From: Phytoactinopolyspora alkaliphila
GTDB lineage: Bacteria > Actinomycetota > Actinomycetes > Jiangellales > Jiangellaceae
Direction: 5' to 3'
Assembly (NCBI RefSeq): GCF_010550695.1
Contig: NZ_JAAGOB010000010.1
Span: forward strand, 158,789-222,788
DNA: 64,000 nt
The notes beneath the pieces are model-generated. The model ran no database searches, was not told the origin of the DNA, and saw only the letters and a program-made list of their open reading frames with translations. A program made the position numbers and the translations under genes. Position 1 is the stretch's first letter; each line of letters begins with the position of its first letter. Below are positions 1-64,000 of this stretch, in pieces.

Positions 1-1188
1 CTCGGCGAGCGCGAGGTCCGCTTTCACCTGGATCATCCCTACGCCGCATTCGACACCAGGATGCTGCTGGGCATCGTGCCCGGCGAGGCTGTGCGGGACC
101 CGGGGCCGGTCGAGGAGTCGTCGCTCAACACCGACCCGGTCGGCACTGGCCCGTACCGGCTGGCCGAGTGGCGCCGTGGCGACCAGCTCGTCCTGGAGGC
201 GAACGAGGAGTACTGGGGCGGCGTTCCCGACGTCAGCAGGCTGACCGTGGTCTCCGCGCCCGACGACAACACACGTGCTCAGCGGATGCGGGCCGGCGAT
301 TTCGATGGCGCCTGGCTGCCCCCGAAGCTGGCGGCCACCTTCGAAGGCATCGACGGTATGGACGTGGTGGCGAACCCGAGCGCGGACTGGCGCGGAATCA
401 CCATGCCCTCGGACCATCCCGTCACCGGAGACCGGGACATCAGGCTGGCGCTGAACCTCGCCGTCGACCGCGAGGCGATGATCGAGACGGTCCTGGCCGG
501 TTACGGCGTGCCGGCATTCACCTTGATTCCCGAGGCGCTCGGTGTGTTCTACGACCCCACGGCGGTCTTCGAGCACGACGTCGAGGCCGCGCGGAGGCTG
601 CTCGACGAGGCTGGATGGCTCGAGGGCGACGACGGCATCCGGGTCAAGGACGGCCAGCGAGCAGAGTTCACGGTGATGTACTTCCCGTCCGAGACGCTCC
701 GTCGCGACCTCGGGCAGGCGTTCGTGTCGGACGCGCGGGCCGTCGGCGTGGAGGTGAGCCTGGAAGGTGTGGACAGGCCGGCGTTCCGGCCGCGAATCCC
801 GGAGGATGCCGGTGTCCTGGGCGGCGGTGATTTCCCGTTCGACCCCGACCCGCAGGTGTACACGTCACTGCATTCACGGTTCGCGGACTACGACGCGAAC
901 AATCCGTTCCTCAACCCCACGGCCTACCGCAACGACGCCGTGGATGCGGCGCTCGACGCGGGCCGCGGCAGTCTCGACGACGACGAGCGGGTGGCGGCAT
1001 ACCGGACGATTCAGCGGGAGCTGATCGAGAATCCGCCCTACGTCATGCTCGCCTTCCTGGACCACACGTACGTCGTCCGGGGCGATGACTGGACCGGCAG
1101 CGCAGCGGTCGTCGAGCCGCACGCGCATGGGGTGGCGTGGGGACCGTGGTGGAACCTCCACGAGTGGGAATGGCGAGGTGAAGAGTGA
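1..1188 (+). CDS. ABC transporter substrate-binding protein, family 5 (5'-truncated by window edge)
   Basis: This is the C-terminal 395 residues of an extracellular solute-binding protein of the SBP_bac_5 (oligopeptide/dipeptide/nickel) family. The reading frame is open from base 1, so the start, signal peptide and probably 150-200 residues lie upstream. Near the visible N terminus are the family-typical stretches GTGPYRL and ANEEYWGG, and later a segment about sampling of transient docking residues (DIRLALNLAVDREAM) common to the family. It would capture ligand outside the membrane and deliver it to the two permeases that follow. The stop at 1186-1188 is followed by a palindromic repeat before the permease. 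The ligand cannot be told from sequence; peptides, nickel-chelates or sugars are all possible in this family. Confidence 0.9.
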   Translation, partial: LGEREVRFHLDHPYAAFDTRMLLGIVPGEAVRDPGPVEESSLNTDPVGTGPYRLAEWRRGDQLVLEANEEYWGGVPDVSRLTVVSAPDDNTRAQRMRAGDFDGAWLPPKLAATFEGIDGMDVVANPSADWRGITMPSDHPVTGDRDIRLALNLAVDREAMIETVLAGYGVPAFTLIPEALGVFYDPTAVFEHDVEAARRLLDEAGWLEGDDGIRVKDGQRAEFTVMYFPSETLRRDLGQAFVSDARAVGVEVSLEGVDRPAFRPRIPEDAGVLGGGDFPFDPDPQVYTSLHSRFADYDANNPFLNPTAYRNDAVDAALDAGRGSLDDDERVAAYRTIQRELIENPPYVMLAFLDHTYVVRGDDWTGSAAVVEPHAHGVAWGPWWNLHEWEWRGEE

Positions 1189-1227
1189 GCGGACTGGCGG
1201 ATGCGACGCAGAAGCCCCCGCCCCTCG

Positions 1228-1311
1228 CCAGGCATGCCAGGGGTTGGGGTCGTTGAAAACGGACAAATCGGGCCGCGGAGCGACCACAACCCATGCCAGG
1301 GGTTGTGGTCG
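1228..1311. repeat. Palindromic repeat family 1, copy A
   Basis: An imperfect long inverted repeat whose arms contain GGCATGCCAGGGGTTGGGGTCG-like and CGACCACAACCCATGCCAGG sequences, flanking a core with ACGGACAAATCGGGC. The right half (1281-1311) is itself an 11-bp perfect inverted repeat, CGACCACAACC / GGTTGTGGTCG, around CATGCCAGG. The reverse complement aligns over its whole length with copies at 12157-12228 and 57026-57102, including the core GCCCGA(A/T)(A/T)TGTCC. It sits between the binding-protein stop and the permease. The permease frame stays open through it, so an upstream start would wrongly translate repeat DNA. Confidence 0.8.
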
Positions 1312-1344
1312 GTGGTAGGGCAGAGGCGGCGGCTGATCGCGCGG

Positions 1345-2298
1345 ATGGCTTTTCGCCGGCTGGCGATGGTCGCGCCCGTGCTGTTCCTGACGTCGGCGGT
1401 GGTCTTCGGCCTTGCGGCGGCCTCACCCTTCGATCCGCTGGCGGGCTATCTGGGAGACCGGTACCTGACGTCGGGCGCCGCGGAGCAGGAGCAATTGCGT
1501 GTGACGCTGGGGCTCGACGACCCGTGGTACGAGCAGTACACCCGGTGGCTCGGCAGCCTCCTGTCCGGTGATCTCGGCACGTCGCGGGTGTACGGACAGC
1601 CGGTGGCACAGGTGCTGGCCGAGCGGCTTCCCTGGACGATGCTCCTGGCCGGCACCGCGCTCGCCGGAGCCGTGCTGGGCGCGCTGGTCCTCGGTGTCTG
1701 GACGGCGTGGCGGCAGGGCGGCCTGGCCGATCGGCTCGTGACGGGGCTGGCGCATGCGCTTGAGGGCGTTCCGCCCTTCGTCTCCGCCCTGGTGGCGATC
1801 GGCGTGTTCGCCCTCGGGCTGTCCTGGCTTCCGGTCGCGGGGCTCACCGATGCGGGGGCGGAGGTGAGCTTCGGCCAGGTCGCGCGGCATCTGGTGCTGC
1901 CCGCGGGTGTCCTGGCCATCGCGCAGATGCCGTGGCTGCTCCTGCACGTGCGGCAGTCGCTGCTCGGTGCTCTTGGCGAGGATCATGTCACCGGGGCACG
2001 GGCACGGGGCCTGGCGGCGCGGGTGGTGATGCTGCGCCATGTGCTGCCCACGGCGTTGCTGCCGTTCATCACGCTGGTCGGCACGCGACTGCCGGAGCTG
2101 GTGACCGGAGCGATCCTGGTCGAGTCGGTCTTCTCCTGGCCGGGCGTGGCCGAAGCGGTGGTCCGCTCCGCCACTCAGGTGGACTTCCCCATGCTGGCGG
2201 CCCTGACGTTGCTGTCCGCGGTGGTCGTCCTGCTGGGGTCGCTGATCGCGGATGTGGCCTACGCGCTCCTGGATCCGAGGGTGGCGACCGATGGCTGA
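1345..2298 (+). CDS. ABC transporter permease (DppB/OppB/NikB type)
   Basis: Integral membrane subunit of a peptide/nickel-type ABC importer, about 317 residues. The start region MAFRRLAMVAPVLFLTSAVV is the usual first transmembrane helix of DppB-type permeases, preceded by positive charges. Several more hydrophobic segments follow. The cytoplasmic coupling (EAA-like) loop GARARGLAARVVMLRHVLP is near residue 215. The ATG at 1345 is chosen because the frame upstream runs through a palindromic repeat; GTG 1312, just after that repeat and preceded by CAGGGG, is an alternative start. The 3' end overlaps the next permease by 8 bp, so translation is probably coupled. Expected partner is the DppC-type protein encoded next. 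Confidence 0.88.
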   Translation: MAFRRLAMVAPVLFLTSAVVFGLAAASPFDPLAGYLGDRYLTSGAAEQEQLRVTLGLDDPWYEQYTRWLGSLLSGDLGTSRVYGQPVAQVLAERLPWTMLLAGTALAGAVLGALVLGVWTAWRQGGLADRLVTGLAHALEGVPPFVSALVAIGVFALGLSWLPVAGLTDAGAEVSFGQVARHLVLPAGVLAIAQMPWLLLHVRQSLLGALGEDHVTGARARGLAARVVMLRHVLPTALLPFITLVGTRLPELVTGAILVESVFSWPGVAEAVVRSATQVDFPMLAALTLLSAVVVLLGSLIADVAYALLDPRVATDG

Positions 2299-3235
2299 CG
2301 CGACTCGTGTGAGCCCGGGGGAAGCAGCGAAGGACCGCGGCGATCCAGGTGAGTGGATCGACGCCGGCCGGAGCTGGACTCGAGCCCGGCGGACCACGAA
2401 GCGGGCCCGGTGGCCGGCGCGGCGCCGGCTCGGCGCCGGGATGACGGCGTTGGCGATACTGATCGCCTACGCGGTCCTGGTGCCCGCGGTCGCCGGTATC
2501 GACGAGCGGATGGTGGACCTGTCGATGGCGGGTACGGTGCCGTCGGCCGCACATCCGTTCGGAACCGACCAGGCGGGCCGCGACCTGTTCGTCCGCACGG
2601 CCGCCGGCCTGCGCATCTCGTTGCTGATCGCCGGCCTGTGCGCCGTGCTGTCGACGATCCTGGGTGTGGCCGTGGGCGCACTGGCCGGAGCTCTGGGCGG
2701 CTGGGTGGACCGGATCGTCATGCGGGTGGTGGACACGGTGAACGCCGTGCCTCACCTGTTGCTGGGGATCGTGATCGTGGCCCTGTATCGGGGAAGCCTG
2801 GTGGCGATCGTGGCGTCGATCGCGCTGACTCACTGGGCCCCGGTGGCGCGGTTGATCAGGTCCGAGGTCCTGTCGTTGCGGCAGCGGGAGTTCATCGATG
2901 CCGCGATCTCCGGTGGGGCCAGCCGGCGGAGGGTCATCCGGCGGCACTTCCTGCCCGCCGTGGTCCCGCAGGCGGTGCTGGCCGCCGTCCTTCTCCTGCC
3001 TCATGCGGTATGGCACGAGTCGGCCCTGAGCTTTCTCGGTCTCGGGCTGCCGCCGCACCGCGCCAGCCTCGGCACTCTTCTCGACGAGGCTCGCGAGTCG
3101 TTGCTGCTCGGGTCGTGGTGGACGCTGGTATTCCCGTCGCTGATGCTCGTCCTCACCACTCTCGCGGTCGCCGCGTGTGGCGCCGCCTGGCGAGACCGGG
3201 TGCTGCCCCGGCGCCTTGCCGAGGAGATGCGATGA
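2291..3235 (+). CDS. ABC transporter permease (DppC/OppC/NikC type)
   Basis: Second transmembrane subunit, 314 residues. It carries the DppC hallmark FGTDQAGRDLFVR after the first membrane segment, several hydrophobic helices, and the coupling-loop sequence DAAISGGASRRRVIRRHFLP in the C-terminal half. An N-terminal tail of about 50 polar and basic residues precedes helix 1, longer than in many homologues. The ATG at 2291 overlaps the end of the preceding permease gene by 8 bp; the 3' end overlaps the first ATPase gene as ATGA. The tight overlaps indicate one operon. It should form the membrane channel with the upstream permease. Confidence 0.9.
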   Translation: MADATRVSPGEAAKDRGDPGEWIDAGRSWTRARRTTKRARWPARRRLGAGMTALAILIAYAVLVPAVAGIDERMVDLSMAGTVPSAAHPFGTDQAGRDLFVRTAAGLRISLLIAGLCAVLSTILGVAVGALAGALGGWVDRIVMRVVDTVNAVPHLLLGIVIVALYRGSLVAIVASIALTHWAPVARLIRSEVLSLRQREFIDAAISGGASRRRVIRRHFLPAVVPQAVLAAVLLLPHAVWHESALSFLGLGLPPHRASLGTLLDEARESLLLGSWWTLVFPSLMLVLTTLAVAACGAAWRDRVLPRRLAEEMR

Positions 3236-4245
3236 CGACGTCAGCCCATGATCAACGGCATCGCGCGAGTGATACGCCTGCACCCGACGTCCTCGTGGAC
3301 GTCCACCGGCTGTCGGTCCGGATCAGGACCCCACTCGGACATGTGGTGCATGCTCTGAACGACGTCTCGTTCGGTCTCCGCCCGGGCCGGGTGCTGGCCC
3401 TTGTCGGGGAAAGCGGCAGCGGCAAATCGGTGCTGGCGGCCACGATCCTCGGGCTGCTGCCGGCTAACGCGCAAGTTCGTGGGCGGATCATGCTCCATGA
3501 CGGCGGGGAGTCGATCGACCTGCTCCGGGCTTCGGAGACACGCCTGGCTGCGAAGGTGCGAGGCCGGCGGATCGGCCTTGTCCCGCAGTCCGCGTCGACG
3601 CACCTCACCCCCGTGCGGACTGCCCGTTCCCAGCTCGAGGAAGCGGTGCGGGCTCTCACCCCCCGTGGTCATCGGCGGTTCGGCGCGTCATCACGCGGGC
3701 AATCGTTGACGATCACGGAGCGAGTGCGTGAGCTGGCCGGCCATGTGGGTCTGGATCCGGCCGATCTCGCGCTCTACCCCCACGAGATGTCCGGTGGAAT
3801 GGCGCAGCGGGTCGCCACCGCGTTGGCCCTGGCCGGCGACCCGCGAGTGGTCGTCGCCGACGAACCCACCGCCGGTCTGGACCGGGAGCTGGTGCACCTG
3901 ACGGTCGACCTCTTGCGTGCCCTGGCCTCCGAAGGCCGCACGGTGCTGCTGATCACCCACGATCTCGGGGCGGCCGAACGGGTCGCGGATGACATCGCCG
4001 TCATGTACGCAGGTCGGATGCTGGAGTTCGGCCCGGCCACACAGCTCCTGTCCGATTCGTGGCACGACTACACCCGCGGATTGCTGAGGGCGTTGCCCGC
4101 GGGAGGTCTGGTGCCGATCCCCGGCCAGCCTCCGTCGTTGACGGATCTGCCACCGGGCTGCGCGTTTCATCGCCGCTGTCCCGGTGAATGTTCCGGCGAT
4201 CTGGCACTGACCTGGTTCGGCGAGAGGGCGGTGGCATGTCGCTGA
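3232..4245 (+). CDS. ABC transporter ATP-binding protein (DppD/OppD type)
   Basis: Nucleotide-binding subunit of the importer, 337 residues. Visible motifs in order are Walker A GESGSGKS, a Q-loop PQSAS, the ABC signature EMSGGMAQR, Walker B VVVADEPTAGLD and the switch histidine in LLITHDL. The C terminus has PPGCAFHRRCP, the cysteine-containing extension typical of oligopeptide/dipeptide ATPases. The ATG at 3232 overlaps the permease stop as ATGA, and the preceding GAGGAGATG supplies a ribosome binding site. It should hydrolyse ATP on the cytoplasmic face, paired with the shorter ATPase encoded next. Confidence 0.92.
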   Translation: MTTSAHDQRHRASDTPAPDVLVDVHRLSVRIRTPLGHVVHALNDVSFGLRPGRVLALVGESGSGKSVLAATILGLLPANAQVRGRIMLHDGGESIDLLRASETRLAAKVRGRRIGLVPQSASTHLTPVRTARSQLEEAVRALTPRGHRRFGASSRGQSLTITERVRELAGHVGLDPADLALYPHEMSGGMAQRVATALALAGDPRVVVADEPTAGLDRELVHLTVDLLRALASEGRTVLLITHDLGAAERVADDIAVMYAGRMLEFGPATQLLSDSWHDYTRGLLRALPAGGLVPIPGQPPSLTDLPPGCAFHRRCPGECSGDLALTWFGERAVACR

Positions 4246-4892
4246 CGGCTACGCAGATCACCGTCGGGTACCGCCGCGGTGCGCCGGTGCTCCGGCAAGC
4301 GGGCGTGATCGTCGGGCCCGGGCAGGTCGTGGGGCTTGCCGGCCCCAGCGGCTGTGGGAAATCGACCCTCGCCCGGGTGCTCGCGATGCTCCTTCCGGCC
4401 TGGTCCGGTGAAGTGTGGGTGGACGGCGTGCTGGCAGGCGGCGCGCGGCACCGGATTCCGCGTCAATTGCGCACCGCCGTCGGGGTGGTGTTCCAGTCCC
4501 CGCGTCGTTCGGTGGATCCTCGGTTCACGTTGGCCGACGTCATCGCCGAACCGCTGCGTGCCACCCATGTCCCGTCGTCGGACGCCGAAGCACGGGTAAG
4601 GGAGCTCGTCTCGCGGGTGGAGTTGACTGGCGATCTGCTGGCTCGCCGGCCGCACGAGGTGAGCGATGGCCAGCTGCAGCGTGCGTGCCTGGCCCGTGCT
4701 CTGGCGCTTCGCCCGCGCTACCTGGTGTGTGACGAGATGACGTCGATGCTGGACGCCTCCACGGCCGCCGCGCTGGTGAGTGAAGTCCGCCGTGAGGTCA
4801 GCGGTCGGCGGATGGGCGTGCTGGCGGTGAGCCACGATCGCGAGCTTCTCGACGTGTGGGCCGACGACGTGGTCAGCCTCGGGAGCGAGTAG
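4236..4892 (+). CDS. ABC transporter ATP-binding protein (DppF/NikE-like), short, variant signature
   Basis: Second nucleotide-binding subunit, only 218 residues. Walker A is GPSGCGKS, the Q-loop region is VVFQSPRRSVDPR (typical of the DppF/OppF group), Walker B is YLVCDEMTSMLD and the switch histidine is in LAVSHDR. The signature reads EVSDGQLQR, with Asp in place of the first Gly of LSGGQ. It lacks the C-terminal cysteine extension that its partner has. The ATG at 4236 follows CGAGAGGGCGGTGGC and overlaps the upstream gene by 10 bp. It is probably the heterodimer partner of the preceding ATPase; nickel-type systems often have a short NikE-like subunit of this kind. Confidence 0.88.
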   Translation: MSLTATQITVGYRRGAPVLRQAGVIVGPGQVVGLAGPSGCGKSTLARVLAMLLPAWSGEVWVDGVLAGGARHRIPRQLRTAVGVVFQSPRRSVDPRFTLADVIAEPLRATHVPSSDAEARVRELVSRVELTGDLLARRPHEVSDGQLQRACLARALALRPRYLVCDEMTSMLDASTAAALVSEVRREVSGRRMGVLAVSHDRELLDVWADDVVSLGSE

Positions 4893-5002
4893 CCCGTGCC
4901 GCACCGCGCTCGCCGAAACATGCCGTCGATGCCACCCTGTGGCCCGGCTAGCCAGCGCAGAACGTCGGCGGCGTGATGGAGAAGTGTCAGGAGTGGGTGA
5001 AG

Positions 5003-5899
5003 TCATGACGGCTGGACGGTCGGGAGGTCGGTATCACGTGCACGAGGTCGCAGATCACGGGCAGTGGCCAGCACCGAACCGGTCAGAATGAGAGCGAAAC
5101 CGAACGCCGTGGTGGCCGTGAACGGCTCGTCGAGAATGGATACGCCGAGCACCAGTGCCACCGCGGGATTGATGTAGGTGATCACGGTGGCCCGGGCCGG
5201 ACCGACCTCGGCGATCAGCATGAAGAAGACGACGAAGGCTATGGCTGTGCAGATCACGCCGAGGCCGCCGACGCTGAGCCATGCGGGCGTGCTGAGCGCC
5301 TCCTCAGGCCACAGCGCTATGCCGAATGGCGTGTACACGAGCGCCGCGATGGTGAGCGAGCATGCCATGACGCCGAGGCCTGGCTGGCCCGCGAGGTATT
5401 TGGACAGGATGATCGGCCCGAGAGCGTAGCCGACGGCCACCCCTCCGATGGCGGCTACCGACCACAGGCTGCTGGCGTCGATGTCGAAGCCCACCAGCGC
5501 GGCCACGCCGGCGAAACCCACCAGCAGGCCGAGGACACGGCGGCGATCCACGTGTTCATGGCCGGTGGTGGCGACGATCACCGCGCCCACCAACGGCACA
5601 GCGGCGATGAGGAGCCCGGTGAGGGAGCTGGAGAGGTCTTGCTGCGCGTAGCTGAGCAACAGCCACGGGATACAGATCTCGACGCCGGTGAATACCAGGA
5701 GGGCACGCCAGTGTCTGAGCACGGGCCGCAGGTACCCCTGCTTGGCGGCGAGCGGCAGGAGGATTGCCGCCCCGATCGCGGTCCGGGCGAACACCAAAGC
5801 TGCGGGCGGCACCTCGTCGACAGCCACCTTGGTGAGCATGTATGGAATGCCCCAGATCAATCCCATGGCGATGAACAGAACCCACCCACGCCGCGACAT
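5003..5899 (-). CDS. EamA/DMT-family transporter
   Basis: Membrane transporter of the drug/metabolite exporter superfamily, 298 residues. It has the usual ten hydrophobic segments arranged as two EamA repeats, with the first starting MSRRGWVLFIAMGLIWGIPY and the second half containing a conserved PxxxxxLG-type segment, NPAVALVLGVSILDEPF. Such proteins export amino acids, purines or other small metabolites; the substrate here is unknown. The start has AAGGGACGC upstream as a ribosome binding site. It is transcribed toward the peptide ABC operon (convergent, about 110 bp gap with nothing recognisable) and stands alone. Confidence 0.88.
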   Translation of the reverse strand: MSRRGWVLFIAMGLIWGIPYMLTKVAVDEVPPAALVFARTAIGAAILLPLAAKQGYLRPVLRHWRALLVFTGVEICIPWLLLSYAQQDLSSSLTGLLIAAVPLVGAVIVATTGHEHVDRRRVLGLLVGFAGVAALVGFDIDASSLWSVAAIGGVAVGYALGPIILSKYLAGQPGLGVMACSLTIAALVYTPFGIALWPEEALSTPAWLSVGGLGVICTAIAFVVFFMLIAEVGPARATVITYINPAVALVLGVSILDEPFTATTAFGFALILTGSVLATARDLRPRARDTDLPTVQPS

Positions 5900-6052
5900 C
5901 GTGCGTCCCTTCCTGGCGCTGCTGGCCGATGTGCAGCGCGATCCAGGAAACAGTATCGGGCCGCGGTGACAGAGTCGGCGCGCGATGGACGGACATGCAC
6001 CGTCGATATCCGGACACGGGTAGCCCAGGCCGGGACGTGCGCATCCGGGGCG

Positions 6053-6108
6053 CGCATAGACGAGCGGCCCGCCCCGGAAGGATCCGGGGCGGGCCGCTCG
6101 TCTATGCG
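6053..6108 (-). terminator. Strong hairpin terminator behind the wall-anchored protease gene
   Basis: A perfect 25-bp inverted repeat (6053-6077 and 6084-6108) with a 6-nt loop AAGGAT. It lies 30 bp beyond the stop of the gene read on the minus strand. There is no T-tract, which is common for actinobacterial terminators. It would also block transcription coming the other way. Confidence 0.8.
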
Positions 6109-6137
6109 TTGCTTATCCCGCGTGTGAGGCGCGAACC

Positions 6138-8393
6138 TCAGACGTTGGAGGTGTTACGACGGGCCCGAAGAGCGAGCGCGCCGCCACCGGCGGCCAGCAG
6201 GCCGACACCGATGAGGATCATCGGCAGGCTGCTCGAACCGGTGTCCGGCAGGTCCTCGTCGTCGTCGCCGTTGTCGCCACCGTTGCCACCTGTGGTGACG
6301 GTGAAGGTGACCGACGCCTCCGACTCGGACAGCTCGGCGTCTCCATCCGGAAGCACGGCCATGGCGGTCAGCGTGTACTCGCCGTCCTCCAGTGCCTCGT
6401 CCGGAGTGAAGCTCCAGTTGCCGTCCTCGTCGATCTCGAAGTCGCCTTCCCAGGCGGTGTAGTCCTCGTCCTCGTCCGTCGCGGCGAACTCGTCGGAGGC
6501 CGCACCCAGGGCCGGGGCGGCGTCGTCGCTGGCGCTGATCTCACCCTCGAGGTACAGGCCGACCTCGGCGCCGGGGAACGAGGTTCCCTCGAAGACGACG
6601 TCACCGGAGACCTCGGCGCCGTCCTCAGGAGCCGTGATGGTCACCTCAGGAAGTCGGATGCCCAGGTCACTGACCGTCGCGGTCTGGACGTCCTCGCCGG
6701 CAACCTGCGTGACGGTCGCGTCGAAACGCTCGCCCCGCGGCAGGTCGGAGTCGGGCTTGATCTCCCAGGCGCCCTCGTCGGTGATGGTGGCGGCGCCGAA
6801 CTCGTCGTCGCCGACACTCAGCGTGACCTCAGCGCCGGGCTCGCCGGTGCCCTCGAAGGGCGGACGCGCGTTGCTGGTGGTCTGACCGTCGCTCGGGGAG
6901 GTGATCTCCAGCTCGGCGACCTCCGGCTCCGGCTCGCCCTCGACCACCGTGAAGGTGCCCGGGGCTTCGGCGGAGGAGGAGTAGTTGCCGTAGAACGCCT
7001 GAGCGACGTAGGTGTACTCGGTGCCGACCTCAAGCTGCTCGTCGATGGTGACGGCGAAGTCGCCATCGGCGTCGACGGTGGCCTCGAAGTCACCCACGCC
7101 CTCGACGGTGACGTCGACGGTGTGGTTCACGCCGGCGGCCTCGACCGAACCGGAGAGCACGGTGCCGGACTCGCCGACCAGAGCCTCGTCGTCGACCGAC
7201 GGGACGTTGACCTCGACGTTGAGCTCCCACTCGGCGCCGTACAGGTCCGTGGCGTTGTAGTCGCCGCCGGAAACCGCGTAGCCGATGCCGAAGCCGTCGT
7301 CGTCGCAGTCGTCGAAGTTGGAACCGGAGTTCACGCCGAGCGCGTAGTTGCCGACCACGATGGAGCCGCCGCTGTCGCCGCCGAGCATGCAGGCGTCGAA
7401 CACGAAGCCGGTGATGGTCTCACCCGTGGTGAACTCGACGGTCACTTCGGCGTCGCTGATCTCGCCGCAGCTCCAGCCCGAGGTGGCGCCGGACTTGCAG
7501 GCTTGCGCGCCCACGACCGCGTCGATCGAGTCGTAGACCGTCACCGAGTCGGCGTCGGGGTTGCCGCTGCCGCCGCCCCAGCCTGCGACCTGCGGAACGC
7601 CTTCCCAGTCACCTTCGGTGACGTCGATGAGGCCACCGTCGTGGTGCACGTCAACGCCGAACTTGAACGTCCCGCTGACGAGCTCTCCCAGGCCGGGACC
7701 GGGGAAGTCCTCGAAGAACCACTCGTCGGTGTCCCAGATCGGCTCATCCAGGTCGATGTGGTGCACCGGCCCTTCGAACTCGGTGTAGGACTTGTCGAGA
7801 CCGCAGTGTCCGGCGGTGAGGAACCGGTCGTCACCGTTGGGCGCGAAGCCGCTGAAGCCGACGGAACAGCGGTAAGCGCCGGTGTAGGTCTCGTCCGTGG
7901 GGATCGCGTAGCCGTAGCCGCCCTTGTGGTCGGCCTTGGCCTCGAACTCGTAGTCGGAGTAGTCGCCGGACTCGGGCTTGCCGACCTCGACGTTGGCTCC
8001 GACGGCCAGAGCAGCATCGACGTCGGCCTCGGCCGAGACGTAGATGGTGACGTCCTGTCCGTCGATGGAAACGCCCTCGACGCCGACACCGTCGGCGGAG
8101 AGGGTGGCCGCGACGTCAGCCGCAACCTTGGCGGTCTCTGCGTTGGCCAGGTACTGCTCGGCCGAAATCCCGAGATCGCGCTGGATGGCGTCCTTGAGAC
8201 CGCCGGGAAGTTCGGCGGCCTGAGCGGAGAAGTCCTCCGCGTTGAAGGTTTCGATGGTTGCTGCAGGGGTGTCTTCGTCTGCGTAGGCGGCGCCGGCTGT
8301 GGCCACCACACCGCCGCCGACGAGCGAAGCGGCAGCGACGAATCCCGCTGCTCGCTTGGCACCGCGTCGGAAGCGGTACACGGAGTTACTCAC
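6138..8393 (-). CDS. Wall-anchored, streptogrisin-like S1 serine protease with Ig-like repeats and LPDTG sorting signal
   Basis: Secreted preproprotease of 751 residues. A signal peptide covers about residues 1-38 and is followed by a streptogrisin-type propeptide (about 45-165, with LKDAIQRDLGISAEQYLA). The chymotrypsin-like domain runs about 170-395 with His196 (LTAGHC), probable Asp252 (HHDGG) and Ser341 (GGDSGGS); paired cysteines lie at 176/197, 299/309 and 335/363. Acidic Ig-like domains follow (about 400-700). The end is a sortase signal: LPDTG at 715-719, a hydrophobic helix and a basic tail. The GTG start at 8393 has CTGGAGAC upstream. It should act at the cell surface on unknown proteins. 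A paralogue lies immediately upstream on the same strand. Confidence 0.9.
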   Translation of the reverse strand: MSNSVYRFRRGAKRAAGFVAAASLVGGGVVATAGAAYADEDTPAATIETFNAEDFSAQAAELPGGLKDAIQRDLGISAEQYLANAETAKVAADVAATLSADGVGVEGVSIDGQDVTIYVSAEADVDAALAVGANVEVGKPESGDYSDYEFEAKADHKGGYGYAIPTDETYTGAYRCSVGFSGFAPNGDDRFLTAGHCGLDKSYTEFEGPVHHIDLDEPIWDTDEWFFEDFPGPGLGELVSGTFKFGVDVHHDGGLIDVTEGDWEGVPQVAGWGGGSGNPDADSVTVYDSIDAVVGAQACKSGATSGWSCGEISDAEVTVEFTTGETITGFVFDACMLGGDSGGSIVVGNYALGVNSGSNFDDCDDDGFGIGYAVSGGDYNATDLYGAEWELNVEVNVPSVDDEALVGESGTVLSGSVEAAGVNHTVDVTVEGVGDFEATVDADGDFAVTIDEQLEVGTEYTYVAQAFYGNYSSSAEAPGTFTVVEGEPEPEVAELEITSPSDGQTTSNARPPFEGTGEPGAEVTLSVGDDEFGAATITDEGAWEIKPDSDLPRGERFDATVTQVAGEDVQTATVSDLGIRLPEVTITAPEDGAEVSGDVVFEGTSFPGAEVGLYLEGEISASDDAAPALGAASDEFAATDEDEDYTAWEGDFEIDEDGNWSFTPDEALEDGEYTLTAMAVLPDGDAELSESEASVTFTVTTGGNGGDNGDDDEDLPDTGSSSLPMILIGVGLLAAGGGALALRARRNTSNV

Positions 8394-8703
8394 GCATGTC
8401 TCCAGTTCTGTGTCATGAACATCATGTTCCGGATGCCCTCGTCTCCCACAGGGCGACGCACCTCCGCCGCATTGAGACGGAGGACCGGAACCGGGGTCAC
8501 GCTACCGGAAGGTCTAGTCCGCGCGCACCTGCACCCTAGCGGTGATCTTGGTTAACATTTGGTAACGATCGCCCCACCAGGGGAACCAGCGCCCATTTTG
8601 GTGCGGAAAGGACATGCGCAAGGCTGCCGGCTTTCGAGAAAGCTCATCGCTTTCGTCTCAGGTACCGAGATGTCCCACTGAGTGGGAAATGCCGAGACCG
8701 GTG
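8394..8703. other. Intergenic region between the two S1-family paralogues
   Basis: 310 bp with no convincing gene. It holds the ribosome binding site and presumably the promoter of the downstream protease. At 8552-8566 there is a direct repeat TTAAC-N5-GTAAC, the spacing of an OmpR-family response-regulator site. A small hairpin TCCCAC-TGA-GTGGGA near 8670-8685 lies behind the paralogue's stop and may help end its transcript. Confidence 0.4.
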
Positions 8704-11055
8704 TCAGGCCGGCGATGTGCTGCGACGGCGGCGCCAGAACAGGGTCGATCCGCCCAAGGTGAACAGTATCGCGGCGACCGCGATGAACGGAGCCGGAGAT
8801 GTTCCCGTCTCGGCGAGGTCGTCGGGGTCGGCGGCGCGGGTGCCGCGGGCGTCGAGCCCCACCACGTCGACAGTGGCGGCGGCGGAGCGTTCGGAGATCA
8901 GGTCGTCGACAGCCTGAACGGCGCTGACGGTGTACTTGCCGGGGGGCAGGTCACCGAGATTGACCTCCCAGCCGCCGCTCTCGTCTGCTTGGGCGACGTG
9001 TTCCCTGGCGGACGCGGTGGGCTCGCCGGAGTCCTCCGGCTGGAACGGCTCCACTCGCGCCGCGACCGTGCTTCCGGGCATCGCGGTGCCCAGCACCACG
9101 TAGCCGTTCGATACGCCGCCCGAGATATCGGAGACCAGCGGGGCCCCGGGAACGATCCCGATGCCTTCGACGATTGTCTCGTCCTCCGTGTCCCCGGCCA
9201 GTTGCGTGATCGTGGCATCGAAGCGGCCGGCCCGGCGGGCCTCACGCGGGGTGACGGTCCAGGCGCCGTCGTCGTCGACCACGGTCGTCGTCGTCTGGTC
9301 GTCGAACTTGAGTGAAATGCGCGCTCTGGGCTCTCCGGTACCGGAGAAGCGCGGGCGTGTGCTGGACGTCGCCTCGCGGTCCGCCGGCGTCGCCACCACG
9401 AGCGCGGCGACCTCGTCCACCTCGAACGAACCGGTAACGGTCTCCGAGACCGTTGTTTCGCCCCCGGTAGTGGGTGTGTGCCGCGCGGTGACGCTGTAGC
9501 TGTGCTCGCCGGCGGTCAGCGAATCTTCCAGCGGAGCCCGCCACCGGCCGTCCGCTCGAACTTCGGCCTCGACGGGATCGGCGCCACCTACCGTGACCGT
9601 GACCGTCGTGCCTGCGGCGGCGTCGATCCGACCACGGATCGTCGGCTGCTGGCCGGTCACATCTCCCTCGACGGGGGCGGTGACCTCTGGGGTGCCGACG
9701 TAAATGGACAAGCTCCACTCGTCCTCGTAGAGCGCGAACGCGCTGTGCTCGGCACCGGCCAGGGCGTAGCCGAGAGCGACGTGCGATGACTCGGCGCGGT
9801 CTCGTTCAGCACAGTCGGCGTCGGTCATCGTCGAGCCGGAGACAGTGCCCAGGGCGTAGTTCCCGATGACGACCGGGGCGCCGCCGTCGCCCGGCACCGT
9901 GCAGGCGTCGAACATGAAGCCGGTGACGATCTCGTCGCCGACTGGTGCCTCGGTGTTCGTCGCGAGGATGCGGCCGCAGGTCCAGCCGGATGCGGCTCCG
10001 CCGGAGCACGCGGGAGCCCCGGTGATCGCGGGGATCGAATCGAAGATCTCCAAGCCCTCGCCCGGTGCCTGCTCGTCGTCCACCGCCGAGACTTCGGGAC
10101 GCACGGTCCAGGAGGCCGCGATGGCCACGAGCGCCGTGTCGTGGCCGTCGCCGTAGCGCGAGGCTCCGTCGACGAAGCCGCCCAGCGCTTCCTCGCCGGC
10201 GTCGGCGTCCTGCTCGTCCTCCTGCTCGCCGTCATGTTCGGTGTTCTCGACCACGGGGGAGTCGCCGGTGTCGTCCCCTTCGGTGAGGGAGCCGTCCCCG
10301 TCGTCCTCGCCGTCGTCGTCGGTGAGGGACAGGCCCAGCAGGCCGGTCAGCCGGTCCAGCGGTCCGGATTCGCCTTCGGTACAGTGACCTGCTGTGAGAG
10401 CGGCCGAGCTGCCGTTGGCGAGGACGCCCGTGAAGGCGGCGGTGCACTCGTAGACATAGAGGTCGTCGTCGGTCCAGTAGCCGAAGCCGCCGCGCAACGT
10501 GTCGTCCTCGGACCGCGCATCCGGATCCGGTGCTCGCGAGGACCGGGCCGACACGGGCAGGAGGTCTTCTTCGACCGGTACGACTTCTTCCGCGCGTCGG
10601 TCGATGTACACCACGCGGCCCTGGCTGCGCGCCGCCGTGGCGGCATCGGTCAGCGCGTCGCCCACGTGCACGGTGGCGCCGGCCGCGGCCGCAAGGGATT
10701 CGTCGGAGCGGTCCTTCACCACGACGTGCAGGTCGCGGCCGGCCAGCCACGCCGACGACACGGCGTCACCGAGCGAGGCGATCACGTCCGTGGCGGCGCG
10801 TGCCGTCGCCGCCTGGGCGAGGTATTGCTCAGGCGACAGGTCCAGATCACGCTCGACGGCGACGACGAGGTCGCGGGGCAGTCGCCCGGCCTGCTCGGTG
10901 AAGTCCGCCGGCTCGAACTCGCCCATCTCGACCTCGGGACGGGCCTCCGGCTCCTCAGGCACGGGGGACGCGCTGGCGGCGACCGCAGTGGCGGTCACCA
11001 ACGCGGACGCCATCGTGGCGAGCGTCAACCGCCGACCGGTCGCGCGAGCGTTCAT
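8704..11055 (-). CDS. Wall-anchored S1-family pseudoprotease (catalytic Ser replaced by Gly), LAETG sorting signal
   Basis: A 783-residue paralogue of the downstream protease with the same plan: signal peptide (about 1-30), propeptide containing VERDLDLSPEQYLAQA, chymotrypsin-like domain (about 190-430), Ig-like domains and a sortase signal (LAETG at 747-751, hydrophobic helix, RRRR tail). His224 (LTAGHC) and Asp306 (GHDTALV) are kept, but the GDSGG motif reads PGDGGAP, so the nucleophile is Gly391 (codon GGC, one transition from AGC). An acidic insert (about 245-292) separates His and Asp. The frame is intact, so it looks like a maintained non-catalytic protein, perhaps a binding or inhibitory partner. 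ATG 11055 is preferred over upstream starts because it begins a proper signal peptide behind GGGAG. Confidence 0.85.
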   Translation of the reverse strand: MNARATGRRLTLATMASALVTATAVAASASPVPEEPEARPEVEMGEFEPADFTEQAGRLPRDLVVAVERDLDLSPEQYLAQAATARAATDVIASLGDAVSSAWLAGRDLHVVVKDRSDESLAAAAGATVHVGDALTDAATAARSQGRVVYIDRRAEEVVPVEEDLLPVSARSSRAPDPDARSEDDTLRGGFGYWTDDDLYVYECTAAFTGVLANGSSAALTAGHCTEGESGPLDRLTGLLGLSLTDDDGEDDGDGSLTEGDDTGDSPVVENTEHDGEQEDEQDADAGEEALGGFVDGASRYGDGHDTALVAIAASWTVRPEVSAVDDEQAPGEGLEIFDSIPAITGAPACSGGAASGWTCGRILATNTEAPVGDEIVTGFMFDACTVPGDGGAPVVIGNYALGTVSGSTMTDADCAERDRAESSHVALGYALAGAEHSAFALYEDEWSLSIYVGTPEVTAPVEGDVTGQQPTIRGRIDAAAGTTVTVTVGGADPVEAEVRADGRWRAPLEDSLTAGEHSYSVTARHTPTTGGETTVSETVTGSFEVDEVAALVVATPADREATSSTRPRFSGTGEPRARISLKFDDQTTTTVVDDDGAWTVTPREARRAGRFDATITQLAGDTEDETIVEGIGIVPGAPLVSDISGGVSNGYVVLGTAMPGSTVAARVEPFQPEDSGEPTASAREHVAQADESGGWEVNLGDLPPGKYTVSAVQAVDDLISERSAAATVDVVGLDARGTRAADPDDLAETGTSPAPFIAVAAILFTLGGSTLFWRRRRSTSPA

Positions 11056-11244
11056 GAAACGACTCCCGATATCCCCGTAGCGGACGCAAACCACACGAAA
11101 CCGTGACACTAGCGGACTTGGCCGCCGCCGCGTGTGGAGGGCCGCTGCAAACCCGAGCAAGACTACTCGCGTTGCGCTGTCCGTGCATCCGGATCGGTGT
11201 CATCAGTGCACAGCTTAGTGATCGACATCGCTATGACCTGTGGG

Positions 11245-11317
11245 TGCCCGCGGTAGGATTCGAACCTACGGCCTTCTGCTCCGGAGGCAGACGCTCTATC
11301 CCCTGAGCTACGCGGGC
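11245..11317 (-). tRNA. tRNA-Arg (anticodon CCG)
   Basis: A complete 73-nt cloverleaf on the minus strand: acceptor GCCCGCG / CGCGGGC, D arm GCTC...GAGC, anticodon stem TCTGC / GCAGA around the loop CTCCGGA (anticodon CCG, reading CGG), and T arm GTAGG-TTCGAAT-CCTAC. The discriminator is A, and the chromosome continues CCCA rather than an exact CCA. It lies 1.2 kb from argS, which charges it. Confidence 0.96.
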
Positions 11318-11335
11318 AGGGACCGCCCAAGGTTA

Positions 11336-12127
11336 TCAGGACTCCGGGCCGGACCTGTAATCGCCGCCCGTCAGGATCCGTGGGCCGTCTTCGGTGACCG
11401 CGATGGTGTGCTCCGCGTGGGCGCCATTGCTGCCGTCGGCCGTGCACAATGACCAGCCGTCGGGGGCGATGCGGTAGGTGTCGTCGCCGCTGGCGATGAG
11501 GCTGGGCTCGATGGCGATGACCAGGCCGGGCCGAAGCTGCCAGCCCTTGCCGGGCGTTCCCTCGTTCGGGACGAACGGGTCCTCGTGCATGGCCCGGCCC
11601 ACGCCGTGCCCGCCGAAGTCCGCCTGCATGCCGTAACCGGCGCCGCGTCCCACAGTGGACATGGCGTGTCCGATGTCGCCCATCCGGGCTCCGGGCTGTG
11701 CCGCCTCGATTCCGGCCATGAGCGTGGCCTCCGTGGCGGTGATCAGCTTCTCGTCGGCTGAACTCGCGGTGCCCACGACGTAGCTGACGGCGGCGTCCCC
11801 GTGCCAGCCGTCCACGCTGGCGCCGCAGTCCACGCTGAGCAGGTCACCGTCACGCAATCGGTATGTGGTCGGGATGCCGTGGAGCATGACGTCGTTGACC
11901 GAGGTGCACAGGACCGCTGGATAGGGGGACGGTGCGAATCGCGGCTGATAGCCGAGGAACGACGAGACCGCGCCCGCTCCGGCCATCACGTCGCGGGCCA
12001 CGGCGTCGAGCTCGATCAGCGAGACGCCGGCGGCGGCGTGGGCACGGACTGCGGCATGCACGGAGGCGACCACAGCGCCGGCCGCGGCGATGGCATCGAT
12101 CTCTCCCGGGGTCTTGAGTTCAACCAT
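11336..12127 (-). CDS. map: Type I methionine aminopeptidase
   Basis: Removes the N-terminal methionine from nascent proteins; cytoplasmic dinuclear-metal enzyme of 263 residues, the normal bacterial type I length. All expected residues are visible: His83 (LHGIP), metal ligands Asp100 (VDCG) and Asp111 (GDAAVSY), His174 (GHGVG), Glu207 (IEP) and Glu239 (EHTIAV). The ATG at 12127 (MVELKTPGEI) is preferred, with GCGAGG upstream; an in-frame ATG three codons earlier sits too close to that site. The gene is divergent from a small XRE regulator, and a family-1 palindromic repeat lies in the probable 5' leader. Actinomycetes often carry more than one map gene, so this may not be the only copy. Confidence 0.93.
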   Translation of the reverse strand: MVELKTPGEIDAIAAAGAVVASVHAAVRAHAAAGVSLIELDAVARDVMAGAGAVSSFLGYQPRFAPSPYPAVLCTSVNDVMLHGIPTTYRLRDGDLLSVDCGASVDGWHGDAAVSYVVGTASSADEKLITATEATLMAGIEAAQPGARMGDIGHAMSTVGRGAGYGMQADFGGHGVGRAMHEDPFVPNEGTPGKGWQLRPGLVIAIEPSLIASGDDTYRIAPDGWSLCTADGSNGAHAEHTIAVTEDGPRILTGGDYRSGPES

Positions 12128-12156
12128 GATTCTCATTCCTCGCTCTTGTTCTCGGC

Positions 12157-12228
12157 CCCTTGGCATGGGTTGTGGTCGTGATCGCGCCCGAAATGTCCGT
12201 TTCCAGCGACCACAGCCCATGCCAAGGG
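12157..12228. repeat. Palindromic repeat family 1, copy B
   Basis: The cleanest copy of the family: 22-bp arms (12157-12178 and 12207-12228) with one mismatch, beginning CCCTTGGCATGGGTTGTGG and ending CCCATGCCAAGGG, around a 28-nt centre that includes GCCCGAAATGTCCGTTT. It lies between the divergent map and XRE genes. From the position of a minus-strand TATAGT (12244-12249) it would be transcribed in the map leader and fold about 30 nt before the start codon. Confidence 0.85.
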
Positions 12229-12233
12229 CGGCG

Positions 12234-12268
12234 TTGCCGGATAACTATACCGGTATTAGTATCACGGC
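12234..12268 (+). promoter_or_regulatory. Promoter and candidate operator of the XRE gene (probably leaderless)
   Basis: TTGCCG (12234-12239) and TAGTAT (12257-12262) are 17 bp apart, so the transcript would begin at or within a base or so of the ATG at 12269, a leaderless mRNA. The perfect palindrome ATACCGGTAT (12247-12256) lies in the spacer and is a natural operator for the encoded repressor. On the other strand TATAGT (12249-12244) is a possible -10 for map, so one operator could control both genes. Confidence 0.5.
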
Positions 12269-12565
12269 ATGGTTCGTGTACCCCTGACTGTCTCGGAGCG
12301 GGAACGTGGCGAGCGGCTCGGTGACGCATTGCGCCGCGCCCGCGGAGACCGCAGCATCGCCGCCGTCGCCGCCGCGGCAGGGATCTCCGCGGAGACGCTG
12401 CGCAAGATTGAGCGTGGCCGGATCCCGATGCCGGCGTTCTTCACGGTGGCCGCCGTCGTGGACGTCCTCGGACTCTCACTCGACGAGGTCCTGTCTCAGG
12501 TGACGGACGAGATGGCATACGCGGATGACGGCGCGCCGGCCACAGTGACTACCCTTGCGGGGTGA
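12269..12565 (+). CDS. Small XRE-family helix-turn-helix regulator
   Basis: DNA-binding regulator of 98 residues. An HTH_3 fold spans about residues 15-75: GDALRRARGDRSIAAVAAAAG, then ISAETLRKIERGRIPMP as the recognition region. No effector domain is present. It has no ribosome binding site because a promoter-like TAGTAT ends 6 bp before the ATG, which suggests a leaderless message. Its stop overlaps the GTG start of argS (GTGA), so the two may be cotranscribed. Being divergent from map with a palindrome between, it probably represses itself and perhaps map. Direct targets are unknown. Confidence 0.85.
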   Translation: MVRVPLTVSERERGERLGDALRRARGDRSIAAVAAAAGISAETLRKIERGRIPMPAFFTVAAVVDVLGLSLDEVLSQVTDEMAYADDGAPATVTTLAG

Positions 12566-14220
12566 CCCCAGAGCAGCTTTCCCATGTGGTGCGCGCCGCG
12601 CTCGCGGCCGCGGTCGACGCCGGTGAGGTGGACCTCCCCGACGGGCCGCCGGCGGATGTGACCATCGAGCGCCCGCGTAACCGCGACCACGGAGACTACG
12701 CCACCAACGTGGCGATGCAGCTGGCCAAGAAGGCGGGCACCAACCCGCGAGCCCTGGCCGAACTGCTCGGGGCGCGTCTGCGAGAGGTCGCGGGCATCGA
12801 ACGCGTGGACGTCGCCGGGCCGGGGTTCCTCAACATCACCGTCTCGGCCGCCGCGCAGGGCGAGCTGGCGAGGAGCATCGTCGAAGCGGGAGCCGGATAC
12901 GGCCACACGGCCACCCTGCGGGGTGTCCGGATCAACGTCGAGTTCATCTCGGCCAACCCCACCGGTCCCCTGCACCTCGGGCATGTCCGCTGGGCGGCGG
13001 TGGGCGACGCGATCGCACGCGTGCTGGAGGCGGCCGGCGCCGGGGTGTCGCGCGAGTTCTACGTCAACGACCGCGGCGTGCAGATGGACCACTTCGGCGC
13101 CTCGATCATGGCGCGGGCACACGGCACCGAGGTGCCCGAGAACGGATACCACGGCTCTTATGTGACCGAGCTGGCCCAGGCCATCGTCGCGGAGCGGCCG
13201 GAGATCCTGGAGCTGCCGCACAACGAGCAGCTGATCGCCTTCCGGGAGGAGGGTTACCGGCTGCAGCTGTCCGAGCAGCAACGCCAGCTGGAGGAGTTCC
13301 GCACCAGGTTCGACGTGTGGTTCTCCGAGCGCAGCCTGCACGATTCCGGCCAGGTCGAGCATGGGCTGGACGTCCTGCGCAAGCAGGGACATCTGTACGA
13401 GGCGGACGGCGCCTTGTGGATGCGCACCACCGATGTCGGCGACGACAAGGACCGCGTGCTGATCAAGCAGGACGGTTCGTACACCTACTTCGCCTCGGAC
13501 ACGGCGTACTACGTCGACAAGCGCGAGCGCGGCTTCGACATCTGCGTGTACCTGCTCGGAGCCGACCACCACGGTTACATCGGCCGGCTCAAGGCGATGG
13601 CCGCGTGCACCGGTGACGATCCCGAGTACAACATCGAGATCCCTATCGGCCAGCTCGTGAAGATCGTGCAGGACGGGCAGGAGCTGCGGCTGTCCAAGCG
13701 GGCCGGCACCATGCTCACCCTCGGTGAGGTCGTCGACGCCGCCGGTGTGGACGCGCTGCGGTACTCGCTGTGCCGGTATCCGGTCGACTCGCCGCTGACG
13801 CTGGACGTCGCCCAGATCACCAAGCAGACCTCGGACAACCCGGTGTTCTACGTGCAGTACGCGCACGCGCGGTTGTCCTCCATCCGGCGCAACGCGGCGG
13901 AACTGGGGATCGAGCTGGGTGACCTGCGGCCTGAGCTTCTGGACCACGAGCGGGAGTCCTTGCTGCTTGCCGCGCTCGGGGAGTTCCCGCGTGTCGTGGC
14001 CATGGCCGCCGAACAGCGGGAACCACACCGCGTCGCCCGGTACCTGGAGGACACCGCCTCCACCTTCCACAAGTTCTACGACGTGTGCCGGGTTCTGCCC
14101 ATGGGCGACGAGCCGGTCTCCGACGCGCATCGGGCCCGGCTCTGGCTGGTCGAGGCCACGCGCGTCGTGCTGGCCAACGGTCTGGCGCTGCTGGGCGTCT
14201 CCGCTCCGGAGCGGATGTAG
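12562..14220 (+). CDS. argS: Arginyl-tRNA synthetase
   Basis: Class I aminoacyl-tRNA synthetase that attaches arginine to tRNA-Arg in the cytoplasm; 552 residues, the normal length. The N-terminal additional domain (about 1-115) is followed by the catalytic fold with the HIGH-type motif HLGH (138-141, after GPL). The KMSKS-like loop appears as LRLSKRAGTML. The C-terminal anticodon-binding domain ends in RM, as usual for ArgRS. The GTG start at 12562 overlaps the stop of the XRE gene. A tRNA-Arg gene lies 1.2 kb away on the opposite strand, and lysA begins directly after the stop. Confidence 0.97.
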   Translation: MTPEQLSHVVRAALAAAVDAGEVDLPDGPPADVTIERPRNRDHGDYATNVAMQLAKKAGTNPRALAELLGARLREVAGIERVDVAGPGFLNITVSAAAQGELARSIVEAGAGYGHTATLRGVRINVEFISANPTGPLHLGHVRWAAVGDAIARVLEAAGAGVSREFYVNDRGVQMDHFGASIMARAHGTEVPENGYHGSYVTELAQAIVAERPEILELPHNEQLIAFREEGYRLQLSEQQRQLEEFRTRFDVWFSERSLHDSGQVEHGLDVLRKQGHLYEADGALWMRTTDVGDDKDRVLIKQDGSYTYFASDTAYYVDKRERGFDICVYLLGADHHGYIGRLKAMAACTGDDPEYNIEIPIGQLVKIVQDGQELRLSKRAGTMLTLGEVVDAAGVDALRYSLCRYPVDSPLTLDVAQITKQTSDNPVFYVQYAHARLSSIRRNAAELGIELGDLRPELLDHERESLLLAALGEFPRVVAMAAEQREPHRVARYLEDTASTFHKFYDVCRVLPMGDEPVSDAHRARLWLVEATRVVLANGLALLGVSAPERM

Positions 14221-15633
14221 ATGCACACTCACGAAGCAGGCGTTCTGCACGCCGAGGCAGGTCACCGACGGCGCCCGTCCTGGCTGCAGATTCCCGGCGA
14301 CGTTAATGCCCTGATGCCGGGACTGTGGTCGGCGACGGTCACGAGGGGCGACGACGGTGTTCTGCGCATCGGTGGACTCGACGTGCGAACGCTGGCCGCC
14401 GAGTACGGGACCCCGGCCTACGTGGTGGACGAGGTCGACTTCCGGTCCCGGGCACGCGCGTTCCGGGACGCGTTCGACGTCGCCTTCGACGGCGCCGACG
14501 TCTACTACGCGGGCAAGGCGTTCCTGTGCACCGAGGTCGCTCGATGGATCGCCGACGAGGGCCTGGGCCTGGACGTCTGCTCCGGAGGCGAACTGGCCGT
14601 GGCGCTGCGGGCCGGCTTCCCGACCGAACGGATCGGGCTGCATGGCAACAACAAGTCCGTCTCCGAGCTGAGCCGGGCGCTTGAGGCCGGCGTCGGCCGG
14701 ATCATCGTCGACTCGTTCGACGAGATCGCGCGGCTGTCCGCGCTGGCGGCCGAGCGCGGCCCTCGTGCGCGGGTCATGGTCCGCACAACGGTGGGCGTCG
14801 AGGCGCACACGCACGAGTACATCGCGACGGCTCACGAGGATCAGAAATTCGGCTTCTCCATCGCCGGCGGCGCGGCTGCCCAGGCGGTGCGGCGGATCCT
14901 GGCCGAGCCGTCGCTCGAGCTGGTCGGCCTGCACTCCCACATCGGCTCTCAGATCTACGACACCTCAGGCTTCGAGGTCGCGGCCCGGCGCGTGCTGGGC
15001 TTGCACGCCGAGATCCGCGACGAGCACGGGGTCGAGCTTCCCGAACTGGACCTCGGCGGAGGGTTCGGCATCGCCTACACCAGCCAGGACGATCCCCAGC
15101 CACCGGAGGAGCTGGCCGCCGGGATGGCCGCGATCGTCACCCACGAATGTGCGGCGTACGGGCTCACCCCACCACGGATCAGCATCGAGCCGGGCCGCTC
15201 CATCGCCGGTCCGAGCGCCTTCACGTTGTACGAGGTGGGTACCGTCAAGGCGGTGGAGCTCGACGGCGGGGCCGTGCGCCGGTATGTCTCCGTCGACGGC
15301 GGGATGAGCGACAACATCCGCACCGCCCTCTACGACGCCGATTACTCCTGCACCCTGGCCTCACGCCGCTCCGACGCTGAGCCGGTCCTGGCCCGCGTCG
15401 TCGGCAAGCACTGCGAGAGCGGTGACATCGTCGTCAAGGACGAGTTCCTCCCGGCTGACATCGAGCCCGGTGACCTGGTAGCGGTCCCCGGAACCGGCGC
15501 GTACACGCGAAGCATGTCGAACACCTACAACCACGTGCCGCGGCCGCCAGTCATCGCGGTGCGCGGCGGCGAGGCCAGAGTGCTCCTCCGGCGGGAGACG
15601 GAAGAGGACATGTTTCTCCTCGACGTCGGCTGA
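14221..15633 (+). CDS. lysA: Diaminopimelate decarboxylase
   Basis: PLP enzyme that decarboxylates meso-diaminopimelate to lysine, the last step of lysine synthesis; 470 residues. The alanine-racemase-like barrel has the PLP lysine Lys99 in YYAGKAF, then HSHIGSQ and the phosphate-binding segment EPGRSIAG. The C-terminal domain has YVSVDGGMSDN and CESGD (active-site Cys contributed across the dimer). The ATG abuts the argS stop with no gap, an arrangement seen in other actinobacteria. About 45 residues precede the conserved start of the fold, somewhat long. A long perfect palindrome lies 31 bp behind the stop and probably ends the transcript. Confidence 0.96.
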   Translation: MHTHEAGVLHAEAGHRRRPSWLQIPGDVNALMPGLWSATVTRGDDGVLRIGGLDVRTLAAEYGTPAYVVDEVDFRSRARAFRDAFDVAFDGADVYYAGKAFLCTEVARWIADEGLGLDVCSGGELAVALRAGFPTERIGLHGNNKSVSELSRALEAGVGRIIVDSFDEIARLSALAAERGPRARVMVRTTVGVEAHTHEYIATAHEDQKFGFSIAGGAAAQAVRRILAEPSLELVGLHSHIGSQIYDTSGFEVAARRVLGLHAEIRDEHGVELPELDLGGGFGIAYTSQDDPQPPEELAAGMAAIVTHECAAYGLTPPRISIEPGRSIAGPSAFTLYEVGTVKAVELDGGAVRRYVSVDGGMSDNIRTALYDADYSCTLASRRSDAEPVLARVVGKHCESGDIVVKDEFLPADIEPGDLVAVPGTGAYTRSMSNTYNHVPRPPVIAVRGGEARVLLRRETEEDMFLLDVG

Positions 15634-15664
15634 CGGGCTCTCGCGCCCCCGCGCCCCTCTTCCA

Positions 15665-15750
15665 AATGATCATGTAAACCATGTTTTCTCGTGCTTCACC
15701 ATGCCTGCAGACCTGGTGAAGCACGAGAAAACATGGTTTACATGATCATT
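15665..15750. repeat. Palindromic repeat family 2, copy A (perfect 37-bp arms)
   Basis: A perfect inverted repeat: 15665-15701 and 15714-15750 are exact reverse complements, with a 12-nt centre TGCCTGCAGACC. The arms start AATGATCATGTAAACCATG and include TTTTCTCGTGCTTCACCA; they are much more AT-rich than the surroundings. A second copy with the same centre is at 33233-33338. It lies just beyond lysA and may serve as a terminator or mRNA stabiliser. Confidence 0.9.
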
Positions 15751-15855
15751 CCGGGGCGGGCCGTGTTGGGGATTTGCGCTCTGGGCGTACGCGGGACTGG
15801 TGCGCAGCGCGTCCGGCGTTATCCCGTCATTTCCGACGTTGCGGAGGTGGCGGCG

Positions 15856-16812
15856 ATGGTCGACGACGCGGAGCGCGATGCGCTGGACGCGTACTCCAGG
15901 GTGGTCAGTGGTGTGGCTGCCCGGCTTCTCCCGTCCGTGGCGAGCCTGACGATTACCGGCGAGCGGCGTGGACGCACGGGCGTGGTCGGCACCGGTTCCG
16001 CGGTGGTGTTCACGAACGACGGGTTCCTTCTGACCAACGCGCACGTGGTGGGCCGGGCGACCCGGGGGACGGCGTCGTTCTCGGACGGCAGGGAGGCCGG
16101 CTTCACCGTGATCGGACGGGACCGGCTGTCCGACCTGGCCGTGATCCGCGCCGACGGCGCGACGCCAGAGCCGGCCGAACTGGGCAGCGCGGACACTCTG
16201 GCCGTGGGACAGCTCGTGGTCGCCGTCGGCAGTCCACTCGGGCTCTCCGGTTCAGTGACCGCCGGCGTCGTCAGCGGCCTGGGCCGCTCGATGCCCGCGC
16301 AGAGCGGGCGGGCTGTGCGCATCATCGAGGACGTGATCCAGACCGACGCCGCGCTGAACCCCGGAAACTCCGGCGGTGCCCTGGCCGATTCGACGGCCCG
16401 CGTAGTGGGCATCAACACCGCGGTGGCGGGTGTGGGTCTCGGTCTGGCGGTCCCGATCAACGACACCACGCAGCGCATCGTGTCCGCACTTCTGCGTGAG
16501 GGCAGGGTCCGGCGCGCCTTTCTCGGCGTGGCCACGTCGCCCGCTCCGGTACCTCCGGAGCTGGCCGGCCGGATCGGGCGGAGCCGCGGCGTGCGCATCG
16601 TCCATGTCGAGTCCGCGAGTCCCGCGGAGGCCGCTGGGCTGCGGGTCGGTGACCTGATCGTCACGGTCGGTGGTGAGCCGGTCGACGACGCGCAGTCCCT
16701 ACAGCGGCGGATGTTCGCCGACGCGATCGGGGAGCCGCTGGCGATCATCACGTACCGCAATGGCGCGATGGTCGACGTGATCGCCCGGCCGGTGGAGTTG
16801 ACCGATGGGTGA
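15856..16812 (+). CDS. HtrA/DegP-like serine protease with PDZ domain, no signal peptide
   Basis: Trypsin-like S1C protease of 318 residues. The triad is His63 (TNAHVVG), Asp93 (LSDLAVIR) and Ser172 (NPGNSGGAL). A single PDZ domain (about 225-310) contains GVRIVHVESASPAEAAGLRV and GDLIVTVGGEPV. Unlike typical HtrA there is no signal peptide or membrane anchor from this start, so it would be cytoplasmic. The ATG at 15856 is chosen for its strong site GGAGGTGG five bases upstream; the frame is open farther up, even into the palindromic repeat, but those extra residues look non-coding. Its likely role is protein quality control. It stands alone before a MarR gene. Confidence 0.87.
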   Translation: MVDDAERDALDAYSRVVSGVAARLLPSVASLTITGERRGRTGVVGTGSAVVFTNDGFLLTNAHVVGRATRGTASFSDGREAGFTVIGRDRLSDLAVIRADGATPEPAELGSADTLAVGQLVVAVGSPLGLSGSVTAGVVSGLGRSMPAQSGRAVRIIEDVIQTDAALNPGNSGGALADSTARVVGINTAVAGVGLGLAVPINDTTQRIVSALLREGRVRRAFLGVATSPAPVPPELAGRIGRSRGVRIVHVESASPAEAAGLRVGDLIVTVGGEPVDDAQSLQRRMFADAIGEPLAIITYRNGAMVDVIARPVELTDG

Positions 16813-16943
16813 ACTCGGACTCGGGAACCACGCGGAGGCAGGTGCCCGCCTCGTGATTCAGATGTCCAAGATCGGGAAATAGTGACGTTTGTCCTCTAGG
16901 AATACACGTTCGGCGCTCGTACTGTTACAGCAGGAGGAAGGCC

Positions 16944-16973
16944 GTGTTGATCTTGGTTTTGCGCCCCTTATGA
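16944..16973 (+). CDS. Possible 9-residue leader peptide before the MarR gene
   Basis: A near-ideal ribosome binding site, CAGGAGGAAGG, precedes GTG 16944, which opens a nine-codon frame (MLILVLRPL) stopping at 16973, 10 bp before the MarR ATG. The regulator itself has no clear ribosome binding site, so the short frame could couple or attenuate its translation. This rests only on position and signal quality. Confidence 0.22.
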   Translation: MLILVLRPL

Positions 16974-16983
16974 TCATTTGGCG

Positions 16984-17442
16984 ATGATGGATGCCACGTC
17001 CGGTTCCGAGGAGCTTGTCAGCCCCGAGCAGCTCGAGGTCTGGCGGGCGTTCGACCGCGCGCACGTGCACGTGGTCCGGCAGCTGGAAGCCGACCTGCAC
17101 GAGCTGCACCGCCTCCCGCTGCCATGGTTCGACGTCCTGGCCAGGCTGTCCGAAGCCGAGGGGCAGCGGCTGCGGATGTCGCAGCTGGCAGACCTGGTCA
17201 TGTTGTCACCCAGCGGCCTGACCCGTCTGGTGGACAGGATGATCAGCGAGGGTCTTGTGCGCCGCATCCCGGCCGAACGAGACGGACGCGGTTTCTACGC
17301 GGCGCTCGCCGAGGAAGGCAAACGCCGCCTCGGCGACGCGAGCGAGACGCACCAGCGCGGCGTTCGCGACTATCTGCTGGAGCGCTTCAACGACGACGAG
17401 CTGACCCAGCTGGCCGGCTACCTGCGGCGCGTCTACGAGTGA
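16984..17442 (+). CDS. MarR-family transcriptional regulator
   Basis: Winged-helix regulator of about 152 residues. The central DNA-binding region is QRLRMSQLADLVMLSPSG followed by LTRLVDRMISEGLVRR (recognition helix) and the wing AERDGRGFYAALAEEG, the standard MarR layout; long helices at both ends form the dimer. Two consecutive ATG codons (16984, 16987) and a TTG at 16978 are possible starts, none with a good ribosome binding site; a tiny upstream frame may couple translation. The ligand is unknown and no divergent target gene is present, so it probably regulates itself or distant genes. Confidence 0.88.
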   Translation: MMDATSGSEELVSPEQLEVWRAFDRAHVHVVRQLEADLHELHRLPLPWFDVLARLSEAEGQRLRMSQLADLVMLSPSGLTRLVDRMISEGLVRRIPAERDGRGFYAALAEEGKRRLGDASETHQRGVRDYLLERFNDDELTQLAGYLRRVYE

Positions 17443-17462
17443 TCACGCGATAGTGTCGGCGC

Positions 17463-18908
17463 GTGCGTGAACTCGAGGCGATCGTCAAGGCCTACGACGT
17501 GCGAGGCGTCGTACCTGACCAGTGGGACGTCGACGTGGCTCGCGCGTTCGGCGTCGCCGCCGCCCAGGTGCTTGCCGGGGATGATCGCTCGCTCGTGGTG
17601 GGACATGACATGCGGCCCACCTCCCCGGCCTTGTCCGCGGCGTTCGCGGAAGGGGCCACATCGCGCGGGGTCGACGTCATCGTCATCGGCTTGTCCTCGA
17701 CCGACCAGCTCTATTACGCGAGCGGTGCGCTGGATCTTCCCGGTGCGATGTTCACGGCCAGCCATAACCCGGCCGAGTACAACGGCATCAAGTTCTGTCG
17801 CCGGGGCGCCGCGCCGGTCGGGCGGGACACCGGTTTGCGGGAGATCCAGCAACTGACGCAGGCCGAGCTCGCCGGCAGCGGGCGTGGCTCGTGGGTGAGC
17901 CGATTACAGACAGCGGACGAGCGCAGTTTCCACAGCCCGTCGCGCGCTCCCGGCCGGATCGAACGCCGTGACGTTCTCTCCGATTACGCCGCCTATCTGC
18001 ACGGACTGGTCGATCTGCACGGGATCCGTCCGTTGACCGTCGTGGTCGACGCCGCGAACGGCATGGCCGGGCACACCGTGCCGGCGGTTCTGGACGCCCC
18101 GGAGCTCACCGTCGTCCCGCTCTACTTCGAACTGGACGGCACATTCCCCAACCACGAGGCGAATCCGATCGAGCCCGGCAATGTTGCTGATCTCCGGCGC
18201 GCGGTCCTGGAACACGGCGCCGACGTGGGGCTCGCCTTCGACGGCGACGCGGACCGGTGCGTCGTCGTGGACGAGCGGGGCGACATCGTTTCGCCTTCGA
18301 CCCTGACGGCGCTGATCGCGGTCCGGGAACTCCGGCGCGAGCCCGGCTCGGCCATCGTCCACAACCTCATCACCTCGCGAGCCGTGCCGGAGATCGTCGC
18401 AGAGCACGGCGGAACGCCGGTGCGGACCCGGGTCGGCCACTCCCTGATCAAGCAGCACATGGCCGAGACCGACGCGGTCTTCGGCGGCGAGCACTCGGCA
18501 CACTTCTACTTCCGGCATTTCTGGCGCGCGGACTCGGGCATGCTCGCCGCGCTGCACGTGCTCGCGGCTGTGGGGCGCACCGATGACGGACTCTCCTCCT
18601 TGCTGGCGCCGTACGAGCGATACGTAGCATCGGGGGAGCTCAACAGCCGGGTCGGTGACACCGCCGGCACCTTGGCGGCGGTCGAATCGACCTTCGCCGC
18701 CCGGCCCGATATCGGGATCGACCACTTGGACGGCCTCACGATCGAGCACACTGGTAGTCCGATGTGGTGGTTCAACCTGCGCCCGTCCAATACGGAGCCG
18801 CTGTTGCGGCTGAACGTCGAGGGAGCCGACCGGGCCACCATGGAGCGGGTACGTGACGAGGTGCTGGGCCTGGTGAAGGACCTCGCAACCGCGAACCCGG
18901 ACGCGTAG
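17463..18908 (+). CDS. manB: Phosphomannomutase/phosphoglucomutase
   Basis: Alpha-D-phosphohexomutase of 481 residues that interconverts hexose 6- and 1-phosphates, supplying GDP-mannose and glycan synthesis. The phosphoserine is Ser100 in FTASHNPAEYNG; the magnesium loop DGDADRC begins at residue 260; the sugar-binding loop GGEHSAHFYF lies near 340; the C-terminal phosphate-binding segment is RPSNTEPLLRLNVE. The GTG start lies 20 bp after the MarR stop. Codon 148 is TTA, rare in this DNA. The Trm112-like and SIS-isomerase genes follow, the conserved actinobacterial manB arrangement. Confidence 0.94.
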   Translation: MRELEAIVKAYDVRGVVPDQWDVDVARAFGVAAAQVLAGDDRSLVVGHDMRPTSPALSAAFAEGATSRGVDVIVIGLSSTDQLYYASGALDLPGAMFTASHNPAEYNGIKFCRRGAAPVGRDTGLREIQQLTQAELAGSGRGSWVSRLQTADERSFHSPSRAPGRIERRDVLSDYAAYLHGLVDLHGIRPLTVVVDAANGMAGHTVPAVLDAPELTVVPLYFELDGTFPNHEANPIEPGNVADLRRAVLEHGADVGLAFDGDADRCVVVDERGDIVSPSTLTALIAVRELRREPGSAIVHNLITSRAVPEIVAEHGGTPVRTRVGHSLIKQHMAETDAVFGGEHSAHFYFRHFWRADSGMLAALHVLAAVGRTDDGLSSLLAPYERYVASGELNSRVGDTAGTLAAVESTFAARPDIGIDHLDGLTIEHTGSPMWWFNLRPSNTEPLLRLNVEGADRATMERVRDEVLGLVKDLATANPDA

Positions 18909-18925
18909 AGACAGGAGTAAGAGGG

Positions 18926-19102
18926 ATGAGCCTTGATGCGGCGCTGCGTGATGTGATCGCCTGCCCCGTGTGCCACGGTTCGCTGGACGAGGTGGAGACG
19001 GCCGGTGGGACGAGTGAACTCGTCTGCTCGGGCTGCCGGCTCGCCTATCCGATCCAGGACGGCATCCCGGTCCTCCTTGCCGATCAGGCCCGTCACGCGT
19101 AG
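18926..19102 (+). CDS. Trm112-family small zinc-ribbon protein
   Basis: A 58-residue protein with two CxxC knuckles, CPVC near residue 13 and CSGC near residue 34, and the family ending YPIQDGIPVLL. In bacteria these Trm112/YcaR-like proteins are thought to support methyltransferases; the exact partner here is unknown. The ATG at 18926 has AGGAGTAAGAGGG upstream. It lies between manB and the SIS isomerase with short gaps, a conserved neighbourhood in actinobacteria, so it is almost certainly cotranscribed with them. Confidence 0.88.
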   Translation: MSLDAALRDVIACPVCHGSLDEVETAGGTSELVCSGCRLAYPIQDGIPVLLADQARHA

Positions 19103-19107
19103 CCGCC

Positions 19108-20121
19108 GTGTTCTTCGACACCGCCCTCGACGACCCTGAAGCGCTCGGTCAGATCGACGGTGTCCTGCGGGACATCGCCAGCTGGGGAGCCCAGGTGCGC
19201 CGCGCCTACGGCGCCGCCGCGGACGCCCTCGCGGACCTCGACGCCGGGGACCGGCCCCGTGCCGTCGTGGCCGGCGGACCGGATGGCCGGTTGTTCCGGG
19301 CCGTCCTCGAGCCGATCTGCCCGGTGCCGTTTGTGGCGTGGCCGCATCCGGGACTGCCCGCGTGGGCCGGGCCGCTCGATCTGGTGGTGGTGGTCTGCGC
19401 CGAAGGCTCCGGGATAGACGCGGTTTCCACGGCAGCGGAGGCGCGACGGCGTGGATGCGCGCTGCTGGTCGCCGCGCCCGAGGGATCTGAGCTGCACACG
19501 GTCTCCGATGGGCGGGACGCGGTGTTCCTGCCCGCATCGGGCTCGAACGCGACGGCGCTGGCGGTGCCTGTCCTGAGTGCTCTGCACCGGCTCGGGCTCG
19601 GTCCCGACGTGCAGCCGGAGTCGGTCGCCGACGCCCTGGACGACATCGCCGAGCGGTGCTCACCCCGCGTGGGAGTGGACGAGAACGTGGCCAAGGAGGT
19701 CGCGCTCGCGCTCGCCGACAGTACGCCACTGGTATGGGGTGGCTCGGTACTCGCTGCGCGGGCCGCGCGACGGATCGCCGAAGCATTGCGCTCGGCCAGC
19801 GGGAGGCCGGCGGTAGCCGGGGACGACGAGCAACTGGTTCCGCTGTTGTCCAACGCACCCGAGGTCGATGTTTTCGCCGACCCGTTCGAGGACGGTCCCG
19901 CCCCTTTGCGGCCCGTGCTGATCATCCTCGACGACGGGACCGAGTCGCCCGTGCTCGATGTCGCTCGACGGCGGCTGGAGGCCGAGGCCGAACAGGCTTC
20001 GGTGCGTGTCTATCCCGTGCGAGCGGCCGAAGGCTCGCAGATCGGCCGGTTCGTCACCCTCCTCGCCGTCGGGCGTTACGCAGCCGCGTATCTGGCGCTA
20101 GGGATGGGCCGCCCCGCCTGA
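19108..20121 (+). CDS. SIS-domain sugar isomerase-like protein (bifunctional phosphoglucose/phosphomannose isomerase family)
   Basis: A 337-residue protein of the SIS / PGI-PMI family. The N-terminal SIS half contains [20 protein letters not shown], and the C-terminal half matches the PGI/PMI C-terminal domain with [16 protein letters not shown] and [13 protein letters not shown] near the end. Sugar-phosphate isomerisation is expected, but the phosphate-binding serine loop is degenerate (AEGSG in place of a clearer SxSGxT), so activity is uncertain. It follows the Trm112-like gene by 5 bp with a GTG start, in the manB cluster. A tandem repeat region follows the stop. Confidence 0.83.
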
Positions 20122-20138
20122 TCAGCGCGCCCTCGCGC

Positions 20139-20262
20139 CATCTGGAAGCTTGTGGCGGTTGCGCCTTGGCCATGCGGACGCTTGTGGTCGCCTGGGTGCT
20201 ATCTGGAAGCTTGCGGCGTTGGTGCCTGACTACATGGAAGCTCGTGGACGGTGTGCCATTCC
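20139..20262. repeat. Four imperfect ~31-bp tandem repeats
   Basis: Four units starting at about 20139, 20171, 20200 and 20233 share CAT(C)TGGAAGCTTGTGGCGG followed by a T/G-rich tail ending in GCC. Periods are 32, 29 and 33 bp. Units 1 and 3 keep ATCTGGAAGCTTG exactly. They fill the gap between the SIS gene and the ROK promoter and contain no gene. Confidence 0.7.
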
Positions 20263-20305
20263 GCCGACGCGTGGGCACATCTCGGTGACGCGAATACTGC
20301 TCCTG

Positions 20306-20348
20306 TTGACGAGACATTATTGGGATGTTAATTTTCTTCTAAATTTAG
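20306..20348 (+). promoter_or_regulatory. Promoter and candidate operator of the sugar regulon
   Basis: TTGACG (20306-20311) and TAATTT (20329-20334) are 17 bp apart in an unusually AT-rich patch. The perfect palindrome CTAAATTTAG (20339-20348) overlaps the expected transcription start, 18 bp before the ATG of the ROK gene. AT-rich palindromes are typical ROK-repressor sites, so this is a good autoregulatory operator candidate. Confidence 0.55.
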
Positions 20349-20365
20349 TCCTGAATGGAGTTTCC

Positions 20366-21580
20366 ATGTCGGCGTCGAACGGTGCGGCTGCCCGCGGTGA
20401 CCTGGTCCCGTCGGCCATCCTCGGCTTGCTCGGCACTCGGGGGCCTGCATCTCGGGCGGACATCGCCCGGACGCTGGAGGTCAGCCCCGCGACGGTCACC
20501 CAGGCGACCAAGAGCCTGCTGCGCCGGGGCCTGGTAGCGGAGCTGGACCACGTCCCGTCGCACGGTGGCAGGCCAGCACGGCTGATCGGGCTGGTCAGTG
20601 ATGCGGGCGGTGCCCTCGGCGTCAAGGTCACGGCGGACCATGTGGCCGTCGTCGACGTGGAGCTGGACGGAACCGTCCGTGACTCGGCGTCCCATCCGTT
20701 CGATCCCGAGTCGCCGACGGCGCTGGACCGGCTGGGTGACATCCTCGGCGCGGCGATGGACGATCGCGGTGGCCGGCACCTGCTCGGCGTCGGTGTCGGC
20801 ATCCCGGGAGCGGTGGACTCGCAGGCGGTGGGGATCGTCTCGGCTCCCACCCTCGGCTGGAACGAGGCCCACGTGGGGCCCATCCTCCGTTCGACGCTCG
20901 GTGTCCCCGTTCTCGTGGAGAACGACGTCAACACGCTCGCCGTCGCCGAACGGCTCTACGGCATCGGGCAGTCCTACTCGTCGTACCTGGTCGTCACGAT
21001 CGGCCGGGGCATCGGCTGCGGGATCGTCGTGGACGGGGCCGTCTACCGGGGCGCCGGCGGGGGTGCCGGTGAGATCGGGCACATCCCGATCACCGTCGAC
21101 GGGCCACTGTGCGGATGCGGCTCCTACGGCTGCCTGGAGGCCCACATCGGTGAGGCCGGTCTGGTCCGGATGGCGCTCGAGCGCGGTGTTATCGGGCCCC
21201 GGGGCACCAGCCGCGGGCTGCTGTCCGCCGCAGAGGACGGCAACCCGGCGGCCCGCGAGATCTATCGGGAGGCCGGCGAGCTCCTGGGACGCGGCCTCGC
21301 CGGGGTGGTTCACACGGTCGACCCGGAGACGATCATGATCCTCGGTGAGGGTATCGACGCCTGGGAATACTGGGAGCCCGGGTTCGAGACGGCCTTCCGG
21401 CGGCACCTGATCCCGTCTCGCCGGGGCCTCACCTACGTGGTGGAGCCGTGGGCGGAGGACAAGTGGGCTCTCGGGGCCGCGGCGCTGGTCTTCGCCTCGC
21501 CGTTCGACGCCACCGGCGCCAGCGGTGACCAGGGCAGGCTGGTCCGTGAGCGGTTGCACGCCAGCCAGGGCGAGGCCTGA
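20366..21580 (+). CDS. ROK-family transcriptional regulator
   Basis: Sugar-responsive repressor of 404 residues. A winged helix lies at about 18-75 ([20 protein letters not shown], then [12 protein letters not shown]). The ROK fold follows, with [26 protein letters not shown] and the zinc-binding [10 protein letters not shown]. It probably represses the downstream transporter and glycosidase genes until the imported sugar or its product binds. ATG 20366 follows ATGGAG and begins a normal N terminus; the upstream frame runs through the tandem repeats and is not coding. The stop overlaps the permease ATG (TGATG), so it is the first gene of a six-gene operon. Confidence 0.92.
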
Positions 21581-22605
21581 TGACACGGCCACAGCCGCAG
21601 CTCGGCTCCGAGCACGCCGCCGTTGAGGCGCCCGGCAACCCACTCGAGGCCGATGCGCGACGGGGCGCCGGGTCATCCCAGCCGGCGCCGGCGAGACGGT
21701 CTCCGGGACGGCCCGCCACTACTCGCCGGCTCTCTCCACGGGTGCGCACCACCGGCTGGGTGTTGTTCTTCCTGCTCCCGAGCGGCGTACCGCTGCTGGT
21801 GTTCACCTTCGTGCCGATGGTGTCGTCGGCCTGGGTGAGCCTGCACGAGTGGAACCTGATCTCATCCATGACCTGGGTGGGGCTGGACAACTACGCGCAC
21901 CTGCTCACCGACCCGGGCACGCGCCGGGTCTTCGGGCACACCCTGCTCTACATCGGCGGCTACTTCCCGCTCGTCTACGCGGGAGGCCTGGGCCTGGCCA
22001 TCGTGCTGAACCGGCAGCTGGCGGGACGGGCGTTCTTCCGCGCCGCGTACTTCCTGCCCGTGGTGACCAGCTGGGTGGTCGTCGCGCTGGTCTGGCAGTG
22101 GCTGCTCAACCCGTCCAACGGCCTGGTGAACCAGGTGCTCGGCTTCTTCAGTTTGGGCCAGCCCGGCTGGTGGACGGACCCGGCGTGGGCGATGCCGTCG
22201 GTCATCCTCGCCTCGGCGTGGAAGGACGTCGGCTTCGTCATGGTCATTCTGCTCGCCGGCCTGCAGGCGATCCCGCAGGAGATGTACGAGGCGGCGAAGA
22301 TCGACGGAGCCAGCGGATGGAAGCTCTTCCGGCACGTGACGCTGCCGCTGCTCTCGCCGTCGACGTTCTTCGTGATCGTCATCTCATTGATCAATGGGTT
22401 CCAGGTCTTCGACCAGGTGTACGTGATGACCGGTGGCGGCCCCGCGGGCTCGAGCCAGGTGGTGGTCGGCCAGATCTACGACCTGACTTTCAGGTATGGA
22501 CGGGCGGGTGAGGCGTCGGCGCTCTCATGGCTGCTGTTCGCCGTCATCCTCGCCGTCACCGCCCTTCAGATCCGTGGCCAGCGCAGGTGGGTGCACTATG
22601 GCTGA
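21580..22605 (+). CDS. Carbohydrate ABC transporter permease (MalF/UgpA-like)
   Basis: Membrane subunit of a CUT1-type sugar importer, 341 residues. A polar N-terminal tail of about 55 residues precedes six hydrophobic segments beginning GWVLFFLLPSGVPLLVFTFV. The coupling loop is EMYEAAKIDGASGWKLFRHV with the following TLPLL, the classical EAA motif. The start overlaps the ROK stop by one base and the end overlaps the next permease by 8 bp. It works with the downstream permease and the lipoprotein; an ATPase gene is absent here, so a shared MsiK-type ATPase encoded elsewhere is expected, as is common in actinobacteria. Confidence 0.94.
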   Translation: MTRPQPQLGSEHAAVEAPGNPLEADARRGAGSSQPAPARRSPGRPATTRRLSPRVRTTGWVLFFLLPSGVPLLVFTFVPMVSSAWVSLHEWNLISSMTWVGLDNYAHLLTDPGTRRVFGHTLLYIGGYFPLVYAGGLGLAIVLNRQLAGRAFFRAAYFLPVVTSWVVVALVWQWLLNPSNGLVNQVLGFFSLGQPGWWTDPAWAMPSVILASAWKDVGFVMVILLAGLQAIPQEMYEAAKIDGASGWKLFRHVTLPLLSPSTFFVIVISLINGFQVFDQVYVMTGGGPAGSSQVVVGQIYDLTFRYGRAGEASALSWLLFAVILAVTALQIRGQRRWVHYG

Positions 22606-23467
22606 CCTCTCCACCGTCTCCCGTCCGCCGGCGGCGCCGGCCACGCGGGTGCCGCGAAACGCGCCGCGGCGCACCATGCTCTACCTGGGCGTGATCGCGG
22701 GCGGCCTGGTGATGCTCTTCCCGTTCCTGTGGACCGTCGTCACCTCGATCACCACGGACGGCAACCTCTCCGGAGGGCCCACGCTGATCGTCGAGGATCC
22801 CACGCTGGACGCCTACCGGACGCTGTTCGAGGCGCTGCCGATGTGGCGCATCGTGGCCAACTCGTTCGGGGTGGCCGTGGCGGCCACCGTCTTCCAGCTG
22901 ATCACTGGGTCGATGGCGGCTTACGGGTTCGCACGCCTGCAGTTCCGCGGCAAGAACATCATCTTCGCCCTCTACCTGGCGACGCTGATGGTGCCCATGC
23001 AGGTACTCGTCGTTCCGCTGTTCATCCAGATGACCAGGTTCAACCTGAACGACACGTACTTCGCCCTGCTGGCGCCCTCTGTGGCGTCGGCGTTCGGCAT
23101 CTTCCTGCTCAAGCAGGCGATGGAGAGCGTGCCGCGGGAACTGGACGAGGCCGCGACCATCGACGGCGCGAACCACCTGCGCATCTACGCCACCATCATC
23201 CTCCCGCTGGTGCGACCGGCATTGGCGACGCTGGCCGTGTTCGCATTCATGAGCAGCTGGAACAGCTTCCTATGGCCGCTGGTGGTCATCCGCTCACCCG
23301 AACTGATGACCCTCCCGCTCGGTCTCGCCACACTGCATGGTCAGTTCACCACCGCGTGGAACGTCGTGATGGCCGGCTCGGTCATCTCCATCCTGCCCAT
23401 CGCCGTGGTCTATCTGTTCGCGCAACGACACATCATCGCCGGCATGGCGCACTCCGGCCTCAAGTGA
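22598..23467 (+). CDS. Carbohydrate ABC transporter permease (MalG/UgpE-like)
   Basis: Second CUT1 permease, 289 residues with six membrane segments. The coupling loop reads RELDEAATIDGANHLRIYAT with the following IILPL. The ATG at 22598 lies inside the end of the previous gene, so translation should be coupled. It forms the sugar channel with the preceding MalF-like subunit. The binding lipoprotein begins 23 bp after the stop. As with its partner, the energising ATPase must be encoded outside this cluster. Confidence 0.94.
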   Translation: MADLSTVSRPPAAPATRVPRNAPRRTMLYLGVIAGGLVMLFPFLWTVVTSITTDGNLSGGPTLIVEDPTLDAYRTLFEALPMWRIVANSFGVAVAATVFQLITGSMAAYGFARLQFRGKNIIFALYLATLMVPMQVLVVPLFIQMTRFNLNDTYFALLAPSVASAFGIFLLKQAMESVPRELDEAATIDGANHLRIYATIILPLVRPALATLAVFAFMSSWNSFLWPLVVIRSPELMTLPLGLATLHGQFTTAWNVVMAGSVISILPIAVVYLFAQRHIIAGMAHSGLK

Positions 23468-23490
23468 AACGCAACCGAAAGGACCTCATC

Positions 23491-24762
23491 ATGGTGCGAC
23501 GACGCTCCATCACCATCACCGCAGGGCTAGGTGTCCTCGTCCTGGCGCTCGGTGCCTGCTCCCAGGGATCGTCGAGCTCCAGCTCGACGTCCGAGTCGGA
23601 CAGCGCCGAAGGCACGACCACCACCACCATCCGTTACATGAACTTCTCGGCGAACGACGGTCACGAGGCCGACCTCGACCGCATCGTCGAGGCGTTCGAG
23701 GAGGCCCACAGCGACGTCCAGGTTGAGGTGGAGACCATCCCGTACGCGGACTACTTCACCAAGCTGCAGACGGCGGTGGCCGGCGGTACCGTCTCGGATG
23801 CCTTCGAGCTCAACTACGAGAACTTCGTGACCTATGCGGAGAACGGGTCGCTGGCGCCGCTGGAGGGCATCGACGGCAGCGCGTACCGGGAGTCGCTGCT
23901 CGACGCGTTCAACCGGGACGGTACGCAGTACGGCGTGCCGACGTCGTTCTCCAACGTCGTGCTCTTCTACAACAAGACCCTGTTCGAGGAGAACGGCGTC
24001 GACCTGCCGACCGGCGACTGGACCTGGTCGGACGTGCAGGCGGCCGCCGAGGAGCTGACCGACGCCGACGCCGGCGTGTGGGGCAACTACCAGCCGATCA
24101 GCTTCCACGAGTTCTACAAGACGCTCGCCCAGGCGGGTGGGCAGTTCCTCAACGACGACGCCACCGAGGCGACCTTCAACACTGCGGAGGGCGTGCGTGC
24201 CGCGTCGTGGCTGGTGGAGAAGGCGGGAACGACGATGCCCACGGAGGCCGACGGCGCCGGGACGCCGGACTTCGACTCCAACCTCTTCGCCGAAGGCAAG
24301 CTCGCCATGTGGAACACCGGCATCTGGATGTTCGGCGGCATGGCCGACACGGATTTCGAGTGGGACATCGTGGTCGAGCCCGGTGACACCACCAAGGCCT
24401 CGGCGATGTTCGCCAACGGCGCTGTCGTCTCGGCGAGCAGCGAGCACGTCGACGCCGCGCAGCGGTGGGTGGACTTCCTGGCCGCCTCGGACACCACGAC
24501 CGAAGTGCGGCTGGAGACGTCGTGGGAGCTGCCGCCGGTGGCGGACGAGTCGAAGCTCTCGGAGTACCTCGACGTGACGCCTCCGGAGAACCGGCAGGCG
24601 GTCCTGGACTCGCTCGACGCCGTGGTGCTGCCTCCGGTGATCGAGCGCCAGCAGGAGATGCAGGACATCGTCTCCGAGGAGCTCGGCAGCGCCGCCGCGG
24701 GCCGCAAGTCGGTTGAGGACGCCCTTGCCGACGCCGAGGACCGGGTCAACGCACTGCTGTGA
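23491..24762 (+). CDS. Sugar-binding lipoprotein (family 1 solute-binding protein)
   Basis: Extracellular binding protein of a CUT1 importer, 423 residues. A lipoprotein signal peptide ends in LALGAC, with Cys23 as the lipidation site, followed by a Ser/Thr-rich linker. The mature part resembles MalE-type proteins: RYMNFSANDGHEADLDRIVE at the start and GKLAMWNTGIWMF in the middle. The ATG at 23491 has AAAGGACC upstream. It should capture an oligosaccharide and deliver it to the two permeases. The ligand is not readable from sequence; the neighbouring glycosidases suggest an alpha-linked glucose- or xylose-containing sugar. Confidence 0.94.
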   Translation: MVRRRSITITAGLGVLVLALGACSQGSSSSSSTSESDSAEGTTTTTIRYMNFSANDGHEADLDRIVEAFEEAHSDVQVEVETIPYADYFTKLQTAVAGGTVSDAFELNYENFVTYAENGSLAPLEGIDGSAYRESLLDAFNRDGTQYGVPTSFSNVVLFYNKTLFEENGVDLPTGDWTWSDVQAAAEELTDADAGVWGNYQPISFHEFYKTLAQAGGQFLNDDATEATFNTAEGVRAASWLVEKAGTTMPTEADGAGTPDFDSNLFAEGKLAMWNTGIWMFGGMADTDFEWDIVVEPGDTTKASAMFANGAVVSASSEHVDAAQRWVDFLAASDTTTEVRLETSWELPPVADESKLSEYLDVTPPENRQAVLDSLDAVVLPPVIERQQEMQDIVSEELGSAAAGRKSVEDALADAEDRVNALL

Positions 24763-24856
24763 AGCTGCGGGCGCCGGTGACGAGCCGGCCACGAGCCGTC
24801 CACGAACCGGCGCCCACTCTTCGCCCCCTGCAGCCCGACGTGAGGACTCACCACCG

Positions 24857-26029
24857 ATGACCACCACGCCCACTTCGCCCGCCCTCGATCCGGCGGACAC
24901 GGCCGCGCTGGCCGACCTGGCACACCGCAGTCACCAGGTCATCACCCAGTACCAGCATCCGTCCGGTGCCTACCCGGCGTCCCCGACGTTCTCGGCATAC
25001 CGCGGGTTCGCCTGGTTCCGTGACGGCTCGTTCACCGCCGAGGGCATCTCCCGGTATGGAGACGTGGAATCGGCGAACCGTTTCCACGACTGGGCGAGCA
25101 CCGTGCTCACCGACCGGGCCGACGACGTCGCCCGGCTCGTCGCGGCGGCCGCGGCGGGTGAGGACGTGCCGGTCGAGCGGATGCTGCCGACCCGCTTCAC
25201 CCTGGAGGGCGCTGACGGCACCGCCGACTGGTGGGACTTCCAGACCGACGGCTACGGGATGTGGCTGTGGGCGGTGACCACCCATGCCGGACGCCACGGA
25301 ATGGACCTGGCGAGATGGACGACCGGAATCCGGGTGTGCGTGGCCTACGTCGCGGCTTTCTGGGACCGCCCCTGTTACGACTGGTGGGAGGAGAACCTGG
25401 AGCACCGGCACGTCTCCACCCTCGGTGCCATCTACGGAGGGCTGGCCGCCGTCGCCGAGAGCGGTGTGCTGGACGCTGACGGCGCGGCGAAGGCACGGCA
25501 GGTGGCCGGCGAGATCCGTAAGCTCGTCCGGGAGGAGGGCGTCCATGGAGGTCACCTGACCAAGTGGCTCGGCTCCGAGGTCGTCGACGGCTCCCTGCCC
25601 GCATGTGTCGTGCCGTTCGGCCTGGTGGAGGCCGGCGACCCCATCGCCGGGGCCACGCTGGACGCGGTGGCGCGGGATCTCGACGTGGACGGCGGCGTGC
25701 ACCGCTTCCGGGCCGACGTCTTCTACGGCGGAGGGCAGTGGCTCCTGCTCTCCGCCCTGCTCGGCTGGAATCGTGCCGTGACGGGCGACACCGACGCCGC
25801 CTGGCGCTACCTGCGCTGGATGGTCTCCCACACCACCTCGGGCGGCGATATGCCCGAGCAGGTCCCCGATCACCTGCTGGCGCCCGAGCACCGGGACGAG
25901 TGGCTGGAACGGTGGGGGCCGGTGGCCACGCCGTTGCTGTGGTCCCACGGTATGTACCTCATCCTCGCCGACGAGCTCGGCATCTTCCGGGGAACGCGTG
26001 ATCGACGGGATGGAGGGCAGCTGCGATGA
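24857..26029 (+). CDS. GH15-like (alpha/alpha)6-barrel glycoside hydrolase
   Basis: Cytoplasmic protein of 390 residues without a signal peptide. Segments typical of glucoamylase/trehalase-like GH15 barrels are visible in order: FAWFRDGSFTAEG (about 50-62), WWDFQTDGYGMWLW (about 122-135), WWEENLEHRHVST with a likely catalytic acid Glu (about 176-188), and GGDMPEQV with a likely catalytic base Glu near 333. It should release monosaccharides from a small imported oligosaccharide. The gene ends with an ATGA overlap into the GH31 gene, so the two enzymes are made together. The family call is from motif pattern only; specificity is open. Confidence 0.75.
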   Translation: MTTTPTSPALDPADTAALADLAHRSHQVITQYQHPSGAYPASPTFSAYRGFAWFRDGSFTAEGISRYGDVESANRFHDWASTVLTDRADDVARLVAAAAAGEDVPVERMLPTRFTLEGADGTADWWDFQTDGYGMWLWAVTTHAGRHGMDLARWTTGIRVCVAYVAAFWDRPCYDWWEENLEHRHVSTLGAIYGGLAAVAESGVLDADGAAKARQVAGEIRKLVREEGVHGGHLTKWLGSEVVDGSLPACVVPFGLVEAGDPIAGATLDAVARDLDVDGGVHRFRADVFYGGGQWLLLSALLGWNRAVTGDTDAAWRYLRWMVSHTTSGGDMPEQVPDHLLAPEHRDEWLERWGPVATPLLWSHGMYLILADELGIFRGTRDRRDGGQLR

Positions 26030-28359
26030 CGACGACGAGTCTCGGCCCGGACCTCGTCCGGCATCGCCCGCATGGCCTGGAACACCCCTACGCGACCTCA
26101 CCCGACCAGCGCTGGCCCGTGCTTCCTGAAGCGGGGGAACGGGTCCGCCTGGGCGTCGTCGTCGCGCCTGACGTGACGGCGGTGACCTGCGAGTGGGTCG
26201 AGATGCCGTCCGGGGTCGACGCCAGCCGAACCCAGCCGGCCAGCTCGACCACCCTGATGCTGGCTCCTGCGGTCCGGAATCCGCAGGACACTGCCGCCCT
26301 GGCGGGTGGCGACGGCCATCTCGCGGAGGCGCAGGCGAGCGGGCTGGGCCCCGACGGCGGCTGGGAGGTCCTCACCGACCCGGTGAAGGACGGCACCAGC
26401 TACCGGTACCGCTTCCACGCCGTGCTGGACGACGTCGCCGGTCCGGCGTCGAGCACGGAATGGTTCGAGTTCACGCCCGCCCGGTGGGTTCGTGATGCCG
26501 GAAGCCTCGCCATCGATTCCGGCCGGCTCGTCGACAGCAGCGTGGAATGGCTGGTGGCCGGGGATGACGTGCACCGGGTCCGGTTCGCACTCCGGCTGGA
26601 GCCGGACGAGCACGTCGTGGGCTTCGGGGAGCGGTTCGACGCGGTGGACCAGCGCGGCCGAAGCCTGGACGCCGTCGTCTTCGAGCAGTACAAGTCGCAG
26701 GGGAGGCACGGCCGCACGTATCTGCCGATGCCGTTCGCGCACGTGGTGCCGGAGTCCGGGGCGAGCTGGGGCTTCCACGTACGGACGTCTCGCCGCACCT
26801 GGTTTGACGTGGCGTCGTCGACACCGGAGTTACTCGTCGTCGAAGCCGCTCTCCCAGGACGAGGCGCGGGACAGCTGGATGTCGCAACGTACCGTGGCAC
26901 GCCCACGGAGGTGCTCGCCGCGTTCACCGCCGAGGTGGGTCGTGCGGAGGAGCTGCCGCCGTGGGTGCTGCGGCTCTGGGCATCGGGCAACGAGTGGAAC
27001 ACCCAGCGCATCGTCATGGACAGGATGGACCGGCACCGCGAGCTCGACGTCCCGGTGGGGGTCGTCGTCATCGAGGCGTGGAGCGACGAGGAAGGCATCA
27101 CCATCTTCCGCGACGCGCGGTACGAGGTGAACGCCGACGGTGCCGCGCACGTGGCGGAGGACTTCACCTATCCGCAGGACGGTGCCTGGCCGGACCCGAA
27201 AGCGATGATCGACGAGCTGCACTCCCGCGGGATCAAGGTGCTGCTATGGCAGATCCCGCTGCTGAAGACGCGGCACGACCTCAGCGACGAGGTCAGCGAC
27301 GACGCGCAGGTGATGCGCGACGGCGAAGCCCTGGTGCGCGAGGGACACGCCGTCCTGGAGTCCGATGCCACCCCGTACCACAACCGTGGATGGTGGTTTC
27401 CGCAGGCGCTGATGCCGGATCTGTCGGTGCAGGCCACCCGCGACTGGTGGACGGAGAAGCGGCGCTACCTGGTCCGCGACCTCGACGTCGACGGGTTCAA
27501 GACCGACGGCGGCGAGCACGCGTGGGGCCATGACCTCCGGTACGGGGACGGCAGCCGCGGCGACGAGGGGAACAACCTGTATCCCGTCCACTATGCCCGG
27601 GCGTTCGGCGACCTGCTGCGCTCGGAGGGCAAGGCTCCGGTCACGTTCTCCCGGGCCGGGTTCACCGGCTCGCAGGCGCACGGCATCTTCTGGGCCGGCG
27701 ACGAGGACTCGACCTGGGATGCATACCGCTCGTCGGTCGTCGCAGGCATCACGGCTTCAGCCAGCGGCATCGTCTACTGGGGCTGGGACCTGGCAGGGTT
27801 CTCCGGCGATATCCCGGACCCGGAGCTCTATCTGCGGGCGGCCGGCACGTCGTGCTTCATGCCGATCATGCAGTACCACTCGGAGTTCAACCACCACCGC
27901 CCACCGCTGCGGGACCGCACCCCGTGGAACGTCGCCGAGCGTACCGGCGACGAGCGGGTGATCCCCGTGTTCCGCCGCTTCGCTCACCTGCGGGAGCGGC
28001 TGGTGGACTATCTCGCCGAGCAGGCCCGCGTCGCCATCCGGGACGGCCGCCCGCTGATGCGGGGGCTGTTCTTCGACCATGCCGGGGACCCGATGATCTG
28101 GCAGTACCCGCTCCAGTACCAGCTCGGCGACGCTCTGCTGGTGGTCCCGGTGGTGGAGCCGGGCACCGAGAAGGTGGCGGCGTATCTGCCGGCCGGTGAC
28201 TGGATCGACGTCTGGAGGGGAGTCACGTACGCCGGCGCCACCGAGGTGACGCTGCCCGCGCCCATCGATCAGCCGCCGGTGCTCTGCCGGGCCCAGGACT
28301 GGTCACGTCTGCGCCACGTGTTCGCGCCCGAGGCACGTCAGGCGAGTTCTGTCGCGTAG
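26026..28359 (+). CDS. GH31 alpha-glycosidase (alpha-glucosidase/alpha-xylosidase type)
   Basis: Intracellular family 31 glycosidase of 777 residues. The nucleophile is Asp494 in GFKTDGGEHAWG and the acid/base Asp559 in WAGDEDSTWD; the substrate-pocket strand WGWDLAGFSGDIPDPELY follows. The N-terminal beta-sandwich (about 1-290) and the C-terminal beta domains are as usual for the family. It retains configuration and removes terminal alpha-glucosyl or alpha-xylosyl units from the imported sugar. The ATG overlaps the upstream stop (ATGA). Codon 269 is TTA, rare in this DNA. A GC-rich hairpin about 50 bp behind the stop probably ends the operon. Confidence 0.92.
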   Translation: MTTTSLGPDLVRHRPHGLEHPYATSPDQRWPVLPEAGERVRLGVVVAPDVTAVTCEWVEMPSGVDASRTQPASSTTLMLAPAVRNPQDTAALAGGDGHLAEAQASGLGPDGGWEVLTDPVKDGTSYRYRFHAVLDDVAGPASSTEWFEFTPARWVRDAGSLAIDSGRLVDSSVEWLVAGDDVHRVRFALRLEPDEHVVGFGERFDAVDQRGRSLDAVVFEQYKSQGRHGRTYLPMPFAHVVPESGASWGFHVRTSRRTWFDVASSTPELLVVEAALPGRGAGQLDVATYRGTPTEVLAAFTAEVGRAEELPPWVLRLWASGNEWNTQRIVMDRMDRHRELDVPVGVVVIEAWSDEEGITIFRDARYEVNADGAAHVAEDFTYPQDGAWPDPKAMIDELHSRGIKVLLWQIPLLKTRHDLSDEVSDDAQVMRDGEALVREGHAVLESDATPYHNRGWWFPQALMPDLSVQATRDWWTEKRRYLVRDLDVDGFKTDGGEHAWGHDLRYGDGSRGDEGNNLYPVHYARAFGDLLRSEGKAPVTFSRAGFTGSQAHGIFWAGDEDSTWDAYRSSVVAGITASASGIVYWGWDLAGFSGDIPDPELYLRAAGTSCFMPIMQYHSEFNHHRPPLRDRTPWNVAERTGDERVIPVFRRFAHLRERLVDYLAEQARVAIRDGRPLMRGLFFDHAGDPMIWQYPLQYQLGDALLVVPVVEPGTEKVAAYLPAGDWIDVWRGVTYAGATEVTLPAPIDQPPVLCRAQDWSRLRHVFAPEARQASSVA

Positions 28360-28406
28360 TAGTTCGTCGGTAGCGGATCCGCTCCGGGTCCGCCACCAGC
28401 CGTCAC

Positions 28407-28443
28407 CGGCCGCGGCCTGCGGACATGGGGAGGGCCGCGGCCG
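28407..28443 (+). terminator. Probable terminator of the sugar operon
   Basis: Inverted repeat of 11-bp GC-only arms, CGGCCGCGGCC (28407-28417) and GGCCGCGGCCG (28433-28443), separated by 15 nt, about 50 bp behind the GH31 stop. No T-tract. The remaining ~155 bp to the next small gene show nothing recognisable. Confidence 0.6.
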
Positions 28444-28600
28444 TCCGATACAGGCCGTTCGGCGGACGAGATGAACCAATCGGACGTTGTCCGGCGGTGC
28501 GCACGCAGGGTTGAGTGGTGCTGGCATCGGGTAACCCGACGAGTGGGTCGGGTCGGCGGCCTGCTCGATGCCCCTGGATCGACACACCGGAGACGCCGAA

Positions 28601-28828
28601 ATGAGCAAAACGCTACTGCCTGCTCAGGCACATGCGGCGGCTGCGCAGCTTGAGGACGCGCTGAGCACGTGGGGGGCCCGCGAGGCAGGCAGCCACCATC
28701 CGCACACCAGGGCGGCCGGGGAGCAGGCGATCGCTCTGTGTGGAGAGCTCATCGTCCAGTTCCAGCTGTTGCGGGACAGCTTGGTTGCGGAACTCGGTGC
28801 GTACGACGACGAGGTCCGCCGCGGATAG
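28601..28828 (+). CDS. Small hypothetical protein
   Basis: A possible 75-residue protein, rich in alanine and predicted mainly helical (for example AHAAAAQLEDALSTWGAREA and GEQAIALCGELIVQFQLLRD). GGAG lies ten bases before the ATG. No family is recognised and there is no signal peptide or membrane segment. It stands alone between the sugar operon and manA, followed by a complex inverted repeat. The reading frame has third-position GC bias like its neighbours, but the short length keeps confidence moderate. Confidence 0.5.
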   Translation: MSKTLLPAQAHAAAAQLEDALSTWGAREAGSHHPHTRAAGEQAIALCGELIVQFQLLRDSLVAELGAYDDEVRRG

Positions 28829-28841
28829 GGGCCAGAGCCGT

Positions 28842-28970
28842 CGTCCTGACGCCCTTGTGCCGTCCTGACTCCGATCTGTCGTCCTGACCCCCGTGAGTCG
28901 CGCCAAGAACGCCTTCTGGCAGTTTTTGCGCGACGAGAGGGTGTCAGGACGACCGAAATGCGTCAGGACG
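28842..28970. repeat. Complex inverted repeat with flanking CGTCCTGAC boxes
   Basis: A central hairpin pairs GTCGCGCCAAGAAC (28897-28910) with GTTTTTGCGCGAC (28922-28934). On the left are three copies of CGTCCTGAC (28842, 28861, 28880) and on the right two inverted copies GTCAGGACG (28943, 28962). The whole structure spans the gap between the small hypothetical gene and manA. It is unrelated in sequence to the other two palindrome families. Confidence 0.75.
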
Positions 28971-29014
28971 GCTGACCGAAGTCCCGACTGCTGGGCCGAG
29001 TAAAGTGGCGGCTC

Positions 29015-30214
29015 GTGGCGGTCCTTCTCGAGAATCCGATCCGGTCCTATGCGTGGGGGTCTCCCACCGTCCTCCCGGAGCTGCTGGGACACGAGCCCAG
29101 CGGCGAGCCGCAGGCCGAGCTGTGGATCGGTGCGCACCCGGGATCGCCGTCGTTCGTCGCCGGAGCCGGAAGAAGCCTGCCGGAGTACCTCGCCGCCGAC
29201 GCCGCCGCGACGCTCGGGCCTGAGGTGACGGCGCGCTTCGGCGTGGTGCTGCCGTACCTGCTCAAGATCCTGGCCATCGACCGTCCGTTATCGATCCAGG
29301 CGCATCCCACCATCGAGCAGGCCGAGCAGGGGTACGCGGCCGAGGACGCGGCGGGCGTCGCCCTCGATTCGCCGAAGCGTTCCTACCGGGACCGCAACCA
29401 CAAGCCCGAGATGGTGGTGGCGCTGACCGACTTCGAGGCGCTCATCGGCTTCCGGGATGCGCAGGAGCTGGCCCGGACGTTCGAGGAGACCGCGCCCGAG
29501 CTGTTCGCCGACACGGTGGTCATTCTGCGCGGAGCGGACGGGCTGCGAGAGCTGGTGCATGCCTGGCTGGCGTTGCCGGAGCCGGAGGTGAACCGCCTGG
29601 TCCACGCGGTGACCCAGGTGGCACGGGCCAACCGCGGTCGCGACCCGTTCGCCGTGGTGGCCCGGCTCGCCGACGAGTACCCGGGAGATCGAGGCCTGCT
29701 TCTCGCGCTGCTGATGATCCGGGTGCCGCTGCGGCCGGGCGAGGCGGCGTTCGTGGGCGCCGGCGTGCCGCACGCCTACCTGTCGGGTGTCGCGGTGGAG
29801 CCCCAGGCCAGCTCGGACAACACGCTGCGTGCGGGTCTGACGCCCAAGCACGTCGACACCGTTGAGGTGGCGCGCGTCCTGCGCTACGAGCCACGCGGCG
29901 GACTGGTGGTCCGGCCGCGCCAATGCGGTCCTGGCGAGTACGTCTACCCCGTGGGTGGTCTTGAGGAGTTCCGGATCTGCCGGCTGGAGCTCAGCGACGA
30001 CGAGATCGTGCCCACCGGGGAGGGCCCGCGCCTGATGCTCGTCGTCGATGGCCATGCCCGCGTCCGGGCTGGTGCCTACCGGGCGGCGTGCGAAGCGGCG
30101 GAGCCGGTGGAGCTGGCCCAGGGCCGAGCCGCGTTCATCCCCGCCGCCGAGCGAGTCACCGCGATCTCGGGTGCCGGTACCGCGTTCACGGTCACGCCGA
30201 ACATCACCCGCTAG
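29015..30214 (+). CDS. manA: Mannose-6-phosphate isomerase, class I
   Basis: Zinc enzyme of 399 residues interconverting fructose 6-phosphate and mannose 6-phosphate, feeding GDP-mannose synthesis with the manB product. Zinc ligands Gln95 and His97 are in LSIQAHPT; a Glu ligand is in HKPEM (about residue 130); the fourth is in GVPHAYLSG. The N terminus ENPIRSYAWGSP is characteristic. The GTG start gives the standard N terminus. In many actinobacteria manA sits next to manB; here about 9 kb separate them. Codon 92 is TTA, as in manB and the GH31 gene. Confidence 0.95.
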   Translation: MAVLLENPIRSYAWGSPTVLPELLGHEPSGEPQAELWIGAHPGSPSFVAGAGRSLPEYLAADAAATLGPEVTARFGVVLPYLLKILAIDRPLSIQAHPTIEQAEQGYAAEDAAGVALDSPKRSYRDRNHKPEMVVALTDFEALIGFRDAQELARTFEETAPELFADTVVILRGADGLRELVHAWLALPEPEVNRLVHAVTQVARANRGRDPFAVVARLADEYPGDRGLLLALLMIRVPLRPGEAAFVGAGVPHAYLSGVAVEPQASSDNTLRAGLTPKHVDTVEVARVLRYEPRGGLVVRPRQCGPGEYVYPVGGLEEFRICRLELSDDEIVPTGEGPRLMLVVDGHARVRAGAYRAACEAAEPVELAQGRAAFIPAAERVTAISGAGTAFTVTPNITR

Positions 30215-30285
30215 CGTCCCGCGCCGGCTGCGTGGCGGGGCCAGGTAAGCCCAGTCCCGGGCAGTGGGGATGGGGCCAGGCCGGA

Positions 30286-31317
30286 TCAGGCCGGGGGAAC
30301 GAAGCCGCCCCCGGTCCGCGGCTGCTCGTCGTGGTGCGAAGGCTCCGGCGAGCCGCCGTCCGACGGCTCGGGTCGCGTCTGCGCAGCCGAGTGCGTGGAA
30401 CTTTCCGGCGTGGCCCAAGCCCCGGAACTCGCCGGTGGTGCCCAGGCCCCGGAACTCGGTGCCGTCTGCCGCTCAGGACCGGGCGACGTCTGCGCACCGG
30501 GATCCGGCTGTGCGTCCGGCGTGCTGGGCTGCGGCGAACTGGGCTGCGCGTTCGGCGGCTGTGTCCCGCCTCGGTGACCGGCGAGCCGCACCGATTCGCG
30601 CCGGCCCCGCTCGTGGAGCACCGCGGCGAGGTACTGCCAGGGCGGCACACCGTGCGGAGGAGGCGGGCTGACCACCGACGCGACCTGTGCCGCGAGCCTG
30701 GCGCCCAGATCATCGCGCACCTGCGGCGAGAGCTGGCCCGACCGGGACAGGTAATTGCGAGCGGCCAGAGCGAGATCGTTCGGCAGCTGGGAGAGCTCCA
30801 GCGTGGTGGCCCAGCCGGCCAGTTGCGGGTGCACCGGGGGCAGGCCAGGTGATACGGGTATCCGTTCCCGGATCACGACCGTGCCCGCCAGAACGTCGCC
30901 GATCCTCTTGCCCCGCTCGTTGAGCAACGAGCAGAAGATGGCGCCGACCCCGGACGTGATCACGAAGTCGGCGAACACGCCGCTCAGCGCGCGCACGAGC
31001 GAGTGCCGGGCCCGGATCGGCCCGCCGTCGTCGCGGACTACGCGCAGGCCGAGAGCCAGCTTCCCGAGCGAGCGTCCCCGGGTGAGGGTTTCGATGGTGG
31101 CCGGAACCGCGACCAGCAGGGCTATGGTGGCGGCGAGGCCGAGGGCGGTGGCCAGGGCGGTGTCCACCGCCGGCACGATGTTGGCCACCAGGGTGTAGAT
31201 GCCGAGCGCGCACGCGGCGTAGACGACGAGGTCGATGCCGATCGCCAGCGCCCGGGAGGGGAGCTTGGCCAGACGTAGCTCGAGCGGGACGGCCTCTCCG
31301 GTGACGACGTCGCTCAT
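30286..31317 (-). CDS. RDD-family membrane protein with proline/serine-rich tail
   Basis: A 343-residue membrane protein. The RDD domain covers about residues 10-150 with three hydrophobic segments (LAIGIDLVVYAACALGIYTL, then two more) and the family signature region RGRSLGKLALGLRVVRDDG. The C-terminal ~110 residues are low-complexity, rich in Pro, Ser and Gln, with repeated SSGAWA units. Function is unknown; RDD proteins have been linked to ion transport. It is divergent from the SpoIIM-like gene with a 146-bp gap. This pair next to the DUF58/MoxR genes is a widespread actinobacterial arrangement. Confidence 0.87.
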   Translation of the reverse strand: MSDVVTGEAVPLELRLAKLPSRALAIGIDLVVYAACALGIYTLVANIVPAVDTALATALGLAATIALLVAVPATIETLTRGRSLGKLALGLRVVRDDGGPIRARHSLVRALSGVFADFVITSGVGAIFCSLLNERGKRIGDVLAGTVVIRERIPVSPGLPPVHPQLAGWATTLELSQLPNDLALAARNYLSRSGQLSPQVRDDLGARLAAQVASVVSPPPPHGVPPWQYLAAVLHERGRRESVRLAGHRGGTQPPNAQPSSPQPSTPDAQPDPGAQTSPGPERQTAPSSGAWAPPASSGAWATPESSTHSAAQTRPEPSDGGSPEPSHHDEQPRTGGGFVPPA

Positions 31318-31463
31318 GGTGTCCAGTCTCCCCCATCCGCCTCCGGTGCCGGAACGCGGTTGACGGTCGCCGCAGCGCACGAACATCCGAGGGGGATTGG
31401 TAGCGTCAGTGGGGTAGTGATCGCCTCACCATCGCCCAGCACTCCGGCACCGGAAGGAACTCT

Positions 31464-32465
31464 GTGGACGTCGACGCCTTCATCGCCGCACACCAAGGCG
31501 AGTGGGACCGGCTGGCCGCACTGGTCCGCAGACGCGGGCGCCTGACCGGCCCGGAGGCGGACGAGCTGGTCAGCCTCTACCGGCGGGTGTCCACGCATCT
31601 GGCCATCGCACGTTCCTCGGCGCCCGACCCGGTGCTGCTCGGCAAGCTGTCCGGCCTCGTGGCCCGGGCCCGGACGGCCGTCGCGGGCACCCGTGATCCA
31701 GGCTGGAACGACGTCCTGAACTTCCTCACGGTCCGTTTCCCGGCCGCGGTCTACCGAAACCGGTACTGGTGGGTCACTGTCGCGGCGGTGTCCGTCGTCG
31801 TCTCCGTGGCGATCGCCTGGTGGGTGGCGGCCAATCCCGACGTCCAGGCGACCATCGGAGCCCCGGAGGAGATCCGCCAGCTCGTCGAAGAGGACTTTGA
31901 GGACTATTACTCGGCGAATCCGGCCGGTTCGTTCGCCGCCCAGGTGTGGATCAACAATGCCTGGGTCGCGGCGGGCTGCCTGATCCTGGGCGTCTTCCTC
32001 GGGTTGCCGGTGATCTACATCCTGGCCATGAACATCGTGAACGTCGCCGTGTCCGCCGGGCTGATGGCCTCCGCCGGGCGGCTGGACGTGTTCTTCGGCC
32101 TGATCACCCCGCACGGTCTGCTGGAACTCACCGCGGTCTTCGTCGCGGCAGGCGCGGGACTCCGGCTCGGGTGGACGGTGATCGACCCGGGTCCGATGAA
32201 GCGTACCGACGCGCTGGCCGAGGCGGGCCGGTCGGCAGCCGGCCTGGCGGTCGGGTTGCTGGGCGTCCTGCTGATCTCCGGCGTCATCGAGGGGTTCGTC
32301 ACTCCGTCGGGGTTGCCCACGTGGGCCCGGATCGGGATCGGCGTCGCGGCCGAGGTCCTGTTCATCGCCTACGTCTGGGTCTACGGGCGCCGCGCTGTCG
32401 CCGCAGGAGAGGTGGGCGACCTCGACCGCGCCATCCGGGGCGACGCCCTGCCTGCCTCCGCCTAA
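31464..32465 (+). CDS. Stage II sporulation protein M-like (SpoIIM/DUF95) membrane protein
   Basis: Membrane protein of 333 residues. A soluble helical N-terminal region (about 1-95) precedes about six membrane segments; the SpoIIM-like part includes FAAQVWINNAWVAAGCLILG and ITPHGLLELTAVFVAAGAGL, whose HGxxE motif is typical of the family. In Bacillus SpoIIM takes part in septal peptidoglycan hydrolysis during engulfment, but actinobacterial homologues occur in species without endospores and their role is unknown. GTG start with GGAAGGAAC upstream. Divergent from the RDD gene and convergent with a small unknown gene. Confidence 0.88.
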   Translation: MDVDAFIAAHQGEWDRLAALVRRRGRLTGPEADELVSLYRRVSTHLAIARSSAPDPVLLGKLSGLVARARTAVAGTRDPGWNDVLNFLTVRFPAAVYRNRYWWVTVAAVSVVVSVAIAWWVAANPDVQATIGAPEEIRQLVEEDFEDYYSANPAGSFAAQVWINNAWVAAGCLILGVFLGLPVIYILAMNIVNVAVSAGLMASAGRLDVFFGLITPHGLLELTAVFVAAGAGLRLGWTVIDPGPMKRTDALAEAGRSAAGLAVGLLGVLLISGVIEGFVTPSGLPTWARIGIGVAAEVLFIAYVWVYGRRAVAAGEVGDLDRAIRGDALPASA

Positions 32466-32497
32466 GTCCCCACCCCAGATCTGCGACGAATCCACAC

Positions 32498-32701
32498 TCA
32501 ATAACGAGCCAAGGTCCTTCGGCTCACGTCAACTCGATGTGTGTTCACCAGCTCGCTGATGCTGTCCTCGTCGACATCGGTCTCGAAGACCGAATGGCCG
32601 CTGTCGCTGAGGACTTCGACATCGACCCCCTCGGCCGGACGACTGATCGAGACGATCTGCCCGAACTCATCGTGGACGATGAATACGCGTTTCGTTGCCA
32701 T
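32498..32701 (-). CDS. Small protein of unknown function
   Basis: A 67-residue protein, not recognised. It begins MATKRVFIVHDEFGQIVSIS and is acidic in the middle (ETDVDEDSISELVNTH); the pattern suggests a small beta-hairpin plus helix. The ribosome binding site GGGGAAGAC is good. It lies 49 bp behind another small unknown gene on the same strand and probably shares its transcript. Base composition is less GC-rich than the flanking island. A role tied to its partner is likely but cannot be named. Confidence 0.6.
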   Translation of the reverse strand: MATKRVFIVHDEFGQIVSISRPAEGVDVEVLSDSGHSVFETDVDEDSISELVNTHRVDVSRRTLARY

Positions 32702-32750
32702 GTCTTCCCCACCGATCATGTAGGCACGCGAACTGCTACGGTGCAGGACA

Positions 32751-33029
32751 CTAGAGCGACTCGACCTGCGCGATGAGATGCACGTTGCAGCTGTTGAATG
32801 GAGCGTTGTTCTTGATGTAGACCTTCTGAGCGAACGTGCCATTCACGTGCTGGAAGTGCTCGCCCTGAGTGAGGGTGGCGTGCGCCTTGGGATACAGAAC
32901 CCCAGGTCCGGACCCTGGAAATACAACGATGCTGTAGGTCACGGCCTCACGACTGGTCCACCCATGGACAAACCAGGAGTGGCTTCCGTTAGCCGCGATG
33001 GTGACCCACCCGATGTCTCTGACAGCCAT
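32751..33029 (-). CDS. Small beta-rich protein of unknown function
   Basis: A 92-residue protein, not recognised. It alternates hydrophobic and polar residues as in a beta-sandwich (AANGSHSWFVHGWTSREAVT; KVYIKNNAPFNSCNVHLIAQ), with many aromatic residues and a single cysteine, and has no signal peptide. GGGGAGG precedes the ATG. Its composition is lower in GC than the neighbours. It is followed by the 67-residue protein and flanked upstream by a long palindromic repeat, an arrangement consistent with a small acquired cassette. Carbohydrate binding or a structural/sealing role would only be guesses. Confidence 0.65.
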   Translation of the reverse strand: MAVRDIGWVTIAANGSHSWFVHGWTSREAVTYSIVVFPGSGPGVLYPKAHATLTQGEHFQHVNGTFAQKVYIKNNAPFNSCNVHLIAQVESL

Positions 33030-33232
33030 GCTCGCTCGCCTCCCCGCCCCGGTTCTGGCGTTACCCGGATAGCCGCGTCGGGCCCAAGGATGCTTATGAG
33101 TTATCGAGCGTCACCGCGTGAACGACATCCCCCCGGACCCCTCACCCTGAATGATCCGCCTGCCAAGGGAGTCCGTCAATACATTTGGTCCGCCACCTTG
33201 ACTCCGTCGCCAGCTGCAGCGCACCCCGCAGC
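33030..33232. other. Upstream region of the small two-gene cassette
   Basis: About 200 bp with no gene recognised. It must contain the minus-strand promoter of the small unknown genes. The palindromic repeat follows, so the whole gene-free stretch is 312 bp (33030-33341). Confidence 0.4.
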
Positions 33233-33338
33233 CCCGCCCCTAAATGATCATGTAAACCATGTCTTCTCGTGCTTCACCATGCCTGCAGACCTGGTGATGC
33301 ACGAGAAAACATGGTTTACATGATCATTTAGGGGCGGG
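33233..33338. repeat. Palindromic repeat family 2, copy B (47-bp arms)
   Basis: Arms 33233-33279 and 33292-33338 pair with two mismatches around the same 12-nt centre TGCCTGCAGACC as in copy A at 15665. The outermost bases CCCGCCCC / GGGGCGGG extend the stem beyond that of copy A. It begins 3 bp behind the stop of the DUF58 gene (minus strand). Confidence 0.9.
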
Positions 33339-33341
33339 CGG

Positions 33342-34654
33342 TCAGAGGCGGCCTGCGGCCTTGAGGTCGAGGTAGGCGTCGGCGACGGCGGGCGGGAACG
33401 CCTCCGGCGAGGCGTCGACGATGTGCGCGCCCCGGCGCCGCAGGTGCTCGGCAACCTGATCGCGGCCCAGCCGGTCGTGCTCGGCCGCGGCGGCTGCGTA
33501 GACGGCGGCGGCGTCGCCTCGGCCGCCGGCAAGCTCGGCCACACGGGGGTCGGCGACCGACGCCACGAGCACGGTGTGGCGTCCGCTGAGCGCGCCCACC
33601 ACGGGGAGTAGCCCGTGCTCCACGGTTCCGGAGTCGATACCGGTGATGATCACGACGAAGGCGTGCCGCCCGGCTCGGGTCCGGACCTCCGCGGCGAGAC
33701 CCTGATGGTCCGTTTCGAGGAGCTCGGGCTCGATCGTGGCCAGTGCGTTGACCATCCGTGGCAGCACCTCGGCGGCGGCCGGGCGTTCCACCGCGGCCCG
33801 GACCCGCCGGTCGTAGGCGAGCAGCTCCACTCGGTCGCCGGCCCTCGCCGCCAGCGCACCGAGCAGGAGCGCGGCGTCCATGGCGGCGTCCAGGCGAGGA
33901 GCGTGCCGCTCGCCGTCGAGGCTTCCCACCCGGCTCGCGGAGGTGCGCCCCGTATCGAGCACGATCAGCACGTGCCGGTCACGCTCGGGACGCCAGGTGC
34001 GTACGACGACGTCCCCACGGCGCGCGGTGGCGCGCCAGTCGATGGAGCGGGTGTCGTCGCCGACGACGTACTCACGCAGCGAGTCGAACTCCGTTCCGGC
34101 GCCACGGATCTGCACGGCGGACCGGCCGTCCAGCTCGCGCAGCCGGGCCAGCCGGGACGGCAAGTGCCTGCGGGAATGGAACGGTGGGAGGACGCGTACG
34201 GTCCACGGCACGGCGTGCGAGCCCTGCCGGCCGGCCAGGCCCAGCGGGCCCATGGAGCGCACCGTCACCCGGTCGGCGCTCCGGTCGCCCCGGCGCGTCG
34301 GTGTCAGGCTCAGCGTGTGGGTGCGCTGCTCGCCGCCGGGGACGTCGAGCGAGAACCGGTCCGTCGCCAGTCCCGCGGACGGCGGCCACGCGTCGCGCAG
34401 GCGTCCCCGCAGCCGGCGCCGGCCGTCGTTCTGGATGGTCAGGGAGACGGTGACGCTCTGCCCGAGCCGCACGCTGGTGTCGCCGGCGCGGCTGAACCGC
34501 AGCGGCCTGACGGCGGCGGCCAGCGCTGCGTCGGTGACGGCCAGCACCGCGAGCACCAGGGTCGCGGTCAGGACTCCGGTGGCCGACGGCGCGACGACGC
34601 CGACGACGACCGCGGCGATCACGGCCAGCAGGGCGAGCCGTCCGGACAGCACCA

Positions 34655-34655
<1 letters not shown>
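33342..34655 (-). CDS. DUF58 domain protein
   Basis: A 437-residue membrane-anchored protein. Two hydrophobic segments near the N terminus (about 5-55) are followed by a beta domain and the DUF58 core, EYVVGDDTRSIDWRATARRG, then a von Willebrand A-like region containing VLIVLDTGRTS. The family is almost always encoded beside MoxR ATPases, as here, and is thought to be a partner or target in a chaperone-like, envelope-related system. The ATG at 34655 overlaps the MoxR stop (TAATG). Last gene of the five-gene minus-strand operon; a long palindrome lies right behind its stop. Confidence 0.92.
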
Positions 34656-35617
<962 letters not shown>

Positions 35618-35619
35618 GG

Positions 35620-36825
35620 TCAACGGACCTCCAGTTCCAGTGCGTCCAGTGCGTCGGCGAGGCGGACGAGGCCCGCGTCGTCGGTGGGTTCGGGACCGTC
35701 GAGCATGTCCGCGACGGCCGCGGTATCGATGGTGGTTCTCCTGCTGACCGCCTCGGCGACGGCGACTGCCGACGCACTCGCCGGTAGCCCGAACCGGTGT
35801 GCGAGCCGCCGCTGTGCGGCCTGCCGCAGAACGGCGGCGGCATGACCGCGCGAGCGTCCGCGACGGTACAGTCTCGCGCGACCCTCGGTGGTCTCGGCGG
35901 CACGCACGACGACGGGCAGGGGCTCGGTGACCACCGGCCCCAGGCGGCGCGCCCGCCACCACGCGGCGATCAGCGCAGCGATCACGAGTTGCCAGGCGAC
36001 CGGCCCTACCCAGCCGGGCAGCAGTTCGATGAAGCTGCGCTCCTCGGCGGCACTCGTCTCGAAGCTGGGCTGATACCACGTGAGCTGCTCTCGCGCCCCG
36101 AGCAGGCCGAGCGCCAGTGCCGCATTGCCGTCCTCGTCGAGATGCCGGTTGGTCAGGGGCGCGCTGCTACCCAGGGCGACCAGCTGGCCGCCGCCCCGGT
36201 GTGTGCCGGAGAGCAGCGTGGCGGTATCGCCGACGAGGTAGCAGCCGGTGGCTTCCGCGGGCCCCTCGTAGCGGATCCCGCCGAGGCTGGCGCTTCCGGC
36301 GCGCTGCGCGGCCGGAAGGTCGCACCCGGGTTCCAGGACGCTTTCGGCGCCTTGTCCGGCGACGACGACATCCGCGGAGAACTGGTCCGGCCGGCTCGGC
36401 TGGACCAGGACGATGTCGGCGCCCGTGGCCGTCAGCCGGTCGATCTGCTCGGGCAGCAGCCGGTCCGGCTCGGTGACGAGAAGCGTGCCGCCGTCCTCGC
36501 TCGCCTCCACGGCGTCGGCGACGGTCCGCACGGGCGTCACCTCGACGCCCTGGCCCTCGAGCAGCCGTACGACGGCGCGTGCACCGCTGATGTTGACGCC
36601 GTCCGGATCGAGATAGCCACGACTGGTCTGGTCCGACAGGACGGTGAGCACCACAGCGAACAGGATCAGGGCCGCTCCGACGACGACCGGGAAACGCCAG
36701 CGGGCCCATCGCTGGCGCAGCGTGGGGTCGATCGGGCGGTCTGTCGCGGCGGGATCGTCGACGACGGCGTCCTGAACGGCGGTGTCCTCGACGGCACCGG
36801 CCGCTGCGGCGGCGGGGGGCGTCAC
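35620..36825 (-). CDS. DUF4350 domain membrane protein
   Basis: A 401-residue protein with a membrane helix near residues 48-68 (FPVVVGAALILFAVVLTVLS), an extracytoplasmic DUF4350 domain (about 75-270; GTLLVTEPDRLLPEQIDRL is typical), and a second helix near 290-310 followed by a cytoplasmic tail rich in arginine. Function unknown; it is regularly found in MoxR/DUF58 operons. The GTG at 36825 overlaps the DUF4129 stop (GTGA), so translation is coupled. Confidence 0.86.
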   Translation of the reverse strand: MTPPAAAAAGAVEDTAVQDAVVDDPAATDRPIDPTLRQRWARWRFPVVVGAALILFAVVLTVLSDQTSRGYLDPDGVNISGARAVVRLLEGQGVEVTPVRTVADAVEASEDGGTLLVTEPDRLLPEQIDRLTATGADIVLVQPSRPDQFSADVVVAGQGAESVLEPGCDLPAAQRAGSASLGGIRYEGPAEATGCYLVGDTATLLSGTHRGGGQLVALGSSAPLTNRHLDEDGNAALALGLLGAREQLTWYQPSFETSAAEERSFIELLPGWVGPVAWQLVIAALIAAWWRARRLGPVVTEPLPVVVRAAETTEGRARLYRRGRSRGHAAAVLRQAAQRRLAHRFGLPASASAVAVAEAVSRRTTIDTAAVADMLDGPEPTDDAGLVRLADALDALELEVR

Positions 36826-37472
36826 CGGGGCACCGCCGGCATCGCCGGTTCGGCGGCGGTGTGCTGTGGACGGGCGCTGCGCACCGCCTCGTCGAGCTCG
36901 CGGAGGGCGTCGTCGTCGGCCTGCGTCGCGGACCGGTCGCCGTACAGCACCTGATCGAAGGTGCGAGCGCCGTGGTCCAGCTGGGCGGCCAGTTGCGGCA
37001 GCCGCGCCGCGGCCAGCCGGGCGACCTCGTCCGCCGTCCGGCTGGAACGCACGTCGACGACACCACGCTCGCGCAGGCCTGTGACCACGGCGCGGAACCG
37101 TTCCACCACTGCGGTGTTCCACTCTCCGGCCCGGGCGGCGTTCTCGGCGGCGCTGCGGTGCTCCGCGGCCGTCCGGGGCGTCTCGGAGAAGACCGGCTCG
37201 AAGCGACGTCGCCGCCGCGCCATCGGTCCGGTCCGTACCACGAGCAGGATGATCGCGGCCGCCAGCAGCGCCAGCATGACCACGGTCCCCAGGCCGCCGG
37301 GGATCGTGTCGGCGGCGCCGCTGATCAAGCGCTCGAACTGCTCCAGAATCCACTCGAGGATGCGAGCCGGCAACGACACCTCGGTCTCGTAGCCGGGCCG
37401 GCTCAGCTCCTCGCGGGCCAGATCCCTGGCTTCGTCCCGGTCCAGTTCTATGGGCGTGCTGTGACGGATCAT
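36822..37472 (-). CDS. DUF4129 domain membrane protein
   Basis: A 216-residue protein with one clear membrane helix (GTVVMLALLAAAIILLVV, about 62-80) after an extracytoplasmic stretch. The C-terminal DUF4129 domain contains AGEWNTAVVERFRAVVTGL and later ARTFDQVLYGDRSA, the segment usually conserved in the family. Function unknown; the domain is often attached to transglutaminase-like proteins in other bacteria. ATGA overlap with the upstream gene and GTGA overlap with the next mark it as part of the same operon. Confidence 0.86.
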   Translation of the reverse strand: MIRHSTPIELDRDEARDLAREELSRPGYETEVSLPARILEWILEQFERLISGAADTIPGGLGTVVMLALLAAAIILLVVRTGPMARRRRRFEPVFSETPRTAAEHRSAAENAARAGEWNTAVVERFRAVVTGLRERGVVDVRSSRTADEVARLAAARLPQLAAQLDHGARTFDQVLYGDRSATQADDDALRELDEAVRSARPQHTAAEPAMPAVPR

Positions 37473-38713
37473 CGCGGGCCCGGCGGTGTCCCTTCCGGTC
37501 CGAAACCGCCCGAACGCCCGGGCAGTTCGACGTTGGCCGCCCTGGCCAGTTCGATGTCCAGCGCCTCGCGGCGGATCCGCCGGTCCACGTAGAGCAGCGC
37601 GGTGGCGCCGGCGCTGAAGGGAGCAGTGATGGTGGCGCTGATGATTCCACCCAGAGTGCTGACGACGAGAGCGCCGAAGGACATTCCGGCCATCGTGAAC
37701 ATGTCTCCGTCACCGAGGGTGGCGGGCAGGCTGAACGGGATCCCGATCACTTGCGAGACGATGAAGACGATGATGACCACCAGCAGCAGGATGCCGAAGA
37801 CCCGCCACCACGACCCGGTGACGAGCTGGCCGGACCTGCGCAGGGCCTCGACGACGCCGATAGGCGCCGGGCCGCCGTTTCCGCGGGAGCTGGTCTCCAG
37901 CATCAAAGCCGGCGTCGCGAGCGCGTAGCGCACGTAAAGCCAGATGCCGACGAGCCCGGCTGCCAGGCCGCCCAGGAGCAGGATGGCCAGCGCGGCGTCC
38001 GGGCTGTTGACCGCCAGGAGGATGGACATGATCACGATCAGGAGCAGCGCGCCGCTCCAGATCAAGGTGTAGAGAATTGTCAGCCCGAGTAGCCGCAGCA
38101 GCCGCCCTTTGGCGTGCTGCCAGGTCTCGGCCATGGTCAGGTGATCGCCGATCGCCGCCCGGCCGACGACGACGGTCAGCATGCCGGTGAGGAAGACCGT
38201 GCCTATCCAGGTGACGAACAGCACGATCGCGAGGCCGCCCAGCGTGGTGGCGAGGAACTCGAGCGCCTCCTCCGTGGTGATGTTCTCGTTGAGCTGCTCG
38301 AGGGCGGTCGCCTCGCCGATGATCACCCAGACGAAGATCATGGCGATCAGCTGGGTGATGATCGCGACGGCCGCGGACAGTCCCAGCATGACGCGGGGGT
38401 TGCGGCGGATTGTGGTCACCGCGCCGTCGAGGATCTCACCGACGCCGAGCGGTCGCAGGGGTATGACGCCCGGCTTGACGTCCGGCGGCCGCCACGCCCA
38501 CCCGGGAGCCGATCCCCAGCCGGAAGGCTGGGAAGGCCCGGAGCCCGGCGGCGGCTGCCCCGGGGGTGTCGGTCCGCCGGGGGGAGGGCTAGGAGGGGGC
38601 GGGGCATGGGGAGGAGGAGCGCTCGGAGATCCTGCTGGCTGCTGACCCCCGGGCTGCTCCCAGCCGTGACCGCCAGGATTGCCCCACCCCTGGGGATCGT
38701 CGGTTCCGGACAT
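37469..38713 (-). CDS. Multi-pass membrane protein with proline-rich N terminus (glycerophosphodiester phosphodiesterase membrane-domain type)
   Basis: A 414-residue protein. The first ~75 residues are low-complexity Pro/Gly/Ser (PPPSPPPGGPTPPGQPPPGS). Then comes RPLGVGEILDGAVTTIRRNP, the start common to actinobacterial proteins resembling the membrane domain of glycerophosphoryl diester phosphodiesterases, followed by about six membrane segments. No catalytic domain is present, so a structural or transport role is more likely. The start follows GAAGAGGTACTG. It is the first gene of the minus-strand operon and is divergent from mtrA with a 110-bp gap. Confidence 0.83.
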   Translation of the reverse strand: MSGTDDPQGWGNPGGHGWEQPGGQQPAGSPSAPPPHAPPPPSPPPGGPTPPGQPPPGSGPSQPSGWGSAPGWAWRPPDVKPGVIPLRPLGVGEILDGAVTTIRRNPRVMLGLSAAVAIITQLIAMIFVWVIIGEATALEQLNENITTEEALEFLATTLGGLAIVLFVTWIGTVFLTGMLTVVVGRAAIGDHLTMAETWQHAKGRLLRLLGLTILYTLIWSGALLLIVIMSILLAVNSPDAALAILLLGGLAAGLVGIWLYVRYALATPALMLETSSRGNGGPAPIGVVEALRRSGQLVTGSWWRVFGILLLVVIIVFIVSQVIGIPFSLPATLGDGDMFTMAGMSFGALVVSTLGGIISATITAPFSAGATALLYVDRRIRREALDIELARAANVELPGRSGGFGPEGTPPGPR

Positions 38714-38823
38714 CAGTACCTCTTCCCTTTCTGGCATGCGGACGGCTGCTCGGCAGTGGCCATCATGGCATTTCGAGGGGTGCGTATTCGCAGTTGGTCG
38801 CTGGGAGTGTCACCATATGGACT

Positions 38824-39501
38824 ATGAAGGGACGTGTGCTCATCGTCGACGACGACACCGCGTTGGCTGAAATGCTCGGAATCGTGCTGCGCGGGGAGGG
38901 ATACGAGCACGCCATCGTCACGAACGGTGATGAGGTCATGCCCATTTTCTGGGAGTTCAAGCCCGACCTCGTCCTCCTGGACGTGATGCTCCCGGGCCGG
39001 GACGGCATCGACGTCTGCAAGGAGATCCGGGCGGAGTCCGGTGTGCCCATCGTCATGCTCACCGCGAAGACCGACACGGTGGACGTCGTGGTGGGCTTGG
39101 AGTCCGGCGCGGACGACTATGTCGTCAAGCCGTTCAAGCCCAAAGAACTCGTCGCCCGGGTGCGGGCGAGGCTGCGCCGCACCGAAGAACCCAAGCCGGA
39201 GACGCTGCAGATCGCCGATGTCACCATCGACGTCGCCGGCCACTCCGTCAAGCGCAACGGGCAGCTGGTCTCCCTCACCCCGCTGGAGTTCGACCTGCTG
39301 GCCTGCCTCGCCCGGCGCCCGTGGCAGGTGTTCACCCGCGAAGAGCTACTGGAGAAGGTCTGGGGCTACCGGCACGCCACGGACACCCGGCTGGTCAACG
39401 TCCATGTGCAGCGGCTGCGTTCCAAGATAGAGACCGATCCGGAGCGCCCGGAGATCGTCGTGACGGTGCGCGGCGTCGGTTACAAGGCCGGGACAGGCTA
39501 G
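38824..39501 (+). CDS. mtrA: Response regulator MtrA
   Basis: OmpR-family response regulator of 225 residues controlling cell-wall and cell-cycle genes in actinobacteria. The receiver domain (1-120) has acidic residues in IVDDD, phosphoacceptor Asp53 (LLDVMLPG) and Lys102 (VKPFKP). The winged-helix output domain (about 130-225) ends VRGVGYKAGTG. Sequence and context (mtrB, then lpqB) make the identification secure. ATG 38824 gives the standard N terminus MKGRVLIVDDD; the ribosome binding site is weak. The stop lies 4 bp before mtrB. Confidence 0.97.
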   Translation: MKGRVLIVDDDTALAEMLGIVLRGEGYEHAIVTNGDEVMPIFWEFKPDLVLLDVMLPGRDGIDVCKEIRAESGVPIVMLTAKTDTVDVVVGLESGADDYVVKPFKPKELVARVRARLRRTEEPKPETLQIADVTIDVAGHSVKRNGQLVSLTPLEFDLLACLARRPWQVFTREELLEKVWGYRHATDTRLVNVHVQRLRSKIETDPERPEIVVTVRGVGYKAGTG

Positions 39502-39505
39502 CTGC

Positions 39506-41215
39506 ATGGTCGGGATGCTCGCGCGACCCTGGCAGGCGGTGCGTGGGGCATGGCAGCGGTCCATTCAGGTCAGAGTTCTGACAGCGACGCTCACGCTCTC
39601 GCTCGTCGTCGTCATCCTGCTCGGCGCCACACTCATGCGCCAGATCACCGACGGCCTTCTGCGCGCGAAGGCGGACTCGGCCGTCGCCGAGGTCTCGGGC
39701 GGCGTCGACTTCGCCCAGCGTCACCTCGACGCGGCCGCCGACAACGCCGCCGGATCCTGGAACCCGCAGATCCGTGAGATCGTCGAGCGGCTGGTCAACC
39801 GTGGCGGCCAGCCCGGCGGTGACCCGCTGTACGAGATCGTCCTGCTCGGTTCCGAGGACAATGCCGTGTCCATCACCTCTCACGAGAACGGAGGGGAATG
39901 GGCTCGGCGGATCGTTCCGGAAAGCCTGCGCGAGCACGTGCGCAGTGAGGCGCGGGTGTTCCGTACGTACACCGCCATCCCCGCCGACGAGCCGGAGGCC
40001 GACCCGGAGCCGATCCTCACGGTAGGGGGTCAGGTGACAGCCCCCACGGGCGACGAGTACGAGCTGTATTACCTCTTCCCGCTGACCGAGCAGCAGAACT
40101 CCATCGATCTGGTCCGGACCGCGCTCGTGACGGCGGGCCTCCTGCTGGTGCTGCTGCTCGGTGCGCTCGCCTGGCTCGTGACCCGGCAGGTGGTCACGCC
40201 GGTGCGGATGGCCGCCCGGATCGCGGAGCGCTTCTCCGCCGGGAAGCTTTCCGAGCGGATGGCCGTGCGTGGCCGCGACGACCTCGCCAGGCTGGCCACG
40301 AGTTTCAACCAGATGGCCGCGAGCCTCCAGTCCCAGATCGGCCAGCTGGAGGAGCTCTCCCGGATGCAGCAGCAGTTCGTCTCCGACGTCTCGCACGAGT
40401 TGCGTACGCCGCTCACCACGGTGCGGATGGCTGCCGACGTCCTGCACGAGTCACGCGACGAGTTCGCCCCCGTGGTGCGCAGGTCGGCCGAGCTTCTCCA
40501 GACTCAGCTGGACCGCTTCGAAGCGCTGCTCAACGATCTGCTGGAGATCAGCCGGTTCGACGCGGGCGCTGCTGTTCTGGTGTCCGAGCGGCACGACGTG
40601 CGCGACCTCGTGCACGCGGTGGTCGACGCGGCCGAGCCGCTGGCGGAGCGGAAGGGCAGCCGGATCCTCCTGGATATGCCGTCAGGCCCGTGCGTGGCCG
40701 AGGTCGACGCCCGGCGGATCGAGCGGGTCCTGCGCAATCTCGTCGTCAACGCCGTCGAACACGGTGAAGGCCGGGACGTGACGGTCCGGGTGGCCGCGGA
40801 CGACAACACGGTGGCGGTCGCGGTTCGTGACCACGGTGTCGGTCTGAAACCGGGGGAGTCGTCGCTGGTCTTCCACCGGTTCTGGCGGGCCGACCGGGCG
40901 CGCGCACGCACCACCGGCGGCACCGGCCTTGGTCTGTCCATCGCCCTGGAGGACGCGCGGCTGCACGGCGGGTGGCTGCAGGCGTGGGGCGAACCGGGCG
41001 AGGGTTCGCAGTTCCGGCTGACCCTTCCGAGACGGCCCGACATAGACATCACCTCGTCGCCGCTGGCGCTGGTCCCCGACGACGCCGGCCGCCGGGCCAT
41101 CGAAGCGCCGCACGTGGGCGGACCGTATCGCCAGCTCACGCCAGGCGGGCGCGACGGCGACGAGCCGGTGGCGCCGGCCGGCCTGCCCCGGGAGGTGGGA
41201 CCGCGTGGTGGCTAG
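39506..41215 (+). CDS. mtrB: Sensor histidine kinase MtrB
   Basis: Membrane sensor kinase that phosphorylates MtrA; 569 residues. One membrane helix lies near the N terminus (about 22-45) and a second near 205-230, flanking an extracytoplasmic sensor region of about 160 residues. Then HAMP (about 230-285), the phosphoacceptor His297 in SDVSHELRTPLTT, and an ATPase domain with NLVVNAVEHGEG (N box), VRDHGVGL (G1) and TGGTGLGLSIA (G2). A C-terminal tail of about 50 residues is polar. The 3' end overlaps lpqB by 11 bp, so the lipoprotein partner is translated with it. Confidence 0.97.
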   Translation: MVGMLARPWQAVRGAWQRSIQVRVLTATLTLSLVVVILLGATLMRQITDGLLRAKADSAVAEVSGGVDFAQRHLDAAADNAAGSWNPQIREIVERLVNRGGQPGGDPLYEIVLLGSEDNAVSITSHENGGEWARRIVPESLREHVRSEARVFRTYTAIPADEPEADPEPILTVGGQVTAPTGDEYELYYLFPLTEQQNSIDLVRTALVTAGLLLVLLLGALAWLVTRQVVTPVRMAARIAERFSAGKLSERMAVRGRDDLARLATSFNQMAASLQSQIGQLEELSRMQQQFVSDVSHELRTPLTTVRMAADVLHESRDEFAPVVRRSAELLQTQLDRFEALLNDLLEISRFDAGAAVLVSERHDVRDLVHAVVDAAEPLAERKGSRILLDMPSGPCVAEVDARRIERVLRNLVVNAVEHGEGRDVTVRVAADDNTVAVAVRDHGVGLKPGESSLVFHRFWRADRARARTTGGTGLGLSIALEDARLHGGWLQAWGEPGEGSQFRLTLPRRPDIDITSSPLALVPDDAGRRAIEAPHVGGPYRQLTPGGRDGDEPVAPAGLPREVGPRGG

Positions 41216-42917
41216 CAGGGAGGGAACGCGCCGCCGGTCCGGCGCGATCGCCCTGATCTGTGCGGCAGGCCTGCTGGCCGCCTGTTCGGAGGTGCCGACC
41301 TCGGGCCCCGTTGTCGCCGGCAACCCGGTGCGAGCCCAGGATCCGCTGCCGTACGTGGCGTTCGGAGCAGCCGAGCCGCGGGCGGGCGCCGACCCGGCCG
41401 CCATCGTCGACGGGTTCATCGATGCGATGAGCGCCTATCAGCCCGGCTATGAGATCGCGAAGCTCTTCCTCACCCCGGAGGCACAGGCCACCTGGAACCC
41501 GTCGGCAGGGATCATGGTCCACCGGGGCGCCCGGCCCAGCATCGAGGTGTTCGACGAGACACTCGCCCAGCTGACCATGACGGTGATCGGCGAGGTACGT
41601 GAGGACGGCTCGTTCATCGCCGTGAACCCGGACGGTCCGAACAAGATCGACCTGCCGATGGAGCAGGTGGACGGCGAATGGCGAATCGCCGAGCCGCCCC
41701 AGGGCACCATCATCTCCGAGGACAACTTCGCCCGCGAGTACGAGTCACACAACCTGTGCTTCTACAACCTCGACGGCGAGATGTTCGTCTACGACCCGGT
41801 GTACGTGCCGAAGAGCGGCCAGACGGCCACCCTCCTCACGCAGATGCTGCTGGCGGGCCCGTCGGAGTGGCTGGACCCCGCGGTGCGCACCGCGTTCCCG
41901 GAAGCGACGACGCTCAGCGTGGCCAGCGTGCCGATCGACTCGGGCACAGCCACGGTGGATCTGTCCGACGCCGCGGCGGAGAACACCGACGCGGCGCAAC
42001 GCTCCCGGATGGCTGTGCAGCTCGGCTGCACGCTGTCGGGCCTTCCCGAGGTGAGCCGGGTGGCCATGAACACCGACGGGATCGCGCTCCTGGGTCAGGA
42101 CGAGTCCACCATTGACGCCGTCGTGCTTGAACGTCACGATCCGAACCTCCTCGGCGCGGGCGGCGCGCTCTACGCGATCCGTGAAGGCAGCCTGGTCCGG
42201 GGCGACGGGGACGCGCCGCAACCGGTCCAGGGAGCACTCGGCGTGGCGGAGGACCTCACCGAGGTGGCGGTGGATGCCGGAGGTGGACGAGCCGTCGTCG
42301 TCGCGGGGTTCGGAACGGAGCTGCAGACCGCAGCGGTCGACTCCGATTCTCGCCGCACCATCCTGGAGGGCGCGGGGTTCACGTCGCCGTCGTGGGCACG
42401 GAACAACGTGATCTGGGCGGTCGGCCAGGCAGATTCCGGCGGTCGCCTCGTGGCGATGACGCCGGAGGGCGCCGAGATCGAGGTTCGGGCCGCCGATCTG
42501 GATCAGCGCGACGTGCAGCGCGTGGATGTCTCGCCCGATGGGACGCGGATGGCGCTCGTGGTCGACGGCATCGCCTACCTTGCTCTGGTGGTCGTCGACG
42601 GAGAAGCCCGCGACCACGTGTCGGTCGAGCGGCTGCGCCGGATCGGACCGGACAGCGACGCCCTGGACGTCGCCTGGTCCGGCTCCGAACGAGTGGCATT
42701 GCTGGTGGGGGACGAGGAAGCGGATCCCGAGGTGCTGGTCGTCGACACGTTCGGCGCCGTTCAGGCGTCCCGGGGCACGGTCGTGGGGGCGGTGTTCGTG
42801 GCGGCCGGGGCGGACCAGCGCCTGGTGGTGGCGACGGAGGACGGCATGCTCGTGGAGCACGAGTCCAGAACCCGGTGGATCGAGCTGGGCGAGGGCGGCG
42901 CACCGGCATACCCTTGA
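41205..42917 (+). CDS. lpqB: Lipoprotein LpqB
   Basis: Envelope lipoprotein of 570 residues that modulates MtrB. The signal peptide ends in LLAAC, with Cys27 as the lipidation site. A GerMN-like (sporulation/spore germination) domain lies about 170-300 (GTATVDLSDAAAENTD), followed by a C-terminal beta-propeller-like region (about 320-560). The GTG start lies inside the end of mtrB behind GGGAGGTGGGACC; GTG 41208 is an equally possible start. Order mtrA-mtrB-lpqB is conserved across actinobacteria. The ComF gene follows after 35 bp. Confidence 0.96.
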   Translation: MVASREGTRRRSGAIALICAAGLLAACSEVPTSGPVVAGNPVRAQDPLPYVAFGAAEPRAGADPAAIVDGFIDAMSAYQPGYEIAKLFLTPEAQATWNPSAGIMVHRGARPSIEVFDETLAQLTMTVIGEVREDGSFIAVNPDGPNKIDLPMEQVDGEWRIAEPPQGTIISEDNFAREYESHNLCFYNLDGEMFVYDPVYVPKSGQTATLLTQMLLAGPSEWLDPAVRTAFPEATTLSVASVPIDSGTATVDLSDAAAENTDAAQRSRMAVQLGCTLSGLPEVSRVAMNTDGIALLGQDESTIDAVVLERHDPNLLGAGGALYAIREGSLVRGDGDAPQPVQGALGVAEDLTEVAVDAGGGRAVVVAGFGTELQTAAVDSDSRRTILEGAGFTSPSWARNNVIWAVGQADSGGRLVAMTPEGAEIEVRAADLDQRDVQRVDVSPDGTRMALVVDGIAYLALVVVDGEARDHVSVERLRRIGPDSDALDVAWSGSERVALLVGDEEADPEVLVVDTFGAVQASRGTVVGAVFVAAGADQRLVVATEDGMLVEHESRTRWIELGEGGAPAYP

Positions 42918-42952
42918 CCGACGATCTTGATCGGCGGCACCGGGGTGGTGAC

Positions 42953-43657
42953 ATGACGATGCGGCTTCGTGACCGCTTGGCGGGCGTGGTGGCCGATGGC
43001 GGCGACCTGGTGTTCGGCCGGGTCTGCGCCGGGTGCGGCGAATATCCGGGCCTGTTGTGCGATTCTTGCACCGACGAGCTCGTGGGCCCACCGGCACTGC
43101 GGGAGCTGATCGGGGACGGCGGTGTCCCAGTGGCGGGCGCCGCGTCCTATGCCGGTGTGGTGGGCGGCATCGTGGTGGAGCACAAGGAACGTGGCCGCCT
43201 GGGCCTGAGCCGCCCCCTCGGCGACGCGCTGGCCGTGGCGGTCACCGCGGCCACGGAGGCCGGGTGCACCGGCTGCGCCGGCCGGCAGCTGGCGCTGGTC
43301 CCGGTACCGTCCCGGCGATCCACCGTTCGTGGCCGCGGCCACGACCCGGTGCTCCGGACGGCGCGGCGGGCGGCCTCGGTTCTCCGACGAGCCGGCCAGG
43401 AAGCCACGGTCATACCCGCGTTGCGGCACGCGCGAAAGGTCGCCGACCAAGCCGGGCTCGGGCGCGTGGCCCGCGATGCGAACGTGCGCGGATCGATGGT
43501 GGTTCGTCGCTCGGCGGACCGGTTGCTCGCCCCACGTTGTCCAGTTCTCGTCGACGATGTCATGACCTCCGGGGCCACCTTGCGAGAGTGCGTGCGCGCG
43601 TTCGAAACCGCGGGGCTGACCCCCTGCGCGGCCGCCGTCATCGCCATCGCGACGTGA
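42953..43657 (+). CDS. ComF-family phosphoribosyltransferase-like protein
   Basis: A 234-residue protein of the ComF/GntX family. An N-terminal zinc knuckle (CAGCG ... CDSC, about 23-41) is followed by a phosphoribosyltransferase fold with the PRPP-binding motif VLVDDVMTSGATL near residue 200. In competent bacteria ComF helps DNA uptake; in actinobacteria its function is unproven. ATG 42953 is preceded by GGGGTGGTG. The position directly after lpqB is conserved. It is probably the last gene of the mtrA operon; the hpf gene starts 223 bp later. Confidence 0.9.
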   Translation: MTMRLRDRLAGVVADGGDLVFGRVCAGCGEYPGLLCDSCTDELVGPPALRELIGDGGVPVAGAASYAGVVGGIVVEHKERGRLGLSRPLGDALAVAVTAATEAGCTGCAGRQLALVPVPSRRSTVRGRGHDPVLRTARRAASVLRRAGQEATVIPALRHARKVADQAGLGRVARDANVRGSMVVRRSADRLLAPRCPVLVDDVMTSGATLRECVRAFETAGLTPCAAAVIAIAT

Positions 43658-43880
43658 CCGGGCCGTCCGGCATGCCCGGTGCGGCCACCAGGTCTGCGAA
43701 TGCTGAGGCGTACGTAAGAATCTGAAGAAAAGCCGTGATCAACGTGTACGGGAGGCGACCAGCAGATAACGTTTGGGTATGGCACCCGTTGTCCGAATCG
43801 AAACAGCCGGACCAGCCAGGGTGCTGCTCCGGGCCGTGTCGCGGGTGCCTTGCCGTTGAACCGACACCGGGAGGTTACGA

Positions 43881-44567
43881 GTGGATATTGTCGTCAAGGG
43901 CCGTCACACCGACGTGCCGGAACGCTTCCGCGATCACGTAGCCGACAAACTCACGAAGTTGTCGAAATTCGATCACAAGGTCATCCGCGTAGACGTCGAA
44001 CTGTCCAAGGAGAAGAACCCCCGGCAGTCGGATCAGTCCGACCGAGTTGAACTGACCGTCCACTCCAAGGGCCCGGTCATCCGGGCCGAGGCGGCCGCGC
44101 CGGACAAGCATGCGGCTCTGGATCTGGCCCTGGACAAACTCACCGCCAGGATGCGCAAGGCGGCTGACCGACGGCGGGTTCACCGGGGAAATCGCACACC
44201 GGTGTCCGTGGCCGCCGCGACGGCGTCGTTGAACGGCGTCCTCGACCCCATGCCCGCGCGAGTGCCGGAACAGCCGGTGCCTGAGCCGGCCGAACCGGTG
44301 GTGACGGCAGAACCGGAGCTCGTGCCCGCCGCGCCCGGCATGCCTGAGATAGGCGATGGCGACGATGTCCGCATCGAGCGCAACGGCCCCATGGTCGTGC
44401 GGGAGAAGACCCACAAGGCCACGCCGATGACCCGGGACCAGGCTCTGTACGAGATGGAACTGGTCGGGCACGACTTCTATCTCTTCGTCGACGCCGACAC
44501 GAAGATGCCGAGCGTGGTGTACCGGCGCCGCGGCTACGACTACGGCGTCATCCGCCTCGACGTTTAG
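43881..44567 (+). CDS. hpf: Ribosome hibernation promoting factor, long form
   Basis: Binds idle ribosomes and causes 100S dimerisation; 228 residues, the long form. The N-terminal HPF/RaiA domain (about 1-100) begins MDIVVKGRHTDVPERFRDHV. A flexible Pro/Glu/Ala-rich linker (about 115-165) leads to the C-terminal dimerisation domain, MTRDQALYEMELVGHDFYLF with YRRRGYDYGVIRL at the end. The GTG start follows GGGAGGTTAC. The 223 bp upstream contain no gene; stress-controlled promoters would be expected there but I could not assign one. It is the first step of the conserved hpf-secA neighbourhood, here with three genes inserted. Confidence 0.96.
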   Translation: MDIVVKGRHTDVPERFRDHVADKLTKLSKFDHKVIRVDVELSKEKNPRQSDQSDRVELTVHSKGPVIRAEAAAPDKHAALDLALDKLTARMRKAADRRRVHRGNRTPVSVAAATASLNGVLDPMPARVPEQPVPEPAEPVVTAEPELVPAAPGMPEIGDGDDVRIERNGPMVVREKTHKATPMTRDQALYEMELVGHDFYLFVDADTKMPSVVYRRRGYDYGVIRLDV

Positions 44568-44621
44568 CGCCCTGCAGGACACGAGGTCCGGGGTCGCCCT
44601 CGGCATCAGTGCTTCCGGATA

Positions 44622-44640
44622 GCGGACAGCTTCTGTCCGC
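44622..44640. promoter_or_regulatory. Palindromic operator candidate of the WYL regulator
   Basis: A perfect 8-bp inverted repeat, GCGGACAG-CTT-CTGTCCGC, ends 21 bp before the GTG of the WYL gene. Its size and position suit an autoregulatory operator for the homodimeric regulator; it could also be read as a very short hairpin. Confidence 0.55.
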
Positions 44641-44661
44641 GACCTGTGCGAGCATGGCCGG

Positions 44662-45618
44662 GTGACCGTGGAGGCGACCACCGCGCGGGTGCTGCGGCTG
44701 CTGGCGCTGCTGCAGCGCCGGCCGAGCTGGACGGCTGTCGAGCTCGCGGCCGAGCTGGATGTCACTGAACGCTCGGTGCGCCGCGACGTGGAGCGGCTGC
44801 GCTCACTCGGATACCCGGTGCGTGCGACATCCGGAGTCGGCGGCGGCTATCAGCTGGGTGCCGGCACCCGGCTTCCGCCGCTGTTGCTCGACGACGACGA
44901 GGCGATCGCGACGGCGGTGTCGTTGCGGATGGCCGCCGGCGGAACTATCGCCGGGGCGGATGAGGCGGCGCTGCGTACGCTGGCCAAGCTCGATCAGGTG
45001 ATGCCGCCGCGCCTGCGGGCCGAGGTGCGCGCCGTTCACGGCGCGACGGATACGCTCACCGGCTCCGGGGTCGCGGTCGACCCGGAGCTGCTGGTGACCC
45101 TTGCCCGGGCGTGCCGGGACGCCGTCCGCGTGCGGTTCCAGTACGCCGGGCGCGGTGGTGACAGCAGCGTGCGCACGGTCGAGCCGGTGCGGATGGTCGC
45201 GACCGGCCGCCGGTGGTACCTGATGGCGTGGGACGTGGACCGTGACGGCTGGCGTACGTTCCGGCTCGACCGGATGCGAGAGCCGACCACCACGACCTGG
45301 CGGTTCCAGCCCCGGGAACATCCCGATCCGGTCGCCTATGTACAGCGGTCGGTGGTCGCGGCGCCGTACCGCTATGTCGCACGGGTGCGAGTACGTGCCG
45401 ATGCCGGCCAGGTCCGGGGAATGGTGCCTCCCTCGGTGGGGCGGGTCGAGGACGGCCGTGACGGCTGGTGCCTGCTGACCACGGGTGGCGACGATCCCGA
45501 GTGGCTGGCGATGCACGTGGCCAGGTTGGGTTTCGACGTGGAGGTCCTCGGGCCGCCCGAGGTGCGTGAAGCCGCTGGGCGACTCGCGCGGAGGCTGGCC
45601 GAGATAGCCGGCACGTGA
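44662..45618 (+). CDS. WYL-domain transcriptional regulator (YafY type)
   Basis: A 318-residue regulator. The DeoR-like winged helix (about 5-65) contains WTAVELAAELDVTERSVRRD, then VERLRSLGYPV. A middle section RLPPLLLDDDEAIATAVSLR is typical of YafY-type proteins. The WYL domain follows (about 145-225), here with RRWYLMAWDVDRDGWRTFRL, so WYL itself is intact. A WCX extension closes the protein. Such regulators sense nucleotides or nucleic acids in several systems, but YafY types mostly control neighbouring genes of mixed function. GTG start, palindrome just upstream. Confidence 0.92.
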   Translation: MTVEATTARVLRLLALLQRRPSWTAVELAAELDVTERSVRRDVERLRSLGYPVRATSGVGGGYQLGAGTRLPPLLLDDDEAIATAVSLRMAAGGTIAGADEAALRTLAKLDQVMPPRLRAEVRAVHGATDTLTGSGVAVDPELLVTLARACRDAVRVRFQYAGRGGDSSVRTVEPVRMVATGRRWYLMAWDVDRDGWRTFRLDRMREPTTTTWRFQPREHPDPVAYVQRSVVAAPYRYVARVRVRADAGQVRGMVPPSVGRVEDGRDGWCLLTTGGDDPEWLAMHVARLGFDVEVLGPPEVREAAGRLARRLAEIAGT

Positions 45619-45646
45619 TCGGCCTGGGGACCACGTGATCGGACTG
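45612..45646. repeat. Two 15-bp direct repeats at the end of the WYL gene
   Basis: CACGTGATCGGCCTG (45612-45626) and CACGTGATCGGACTG (45632-45646) differ at one base and are 20 bp apart. The first includes the WYL stop codon; both lie before the YcaQ-like gene. Confidence 0.5.
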
Positions 45647-45682
45647 AGAGACGTTGTCGGTGCGGATTGATAGCGTCCCTGC

Positions 45683-46897
45683 ATGGCGCATCGAGACAAG
45701 CTGTCCTTGCCGGTCGCGCGGCGAGTGGCGCTCGCCGCCCAGGGGTTCGCCGACGCCCCACCCGCGCGGGCCGACCGCCGGGCACTACGCCGGGTGATCG
45801 ACCGGGTAGGCGTCATCCAGATCGACTCGGTCAACGTCGTATCCCGCTCGCAGTACCTGCCGGTGTTCAGCCGGATCGGCCCGTACTCGCGGGACCTGCT
45901 GGACCAGGCGGCCGGTAAGGCGCCTCGGATGCTGTTCGAGTACTGGGCCCACGAAGCCTCGCTGCTCCCGGTCCGGACCCAGCCGTATCTCCGTCCCCGC
46001 ATGGCCAGGGCGGACGAGGTCGCGTGGGGCCGGATGCGGCGTATCGTGCGTGAGCAGCCCGAGTTCGTTGCGTGGGTCCTCGATGAGATCAAGCGCCTCG
46101 GCCCGGTCACCGCTGGGGAGATCGAGCACGACGCGCCTCGGGTCAAAGACCATTGGGGCTGGAACTGGTCCGACGTGAAGACCGCGCTGGAGTACCTGTT
46201 CTGGGCCGGCGAGGTCACCTCCGCCGGACGCAACGGCTCGTTCGCCCGTCTCTACGACATCCCTGAGCGGGTGCTTCCGCGGGACGTGCTGAACGTGCCC
46301 ACGCCGTCGGACGAGGACGCCCATCGAGAGCTCGTCCGCATCGCCGCCCAGGCACACGGTGTCGGTACCGAGCGGTGCCTCCGGGACTACTTCCGGCTCG
46401 ACGCCGCCAGGGCCCGGCAAGCCATCGGCGAGCTGGTCGAGGATGGGCAGTTGTTGCCGGTGGCGGTGGAGGGATGGCAGCGTCAGGCGTATCTGTACCG
46501 CGACGCCCGCGTGCCCCGGCGAGTCAGCGCCCGGGCATTGCTCAGCCCGTTCGACTCGCTGATCTGGGAACGTGCCCGCACCGAGACGCTCTTCGGCTTC
46601 CGGTACCGGCTGGAGATCTACGTGCCCAAGGAGAAGCGGGTGCACGGGTATTACGTGCTGCCGTTCCTGCTCGGGGACCGGCTCGTGGCGCGGGTGGACC
46701 TCAAGGCGGATCGGCAGGCGAGCGTGCTCCGCGTCCAATCCGCCTGGGCCGAGCCTGACGCACCACCGGAGACCGCCGGTGAGCTCGCGGCGGAGCTGGC
46801 GTCGATGGCGAGCTGGCTCGAGCTCGACGGCGTGGCGGTCGCCGGCTACGGGGACCTGGCCGCGGACCTCGACGCGGTCGTTCGCCACGACACGTAG
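45683..46897 (+). CDS. Winged-helix DNA glycosylase of the YcaQ/AlkX (HTH_42) family
   Basis: A 404-residue protein of the HTH_42 family. The conserved QxD motif appears as [20 protein letters not shown] near residues 45-65, and [12 protein letters not shown] follows; in YcaQ the catalytic Q-hydrophobic-D motif is at the equivalent place. Family members remove alkylated bases and unhook interstrand cross-links. Three winged-helix modules are predicted along the chain. No signal peptide. It stands between the WYL regulator and the divergently oriented GNAT gene; the WYL protein may regulate it, being immediately upstream. Confidence 0.87.
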
Positions 46898-46928
46898 GCC
46901 GGTTCGCCGCGACGTAGGTTGCTCGTCG

Positions 46929-48062
46929 TTATTCGAACTCGTCCGCGAGCAGGTCGTAGCGGAGGTGGTCGGAGTACGGGCCGTCCAGCAGCGGGGCCGT
47001 CGCACGCTCCACCCCGCTGTACCGGAAACCCAGGCGCTCGATGACCTTGCGGGAGCCCTCGTTCCCGGCGGCGTGCTCCACCACCAGCCGCCGCAGGCCC
47101 AGGCCGCCCTCGCGATCGGAGACGAAGGCGTGGCGGACCATCAGCCGCGCGGCCTCGGACGCTACGCCCGCGCCGCGCGCTGCCGGATGGACCATATATC
47201 CGATCACGCCCTGGTCCGGATGCGGTCCGGTCAGTCGCAACGAGAACGAGCCCATAGCCGGCCCATTCGCATCTGTAGCCGCGGCCCAGGTGACGGCCTG
47301 CCCCGTCGCCGCTTTCTCGCGTGCCCGGACGATGAACTCAAGCGCGTCCTCGCGCGAATAGTCACGTGGAAGCAGGCTGAGCCACCGTTGCGACTCCGCG
47401 TCCCGGGCGGCCTCGGTGATGGTGTCGGCGTCGGACTCCTCGAACGGGCGCAGGGTCACCCGGCTGCCGTGGATCGTCGGGATGTCGAGCCAGCGAGTAC
47501 GCGGCCGCATCGGCTCGCCTGGCAGCAGCGTGGCGACCCAGGCGTCGCGACGGACGCCGCGCTGCGTCTGTCCACCGCGTACCAGGCCGTCGTGACGAAA
47601 GCCGGTGGCCCAGGCCACCCGTCGCGACGCCCAGTTGCCGTCGTAGGCCCACCAGATCAGGTGGGTGAGGTTCACCTGCGGATCGCTGAACAGCCGGGTC
47701 GCGATGGCGCGGACGGACTCGGACACCATGCCGCGACGCCGAGCCCGCTTGTCGAGCCAGAACCCGATCTCGCCCCTGCCGTCCCCGGAGAGGGTTACGC
47801 CGATCATCCCCATCAGCGCCCTCGTGTCCGGATCACGCATCGCCCAGTTCAGCGACGTGCCGGTCTGCCAGCCCTCGGGGACCAGGTGCCGGACGAACGT
47901 CGCCGCATGATCCCGGATATATGGGGACGGCACCGTGGTCCAGTCCCGGATATCCGGATCCTGGCACAGCATGGTGATGCGATCGATGTCGTCGGCATCG
48001 GGTGTGGACAGGACGACGTGGTCGCCTTTGAGCTCGAACGGCCTCACATCCGTATCCTGCAC
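46929..48062 (-). CDS. Tandem-GNAT N-acetyltransferase
   Basis: A protein of about 377 residues made of two RimJ/RimL-like GNAT domains. Domain 1 (about 5-185) has EIGFWLDKRARRRGMVSESV; domain 2 (about 195-377) has GYMVHPAARGAGVASEAARL, each the acetyl-CoA binding A motif. A starting GTG at 48062 gives the natural N terminus MQDTDVRPFELKG; GTG 48068 and TTG 48083 are alternatives, and no clear ribosome binding site settles it. It probably acetylates an amino group of a protein or small molecule. It is divergent from secA with a 204-bp shared upstream region. Confidence 0.85.
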   Translation of the reverse strand: MQDTDVRPFELKGDHVVLSTPDADDIDRITMLCQDPDIRDWTTVPSPYIRDHAATFVRHLVPEGWQTGTSLNWAMRDPDTRALMGMIGVTLSGDGRGEIGFWLDKRARRRGMVSESVRAIATRLFSDPQVNLTHLIWWAYDGNWASRRVAWATGFRHDGLVRGGQTQRGVRRDAWVATLLPGEPMRPRTRWLDIPTIHGSRVTLRPFEESDADTITEAARDAESQRWLSLLPRDYSREDALEFIVRAREKAATGQAVTWAAATDANGPAMGSFSLRLTGPHPDQGVIGYMVHPAARGAGVASEAARLMVRHAFVSDREGGLGLRRLVVEHAAGNEGSRKVIERLGFRYSGVERATAPLLDGPYSDHLRYDLLADEFE

Positions 48063-48266
48063 GGACACAGCGGTACAGGCCAATGGAAATACGACTGGAC
48101 ACGGGACGGCGGGCGCAGCCGCCGGTCCCCGCCGGATTCGGGCACTCTGCCGGTCGCCAAGACGTTACCTTTGCGGCGACTGCGACGTACCATGGTTCGT
48201 TGGGTCCGCCTATGCTGGGCCTCTCGCCGCTTCGCAGAAAAACCTGTCGTCTAGGAGTTGACCCGC

Positions 48267-51104
48267 GTGCCCGTTCTGCTCGACAAGATTCTCCGCGCCG
48301 GGGAAGGCAAGACCCTCAAGCGCCTCGAAGCGATAGTGAAACAGGTCAACAGCATCGAAGAGGACTTCGTCGATCTCTCCGACGACGAGCTTCGCGGCCA
48401 TACGGAGGAGTACCGAAAGCGCCTCGCCGACGGTGAGACGCTCGACGACCTCCTGCCGGAAGCCTTCGCGACGGTCCGGGAGGCGGCGAAGCGCGCCCTC
48501 GGACAGCGGCACTTCGACGTCCAGATCATGGGTGGCGCGGCCCTGCACCTCGGCAACATCGCCGAGATGAAAACCGGTGAGGGTAAGACCCTGGTGGCCA
48601 CGCTGCCGTCCTACCTCAACGCGCTGTCCGGAGACGGCGTGCACATCGTGACGGTCAACGATTACCTGGCCCGCTTCCACGCCGAGTGGATGGGCCGTGT
48701 CCACCGGTTCCTCGGGCTCGAGGTCGGTGTCATCCTCAACGGCTTGACCCCGTCGCAGCGGCGAGAAGCGTACGCCGCCGACATCACCTACGGCACCAAC
48801 AACGAATTCGGCTTCGACTACCTCCGGGACAACATGGCCCAGCGCCTGGAGGACATGGTCCAGCGCGGGCACAGCTTCGCCATCGTCGACGAGGTCGACT
48901 CCATCCTCATCGACGAGGCGCGGACGCCGCTGATCATCTCCGGTCCAGCGGACCAGCCCACCAAGTGGTACGGCGAGTTCGCCAAGATCGCCCAGCGGCT
49001 GCGCAAGGACACCGACTACGAGGTCGATGAGAAGAAGCGCACCGTCGGCATCCTGGAGCCCGGCATCGAGCGGGTGGAGGACTGGCTCGGCATCGAGAAC
49101 CTCTACGAGAGTGCCAACACGCCGCTCATCCAGTACCTCAACAACTCCATCAAGGCCAAGGAGCTCTACCGCCGGGACAAGGAATACGTCGTGGTGGACG
49201 GAGACGTCCTGATAGTCGACGAGCACACCGGCCGAGTCCTCGGCGGCCGCCGCTACAACGAGGGCATGCACCAGGCCATCGAGGCGAAGGAAGGGGTGGA
49301 GATCAAGCAGGAGAACCAGACGCTGGCCTCGGTCACCCTGCAGAACTACTTCCGTCTCTACGACAAGCTGTCCGGCATGACCGGTACCGCGATGACCGAG
49401 GCCAGCGAGTTCGACAAGATCTACAGCCTCGGCGTGGTGCCGATCCCGCCGAACCGCCCGCTGGCTCGCATCGACAACGACGACCTCATCTACCGGACCG
49501 AGGACGCGAAGCTCGTGGCCGTCGTCGACGACATCGCCGAGCGGCACAAGAAGGGCCAGCCGGTGCTGGTCGGCACCACCAGCGTCGAGAAGTCCGAGCG
49601 GCTCTCCCAGCTGCTGCGCAAGCAAGGCGTCCCCCACGAAGTGCTCAACGCCAAGCAGCACGACCGGGAGGCCGCGATCATCGCCCAGGCCGGTCGTCGG
49701 GGTGCGGTCACCGTCGCCACCAACATGGCCGGCCGAGGCACCGACATCATGCTCGGCGGAAACCACGAGTTCATGGCCGCCGCAGAGCTGAAGCAGCGGG
49801 GACTCGACGCAGCGGAGGACCCGGAGGAGTATTCGGCAGCCGAACCGGCCGTGCTGGAGAAGTACGAGGCTCAGGTGTCGGCCGAGCGCGACGAAGTACG
49901 CCAACTGGGCGGGCTGTACGTCCTCGGTACCGAGCGGCACGAGTCCCGCCGGATCGACAACCAGTTGCGAGGCCGCTCCGGCCGGCAGGGCGACCCGGGC
50001 GAGTCGCGCTTCTACCTGTCGCTGCAGGACGACCTGATGCGGCTGTTCAAGTCCGAGTGGGTCGAGATGATCATGCGGACCCTCAACCAGCCCGACGACG
50101 CGCCGATCGAGCACAAGCGGGTCAGCAGCGCGGTGAAGGGCGCCCAGGCGCAGCGCGAGGCACAGAGCTTCGAGATGCGCAAGGACGTGCTGAAGTACGA
50201 CGACGTCCTGAACGTGCAGCGCAAGCTCGTCTACGAGGAGCGCCGCCGCGTCCTCGGCGGTGAGGACCTGCACGAGCAGGTGCTGAGCATGATCGACGAC
50301 GCCGTCACCGGCTACGTGGCCGGAGCCACCAGCGGTGGATACCCGGAGACGTGGGATCTGGAGGAGCTCTGGACGGCGCTGGGCACTCTCTACCCGGTCT
50401 CCGTCGAGGCCGAAGCAGTGGTCGAGGAAGCCGGCGGCCGGGAACGGCTCACCGCTCACCTGCTGTCGGAGAAGCTCGTCGCCGACGCGCGCGCGGCCTA
50501 CGCGGCGCGCGAGGAGTCGCTCGGCTCGGAGGTGATGCGCGAGGTGGAACGCCGCGTCCTGCTCAACGTGATCGACCGGAAGTGGCGCGAGCACCTGTAC
50601 GAGATGGACTACCTGCGAGAGGGCATCGGCCTGCGCGCGTTCGCGCAGAAGCAGCCGCTCGTCGAGTACCAGCGTGAAGGCTTCGACCTGTTCACCGCGA
50701 TGATGGACGGCATCAAGGAAGAATCGGTCCGGCTGGTCTTCAACCTCGAAGTCCAGGTGAAGAAGCGCGACGGCGATGCGGCCCCCGAAGGCGCGGAGGG
50801 CGGCGAGGCTGCGCCCGTGGTCGAGGCCAAGGGTCTCGCCCCGGTACAGCGGCCTGCTCAGTTGCAGTACACCGCACCTACTGTCGACGGAGATGCCGGA
50901 GTCCAGCGGCGGACCGAACGAAGCGCCGCCGTGGCATCGGGTGCCGGTGGTGCGCGTGGAGCGCACGCCGCCGCGGAGCCCGGCGAGTCCGGCGCGGGCG
51001 GCGAGTTCGAGGGCGTCTCCCGCAACGCGCTGTGCCCCTGCGGGTCCGGCAAGAAGTTCAAGCGTTGCCATGGAGATCCGAAGCAGCGCGCCGCGATGAA
51101 CTGA
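48267..51104 (+). CDS. secA: Preprotein translocase ATPase SecA
   Basis: Motor of Sec protein export at the membrane; 945 residues. Motifs: Walker [15 protein letters not shown] (about 100), DEAD box [12 protein letters not shown] (about 210), the second helicase half with [17 protein letters not shown] (about 490-506), and the C-terminal zinc-binding SEC-C motif [15 protein letters not shown] low-complexity linker (about 845-915) precedes the zinc motif. GTG 48267 has AGGAG at the right distance; TTG 48258 overlaps that site and is unlikely. Neighbourhood with hpf upstream and an Rv3235-like gene downstream is the actinobacterial SecA1 context. Confidence 0.97.
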
Positions 51105-51190
51105 TCTCACCTGCCGCTGTTCGGCCGGTCGCGGGTCGGGTCCTTTCTGCCGACCGTCCGGGCGACGGAGATCTCCTCTGCCGACTGCTC

Positions 51191-51222
51191 AGGGGCTGCG
51201 CGGTGACGCATGCGCAGCCCCT
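51191..51222 (+). terminator. Probable secA terminator
   Basis: A perfect 10-bp inverted repeat, AGGGGCTGCG (51191-51200) and CGCAGCCCCT (51213-51222), with a 12-nt loop, about 87 bp behind the secA stop. No T-tract. Confidence 0.55.
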
Positions 51223-51263
51223 CGTGCCGCACGGTGACGCATGCGCAACCCCTCGTGCCGCAC
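51202..51263. repeat. 31-bp tandem duplication
   Basis: Two adjacent 31-bp units (51202-51232, 51233-51263) begin GGTGACGCATGCGCA and end CTCGTGCCGCAC; they differ only at one base (G/A). The first unit includes the right arm of the secA terminator hairpin, so the second provides a spare right arm. Confidence 0.85.
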
Positions 51264-51474
51264 GCTTCTCCCCGCGGCGCACTCCCATGCGCTCCTTCCT
51301 GCACAGACCCCTTAGAGCGGGTCCTTCAGAGCGGCAACATTCCATGCGGCAGCTGTGGTGATCGCTGTGTGAATTCCGGCCGGTGTATCCGGGCCGGCGC
51401 GGTCGTGCGACATGCCGTGTGAGGCGGCGCCGGTCGGGGCGGTCGGAACCACCACGGCAGGGCACGCACCCGGT

Positions 51475-51586
51475 GTGAAGATCACCGTGGAAGGATCTGC
51501 CCTATAAAACGCCCTGGTCGCGCGTGCCGTGAAGATCATCGTGCAAGAAAGTGCCGCTTGGCGGCGGGTCGTGAAGATCGTCGTGG
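51475..51586. repeat. Three spaced 16-bp direct repeats before the SGNH gene
   Basis: GTGAAGATCACCGTGG (51475), GTGAAGATCATCGTGC (51529) and GTGAAGATCGTCGTGG (51571) share GTGAAGATC and CGTG. Spacings are 54 and 42 bp. They lie 100-210 bp upstream of the SGNH hydrolase start, where regulator sites could act. Confidence 0.65.
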
Positions 51587-51684
51587 TTGTTCTGACCGAG
51601 GGGAGCGCCGGCGCGGCTGCGGGGCGGCCGTGCATTGGGCCGAACGTGTGTCGCGGAGCGGCTGGGTCCTTTATGGTCGGTGGT

Positions 51685-52674
51685 ATGGCGGCGGGGTCGA
51701 GAGTGAAGTGGCCGGCCGGTCCGTCGCGGCCTCGGGTTCGTCGTACCTGGACCTGGACGTCCGTCGTCGCGTGCGTGGCGGCGGTGACCGTATACGCGGG
51801 CAGCGCGGCGTCGGCATCGCCGTCGGCGGTGGGTGAGGGTCTCGGGAGCCTTGAGGCGAAGGTCGTCCGCGACGCGCCGGCGGGCGTGGTCTCACTTGGA
51901 GACTCGTACTCGTCCGGCTTGGGCGTCGGCACCTACGACGACGACTGCGACCGCACGCCGCAGTCGTGGGGCATGCTCATCTTCGACGACGACGTGTCCG
52001 CGTCCGATCGCCTGACGCTGGCCTGCTCCGGCGCGGACATCGCTGAGGTCTACGATCAGCTTGAGGAACTGGAAAGACTCGGCGGGACAGGCGGCCGCCT
52101 GATCACCCTCACGGTGGGCGGTAACGACATCGGCTTCGCCAGTGAACTCGCCAACTGCTTCGTGCCCTTCGTGGGGTGTGACTCCCGTGAAGCTGTTCTC
52201 CGAGCCGAGATCGAGGCGCTCGTCGATCCGCTGACCGATCTCTACCGGGCTGTTCAAGCGGCCGCTCCCGGCGACGAGGTGATCGTCGGCGGCTATCCGC
52301 TCCTCGTGCCGGACCCGGCCGTACGGGACAGCTGCCGGGCGCTCACGCCGCTGTTGACCACGGCCGAGCGGGAGATGATCCGGCGGCTCGGAACAGCGCT
52401 GAACCAGGTGATCGACGAGGCGGCGACCGCAGCCGGGGTGAGGTCCGCCGGCGCACACCTGGAGACCACCTTCGACGGTCGCGAAGCCTGCGCCAACGGA
52501 CCCGACGACTGGATCAACGGCCTGAAGCTGAGCTGGCCGTTCGGCGGTACCGAGGAGGAATGGGAGAAGCGCTGGGGCATCGCCGCCACGTTCGTGCGCG
52601 ACTCCTTCCACCCGAACGCGGCAGGCCAGCGCGGCTATGCGGACGCGTTCGCCCAGGTATGGTCGCGGTCCTAG
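51685..52674 (+). CDS. Secreted SGNH/GDSL-type esterase or lipase
   Basis: Exported hydrolase of 329 residues. A signal peptide with basic N region (RPRVRR) and hydrophobic core covers about residues 1-46. The SGNH blocks are visible: Ser74 in SLGDSYSSG (block I), GGNDIGF (block III, with the Asn), and the catalytic pair in DSFHPN with Asp306 and His309 (block V). Cysteine pairs are present, as in Streptomyces secreted lipases of this type. Substrate may be a lipid or acylated polysaccharide. ATG 51685 is chosen because it starts a normal signal peptide; ATG 51673 is possible. Confidence 0.9.
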   Translation: MAAGSRVKWPAGPSRPRVRRTWTWTSVVACVAAVTVYAGSAASASPSAVGEGLGSLEAKVVRDAPAGVVSLGDSYSSGLGVGTYDDDCDRTPQSWGMLIFDDDVSASDRLTLACSGADIAEVYDQLEELERLGGTGGRLITLTVGGNDIGFASELANCFVPFVGCDSREAVLRAEIEALVDPLTDLYRAVQAAAPGDEVIVGGYPLLVPDPAVRDSCRALTPLLTTAEREMIRRLGTALNQVIDEAATAAGVRSAGAHLETTFDGREACANGPDDWINGLKLSWPFGGTEEEWEKRWGIAATFVRDSFHPNAAGQRGYADAFAQVWSRS

Positions 52675-52743
52675 CGTCCTGATGCAGCGCCCTCCACCAA
52701 TGTCCGGACCAGCGCCCGGCGCCCTTGGCGGGGTGGTTCTCGG

Positions 52744-53301
52744 TCACACAAGATCGAGCGCGGTGCACAGCCAGCGCCTGTCCCTCATTTCGAAGCGCAT
52801 CGCCAGCGCCCGGGCGCGTGGGCCCTCCTGGATCACCACCGCAGCCTCGAAGACCTGGGGGCGCACGTCGCAGACCCGCAGGGACCGGACCGACGGCGTG
52901 GCGGCAGCGGAGACCCGCCGCCGTACCGCACGTTCCGACAGCGACGCGTACACATCGCTGCTGGTCCAGCGCAGCAGCTGAGACAGGGCTCGCTGCCCGT
53001 ACAGGGCCTCCACTGCCCATACCGCGAACCGGGCGCACCAGTGCTGGGGCTCGGCCGGGCCTGTGGCCCTGCCGCCCGGTGGGCCGGCGGCACCGGGTCT
53101 GCCAGGGCGCGTGCGTGCGGACCGCCTGGACGTCGTGACGCTGAGTGGGAGAGTGCCCTGCAGAGCGTGCTCGGTAGCTCCTCCGGTCGGCGGTGCCGGC
53201 GCGCGTTGCGGCGTGATGCCCAGTTCGTCGTCGAACGGGGGATTCTGTGGTGGAACCGGAAGTCTTCTCGGCCCCTTCGAGGGGGACAGGTGGCGCGGCA
53301 T
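52744..53301 (-). CDS. Rv3235-family protein (DUF6459)
   Basis: A 185-residue cytoplasmic protein resembling the conserved Rv3235-type family found near secA in actinobacteria. The first ~85 residues are low-complexity and rich in Pro and Arg; the conserved part begins around WCARFAVWAVEALYGQRALS and continues to the C-terminal RFEMRDRRWLCTALDLV, a segment with tryptophans typical of the family. Function unknown. ATG 53301 follows GAAGGAGACCCACG. It lies 17 bp behind the LysM gene on the same strand, so the two form an operon. Confidence 0.85.
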   Translation of the reverse strand: MPRHLSPSKGPRRLPVPPQNPPFDDELGITPQRAPAPPTGGATEHALQGTLPLSVTTSRRSARTRPGRPGAAGPPGGRATGPAEPQHWCARFAVWAVEALYGQRALSQLLRWTSSDVYASLSERAVRRRVSAAATPSVRSLRVCDVRPQVFEAAVVIQEGPRARALAMRFEMRDRRWLCTALDLV

Positions 53302-53318
53302 CGTGGGTCTCCTTCGAG

Positions 53319-54143
53319 TCAGTGGTGCGTGGGCGGGGTCAGGCGCATGCCGGGATGGACCAGGTCGGGGTCTTCGCCGATCACCGAGCGATTCGCGGCG
53401 AACCAGCGGCGCCATTCGGCGGTGATCTCGGCCGGCGTCGGAGGGGCGGGCGATGGTCGGGCGCGTCGCAGATGGTGATCCGCGATGCTCCACAGGGTTT
53501 GGCCTCTTTCGACGACGATGTGCTGCGTGCTTGCCTGCTCCGGCGGTGTGTCGTCGGGCATCGTCCGGTCCTCAGGCGGCGCCCCGTCCTCCGGATCGTC
53601 CGCCGGCGGCCGGTCCAGAACCACCGGTGTGACCACTTGCGGGCGCCCGACGCCCGGAAGGCCGGATGCTCCGTCCGCGCCGTCGGCACAGGCTCCGCCA
53701 GCGCGGGCCGCTGAGACCGATACGGCGTGCACCGGCCACGGCGCCCCGCCGTCCCCGGAGCCGGAGGCCGTGGTGGCGGAGGCCATGGGTGTCGCGACCA
53801 CCAGCACTCCAAGGGTTGCCGGGAGCAGCCGGTGCAGCATCCGTGGTGTGATCCGCCGTGCGCACCGCATTGCCAGCCGTCCTGCCCTGCCCGGCAGAGT
53901 GGCCAGCATCACGGCGACTGTGACGAACATGAGCCAGCCGATCACGAGGGACGCTGTCCCGCCGCATGCCACGGCGATCAGCTCTTCGTAACCGGCGGTG
54001 CCGTTGGTGACTGCCCTGACTGGATGCTCCAGTGACCAGCGCAGCACGGCAGCCGCGCCGGCGAGCCCGCCGAGAAGCACGCCCTCGTCGCGTCCGACAC
54101 CGTGGCGCCAGGCGTGGTGATCGCTTCTGTGATGTGTAGCCAT
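53319..54143 (-). CDS. LysM-domain membrane protein
   Basis: A 274-residue protein. Membrane segments lie near residues 20-35, 55-80 and 100-125 (ASLVIGWLMFVTVAVMLATL in the second). A disordered Pro/Ala/Gly-rich stretch follows, and a LysM-type peptidoglycan-binding module (about 205-270) with IVVERGQTLWSIADHHL at its start and NRSVIGEDPDLVHPGMRL at its end. It probably attaches to the cell wall, extracytoplasmic at its C terminus. The start has GAAGG upstream. Paired direct repeats GTTTACTT lie just upstream of the ATG. First gene of the operon with the Rv3235-like protein. Confidence 0.87.
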   Translation of the reverse strand: MATHHRSDHHAWRHGVGRDEGVLLGGLAGAAAVLRWSLEHPVRAVTNGTAGYEELIAVACGGTASLVIGWLMFVTVAVMLATLPGRAGRLAMRCARRITPRMLHRLLPATLGVLVVATPMASATTASGSGDGGAPWPVHAVSVSAARAGGACADGADGASGLPGVGRPQVVTPVVLDRPPADDPEDGAPPEDRTMPDDTPPEQASTQHIVVERGQTLWSIADHHLRRARPSPAPPTPAEITAEWRRWFAANRSVIGEDPDLVHPGMRLTPPTHH

Positions 54144-54154
54144 CGTTGACCTTC

Positions 54155-54172
54155 GTTTACTTGTGTTTACTT
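54155..54172. promoter_or_regulatory. Direct repeat GTTTACTT-N2-GTTTACTT upstream of the LysM gene
   Basis: Two identical 8-mers, GTTTACTT (54155-54162 and 54165-54172), start 10 bp apart, about one DNA turn, in an AT-rich patch 11 bp before the ATG of the minus-strand LysM gene. A TTGACG at 54211-54206 could be its -35 element. The layout suits a regulator that binds as a head-to-tail dimer (BldC/excisionase-like). Confidence 0.45.
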
Positions 54173-54279
54173 CTGACAACGATGAAACAGCCTCGGGAAG
54201 CGGTTCGTCAAGGGTGGACTTGAACCAGCACTCCCTGGAGGTCTGAGAGCTCGACGCCGCCCGGGTATACGGTCGTCCG

Positions 54280-54837
54280 GTGCGCTGGGAACGTCTCTTC
54301 ACCGACATGGAGGCACAGCTCGAGGCCGCTGACCGGCTCGGGCTCGACGACGACATCGCGGTACGGACGCAACGCGAGCGGAAGACCGTTCATCTCGCGG
54401 GACGTATGCGTCTCGACCGGGGCGCGTGGCTCGACCTCCGGGTCGCCGGCGTCGGGCCGGTCCGGGCGGTGCTGTGCGACCTCGGGCCGGACTGGATGCT
54501 GTTCGGCGACGAGGCAGGCGCGGAGCTGCTTGTTCCCAGTGGTGCGCTGATCGCTGTCCAGGGGCTGGGTGTCCGGGCGGCCGTGAACCCGACCGGTGCC
54601 GATCGCCAGATGCTGATGTCCATGGGATTGGCGTTCGCGCTGGAGGCCATCTCGCGCGACCGCTCCGTCGTGGCCGCGACAGTCGCCGACGGTACCGCCT
54701 TCACGGGGATGATCGACCGGGTGGGAGCCGATTTCATCGATCTGGTGACCCGGATCCCAGGAGAGCCCCGGAGCGGATACACACCCCGCGGCGTCGCGAT
54801 CCCGCTGGCGCAGCTGAGCCTGGTCCGCAGAGTCTGA
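54280..54837 (+). CDS. Conserved hypothetical protein with Sm-like beta-barrel features
   Basis: A 185-residue soluble protein, found in this neighbourhood in many actinobacteria but with no known function. Three or four beta-rich stretches resemble small Sm-like barrels: LRVAGVGPVRAVLCDLGPDW in the first half and AATVADGTAFTGMIDRVGAD in the second. Residues 1-35 form a helix with acidic residues. The GTG start is used; a short AGGTCTGAGAG motif lies upstream. Divergent from the LysM operon. It might bind nucleic acid if the Sm resemblance is real, but this is a guess. Confidence 0.75.
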   Translation: MRWERLFTDMEAQLEAADRLGLDDDIAVRTQRERKTVHLAGRMRLDRGAWLDLRVAGVGPVRAVLCDLGPDWMLFGDEAGAELLVPSGALIAVQGLGVRAAVNPTGADRQMLMSMGLAFALEAISRDRSVVAATVADGTAFTGMIDRVGADFIDLVTRIPGEPRSGYTPRGVAIPLAQLSLVRRV

Positions 54838-54926
54838 CTAAGGATCGGCCGGTTCGCTGTCCCGGTTATCCACAGATCGCGGACTGGCCCCTCCCCGTGG
54901 GCGCCTCGTCCGGCTAGCATGCGCGG

Positions 54927-55613
54927 ATGGTGATCATCGGTGCGCCTCCGGCCGCCCGTGGCCCGGCCGCGGACATGGATGCTCCGCAGGCGACGCGGTT
55001 GCGGCGGGCACGGTGGCGCAACCCACAGCTTCTCGCCGGTGTACTGCTGGTTCTCGTATCGACCGTCGCCGGCGTCCGGATCGTCGCCGGCGCTGATGAC
55101 ACGGTCCCCGTTCTCGTCGCCGTCCGCGATCTCAGCCCCGGCTTGCCGCTCACCGGCGAGCTGGTCGAGGTCCGGCAGGTGGCATTGCGAGATGCCCACG
55201 AGATGTACGTGCCGGGGCCGGTCCGTGGCGATTATGTCCTGCGGCGGGAGGTCTCGGCAGGTGAACTGCTGCCTGTGTCCGCGGTGGCCACGGCGGACGA
55301 GCTGGCCGGCGGCGCGGGCTCGCTGCGGCTGCTGGCCCTGGCCGTGCCCAGCGGGGAGGCTCCGGCGGGCCTGGGGACGGGAGACGTGGTCGACGTCTGG
55401 CTGACGCCCGAGGGGGAGGGTGAAGCCGAGCTCGCGGCGTCGTCGCTGACGCTCGCCAGCGCGGGCGCCGACGGCACGTTCGGTGTGAGCGGTGGCCAGA
55501 CCGCCGTGACAGTTGCTGTCGAGGCTACGGGCGAGGAGCCGCTCGAGGAACTGGTGGGCCGGCTCGTCGCCGCGAGCCGTGACGGCCGTATCTATCTGTC
55601 CCGGCTTCCCTGA
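54927..55613 (+). CDS. SAF-domain protein (CpaB/RcpC-like)
   Basis: A 228-residue protein with one membrane helix (about 34-55; LLAGVLLVLVSTVAGVRIVA) and an extracytoplasmic SAF domain (VAVRDLSPGLPLTGELVEVR, about 63-130), then a beta-rich C-terminal region. CpaB/RcpC proteins belong to Flp-pilus secretion, but in actinobacteria this pair with a CpaE-like ATPase also exists without other pilus genes, as here. GTG or ATG starts nearby are possible; the ATG at 54927 is used. The ATPase gene starts 11 bp after the stop. Confidence 0.85.
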   Translation: MVIIGAPPAARGPAADMDAPQATRLRRARWRNPQLLAGVLLVLVSTVAGVRIVAGADDTVPVLVAVRDLSPGLPLTGELVEVRQVALRDAHEMYVPGPVRGDYVLRREVSAGELLPVSAVATADELAGGAGSLRLLALAVPSGEAPAGLGTGDVVDVWLTPEGEGEAELAASSLTLASAGADGTFGVSGGQTAVTVAVEATGEEPLEELVGRLVAASRDGRIYLSRLP

Positions 55614-55624
55614 GGAGACGCAGC

Positions 55625-57025
55625 ATGGGTGCCACAGACCGGATCCAGTTGCTCACGGCGGTGAGCGACGCCGACGAGGATGCCAGGCTCATCGGGGCGC
55701 TGGAGAGCAGCCCGGGCCGGTTCGTCGTGGCTCGCCGCTGCGTCGACGTCGCGGACCTGCTGGCCGCGGTGGGTGCCGGCCTCGGCCAAGCCGTCCTCGT
55801 CACGGCGAGCTTGCGCCGGTTGGATCGGGACGCGGTCAGCAGGCTGCACAACGCGCCGGTCGCCGTGATCGGTGTCGTGCCCTCGGGCGACTCCGCCGGT
55901 GAACGTGAACGACTGGCCGCGCTGGGGATTCGCACGGTGGTCTCCCTCGTGGCGCCTCCGTCGGAGCTGGCCGATGCCGTGACCACGGCCATCGCCGAGG
56001 CCGGCGGTGGCCCGGGGCCAGATGCCTTGCCGGTGTTCGGAACGGCTGACCGGGATCGCATCAAGGACATGATGCGCGCCGGGGGTTCCTTGCGGCTCGA
56101 CGACGATCAAGCGGACACCCTGCGTTTCATCGAGCGTGGAGGTCAGAACGGCAGGCTGGTCGCGGTTTGGGGCCCATGCGGCGCTCCGGGCCGCACCACC
56201 CTCGCGGTCAACATCGCGATGGAGGCGTCGCTCGCCGGCGAGTCGACGATCCTGGCCGATGCCGATACCTACGGTGCCTCGGTAGCGCAGAGCCTGGGCC
56301 TGCTGGACGAGGCTCCGGGGCTGGCCGGCGTGGCGCGGGTCGCGAACAACGGGCAGCTCGATCCGATCTCGCTGGCCCGCTACGCCCGGCGGATCACCGC
56401 GAACCTGCACGTGCTGACCGGGATAGGGCGGCCGGCGCGGTGGACCGAACTGCGGCCGTCGGCGTTGTCGGCCGTGTGGGAGCAGACCCGATCCGTGGCC
56501 GCCACCACCGTCGTGGACTGTGGGTTCGGCGTGGAGGAGGACGAACTGCTCAGCTATGACACCGAGGCACCCCAGCGCAACGGCGCCACGCGCGCCACTC
56601 TGCGCTCCGCCGACCTGGTCGTCGCTGTCGGCTCGGCTGATCCTGTGGGGCTGGGGCGCCTGGTCCGCGGACTGGACGACCTGACGGACGTGTACGGTGA
56701 TGCGTCTCCGCCCGGGATCAAGGTGGTGGTCAACCGGGTCCGGCGTTCGGTCGCCGGTCCGGATCCGCAACGGCAGATCACCGAGGCGCTGCTCCGGTAC
56801 GCCTCGGTGGAGCCGTTCGGGTTCGTGCCGGACGACCCAGCCGCGCTGGATGCGGCCCTGCTCCAGGGACAGGCGCTCGCCGAGATCGCCCCGCGGTCGG
56901 CGGCCCGCCGAGCGGTCGCGGAACTCACCCGCCGGCTCCTCGGCGCCGAGGCTGAGACCGATACCGGCGCCAAGGCTGTCCGATCCGCCGCGGCGCCCCG
57001 CGGGATCGCGCGCCTCCGACACTAG
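55625..57025 (+). CDS. CpaE-like / MinD-ParA-type ATPase with variant P-loop
   Basis: A 466-residue protein. The N-terminal ~150 residues form a receiver-like domain (RIQLLTAVSDADEDARLIGA; GIRTVVSLVAPPSELADAV), as in CpaE. The deviant Walker A motif reads GPCGAPGRTT (183-192), with Arg190 where MinD/ParA proteins have Lys; the signature lysine is absent as well. Walker-B-like VVDCGFG follows around 298. CpaE positions pilus secretion machinery at a pole; the role here with the SAF protein is unknown. A family-1 palindromic repeat begins right at the stop. Confidence 0.85.
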   Translation: MGATDRIQLLTAVSDADEDARLIGALESSPGRFVVARRCVDVADLLAAVGAGLGQAVLVTASLRRLDRDAVSRLHNAPVAVIGVVPSGDSAGERERLAALGIRTVVSLVAPPSELADAVTTAIAEAGGGPGPDALPVFGTADRDRIKDMMRAGGSLRLDDDQADTLRFIERGGQNGRLVAVWGPCGAPGRTTLAVNIAMEASLAGESTILADADTYGASVAQSLGLLDEAPGLAGVARVANNGQLDPISLARYARRITANLHVLTGIGRPARWTELRPSALSAVWEQTRSVAATTVVDCGFGVEEDELLSYDTEAPQRNGATRATLRSADLVVAVGSADPVGLGRLVRGLDDLTDVYGDASPPGIKVVVNRVRRSVAGPDPQRQITEALLRYASVEPFGFVPDDPAALDAALLQGQALAEIAPRSAARRAVAELTRRLLGAEAETDTGAKAVRSAAAPRGIARLRH

Positions 57026-57102
57026 CCACAACCCCTGGCATGGGTTGTGGTCGTCGGGGCGCCCGATATGTCCCTTGACAGCGACCACAACCCCAGCGAA
57101 GG
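57026..57102. repeat. Palindromic repeat family 1, copy C
   Basis: Starts at the base after the CpaE-like stop codon. The left arm CCCTGGCATGGGTTGTGGTCG (57033-57053) pairs with CGACCACAACCCCAGCGAAGG (57082-57102) imperfectly at its far end; the core GCGCCCGATATGTCCCTTGACAG matches copies A and B. An extra inner repeat, CCACAACCC / GGGTTGTGG (57026-57050), is like that in copy A. Confidence 0.78.
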
Positions 57103-57141
57103 CTTCGTGCAAAGCGGCGAAGATTCTTGCACACTGAAGAG

Positions 57142-58119
57142 ATGGAACTTCCGCGTGACACGGCGTCCGGCCGCCGGCGAGGCTTGGTCCTCGGCAGCGG
57201 AGGGCTGTTGGGCGCGGCATGGACCGTGGGCGCGCTCACGGCACTGGAAGAGTCGACCGGGGTGGACATGCGCGCGGTCGACTATCTCGCCGGGACGTCG
57301 GCAGGTTCCGTGACGGCCGCGATGCTCGGGGCCGGAGTGAGCGTCGAGCAGCTGCGGCTGCACCAGCTCGGCCAGGGAACCGACGGCCCGCTGGCCGAGA
57401 TGACCTGGGACTACGACCACGCCACCGGGGGCTCCCGGCCGCGTCGCCCGCGGCTGACCGCGGGCTCGCCCGGCATGGTGGCCCGCAATGTCCGCCGGCT
57501 GCGCAAGATGCCGCCTACGGCCGTGCTCGCGGCGTTCCTGCCCGAGGGCCGGACCGACTTGAGCAGCATCGGGGAGCTCGTCAGGTCGGTGACCCCGGGC
57601 GGCGGGTGGTCACCGCACCCGGGGGTGTGGATTGTGACGATGGATTATGACTCCGGCCGCCGGGTCCCGTTCGGCCGGGCGGGAGCGCCCGAGGCCGAGC
57701 TGGCCGACGCGGTCATGGCGTCGTGCTCGATACCGGGGTGGTTTACGCCGGTGGTCATCGACGGCCGCCGGTACATCGACGGTGCGGCGTGCTCGGCCAC
57801 GTCGGCAGACCTGCTGGCCGGCCTGGAACTCGACGAGGTCTACATCGTGGCACCCAGTGTGTCGTTCGAGACCGATCGTCCGAGGGCACTGTTGCCGCGG
57901 GTAGAGCGCGCCTGGCGCACTCGGGTGACGAGGCGGTGCGTCCGCGAAGCCGCGAAGCTTCGCGCTGAGGGGACCGAGGTCACGATTCTCGGCCCGGGCC
58001 CGGATGACCTGGCACAGATCGGCGGGAACGTCATGGACGCCAAACGCCGGCTGAAAGTCCTCGAGACGTCGGTGCGCACATCTGCGGCTGCCCTGACCTC
58101 CGGATCCACAGCAGCCTGA
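57142..58119 (+). CDS. Patatin-like phospholipase
   Basis: Lipid acyl hydrolase of about 325 residues. The glycine-rich oxyanion segment LVLGSGGLLGAAW (16-28) is followed by the nucleophile elbow GTSAGS with Ser53, and the catalytic Asp213 in IDGAACS (usual DG[G/A]). No signal peptide or membrane helix, so it is probably cytoplasmic or peripheral. ATG 57142 is taken as start, though TTG 57127 is in frame and a good ribosome binding site is lacking for both. The gene lies between the CpaE-like ATPase (with a repeat in between) and the P5C dehydrogenase; no functional link is evident. Confidence 0.9.
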   Translation: MELPRDTASGRRRGLVLGSGGLLGAAWTVGALTALEESTGVDMRAVDYLAGTSAGSVTAAMLGAGVSVEQLRLHQLGQGTDGPLAEMTWDYDHATGGSRPRRPRLTAGSPGMVARNVRRLRKMPPTAVLAAFLPEGRTDLSSIGELVRSVTPGGGWSPHPGVWIVTMDYDSGRRVPFGRAGAPEAELADAVMASCSIPGWFTPVVIDGRRYIDGAACSATSADLLAGLELDEVYIVAPSVSFETDRPRALLPRVERAWRTRVTRRCVREAAKLRAEGTEVTILGPGPDDLAQIGGNVMDAKRRLKVLETSVRTSAAALTSGSTAA

Positions 58120-58249
58120 GTTCGGTCCTGCCGGTAGGGCGTCGGTACGACGACCGGTCGTCGGGGTGGGGATTCTCTCGCGCGGGGTAGACGGTGGATA
58201 CTGGCTCCAGGACCTTCTGGTGCCTCGATTTGGGAACGGAGTTCGCCTT

Positions 58250-59905
58250 ATGCCGTCCTTCGCCGTGGGTGGCGGTTTCGACGCCGTCACAAGTGTGCCC
58301 GTCCCCTCGAACGAGCCCGTCCTCTCCTACGCGCCAGGCTCATCCGAGCGCGCCGAGGTCGAGACTGCCCTGGCCGCGATGGCGGCGGAGAACAGGGAGC
58401 TGACTTGCACCATCGGAGGGGATCGCAAGCTCGGAGGCGGCGAGGAGGTCGCCGTTGTCCAGCCGCACGCCCGCCAGCACGTGCTCGGGACGATGCGCAA
58501 CGCTACCCAGGACGACGCCCGGGCGGCCATCGCCGCGGCCCGCGAGGCAGCCGGCGCCTGGCGGGCGCTGTCGTTCGACGATCGCGCGGCCGTGTTTCTG
58601 AAGGCGGCCGAGCTCGCCGCCGGCCCATGGCGGCAGCAGCTGAACGCTGCGACCATGCTGGGTCAGTCGAAGACCGTCGTGCAGGCGGAGATCGACGCTG
58701 CCTGTGAGCTGATCGACTTCTGGCGGTTCAACGTGGCATTCGCGCGGGAGATCCTGGCGGAGCAGCCGCGGGTGAACGCGCCCGGCGTGTGGAACCGCCT
58801 GGATCACCGCCCGCTCGAGGGCTTCGTGTACGCGATCACCCCGTTCAACTTCACCGCCATCGCCGGCAACCTGCCGACCGCCCCGGCGCTGATGGGCAAC
58901 ACGGTGATCTGGAAGCCCAGCCCCACACAGCAGCTCGCGGCCGACGTCACGATGCGTCTTCTTGAGGCGGCGGGCCTGCCGCCCGGGGTGATCAACATGG
59001 TGACGGGCGACGGTGTGGACGTGTCCGAGATCGCACTGCGGGACCCGTACCTGGCCGGCATCCACTTCACCGGTTCCACGAACACCTTCCAGACGCTGTG
59101 GCGAACCGTGGGAGAGAACATCGCCGGCTATCGGAGCTATCCCCGCATCGTCGGCGAGACCGGAGGCAAGGACTTCGTCCTGGCGCACCCCAGCGCGGAT
59201 CCGGAGGTGCTGAGGGTCGCTCTGGTGCGCGGCGCATTCGAGTATCAGGGACAGAAATGCTCGGCCGCTTCTCGTGCCTACATCGCGCGCAGTGTCTGGG
59301 ACCGCATGCGTGACGACTTCCTGTCATTGACCGAGTCTCTGCCGCTCGGGCCGGTGACCGACTTCTCCAACTTCATGGGCGCCGTGATCGACGAGCGGGC
59401 ATTCGCCAAGCATGCGGCCGCCATCGACCGCGCCGTCTCCGACTCGTCGATCGAGGTGGTGGCGGGCGGACAGGTGGACGACTCCGACGGCTGGTTCGTG
59501 CGGCCCACGGTGCTGGAGAGCACCGACCCGGAGAACGAGATCTTCACCACGGAGTACTTCGGGCCGATCCTGGGCGTCCATGTCTACGAGGACTCCGACT
59601 ATGATCGCGTGGTCGCTCAGATGGAGAGTGTCGCCGCGTATGCGCTGACGGGCGGTATCGTCGCCGAGGACCGGGCCGCCATCGCGGAGGCAACCGCGGC
59701 GCTGCGATTCGCGGCAGGAAACTTCTACGTCAACGACAAACCCACAGGTTCCATCGTCGGGCAGCAACCGTTCGGTGGAGGCAGGGCAAGCGGAACGAAT
59801 GATAAAGCCGGATCGGTGCAGAATCTCCTGCGTTGGACCAGTACACGTGCTATTAAAGAGACGTTCGTTCCTCCGCGCGGGCACGAGTACCCGCACATGG
59901 GTTAA
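58250..59905 (+). CDS. pruA: L-glutamate gamma-semialdehyde (1-pyrroline-5-carboxylate) dehydrogenase
   Basis: NAD-dependent aldehyde dehydrogenase of 551 residues that oxidises the proline-catabolic intermediate to glutamate. Catalytic Cys337 is in YQGQKCSA; the general-base glutamate region is GETGGKDFVLA; the fold ends QQPFGGGRASGTNDKAG as in P5C dehydrogenases. The glycine motif FTGSTNTFQTLW marks the NAD site. ATG 58250 follows ACGGAG. Proline dehydrogenase usually lies directly beside it, but an unknown gene follows here. Its product glutamate is also the substrate of the large glutamate dehydrogenase at the window end. Confidence 0.94.
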   Translation: MPSFAVGGGFDAVTSVPVPSNEPVLSYAPGSSERAEVETALAAMAAENRELTCTIGGDRKLGGGEEVAVVQPHARQHVLGTMRNATQDDARAAIAAAREAAGAWRALSFDDRAAVFLKAAELAAGPWRQQLNAATMLGQSKTVVQAEIDAACELIDFWRFNVAFAREILAEQPRVNAPGVWNRLDHRPLEGFVYAITPFNFTAIAGNLPTAPALMGNTVIWKPSPTQQLAADVTMRLLEAAGLPPGVINMVTGDGVDVSEIALRDPYLAGIHFTGSTNTFQTLWRTVGENIAGYRSYPRIVGETGGKDFVLAHPSADPEVLRVALVRGAFEYQGQKCSAASRAYIARSVWDRMRDDFLSLTESLPLGPVTDFSNFMGAVIDERAFAKHAAAIDRAVSDSSIEVVAGGQVDDSDGWFVRPTVLESTDPENEIFTTEYFGPILGVHVYEDSDYDRVVAQMESVAAYALTGGIVAEDRAAIAEATAALRFAAGNFYVNDKPTGSIVGQQPFGGGRASGTNDKAGSVQNLLRWTSTRAIKETFVPPRGHEYPHMG

Positions 59906-59944
59906 GTCCCAGGAAGCTACCGACGGAACACGAGGTGCACAGTG

Positions 59945-60535
59945 ATGGATGATCGGCTGCCGACTCGGCCTTATGTCGCGCGAGCAGTGCGGCTCCTCTC
60001 GCAACCCAGGCGCAGCCCGGCCGACAGCGCGCTCGTCACGGCCGTCGCGCTTCGTCTCGCCGCGCTGGACAGCGACAGTGAGACGGCGGAGAAACTCATC
60101 GCGGCGGCTGACCGGGTGATTTCCGGGGTGGCTGGTCTCGTCGGTGAACAGGTGCCGGCCTCGGACTGGAGTGACACCGCGGATGCGCTGGCGCAGCTCA
60201 TCGCCGGGCGGCCGCTCCAGCGAGGACACCTCACCGCGGCCCGCTCCGCTCTGGGCTCGGCCGACAAGGTGATCGATCTGTCCGACAGGCTGCGTCGCAC
60301 GGCGGAGGAACCCCTCGACCGCGATGACCTCGGCCGCGCCCTGGCTATGAGCGTCACCGGCCCCGCGGACCTGGCGCAGGCACTGGTGGAGCGGGACACA
60401 TCGGATGCCGCGCCGCAGCCGCCCTCGGTCGACACCCCGCCGCCGGTGACGCCGCGGCAAGGCGGACGCAGAGCCAGCGCCGCGGATCGAGGAGTGCCGT
60501 TGCGCGCCGTCGACGGAGGCATCCCCGGCCGATAG
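59945..60535 (+). CDS. Hypothetical protein
   Basis: A 196-residue protein, not recognised. It is helical in the first three quarters (for example SALVTAVALRLAALDSDSET and KLIAAADRVISGVAGLVGEQ) and ends in a Pro/Arg-rich disordered tail. No membrane helix or signal peptide. ATG 59945 has GAGG about ten bases upstream; GTG 59942 is also in frame. It starts 39 bp after pruA on the same strand and may share its transcript. Proline dehydrogenase would be expected at this place, but the length and sequence do not fit one. Confidence 0.65.
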   Translation: MDDRLPTRPYVARAVRLLSQPRRSPADSALVTAVALRLAALDSDSETAEKLIAAADRVISGVAGLVGEQVPASDWSDTADALAQLIAGRPLQRGHLTAARSALGSADKVIDLSDRLRRTAEEPLDRDDLGRALAMSVTGPADLAQALVERDTSDAAPQPPSVDTPPPVTPRQGGRRASAADRGVPLRAVDGGIPGR

Positions 60536-60574
60536 GCACACAACCCCCGCCCTCTTCAACGTATAGCGCACAGG

Positions 60575-60593
60575 GGGACTTGTGGCAAGGCCC
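60575..60593 (+). promoter_or_regulatory. Rifamycin-associated element (RAE) candidate
   Basis: GGGACTTGTGGCAAGGCCC is a 19-bp inverted repeat 52 bp before the rox ATG. As I recall the published consensus (GGGGCTTGCGGCAAGGCCC, found before rifamycin-inactivation genes in actinomycetes), it differs at two positions. The element mediates induction by rifamycins. Presence directly before a rox gene supports both calls. Confidence 0.8.
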
Positions 60594-60612
60594 CGGTCAT
60601 GCCGCACACTAG

Positions 60613-62070
<1,458 letters not shown>

Positions 62071-62077
62071 AGGCGCC

Positions 62078-62575
62078 TCAGCGTTCGCCGGCCAGCCAGG
62101 CCCGGCCGACCCGCTCCTCGATCCTCGCGGCCTCGGTCAGCCCCTGGTGTACGGCGTCCTCGACCTTGCCCCCGAACAGGGGAATGCTGGCCTTGATGGT
62201 GCCGGCGATGGTCAGCGTGGTGCTGCCGCTTCCGGACGGCTCGAGCCGCATGGTGCCGTTGCAGGTGACCGGCATGCCGACCATGTCCAGGGTGATCTTC
62301 CCGGTGCGGGCGCCGTCGGGTCCGGCCGGTCCCCACACGTCGGTCTGCTTGATGTCGATGGTCTCGCCCACGAACCTGCGGACGAAGTCGGGCACGTCCG
62401 GCGGCATGACCCGGGTCAGCTCGATGGTGACCTGGTCGTCGTTCCTGTGCACCGACACGTCGTGGCGCAGGGCTTTGGCCGCGGTGGTCTTCTTGGCGAT
62501 GTATGCCTCATCGGTCAGCATGCCGAACACGGCGTAGGGGTCGGCGTCGAATCGAAGCTCACTGTGCAGGTCCAT
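62078..62575 (-). CDS. DUF2505-domain protein (SRPBCC-like)
   Basis: A 165-residue soluble protein of the DUF2505 family, common in actinobacteria and probably of the START/SRPBCC hydrophobic-ligand fold. It starts MDLHSELRFDADPYAVFGML, has FVGETIDIKQTDVW in the middle, and ends AARIEERVGRAWLAGE, a helix typical of the fold's C terminus. Function unknown. Convergent with rox (8-bp gap) and divergent from the glutamate dehydrogenase gene, with a 142-bp shared upstream region. Confidence 0.88.
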   Translation of the reverse strand: MDLHSELRFDADPYAVFGMLTDEAYIAKKTTAAKALRHDVSVHRNDDQVTIELTRVMPPDVPDFVRRFVGETIDIKQTDVWGPAGPDGARTGKITLDMVGMPVTCNGTMRLEPSGSGSTTLTIAGTIKASIPLFGGKVEDAVHQGLTEAARIEERVGRAWLAGER

Positions 62576-62717
62576 GCGCCCATCTTGACGTATGCCCTCG
62601 CGACATGTGGAGCCAACCGCCGGAGACCACCGTCTGCGGCGGGTGCCGAGGTGCCGTTAGTGTTGGACGTGTTCGCGCACAACGACGTGTGCGGCGGCGA
62701 CGCCCGGGGGTTTGACG

Positions 62718-64000
62718 ATGCGAAACAGGCTGGAAGAAGCGAAGTCCGACCTTCTCGCCAGGGCCGCTTCGGTGGTGAAACGCGACCACCCGGCCATGGA
62801 CCAGGACGCCGACGAGCGCTTCCTTCGCCGTTATTTTCGTCACGTAGCACCGGAGGACCTCGTCGGTCGCGATCCGGTCGACATCTTCGGCACGGCCGCG
62901 TCGCACCGGCGCCTGGCTGAGCACAGGCCGCAAGGGTCGTCGCTGGTGCGAGTGTTCACGCCATCCGTGGACGAGCACGGCTGGTCCTCCGGGCACACCG
63001 TCGTCGAGGTCGTCACCGACGACATGCCGTTCCTGGTGGATTCGGTGACGTTGGCGCTGCACCGCAACGACAACCTGATCCGGTTGATCGTTCACCCGCA
63101 GATCATCGTCCGGCGCAACGTGACCGGTGAGCTGCTCGAGGTCTGCGATCTGGACGACAATCACCCGCGGATCCCGGAGATCCCGGACGTGGTGGTCGAG
63201 TCGTGGATGCATGTGGAGATCGACCGCCGCGACGACCGCGACGAGCAGGCGCACATCGAAGAGCTGCTGCGCGATGCCCTGCGAGACGTGCGGGACGCCG
63301 TCGAGGACTGGCCGCGGATGCGGCAGCGCTGTGAGGAGATCGCGGACACGCTGGACCAGCCCGGGCTGCCGGTCCCCGACGCCGAGATCGAGGAGGCGCG
63401 CGAGCTTCTGCACTGGCTGGCGGACGACCACTTCACCTTCCTCGGTTACCGCGAGTACGTCCTGGACGAGGTGGACGGTGAGGATGTGCTCCGGGCCGTG
63501 ACCGGCTCCGGGCTCGGCATTCTGCGGGCAGATCAGGACCTCTCCGACGCCTTCGCCAAACTTCCGCCGGAGGTGCGAGCGAAGGCGCGCGAGAAGCGGC
63601 TGCTCGTGCTCACCAAGGCCAATTCGAAGGCGACCGTGCACCGGGACGCCTATCTGGACTACATCGGCGTGAAGTCGTTCGACGAGAACGGCGAGGTGAT
63701 CGGCGAACGGCGCTTCCTCGGCCTGTTCAGCTCGGCCGCCTACATCGAGAGTGTGCTGCGGATCCCGGTGCTGCGCCGACGCGTCCAAGAGGTGGTCCAG
63801 AACAGCGGGTTCGCGCCCACCAGCCACTCCGGCAAGGACCTCTTGCAGGTGCTGGAGACGTATCCGCGCGACGAGCTGTTCCAGACCCCGGTGGACCAGC
63901 TGCTGCCGGTGGCGCTCGCGGTGGTGAACCTGCAGGAACGCCGCCAGCTGCGCATGTTCGTCCGGCGCGATGACTACGGGCGGTACCTGTCGTTCCTCGT
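62718..64000 (+). CDS. Large NAD-specific glutamate dehydrogenase (3'-truncated by window edge)
   Basis: First ~427 residues of the large (~180-kDa class) NAD-dependent glutamate dehydrogenase, which deaminates glutamate to 2-oxoglutarate. The N-terminal ACT-like domains are visible: FTPSVDEHGWSSGHTVVEVV, DDMPFLVDSVTLAL and FTFLGYREYVLDEVDG, as in the family. The frame is open to the last base; the catalytic domain lies beyond the window. The ATG at 62718 gives MRNRLEEAKSDLLARAASVV. No other start is better placed. It is cytoplasmic. With pruA nearby it would complete proline-to-2-oxoglutarate catabolism. Confidence 0.93.
   Translation, partial: MRNRLEEAKSDLLARAASVVKRDHPAMDQDADERFLRRYFRHVAPEDLVGRDPVDIFGTAASHRRLAEHRPQGSSLVRVFTPSVDEHGWSSGHTVVEVVTDDMPFLVDSVTLALHRNDNLIRLIVHPQIIVRRNVTGELLEVCDLDDNHPRIPEIPDVVVESWMHVEIDRRDDRDEQAHIEELLRDALRDVRDAVEDWPRMRQRCEEIADTLDQPGLPVPDAEIEEARELLHWLADDHFTFLGYREYVLDEVDGEDVLRAVTGSGLGILRADQDLSDAFAKLPPEVRAKAREKRLLVLTKANSKATVHRDAYLDYIGVKSFDENGEVIGERRFLGLFSSAAYIESVLRIPVLRRRVQEVVQNSGFAPTSHSGKDLLQVLETYPRDELFQTPVDQLLPVALAVVNLQERRQLRMFVRRDDYGRYLSFL

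Follow-up and report, generated by a model that had tools for sequence, protein, structure and literature searches.

A dispersed 72-nucleotide palindrome with a conserved, possibly BldC-binding core at gene 3′ ends in Phytoactinopolyspora alkaliphila and its relatives

The stretch of DNA considered here, called the window throughout, comprises 64,000 nucleotides of the genome of Phytoactinopolyspora alkaliphila (G000:C2:158789-222788, G000 being the source genome). It carries three copies of one palindromic repeat family, as an earlier sequence-only reading had proposed, and all three were recovered both with a covariance model, R1, and with an nhmmer profile built from 45 copies of this genome, the three of the window among them. 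By the profile, copies 1, 2 and 3 lie at 1233-1301, 12157-12228 and 57032-57102, with E values of 2.8e-17, 5.5e-20 and 6.9e-16 in the 864 kb scanned, i.e., 400 kb of contig C12, 200 kb each of C23 and C32, and the window. Copy 1 (R1 match at 1231..1302, plus strand by core orientation; G000:C2:160019-160090) follows a plus-strand gene that ends at 1188 and, named by eye, looks like a transporter substrate-binding protein, and it precedes the next plus-strand gene, which is permease-like; its left arm is decayed and its core reads GAAAACGGACAAATCGGGC. Copy 2 (12157..12228, minus strand) is the best in the window, with 22-nt arms, CCCTTGGCATGGGTTGTGGTCG and its inverted counterpart, around a 28-nt centre (22/28/22), and it separates divergent genes that start at about 12127 (minus) and 12269 (plus). 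Its core (12186..12203, minus strand) consists, when read on the minus strand, of two 9-bp head-to-tail repeats, GAAACGGAC and ATTTCGGGC, which sequence comparison marks as a candidate BldC-type site. Copy 3 (R1 match at 57032..57103, minus strand; G000:C2:215820-215891) has one decayed arm and begins 6 nt past the stop codon of a plus-strand gene ending at 57025, and the plus-strand gene 3′ of it was called at 57184, with a possible ATG at 57141.

Copy 2 folds into a clean long hairpin (-56.5 kcal/mol, z -5.5), while copies 1 and 3 (z -1.1 and -2.6) have lost the long hairpin and form a local one in one arm instead. Terminator calling gave no U-tract terminator at copy 1, 2 or 3, and a terminator at copy 2 makes little sense because that copy lies between divergent genes. 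The sequence-only reading recognised no described family, and the repeat does appear to be undescribed: at gathering score, Rfam gave only a tRNA in the window, a relaxed scan of the site returned eight sub-threshold matches, seven of them miRNA precursors, and a known RNA family was rejected for want of a match above gathering score; in the literature searched, judged by title or abstract start, no published description of the repeat was found.

The window also holds other repeats. A second family of long, almost perfect palindromes, AATGATCATGTAAACCATGTTTTCTCGTGCTTCACCATGCCTG... and some 86-110 nt in length, lies at 15655-15760 and 33233-33338 and has nine copies in the 864 kb of the source genome; a third family, CCATGATCATTGRCGATCGC..., observed on contigs C32 and C12 (L313-L320 and L283-L302), has at least five copies in the same 864 kb. 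In the window again, at 6053-6108, a strong plain hairpin between two genes is made by an inverted repeat of 26 bp, perfect and with a loop of 4 nt, and at 20128-20227 an intergenic gap contains two imperfect 39-nt repeats whose starts are 61 nt apart.

In the 5.5-Mb genome, the 72-nt element occupies at least 45 distinct places, roughly one per 120 kb, so that the high genome-wide number anticipated from three copies amounts to about 45. R1 scored the best 150 of 2401 first-look candidates, which makes its counts lower bounds, and its matches number at least 88 because most copies were matched on both strands. A profile scan of the 864 kb with filters off gave 17 full copies, all of them already known, and two weak fragments. 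The layout is that of two 22-nt inverted arms flanking an asymmetric 28-nt core; the consensus of the 45 copies is CcCcTGGCATGGGTTgtGGTCgctgaAA.CGGAcAttTCGGgCgc..tagCGACC.cAACCCATGCCAgGGG, and the 23 copies chosen for the first alignment have a mean column identity of 83% over 72 nt. Beyond the 72 nt, the flanks of the source genome's copies are often complementary in a locus-specific manner (e.g., L024, L019, L060 and L010): agreement between outer left and outer right is 3.16 of 6 against 2.65 ± 0.15 in permutations (P 0.0005), and the flank duplex energy is -21.5 against -19.3 (P 0.0005). The inner arm positions covary weakly (P 0.042). The idea that each arm is a self-contained mini-hairpin, as in a REPIN, is unsupported, since outer and inner arm of the same side agree with P 0.096 and the outer left pairs with the outer right.

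The repeat favours gene 3′ ends. The 45 copies lie in 17 convergent, 24 co-directional and 4 divergent gaps, copy 2 of the window being one of these last four, against a background of 72 convergent, 262 co-directional and 123 divergent among all 457 gaps measuring 60-1000 nt within the 864 kb, copy-holding gaps included (chi-square P 2.5e-4; convergent versus divergent, Fisher P 1.2e-4); genes were called by our own codon-usage script and named by eye. The median distance is 20 nt to stop codons and 64 nt to starts. Both core orientations occur, and the orientation, which the sequence-only reading had singled out for checking, is indifferent in co-directional gaps, with the core running with the genes in 11 and against them in 13. 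The copies thus have the location of REP-type repeats, mainly downstream of genes and rarely in divergent gaps. That reading had called them a dispersed mobile-like or REP-like element rather than three independent terminators; a dispersed, REP-like family, as against three unrelated hairpins, is borne out, and the preference for 3′ ends speaks against setting terminators aside. Among Jiangella loci, 24 are convergent, 24 co-directional and 5 divergent (53 classified of 59 tried; counts without a background). There, 10 of 72 gene 3′ ends overlap by 2-6 nt with the element as bounded in that genus, and the TGA within the arm motif GTTGATC was read directly as the stop codon of the gene in L332, L335 and L337.

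Relatives of the element are absent from a plain nucleotide search of 39 other genomes, and for that reason a covariance model was needed; R1 has matches in at least 9 of 22 other genomes. Part of these matches, in the congeners G001, G002 and G004, are palindromes with similar inner arms and no core, and G004 also has a core-bearing copy (L391). In G001, palindromes of the type ATCGTCAGTGGGTTGTGGTCG... (L039, L053 and L096-L102) have inner arms like those of the element and varied loops, mostly without the core; the loops of L101 and L102 are very short and that of L096 is core-like. In Jiangella, the core and the 22-28-22 layout recur under other arms, GTTGATCTTGGAG...CTCCAAGATCAAC, most listed units being 72 nt long; G012 and G015 also have this core between arms of a third type, GCCTTGGCAAGGCTGGTCGTCG.

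The string CGGRCAWWTCGGRC is common to the centres of three consensuses: that of the 45 copies of the source genome, that of 50 GTTGATC copies (Jiangella, with at least one from G011), and that of 31 rows chosen on CCTTGGC plus the core, which include four rows of the source genome (L001, L008, L011 and L016). In the pooled alignment A3, the core aligns gap-free under all arm types. Its exact form occurs 27 times in G012 and 22 times in G015, against none for the reversed core, which as a control gave one match in 40 genomes; the 13 exact sites listed in the source genome all lie inside known copies. By reading, 58 of 60 fetched loci, chosen by exact core, are palindromic, L209 being one-sided and L244 not palindromic, with the limit that the crude pairing score of L244 (15/24) equals that of three loci counted as palindromic.

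The arms, in turn, change in a compensatory way. Over 46 sequences, 88.7% of cells remain paired and 338 double changes are counted, which, given the common ancestry of the arm subfamilies, are not independent events; arm covariation is 0.778 against 0.237 when shuffled and at most 0.218 when slid, and within the GTTGATC set the inner 9-bp stem by itself reaches 0.514 against 0.202. In some loci (e.g., L208, L231 and L234) the inner arms are mismatched, with different arm subfamilies around one core. The core is conserved beneath changing arms, and across related genera it is shared more than the arms, which the sequence-only reading had no means of seeing. As to the flanks, those of 58 GTTGATC copies do not pair beyond composition (P 0.11), and a structured outer stem was rejected for this set on that ground; in both the source genome's and the GTTGATC copies, the flanks are rich in C on the left and in G on the right.

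The distribution of the family was followed with two further tools. A pattern of the outer boxes matched all 12 genomes of the Jiangella genus group, with 2 to 109 matches per genome, 109 in G016 and 97 in G015, some of these core-less; it gave two in one other genus of the family (G011), and none in the source genome, in four congeners or in the reversed control. It also catches a core-less family, GTTGATCATGGAG, of 60-61 nt: the four listed box matches of G017 are all core-less, and a core-bearing copy in that genome has arms of another type. Outside the family, one genome among those searched has three matches, and the single inspected copy lacks the core. The alignment A2 was chosen by exact outer boxes, so that box invariance in it is uninformative. 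The pooled model R2 (E 1e-4), which scored 25 candidates per genome and thus gives lower bounds, found matches in at least 22 of 197 genomes of the class, 14 of them Jiangellaceae and eight from six other families. Copies were read in two of these eight, G179 with GATCAAGAAGGAGTTGTTGCGG arms in a 22-28-22 layout and G033 with GCTCATGCATGAGC arms, and a further out-of-family copy was read in a Trebonia MAG. A 17-mer contig scan gave 29 stretches, mostly chance matches; R2 was convincing in L109, L131 and L128, which are two Jiangella rhizosphaerae contigs and the one Trebonia MAG, and weak in three other rows (E 0.013-0.03). Most inspected bare-core sites outside the family are not elements, and one, in G036, is a weak R2 match (E 0.004). 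The search of related genomes that the sequence-only reading had looked to is thus negative by plain comparison and positive by covariance model.

The presence of the element differs between species. Four Jiangella loci with the element in G021 were compared with their orthologous gaps, and all four are given here; G017 could not be usefully aligned. At L280, the element is absent in G013, and a short hairpin, CCACCCCC/GGGGGTGG, is present in G010. At L335, a different palindrome, CCCATGATCATCAATGATC..., occurs in G018 and G013, the sequence of G006 is unrelated, and the stretch is missing in G010. At L332, G018 and G010 (L364 and L365) have in common a third palindrome, whose arms measure about 24 bp; the gap is convergent, the centre of the palindrome long and asymmetric, and the G018 arms read GGTCGGCGGGCGGGGAACGCCGTC. 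At L243, about 200 bp including the element are missing in G018. In addition, the gpmA-phoU gap has a copy in the source genome and a plain hairpin in the congener G003. No clean empty site was found among the orthologous gaps compared. A terminator-like role of the repeat stays likely because of its preference for 3′ ends and because other hairpins and palindromes occur in related gaps. As separate observations, a palindrome similar to the CCATGATCATTGRCGATCGC family occupies the place of G021's element at one orthologous site, and the congener G001 carries a relative of the window's second palindrome family downstream of gpmA, away from phoU.

The core itself consists of two 9-mers placed head to tail, AAATCGGAC|ATTTCGGGC. 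In the available text of PMC5859096, BldC is described as a MerR-like protein that sits head to tail on 9-bp direct repeats and bends DNA strongly; its crystallised site is CAATTCGGACAATTCGGACA, with the rule AATTXXXX(C) and 9 bp per protomer, and some 500 species, actinomycetes included, are credited with BldC-like proteins. The core has the arrangement of a BldC operator, at least two 9-bp direct repeats of the AATTXXXX(C) type, and it resembles the operators of whiI and smeA as given there in having two such repeats, each an AT-rich 4-mer, CGGR and C, head to tail. It differs from them in that they are promoter sites with a degenerate consensus, for which the available text mentions no inverted-repeat setting, and the available text of PMC6428758 holds that BldC sites are not predictable from sequence. 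The consensus of the 45 copies agrees with CAATTCGGACAATTCGGACA at 15 of 20 positions (P 6e-4, 5000 shuffled motifs, uncorrected), a match that is post hoc, BldC having been proposed as a lead and then tested. Among single sequences, the Trebonia copy agrees at 16 of 20 (0 of 5000 shuffles), the G033 copy at 14 (P 0.002) and the G179 copy at 13 (P 0.011), again uncorrected; the Jiangella arm types match weakly, with 13 of 20 for a GTTGATC consensus from 17 of the 50 sequences (P 0.023) and 12 of 20 for one CCTTGGC copy (P 0.046), likewise uncorrected. The best match falls at the same offset in 41 of the 45 copies; a C stands at the ninth position in 71% of the 45 for the first repeat and in 93% for the second, and of the first four bases 3.3 and 3.9, respectively, are A or T. 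We hold the identity of the core as a BldC site to be somewhat more likely than not. A tblastn search for a BldC-like protein gave no match in about 16% of the source genome and the sampled loci, 70 phage pieces included.

The core also occurs in phage DNA. Its 16-mer has 71 usable sites in IMG/VR contigs, 38 after removal of near-duplicates, and each of the two bases that precede it is an A in 31 and 30 of these 38 distinct sites, respectively, so that the 18-mer recurs there without the arms. The full element was found in none of 70 phage pieces; a partial match of 24 bits lies at the end of one contig. The recurrence of the core in these pieces without the whole element supports the view that the core is a protein site independent of the hairpin, and phages may have a BldC-type operator. 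Many AT-rich phage contigs (within L398-L467) carry ACAAATCGGACATTTCGGGCG, in several followed by ACTAT, and in several a TGTG...CACA motif precedes ACAAATCGGACATTTCGGGCG, as in a promoter region.

Among described systems, the closest in design is BIME-1 of E. coli, in which, by the available text of PMC2817692, the sequence between two inverted REPs binds IHF; the same text, with its reference Boccard and Prentki 1993, places RIBs at the 3′ ends of transcription units. The likeness lies in arms that are inverted palindromes, a centre bound, here by prediction, by a DNA-bending protein, a place at 3′ ends and dispersed copies; the repeat differs in lacking REP/GTAG units and a RAYT, in belonging to another phylum, and in a centre that appears BldC-like and not IHF-like. 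CGTC-tagged REPs (Di Nocera et al. 2013, PMC3733652) likewise have no known dedicated transposase and lie mainly between co-directional and convergent genes, but as far as the available text goes they have stems of 8-9 bp, loops of 4-5 nt and an unpaired CGTC tag, and the word "actinobacteria" does not occur in it. CGTC is present in the CCTTGGC arms, but within the paired stem. ERIC and similar repeats are also long, imperfect, intergenic palindromes, and are likened to it by description only.

The explanation we prefer, at a little under an even chance, is that the repeat is an actinobacterial analogue of BIME-1/RIB, a 3′-end hairpin around the site of a DNA-bending protein, with BldC in place of IHF. 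The arms would fold into a hairpin in the RNA, and in the DNA they might extrude a cruciform; in the source genome, often extended by the locus-specific complementary flanks, they would serve as the 3′-end hairpin of the neighbouring transcript or transcripts in either direction, acting in termination or 3′ protection. BldC on the loop-encoding core may mark or bend the DNA between transcription units, and the unit would spread between gene ends, its arms turning over and its core being kept. Of this, copy number, the 22-28-22 geometry, the bias to 3′ ends, both core orientations, the compensatory changes in the arms, the core kept beneath different arms and the differences in presence between species were observed; BldC binding, termination and mobility of the element are what we infer here. 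Still more tentatively, this may be part of an Actinobacteria-specific gene-end system, in which a changeable-arm 72-nt palindrome with a BldC-type core, spread across several families, would bring an architectural protein of the BldC family to where transcription units end, as a BldC-based counterpart of IHF-binding RIB/BIME-1, and its arms would be swapped for, or give way to, other palindromic cassettes at those gene ends.

Several rival explanations need to be weighed against this analogue of BIME-1/RIB. A somewhat unlikely one is that the element is a MITE, its 22-bp arms being terminal inverted repeats for a transposase encoded elsewhere in the genome, its place at 3′ ends reflecting that other insertions are harmful, and its likeness to BldC sites being coincidental or transposase-related. 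Like MITEs, it is short (72 nt), non-coding and dispersed, with inverted ends formed by the 22-nt arms and 45 similar units at unrelated sites; its presence and absence between species and the genes that run into it also suit a MITE, as do 4-nt flanking direct repeats in 2 of 45 copies of the source genome, where 0.25 are expected; among 75 GTTGATC copies there are 0. A test of lengths of 2-10 nt at offsets of 0-3 on each side (16 offset combinations), however, found nothing at 5-10 nt in these 45 and 75 copies, and at the best offset it found 2-nt repeats in 5 of the 45 (2.1 expected) and 10 of the 75 (4.1 expected), so that the target-site duplication which the sequence-only reading had suggested checking is not consistently there. 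No autonomous transposon with the same ends was found in the 864 kb, the neighbours of seven inspected copies look ordinary by eye, and MITEs keep their ends, whereas here the ends vary and the core is kept. Between the members of two close pairs of copies (G000:C12:619574/620306 and C32:31106/32034) lie a broken-looking ORF and a gene of ordinary appearance. A frame-broken minus-strand ORF between two copies, L013:1560-2240, may be of the AbiEi/DUF559 type. Movement by a RAYT (TnpA-REP) transposase, as for REPs and REPINs, would fit dispersed palindromes at gene 3′ ends, and we give it almost no credence: PF01797 (Y1_Tnp) is absent from 22 of 22 Jiangellaceae genomes at E 0.001, with a control positive in 5 of 14 known genomes, the consensus of the 45 copies has no GTAG foot, and the unit measures 72 nt against 20-50; as far as PF01797 goes, a RAYT-driven REP is refuted for the Jiangellaceae genomes examined. 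The mobile-like character seen by the sequence-only reading keeps its support from copy number and from differences between species, and finds none in a RAYT, a consistent target duplication or, in the 864 kb, an autonomous partner.

It is decidedly unlikely, in our judgement, that the copies are plain bidirectional hairpin terminators homogenised by gene conversion, with a core that has no role. The bias to 3′ ends, the pairing outer flanks of the source genome, the C-rich left and G-rich right flanks, and the simple hairpins at the G010 orthologous site and in the G003 gpmA-phoU gap all fit such terminators, but they leave aside a core that is conserved across genera beneath different arms, with two copies in other families, and that recurs in phage contigs without arms; a 28-nt loop and the missing U-tract call at the window copies are poor terminator features, and the GTTGATC outer flanks do not pair beyond composition. 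We regard as more improbable again the suggestion that the core is a helper site for a Xis/BldC-like protein in recombination, the arms being exchanged by a tyrosine recombinase or similar enzyme. BldC resembles Xis, and some of its relatives are annotated as resolvases or integrases in the available text of PMC5859096; arms of different subfamilies around one core and the same 18-mer in phage contigs would agree with this, against which stand the lack of a recombinase beside the seven inspected copies and of a BldC-like protein by tblastn in the loci sampled, the 70 phage pieces included.

Even without BldC, an apparently undescribed repeat family of Jiangellaceae is defined. If the analogy to BIME-1/RIB is true, BldC would have, in one genome, tens of predictable sites at gene ends and not at promoters, and its architectural role would become directly testable. 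The design of BIME-1/RIB would then have been invented a second time, independently, and the palindromes at the 3′ ends of genes would behave as replaceable cassettes.
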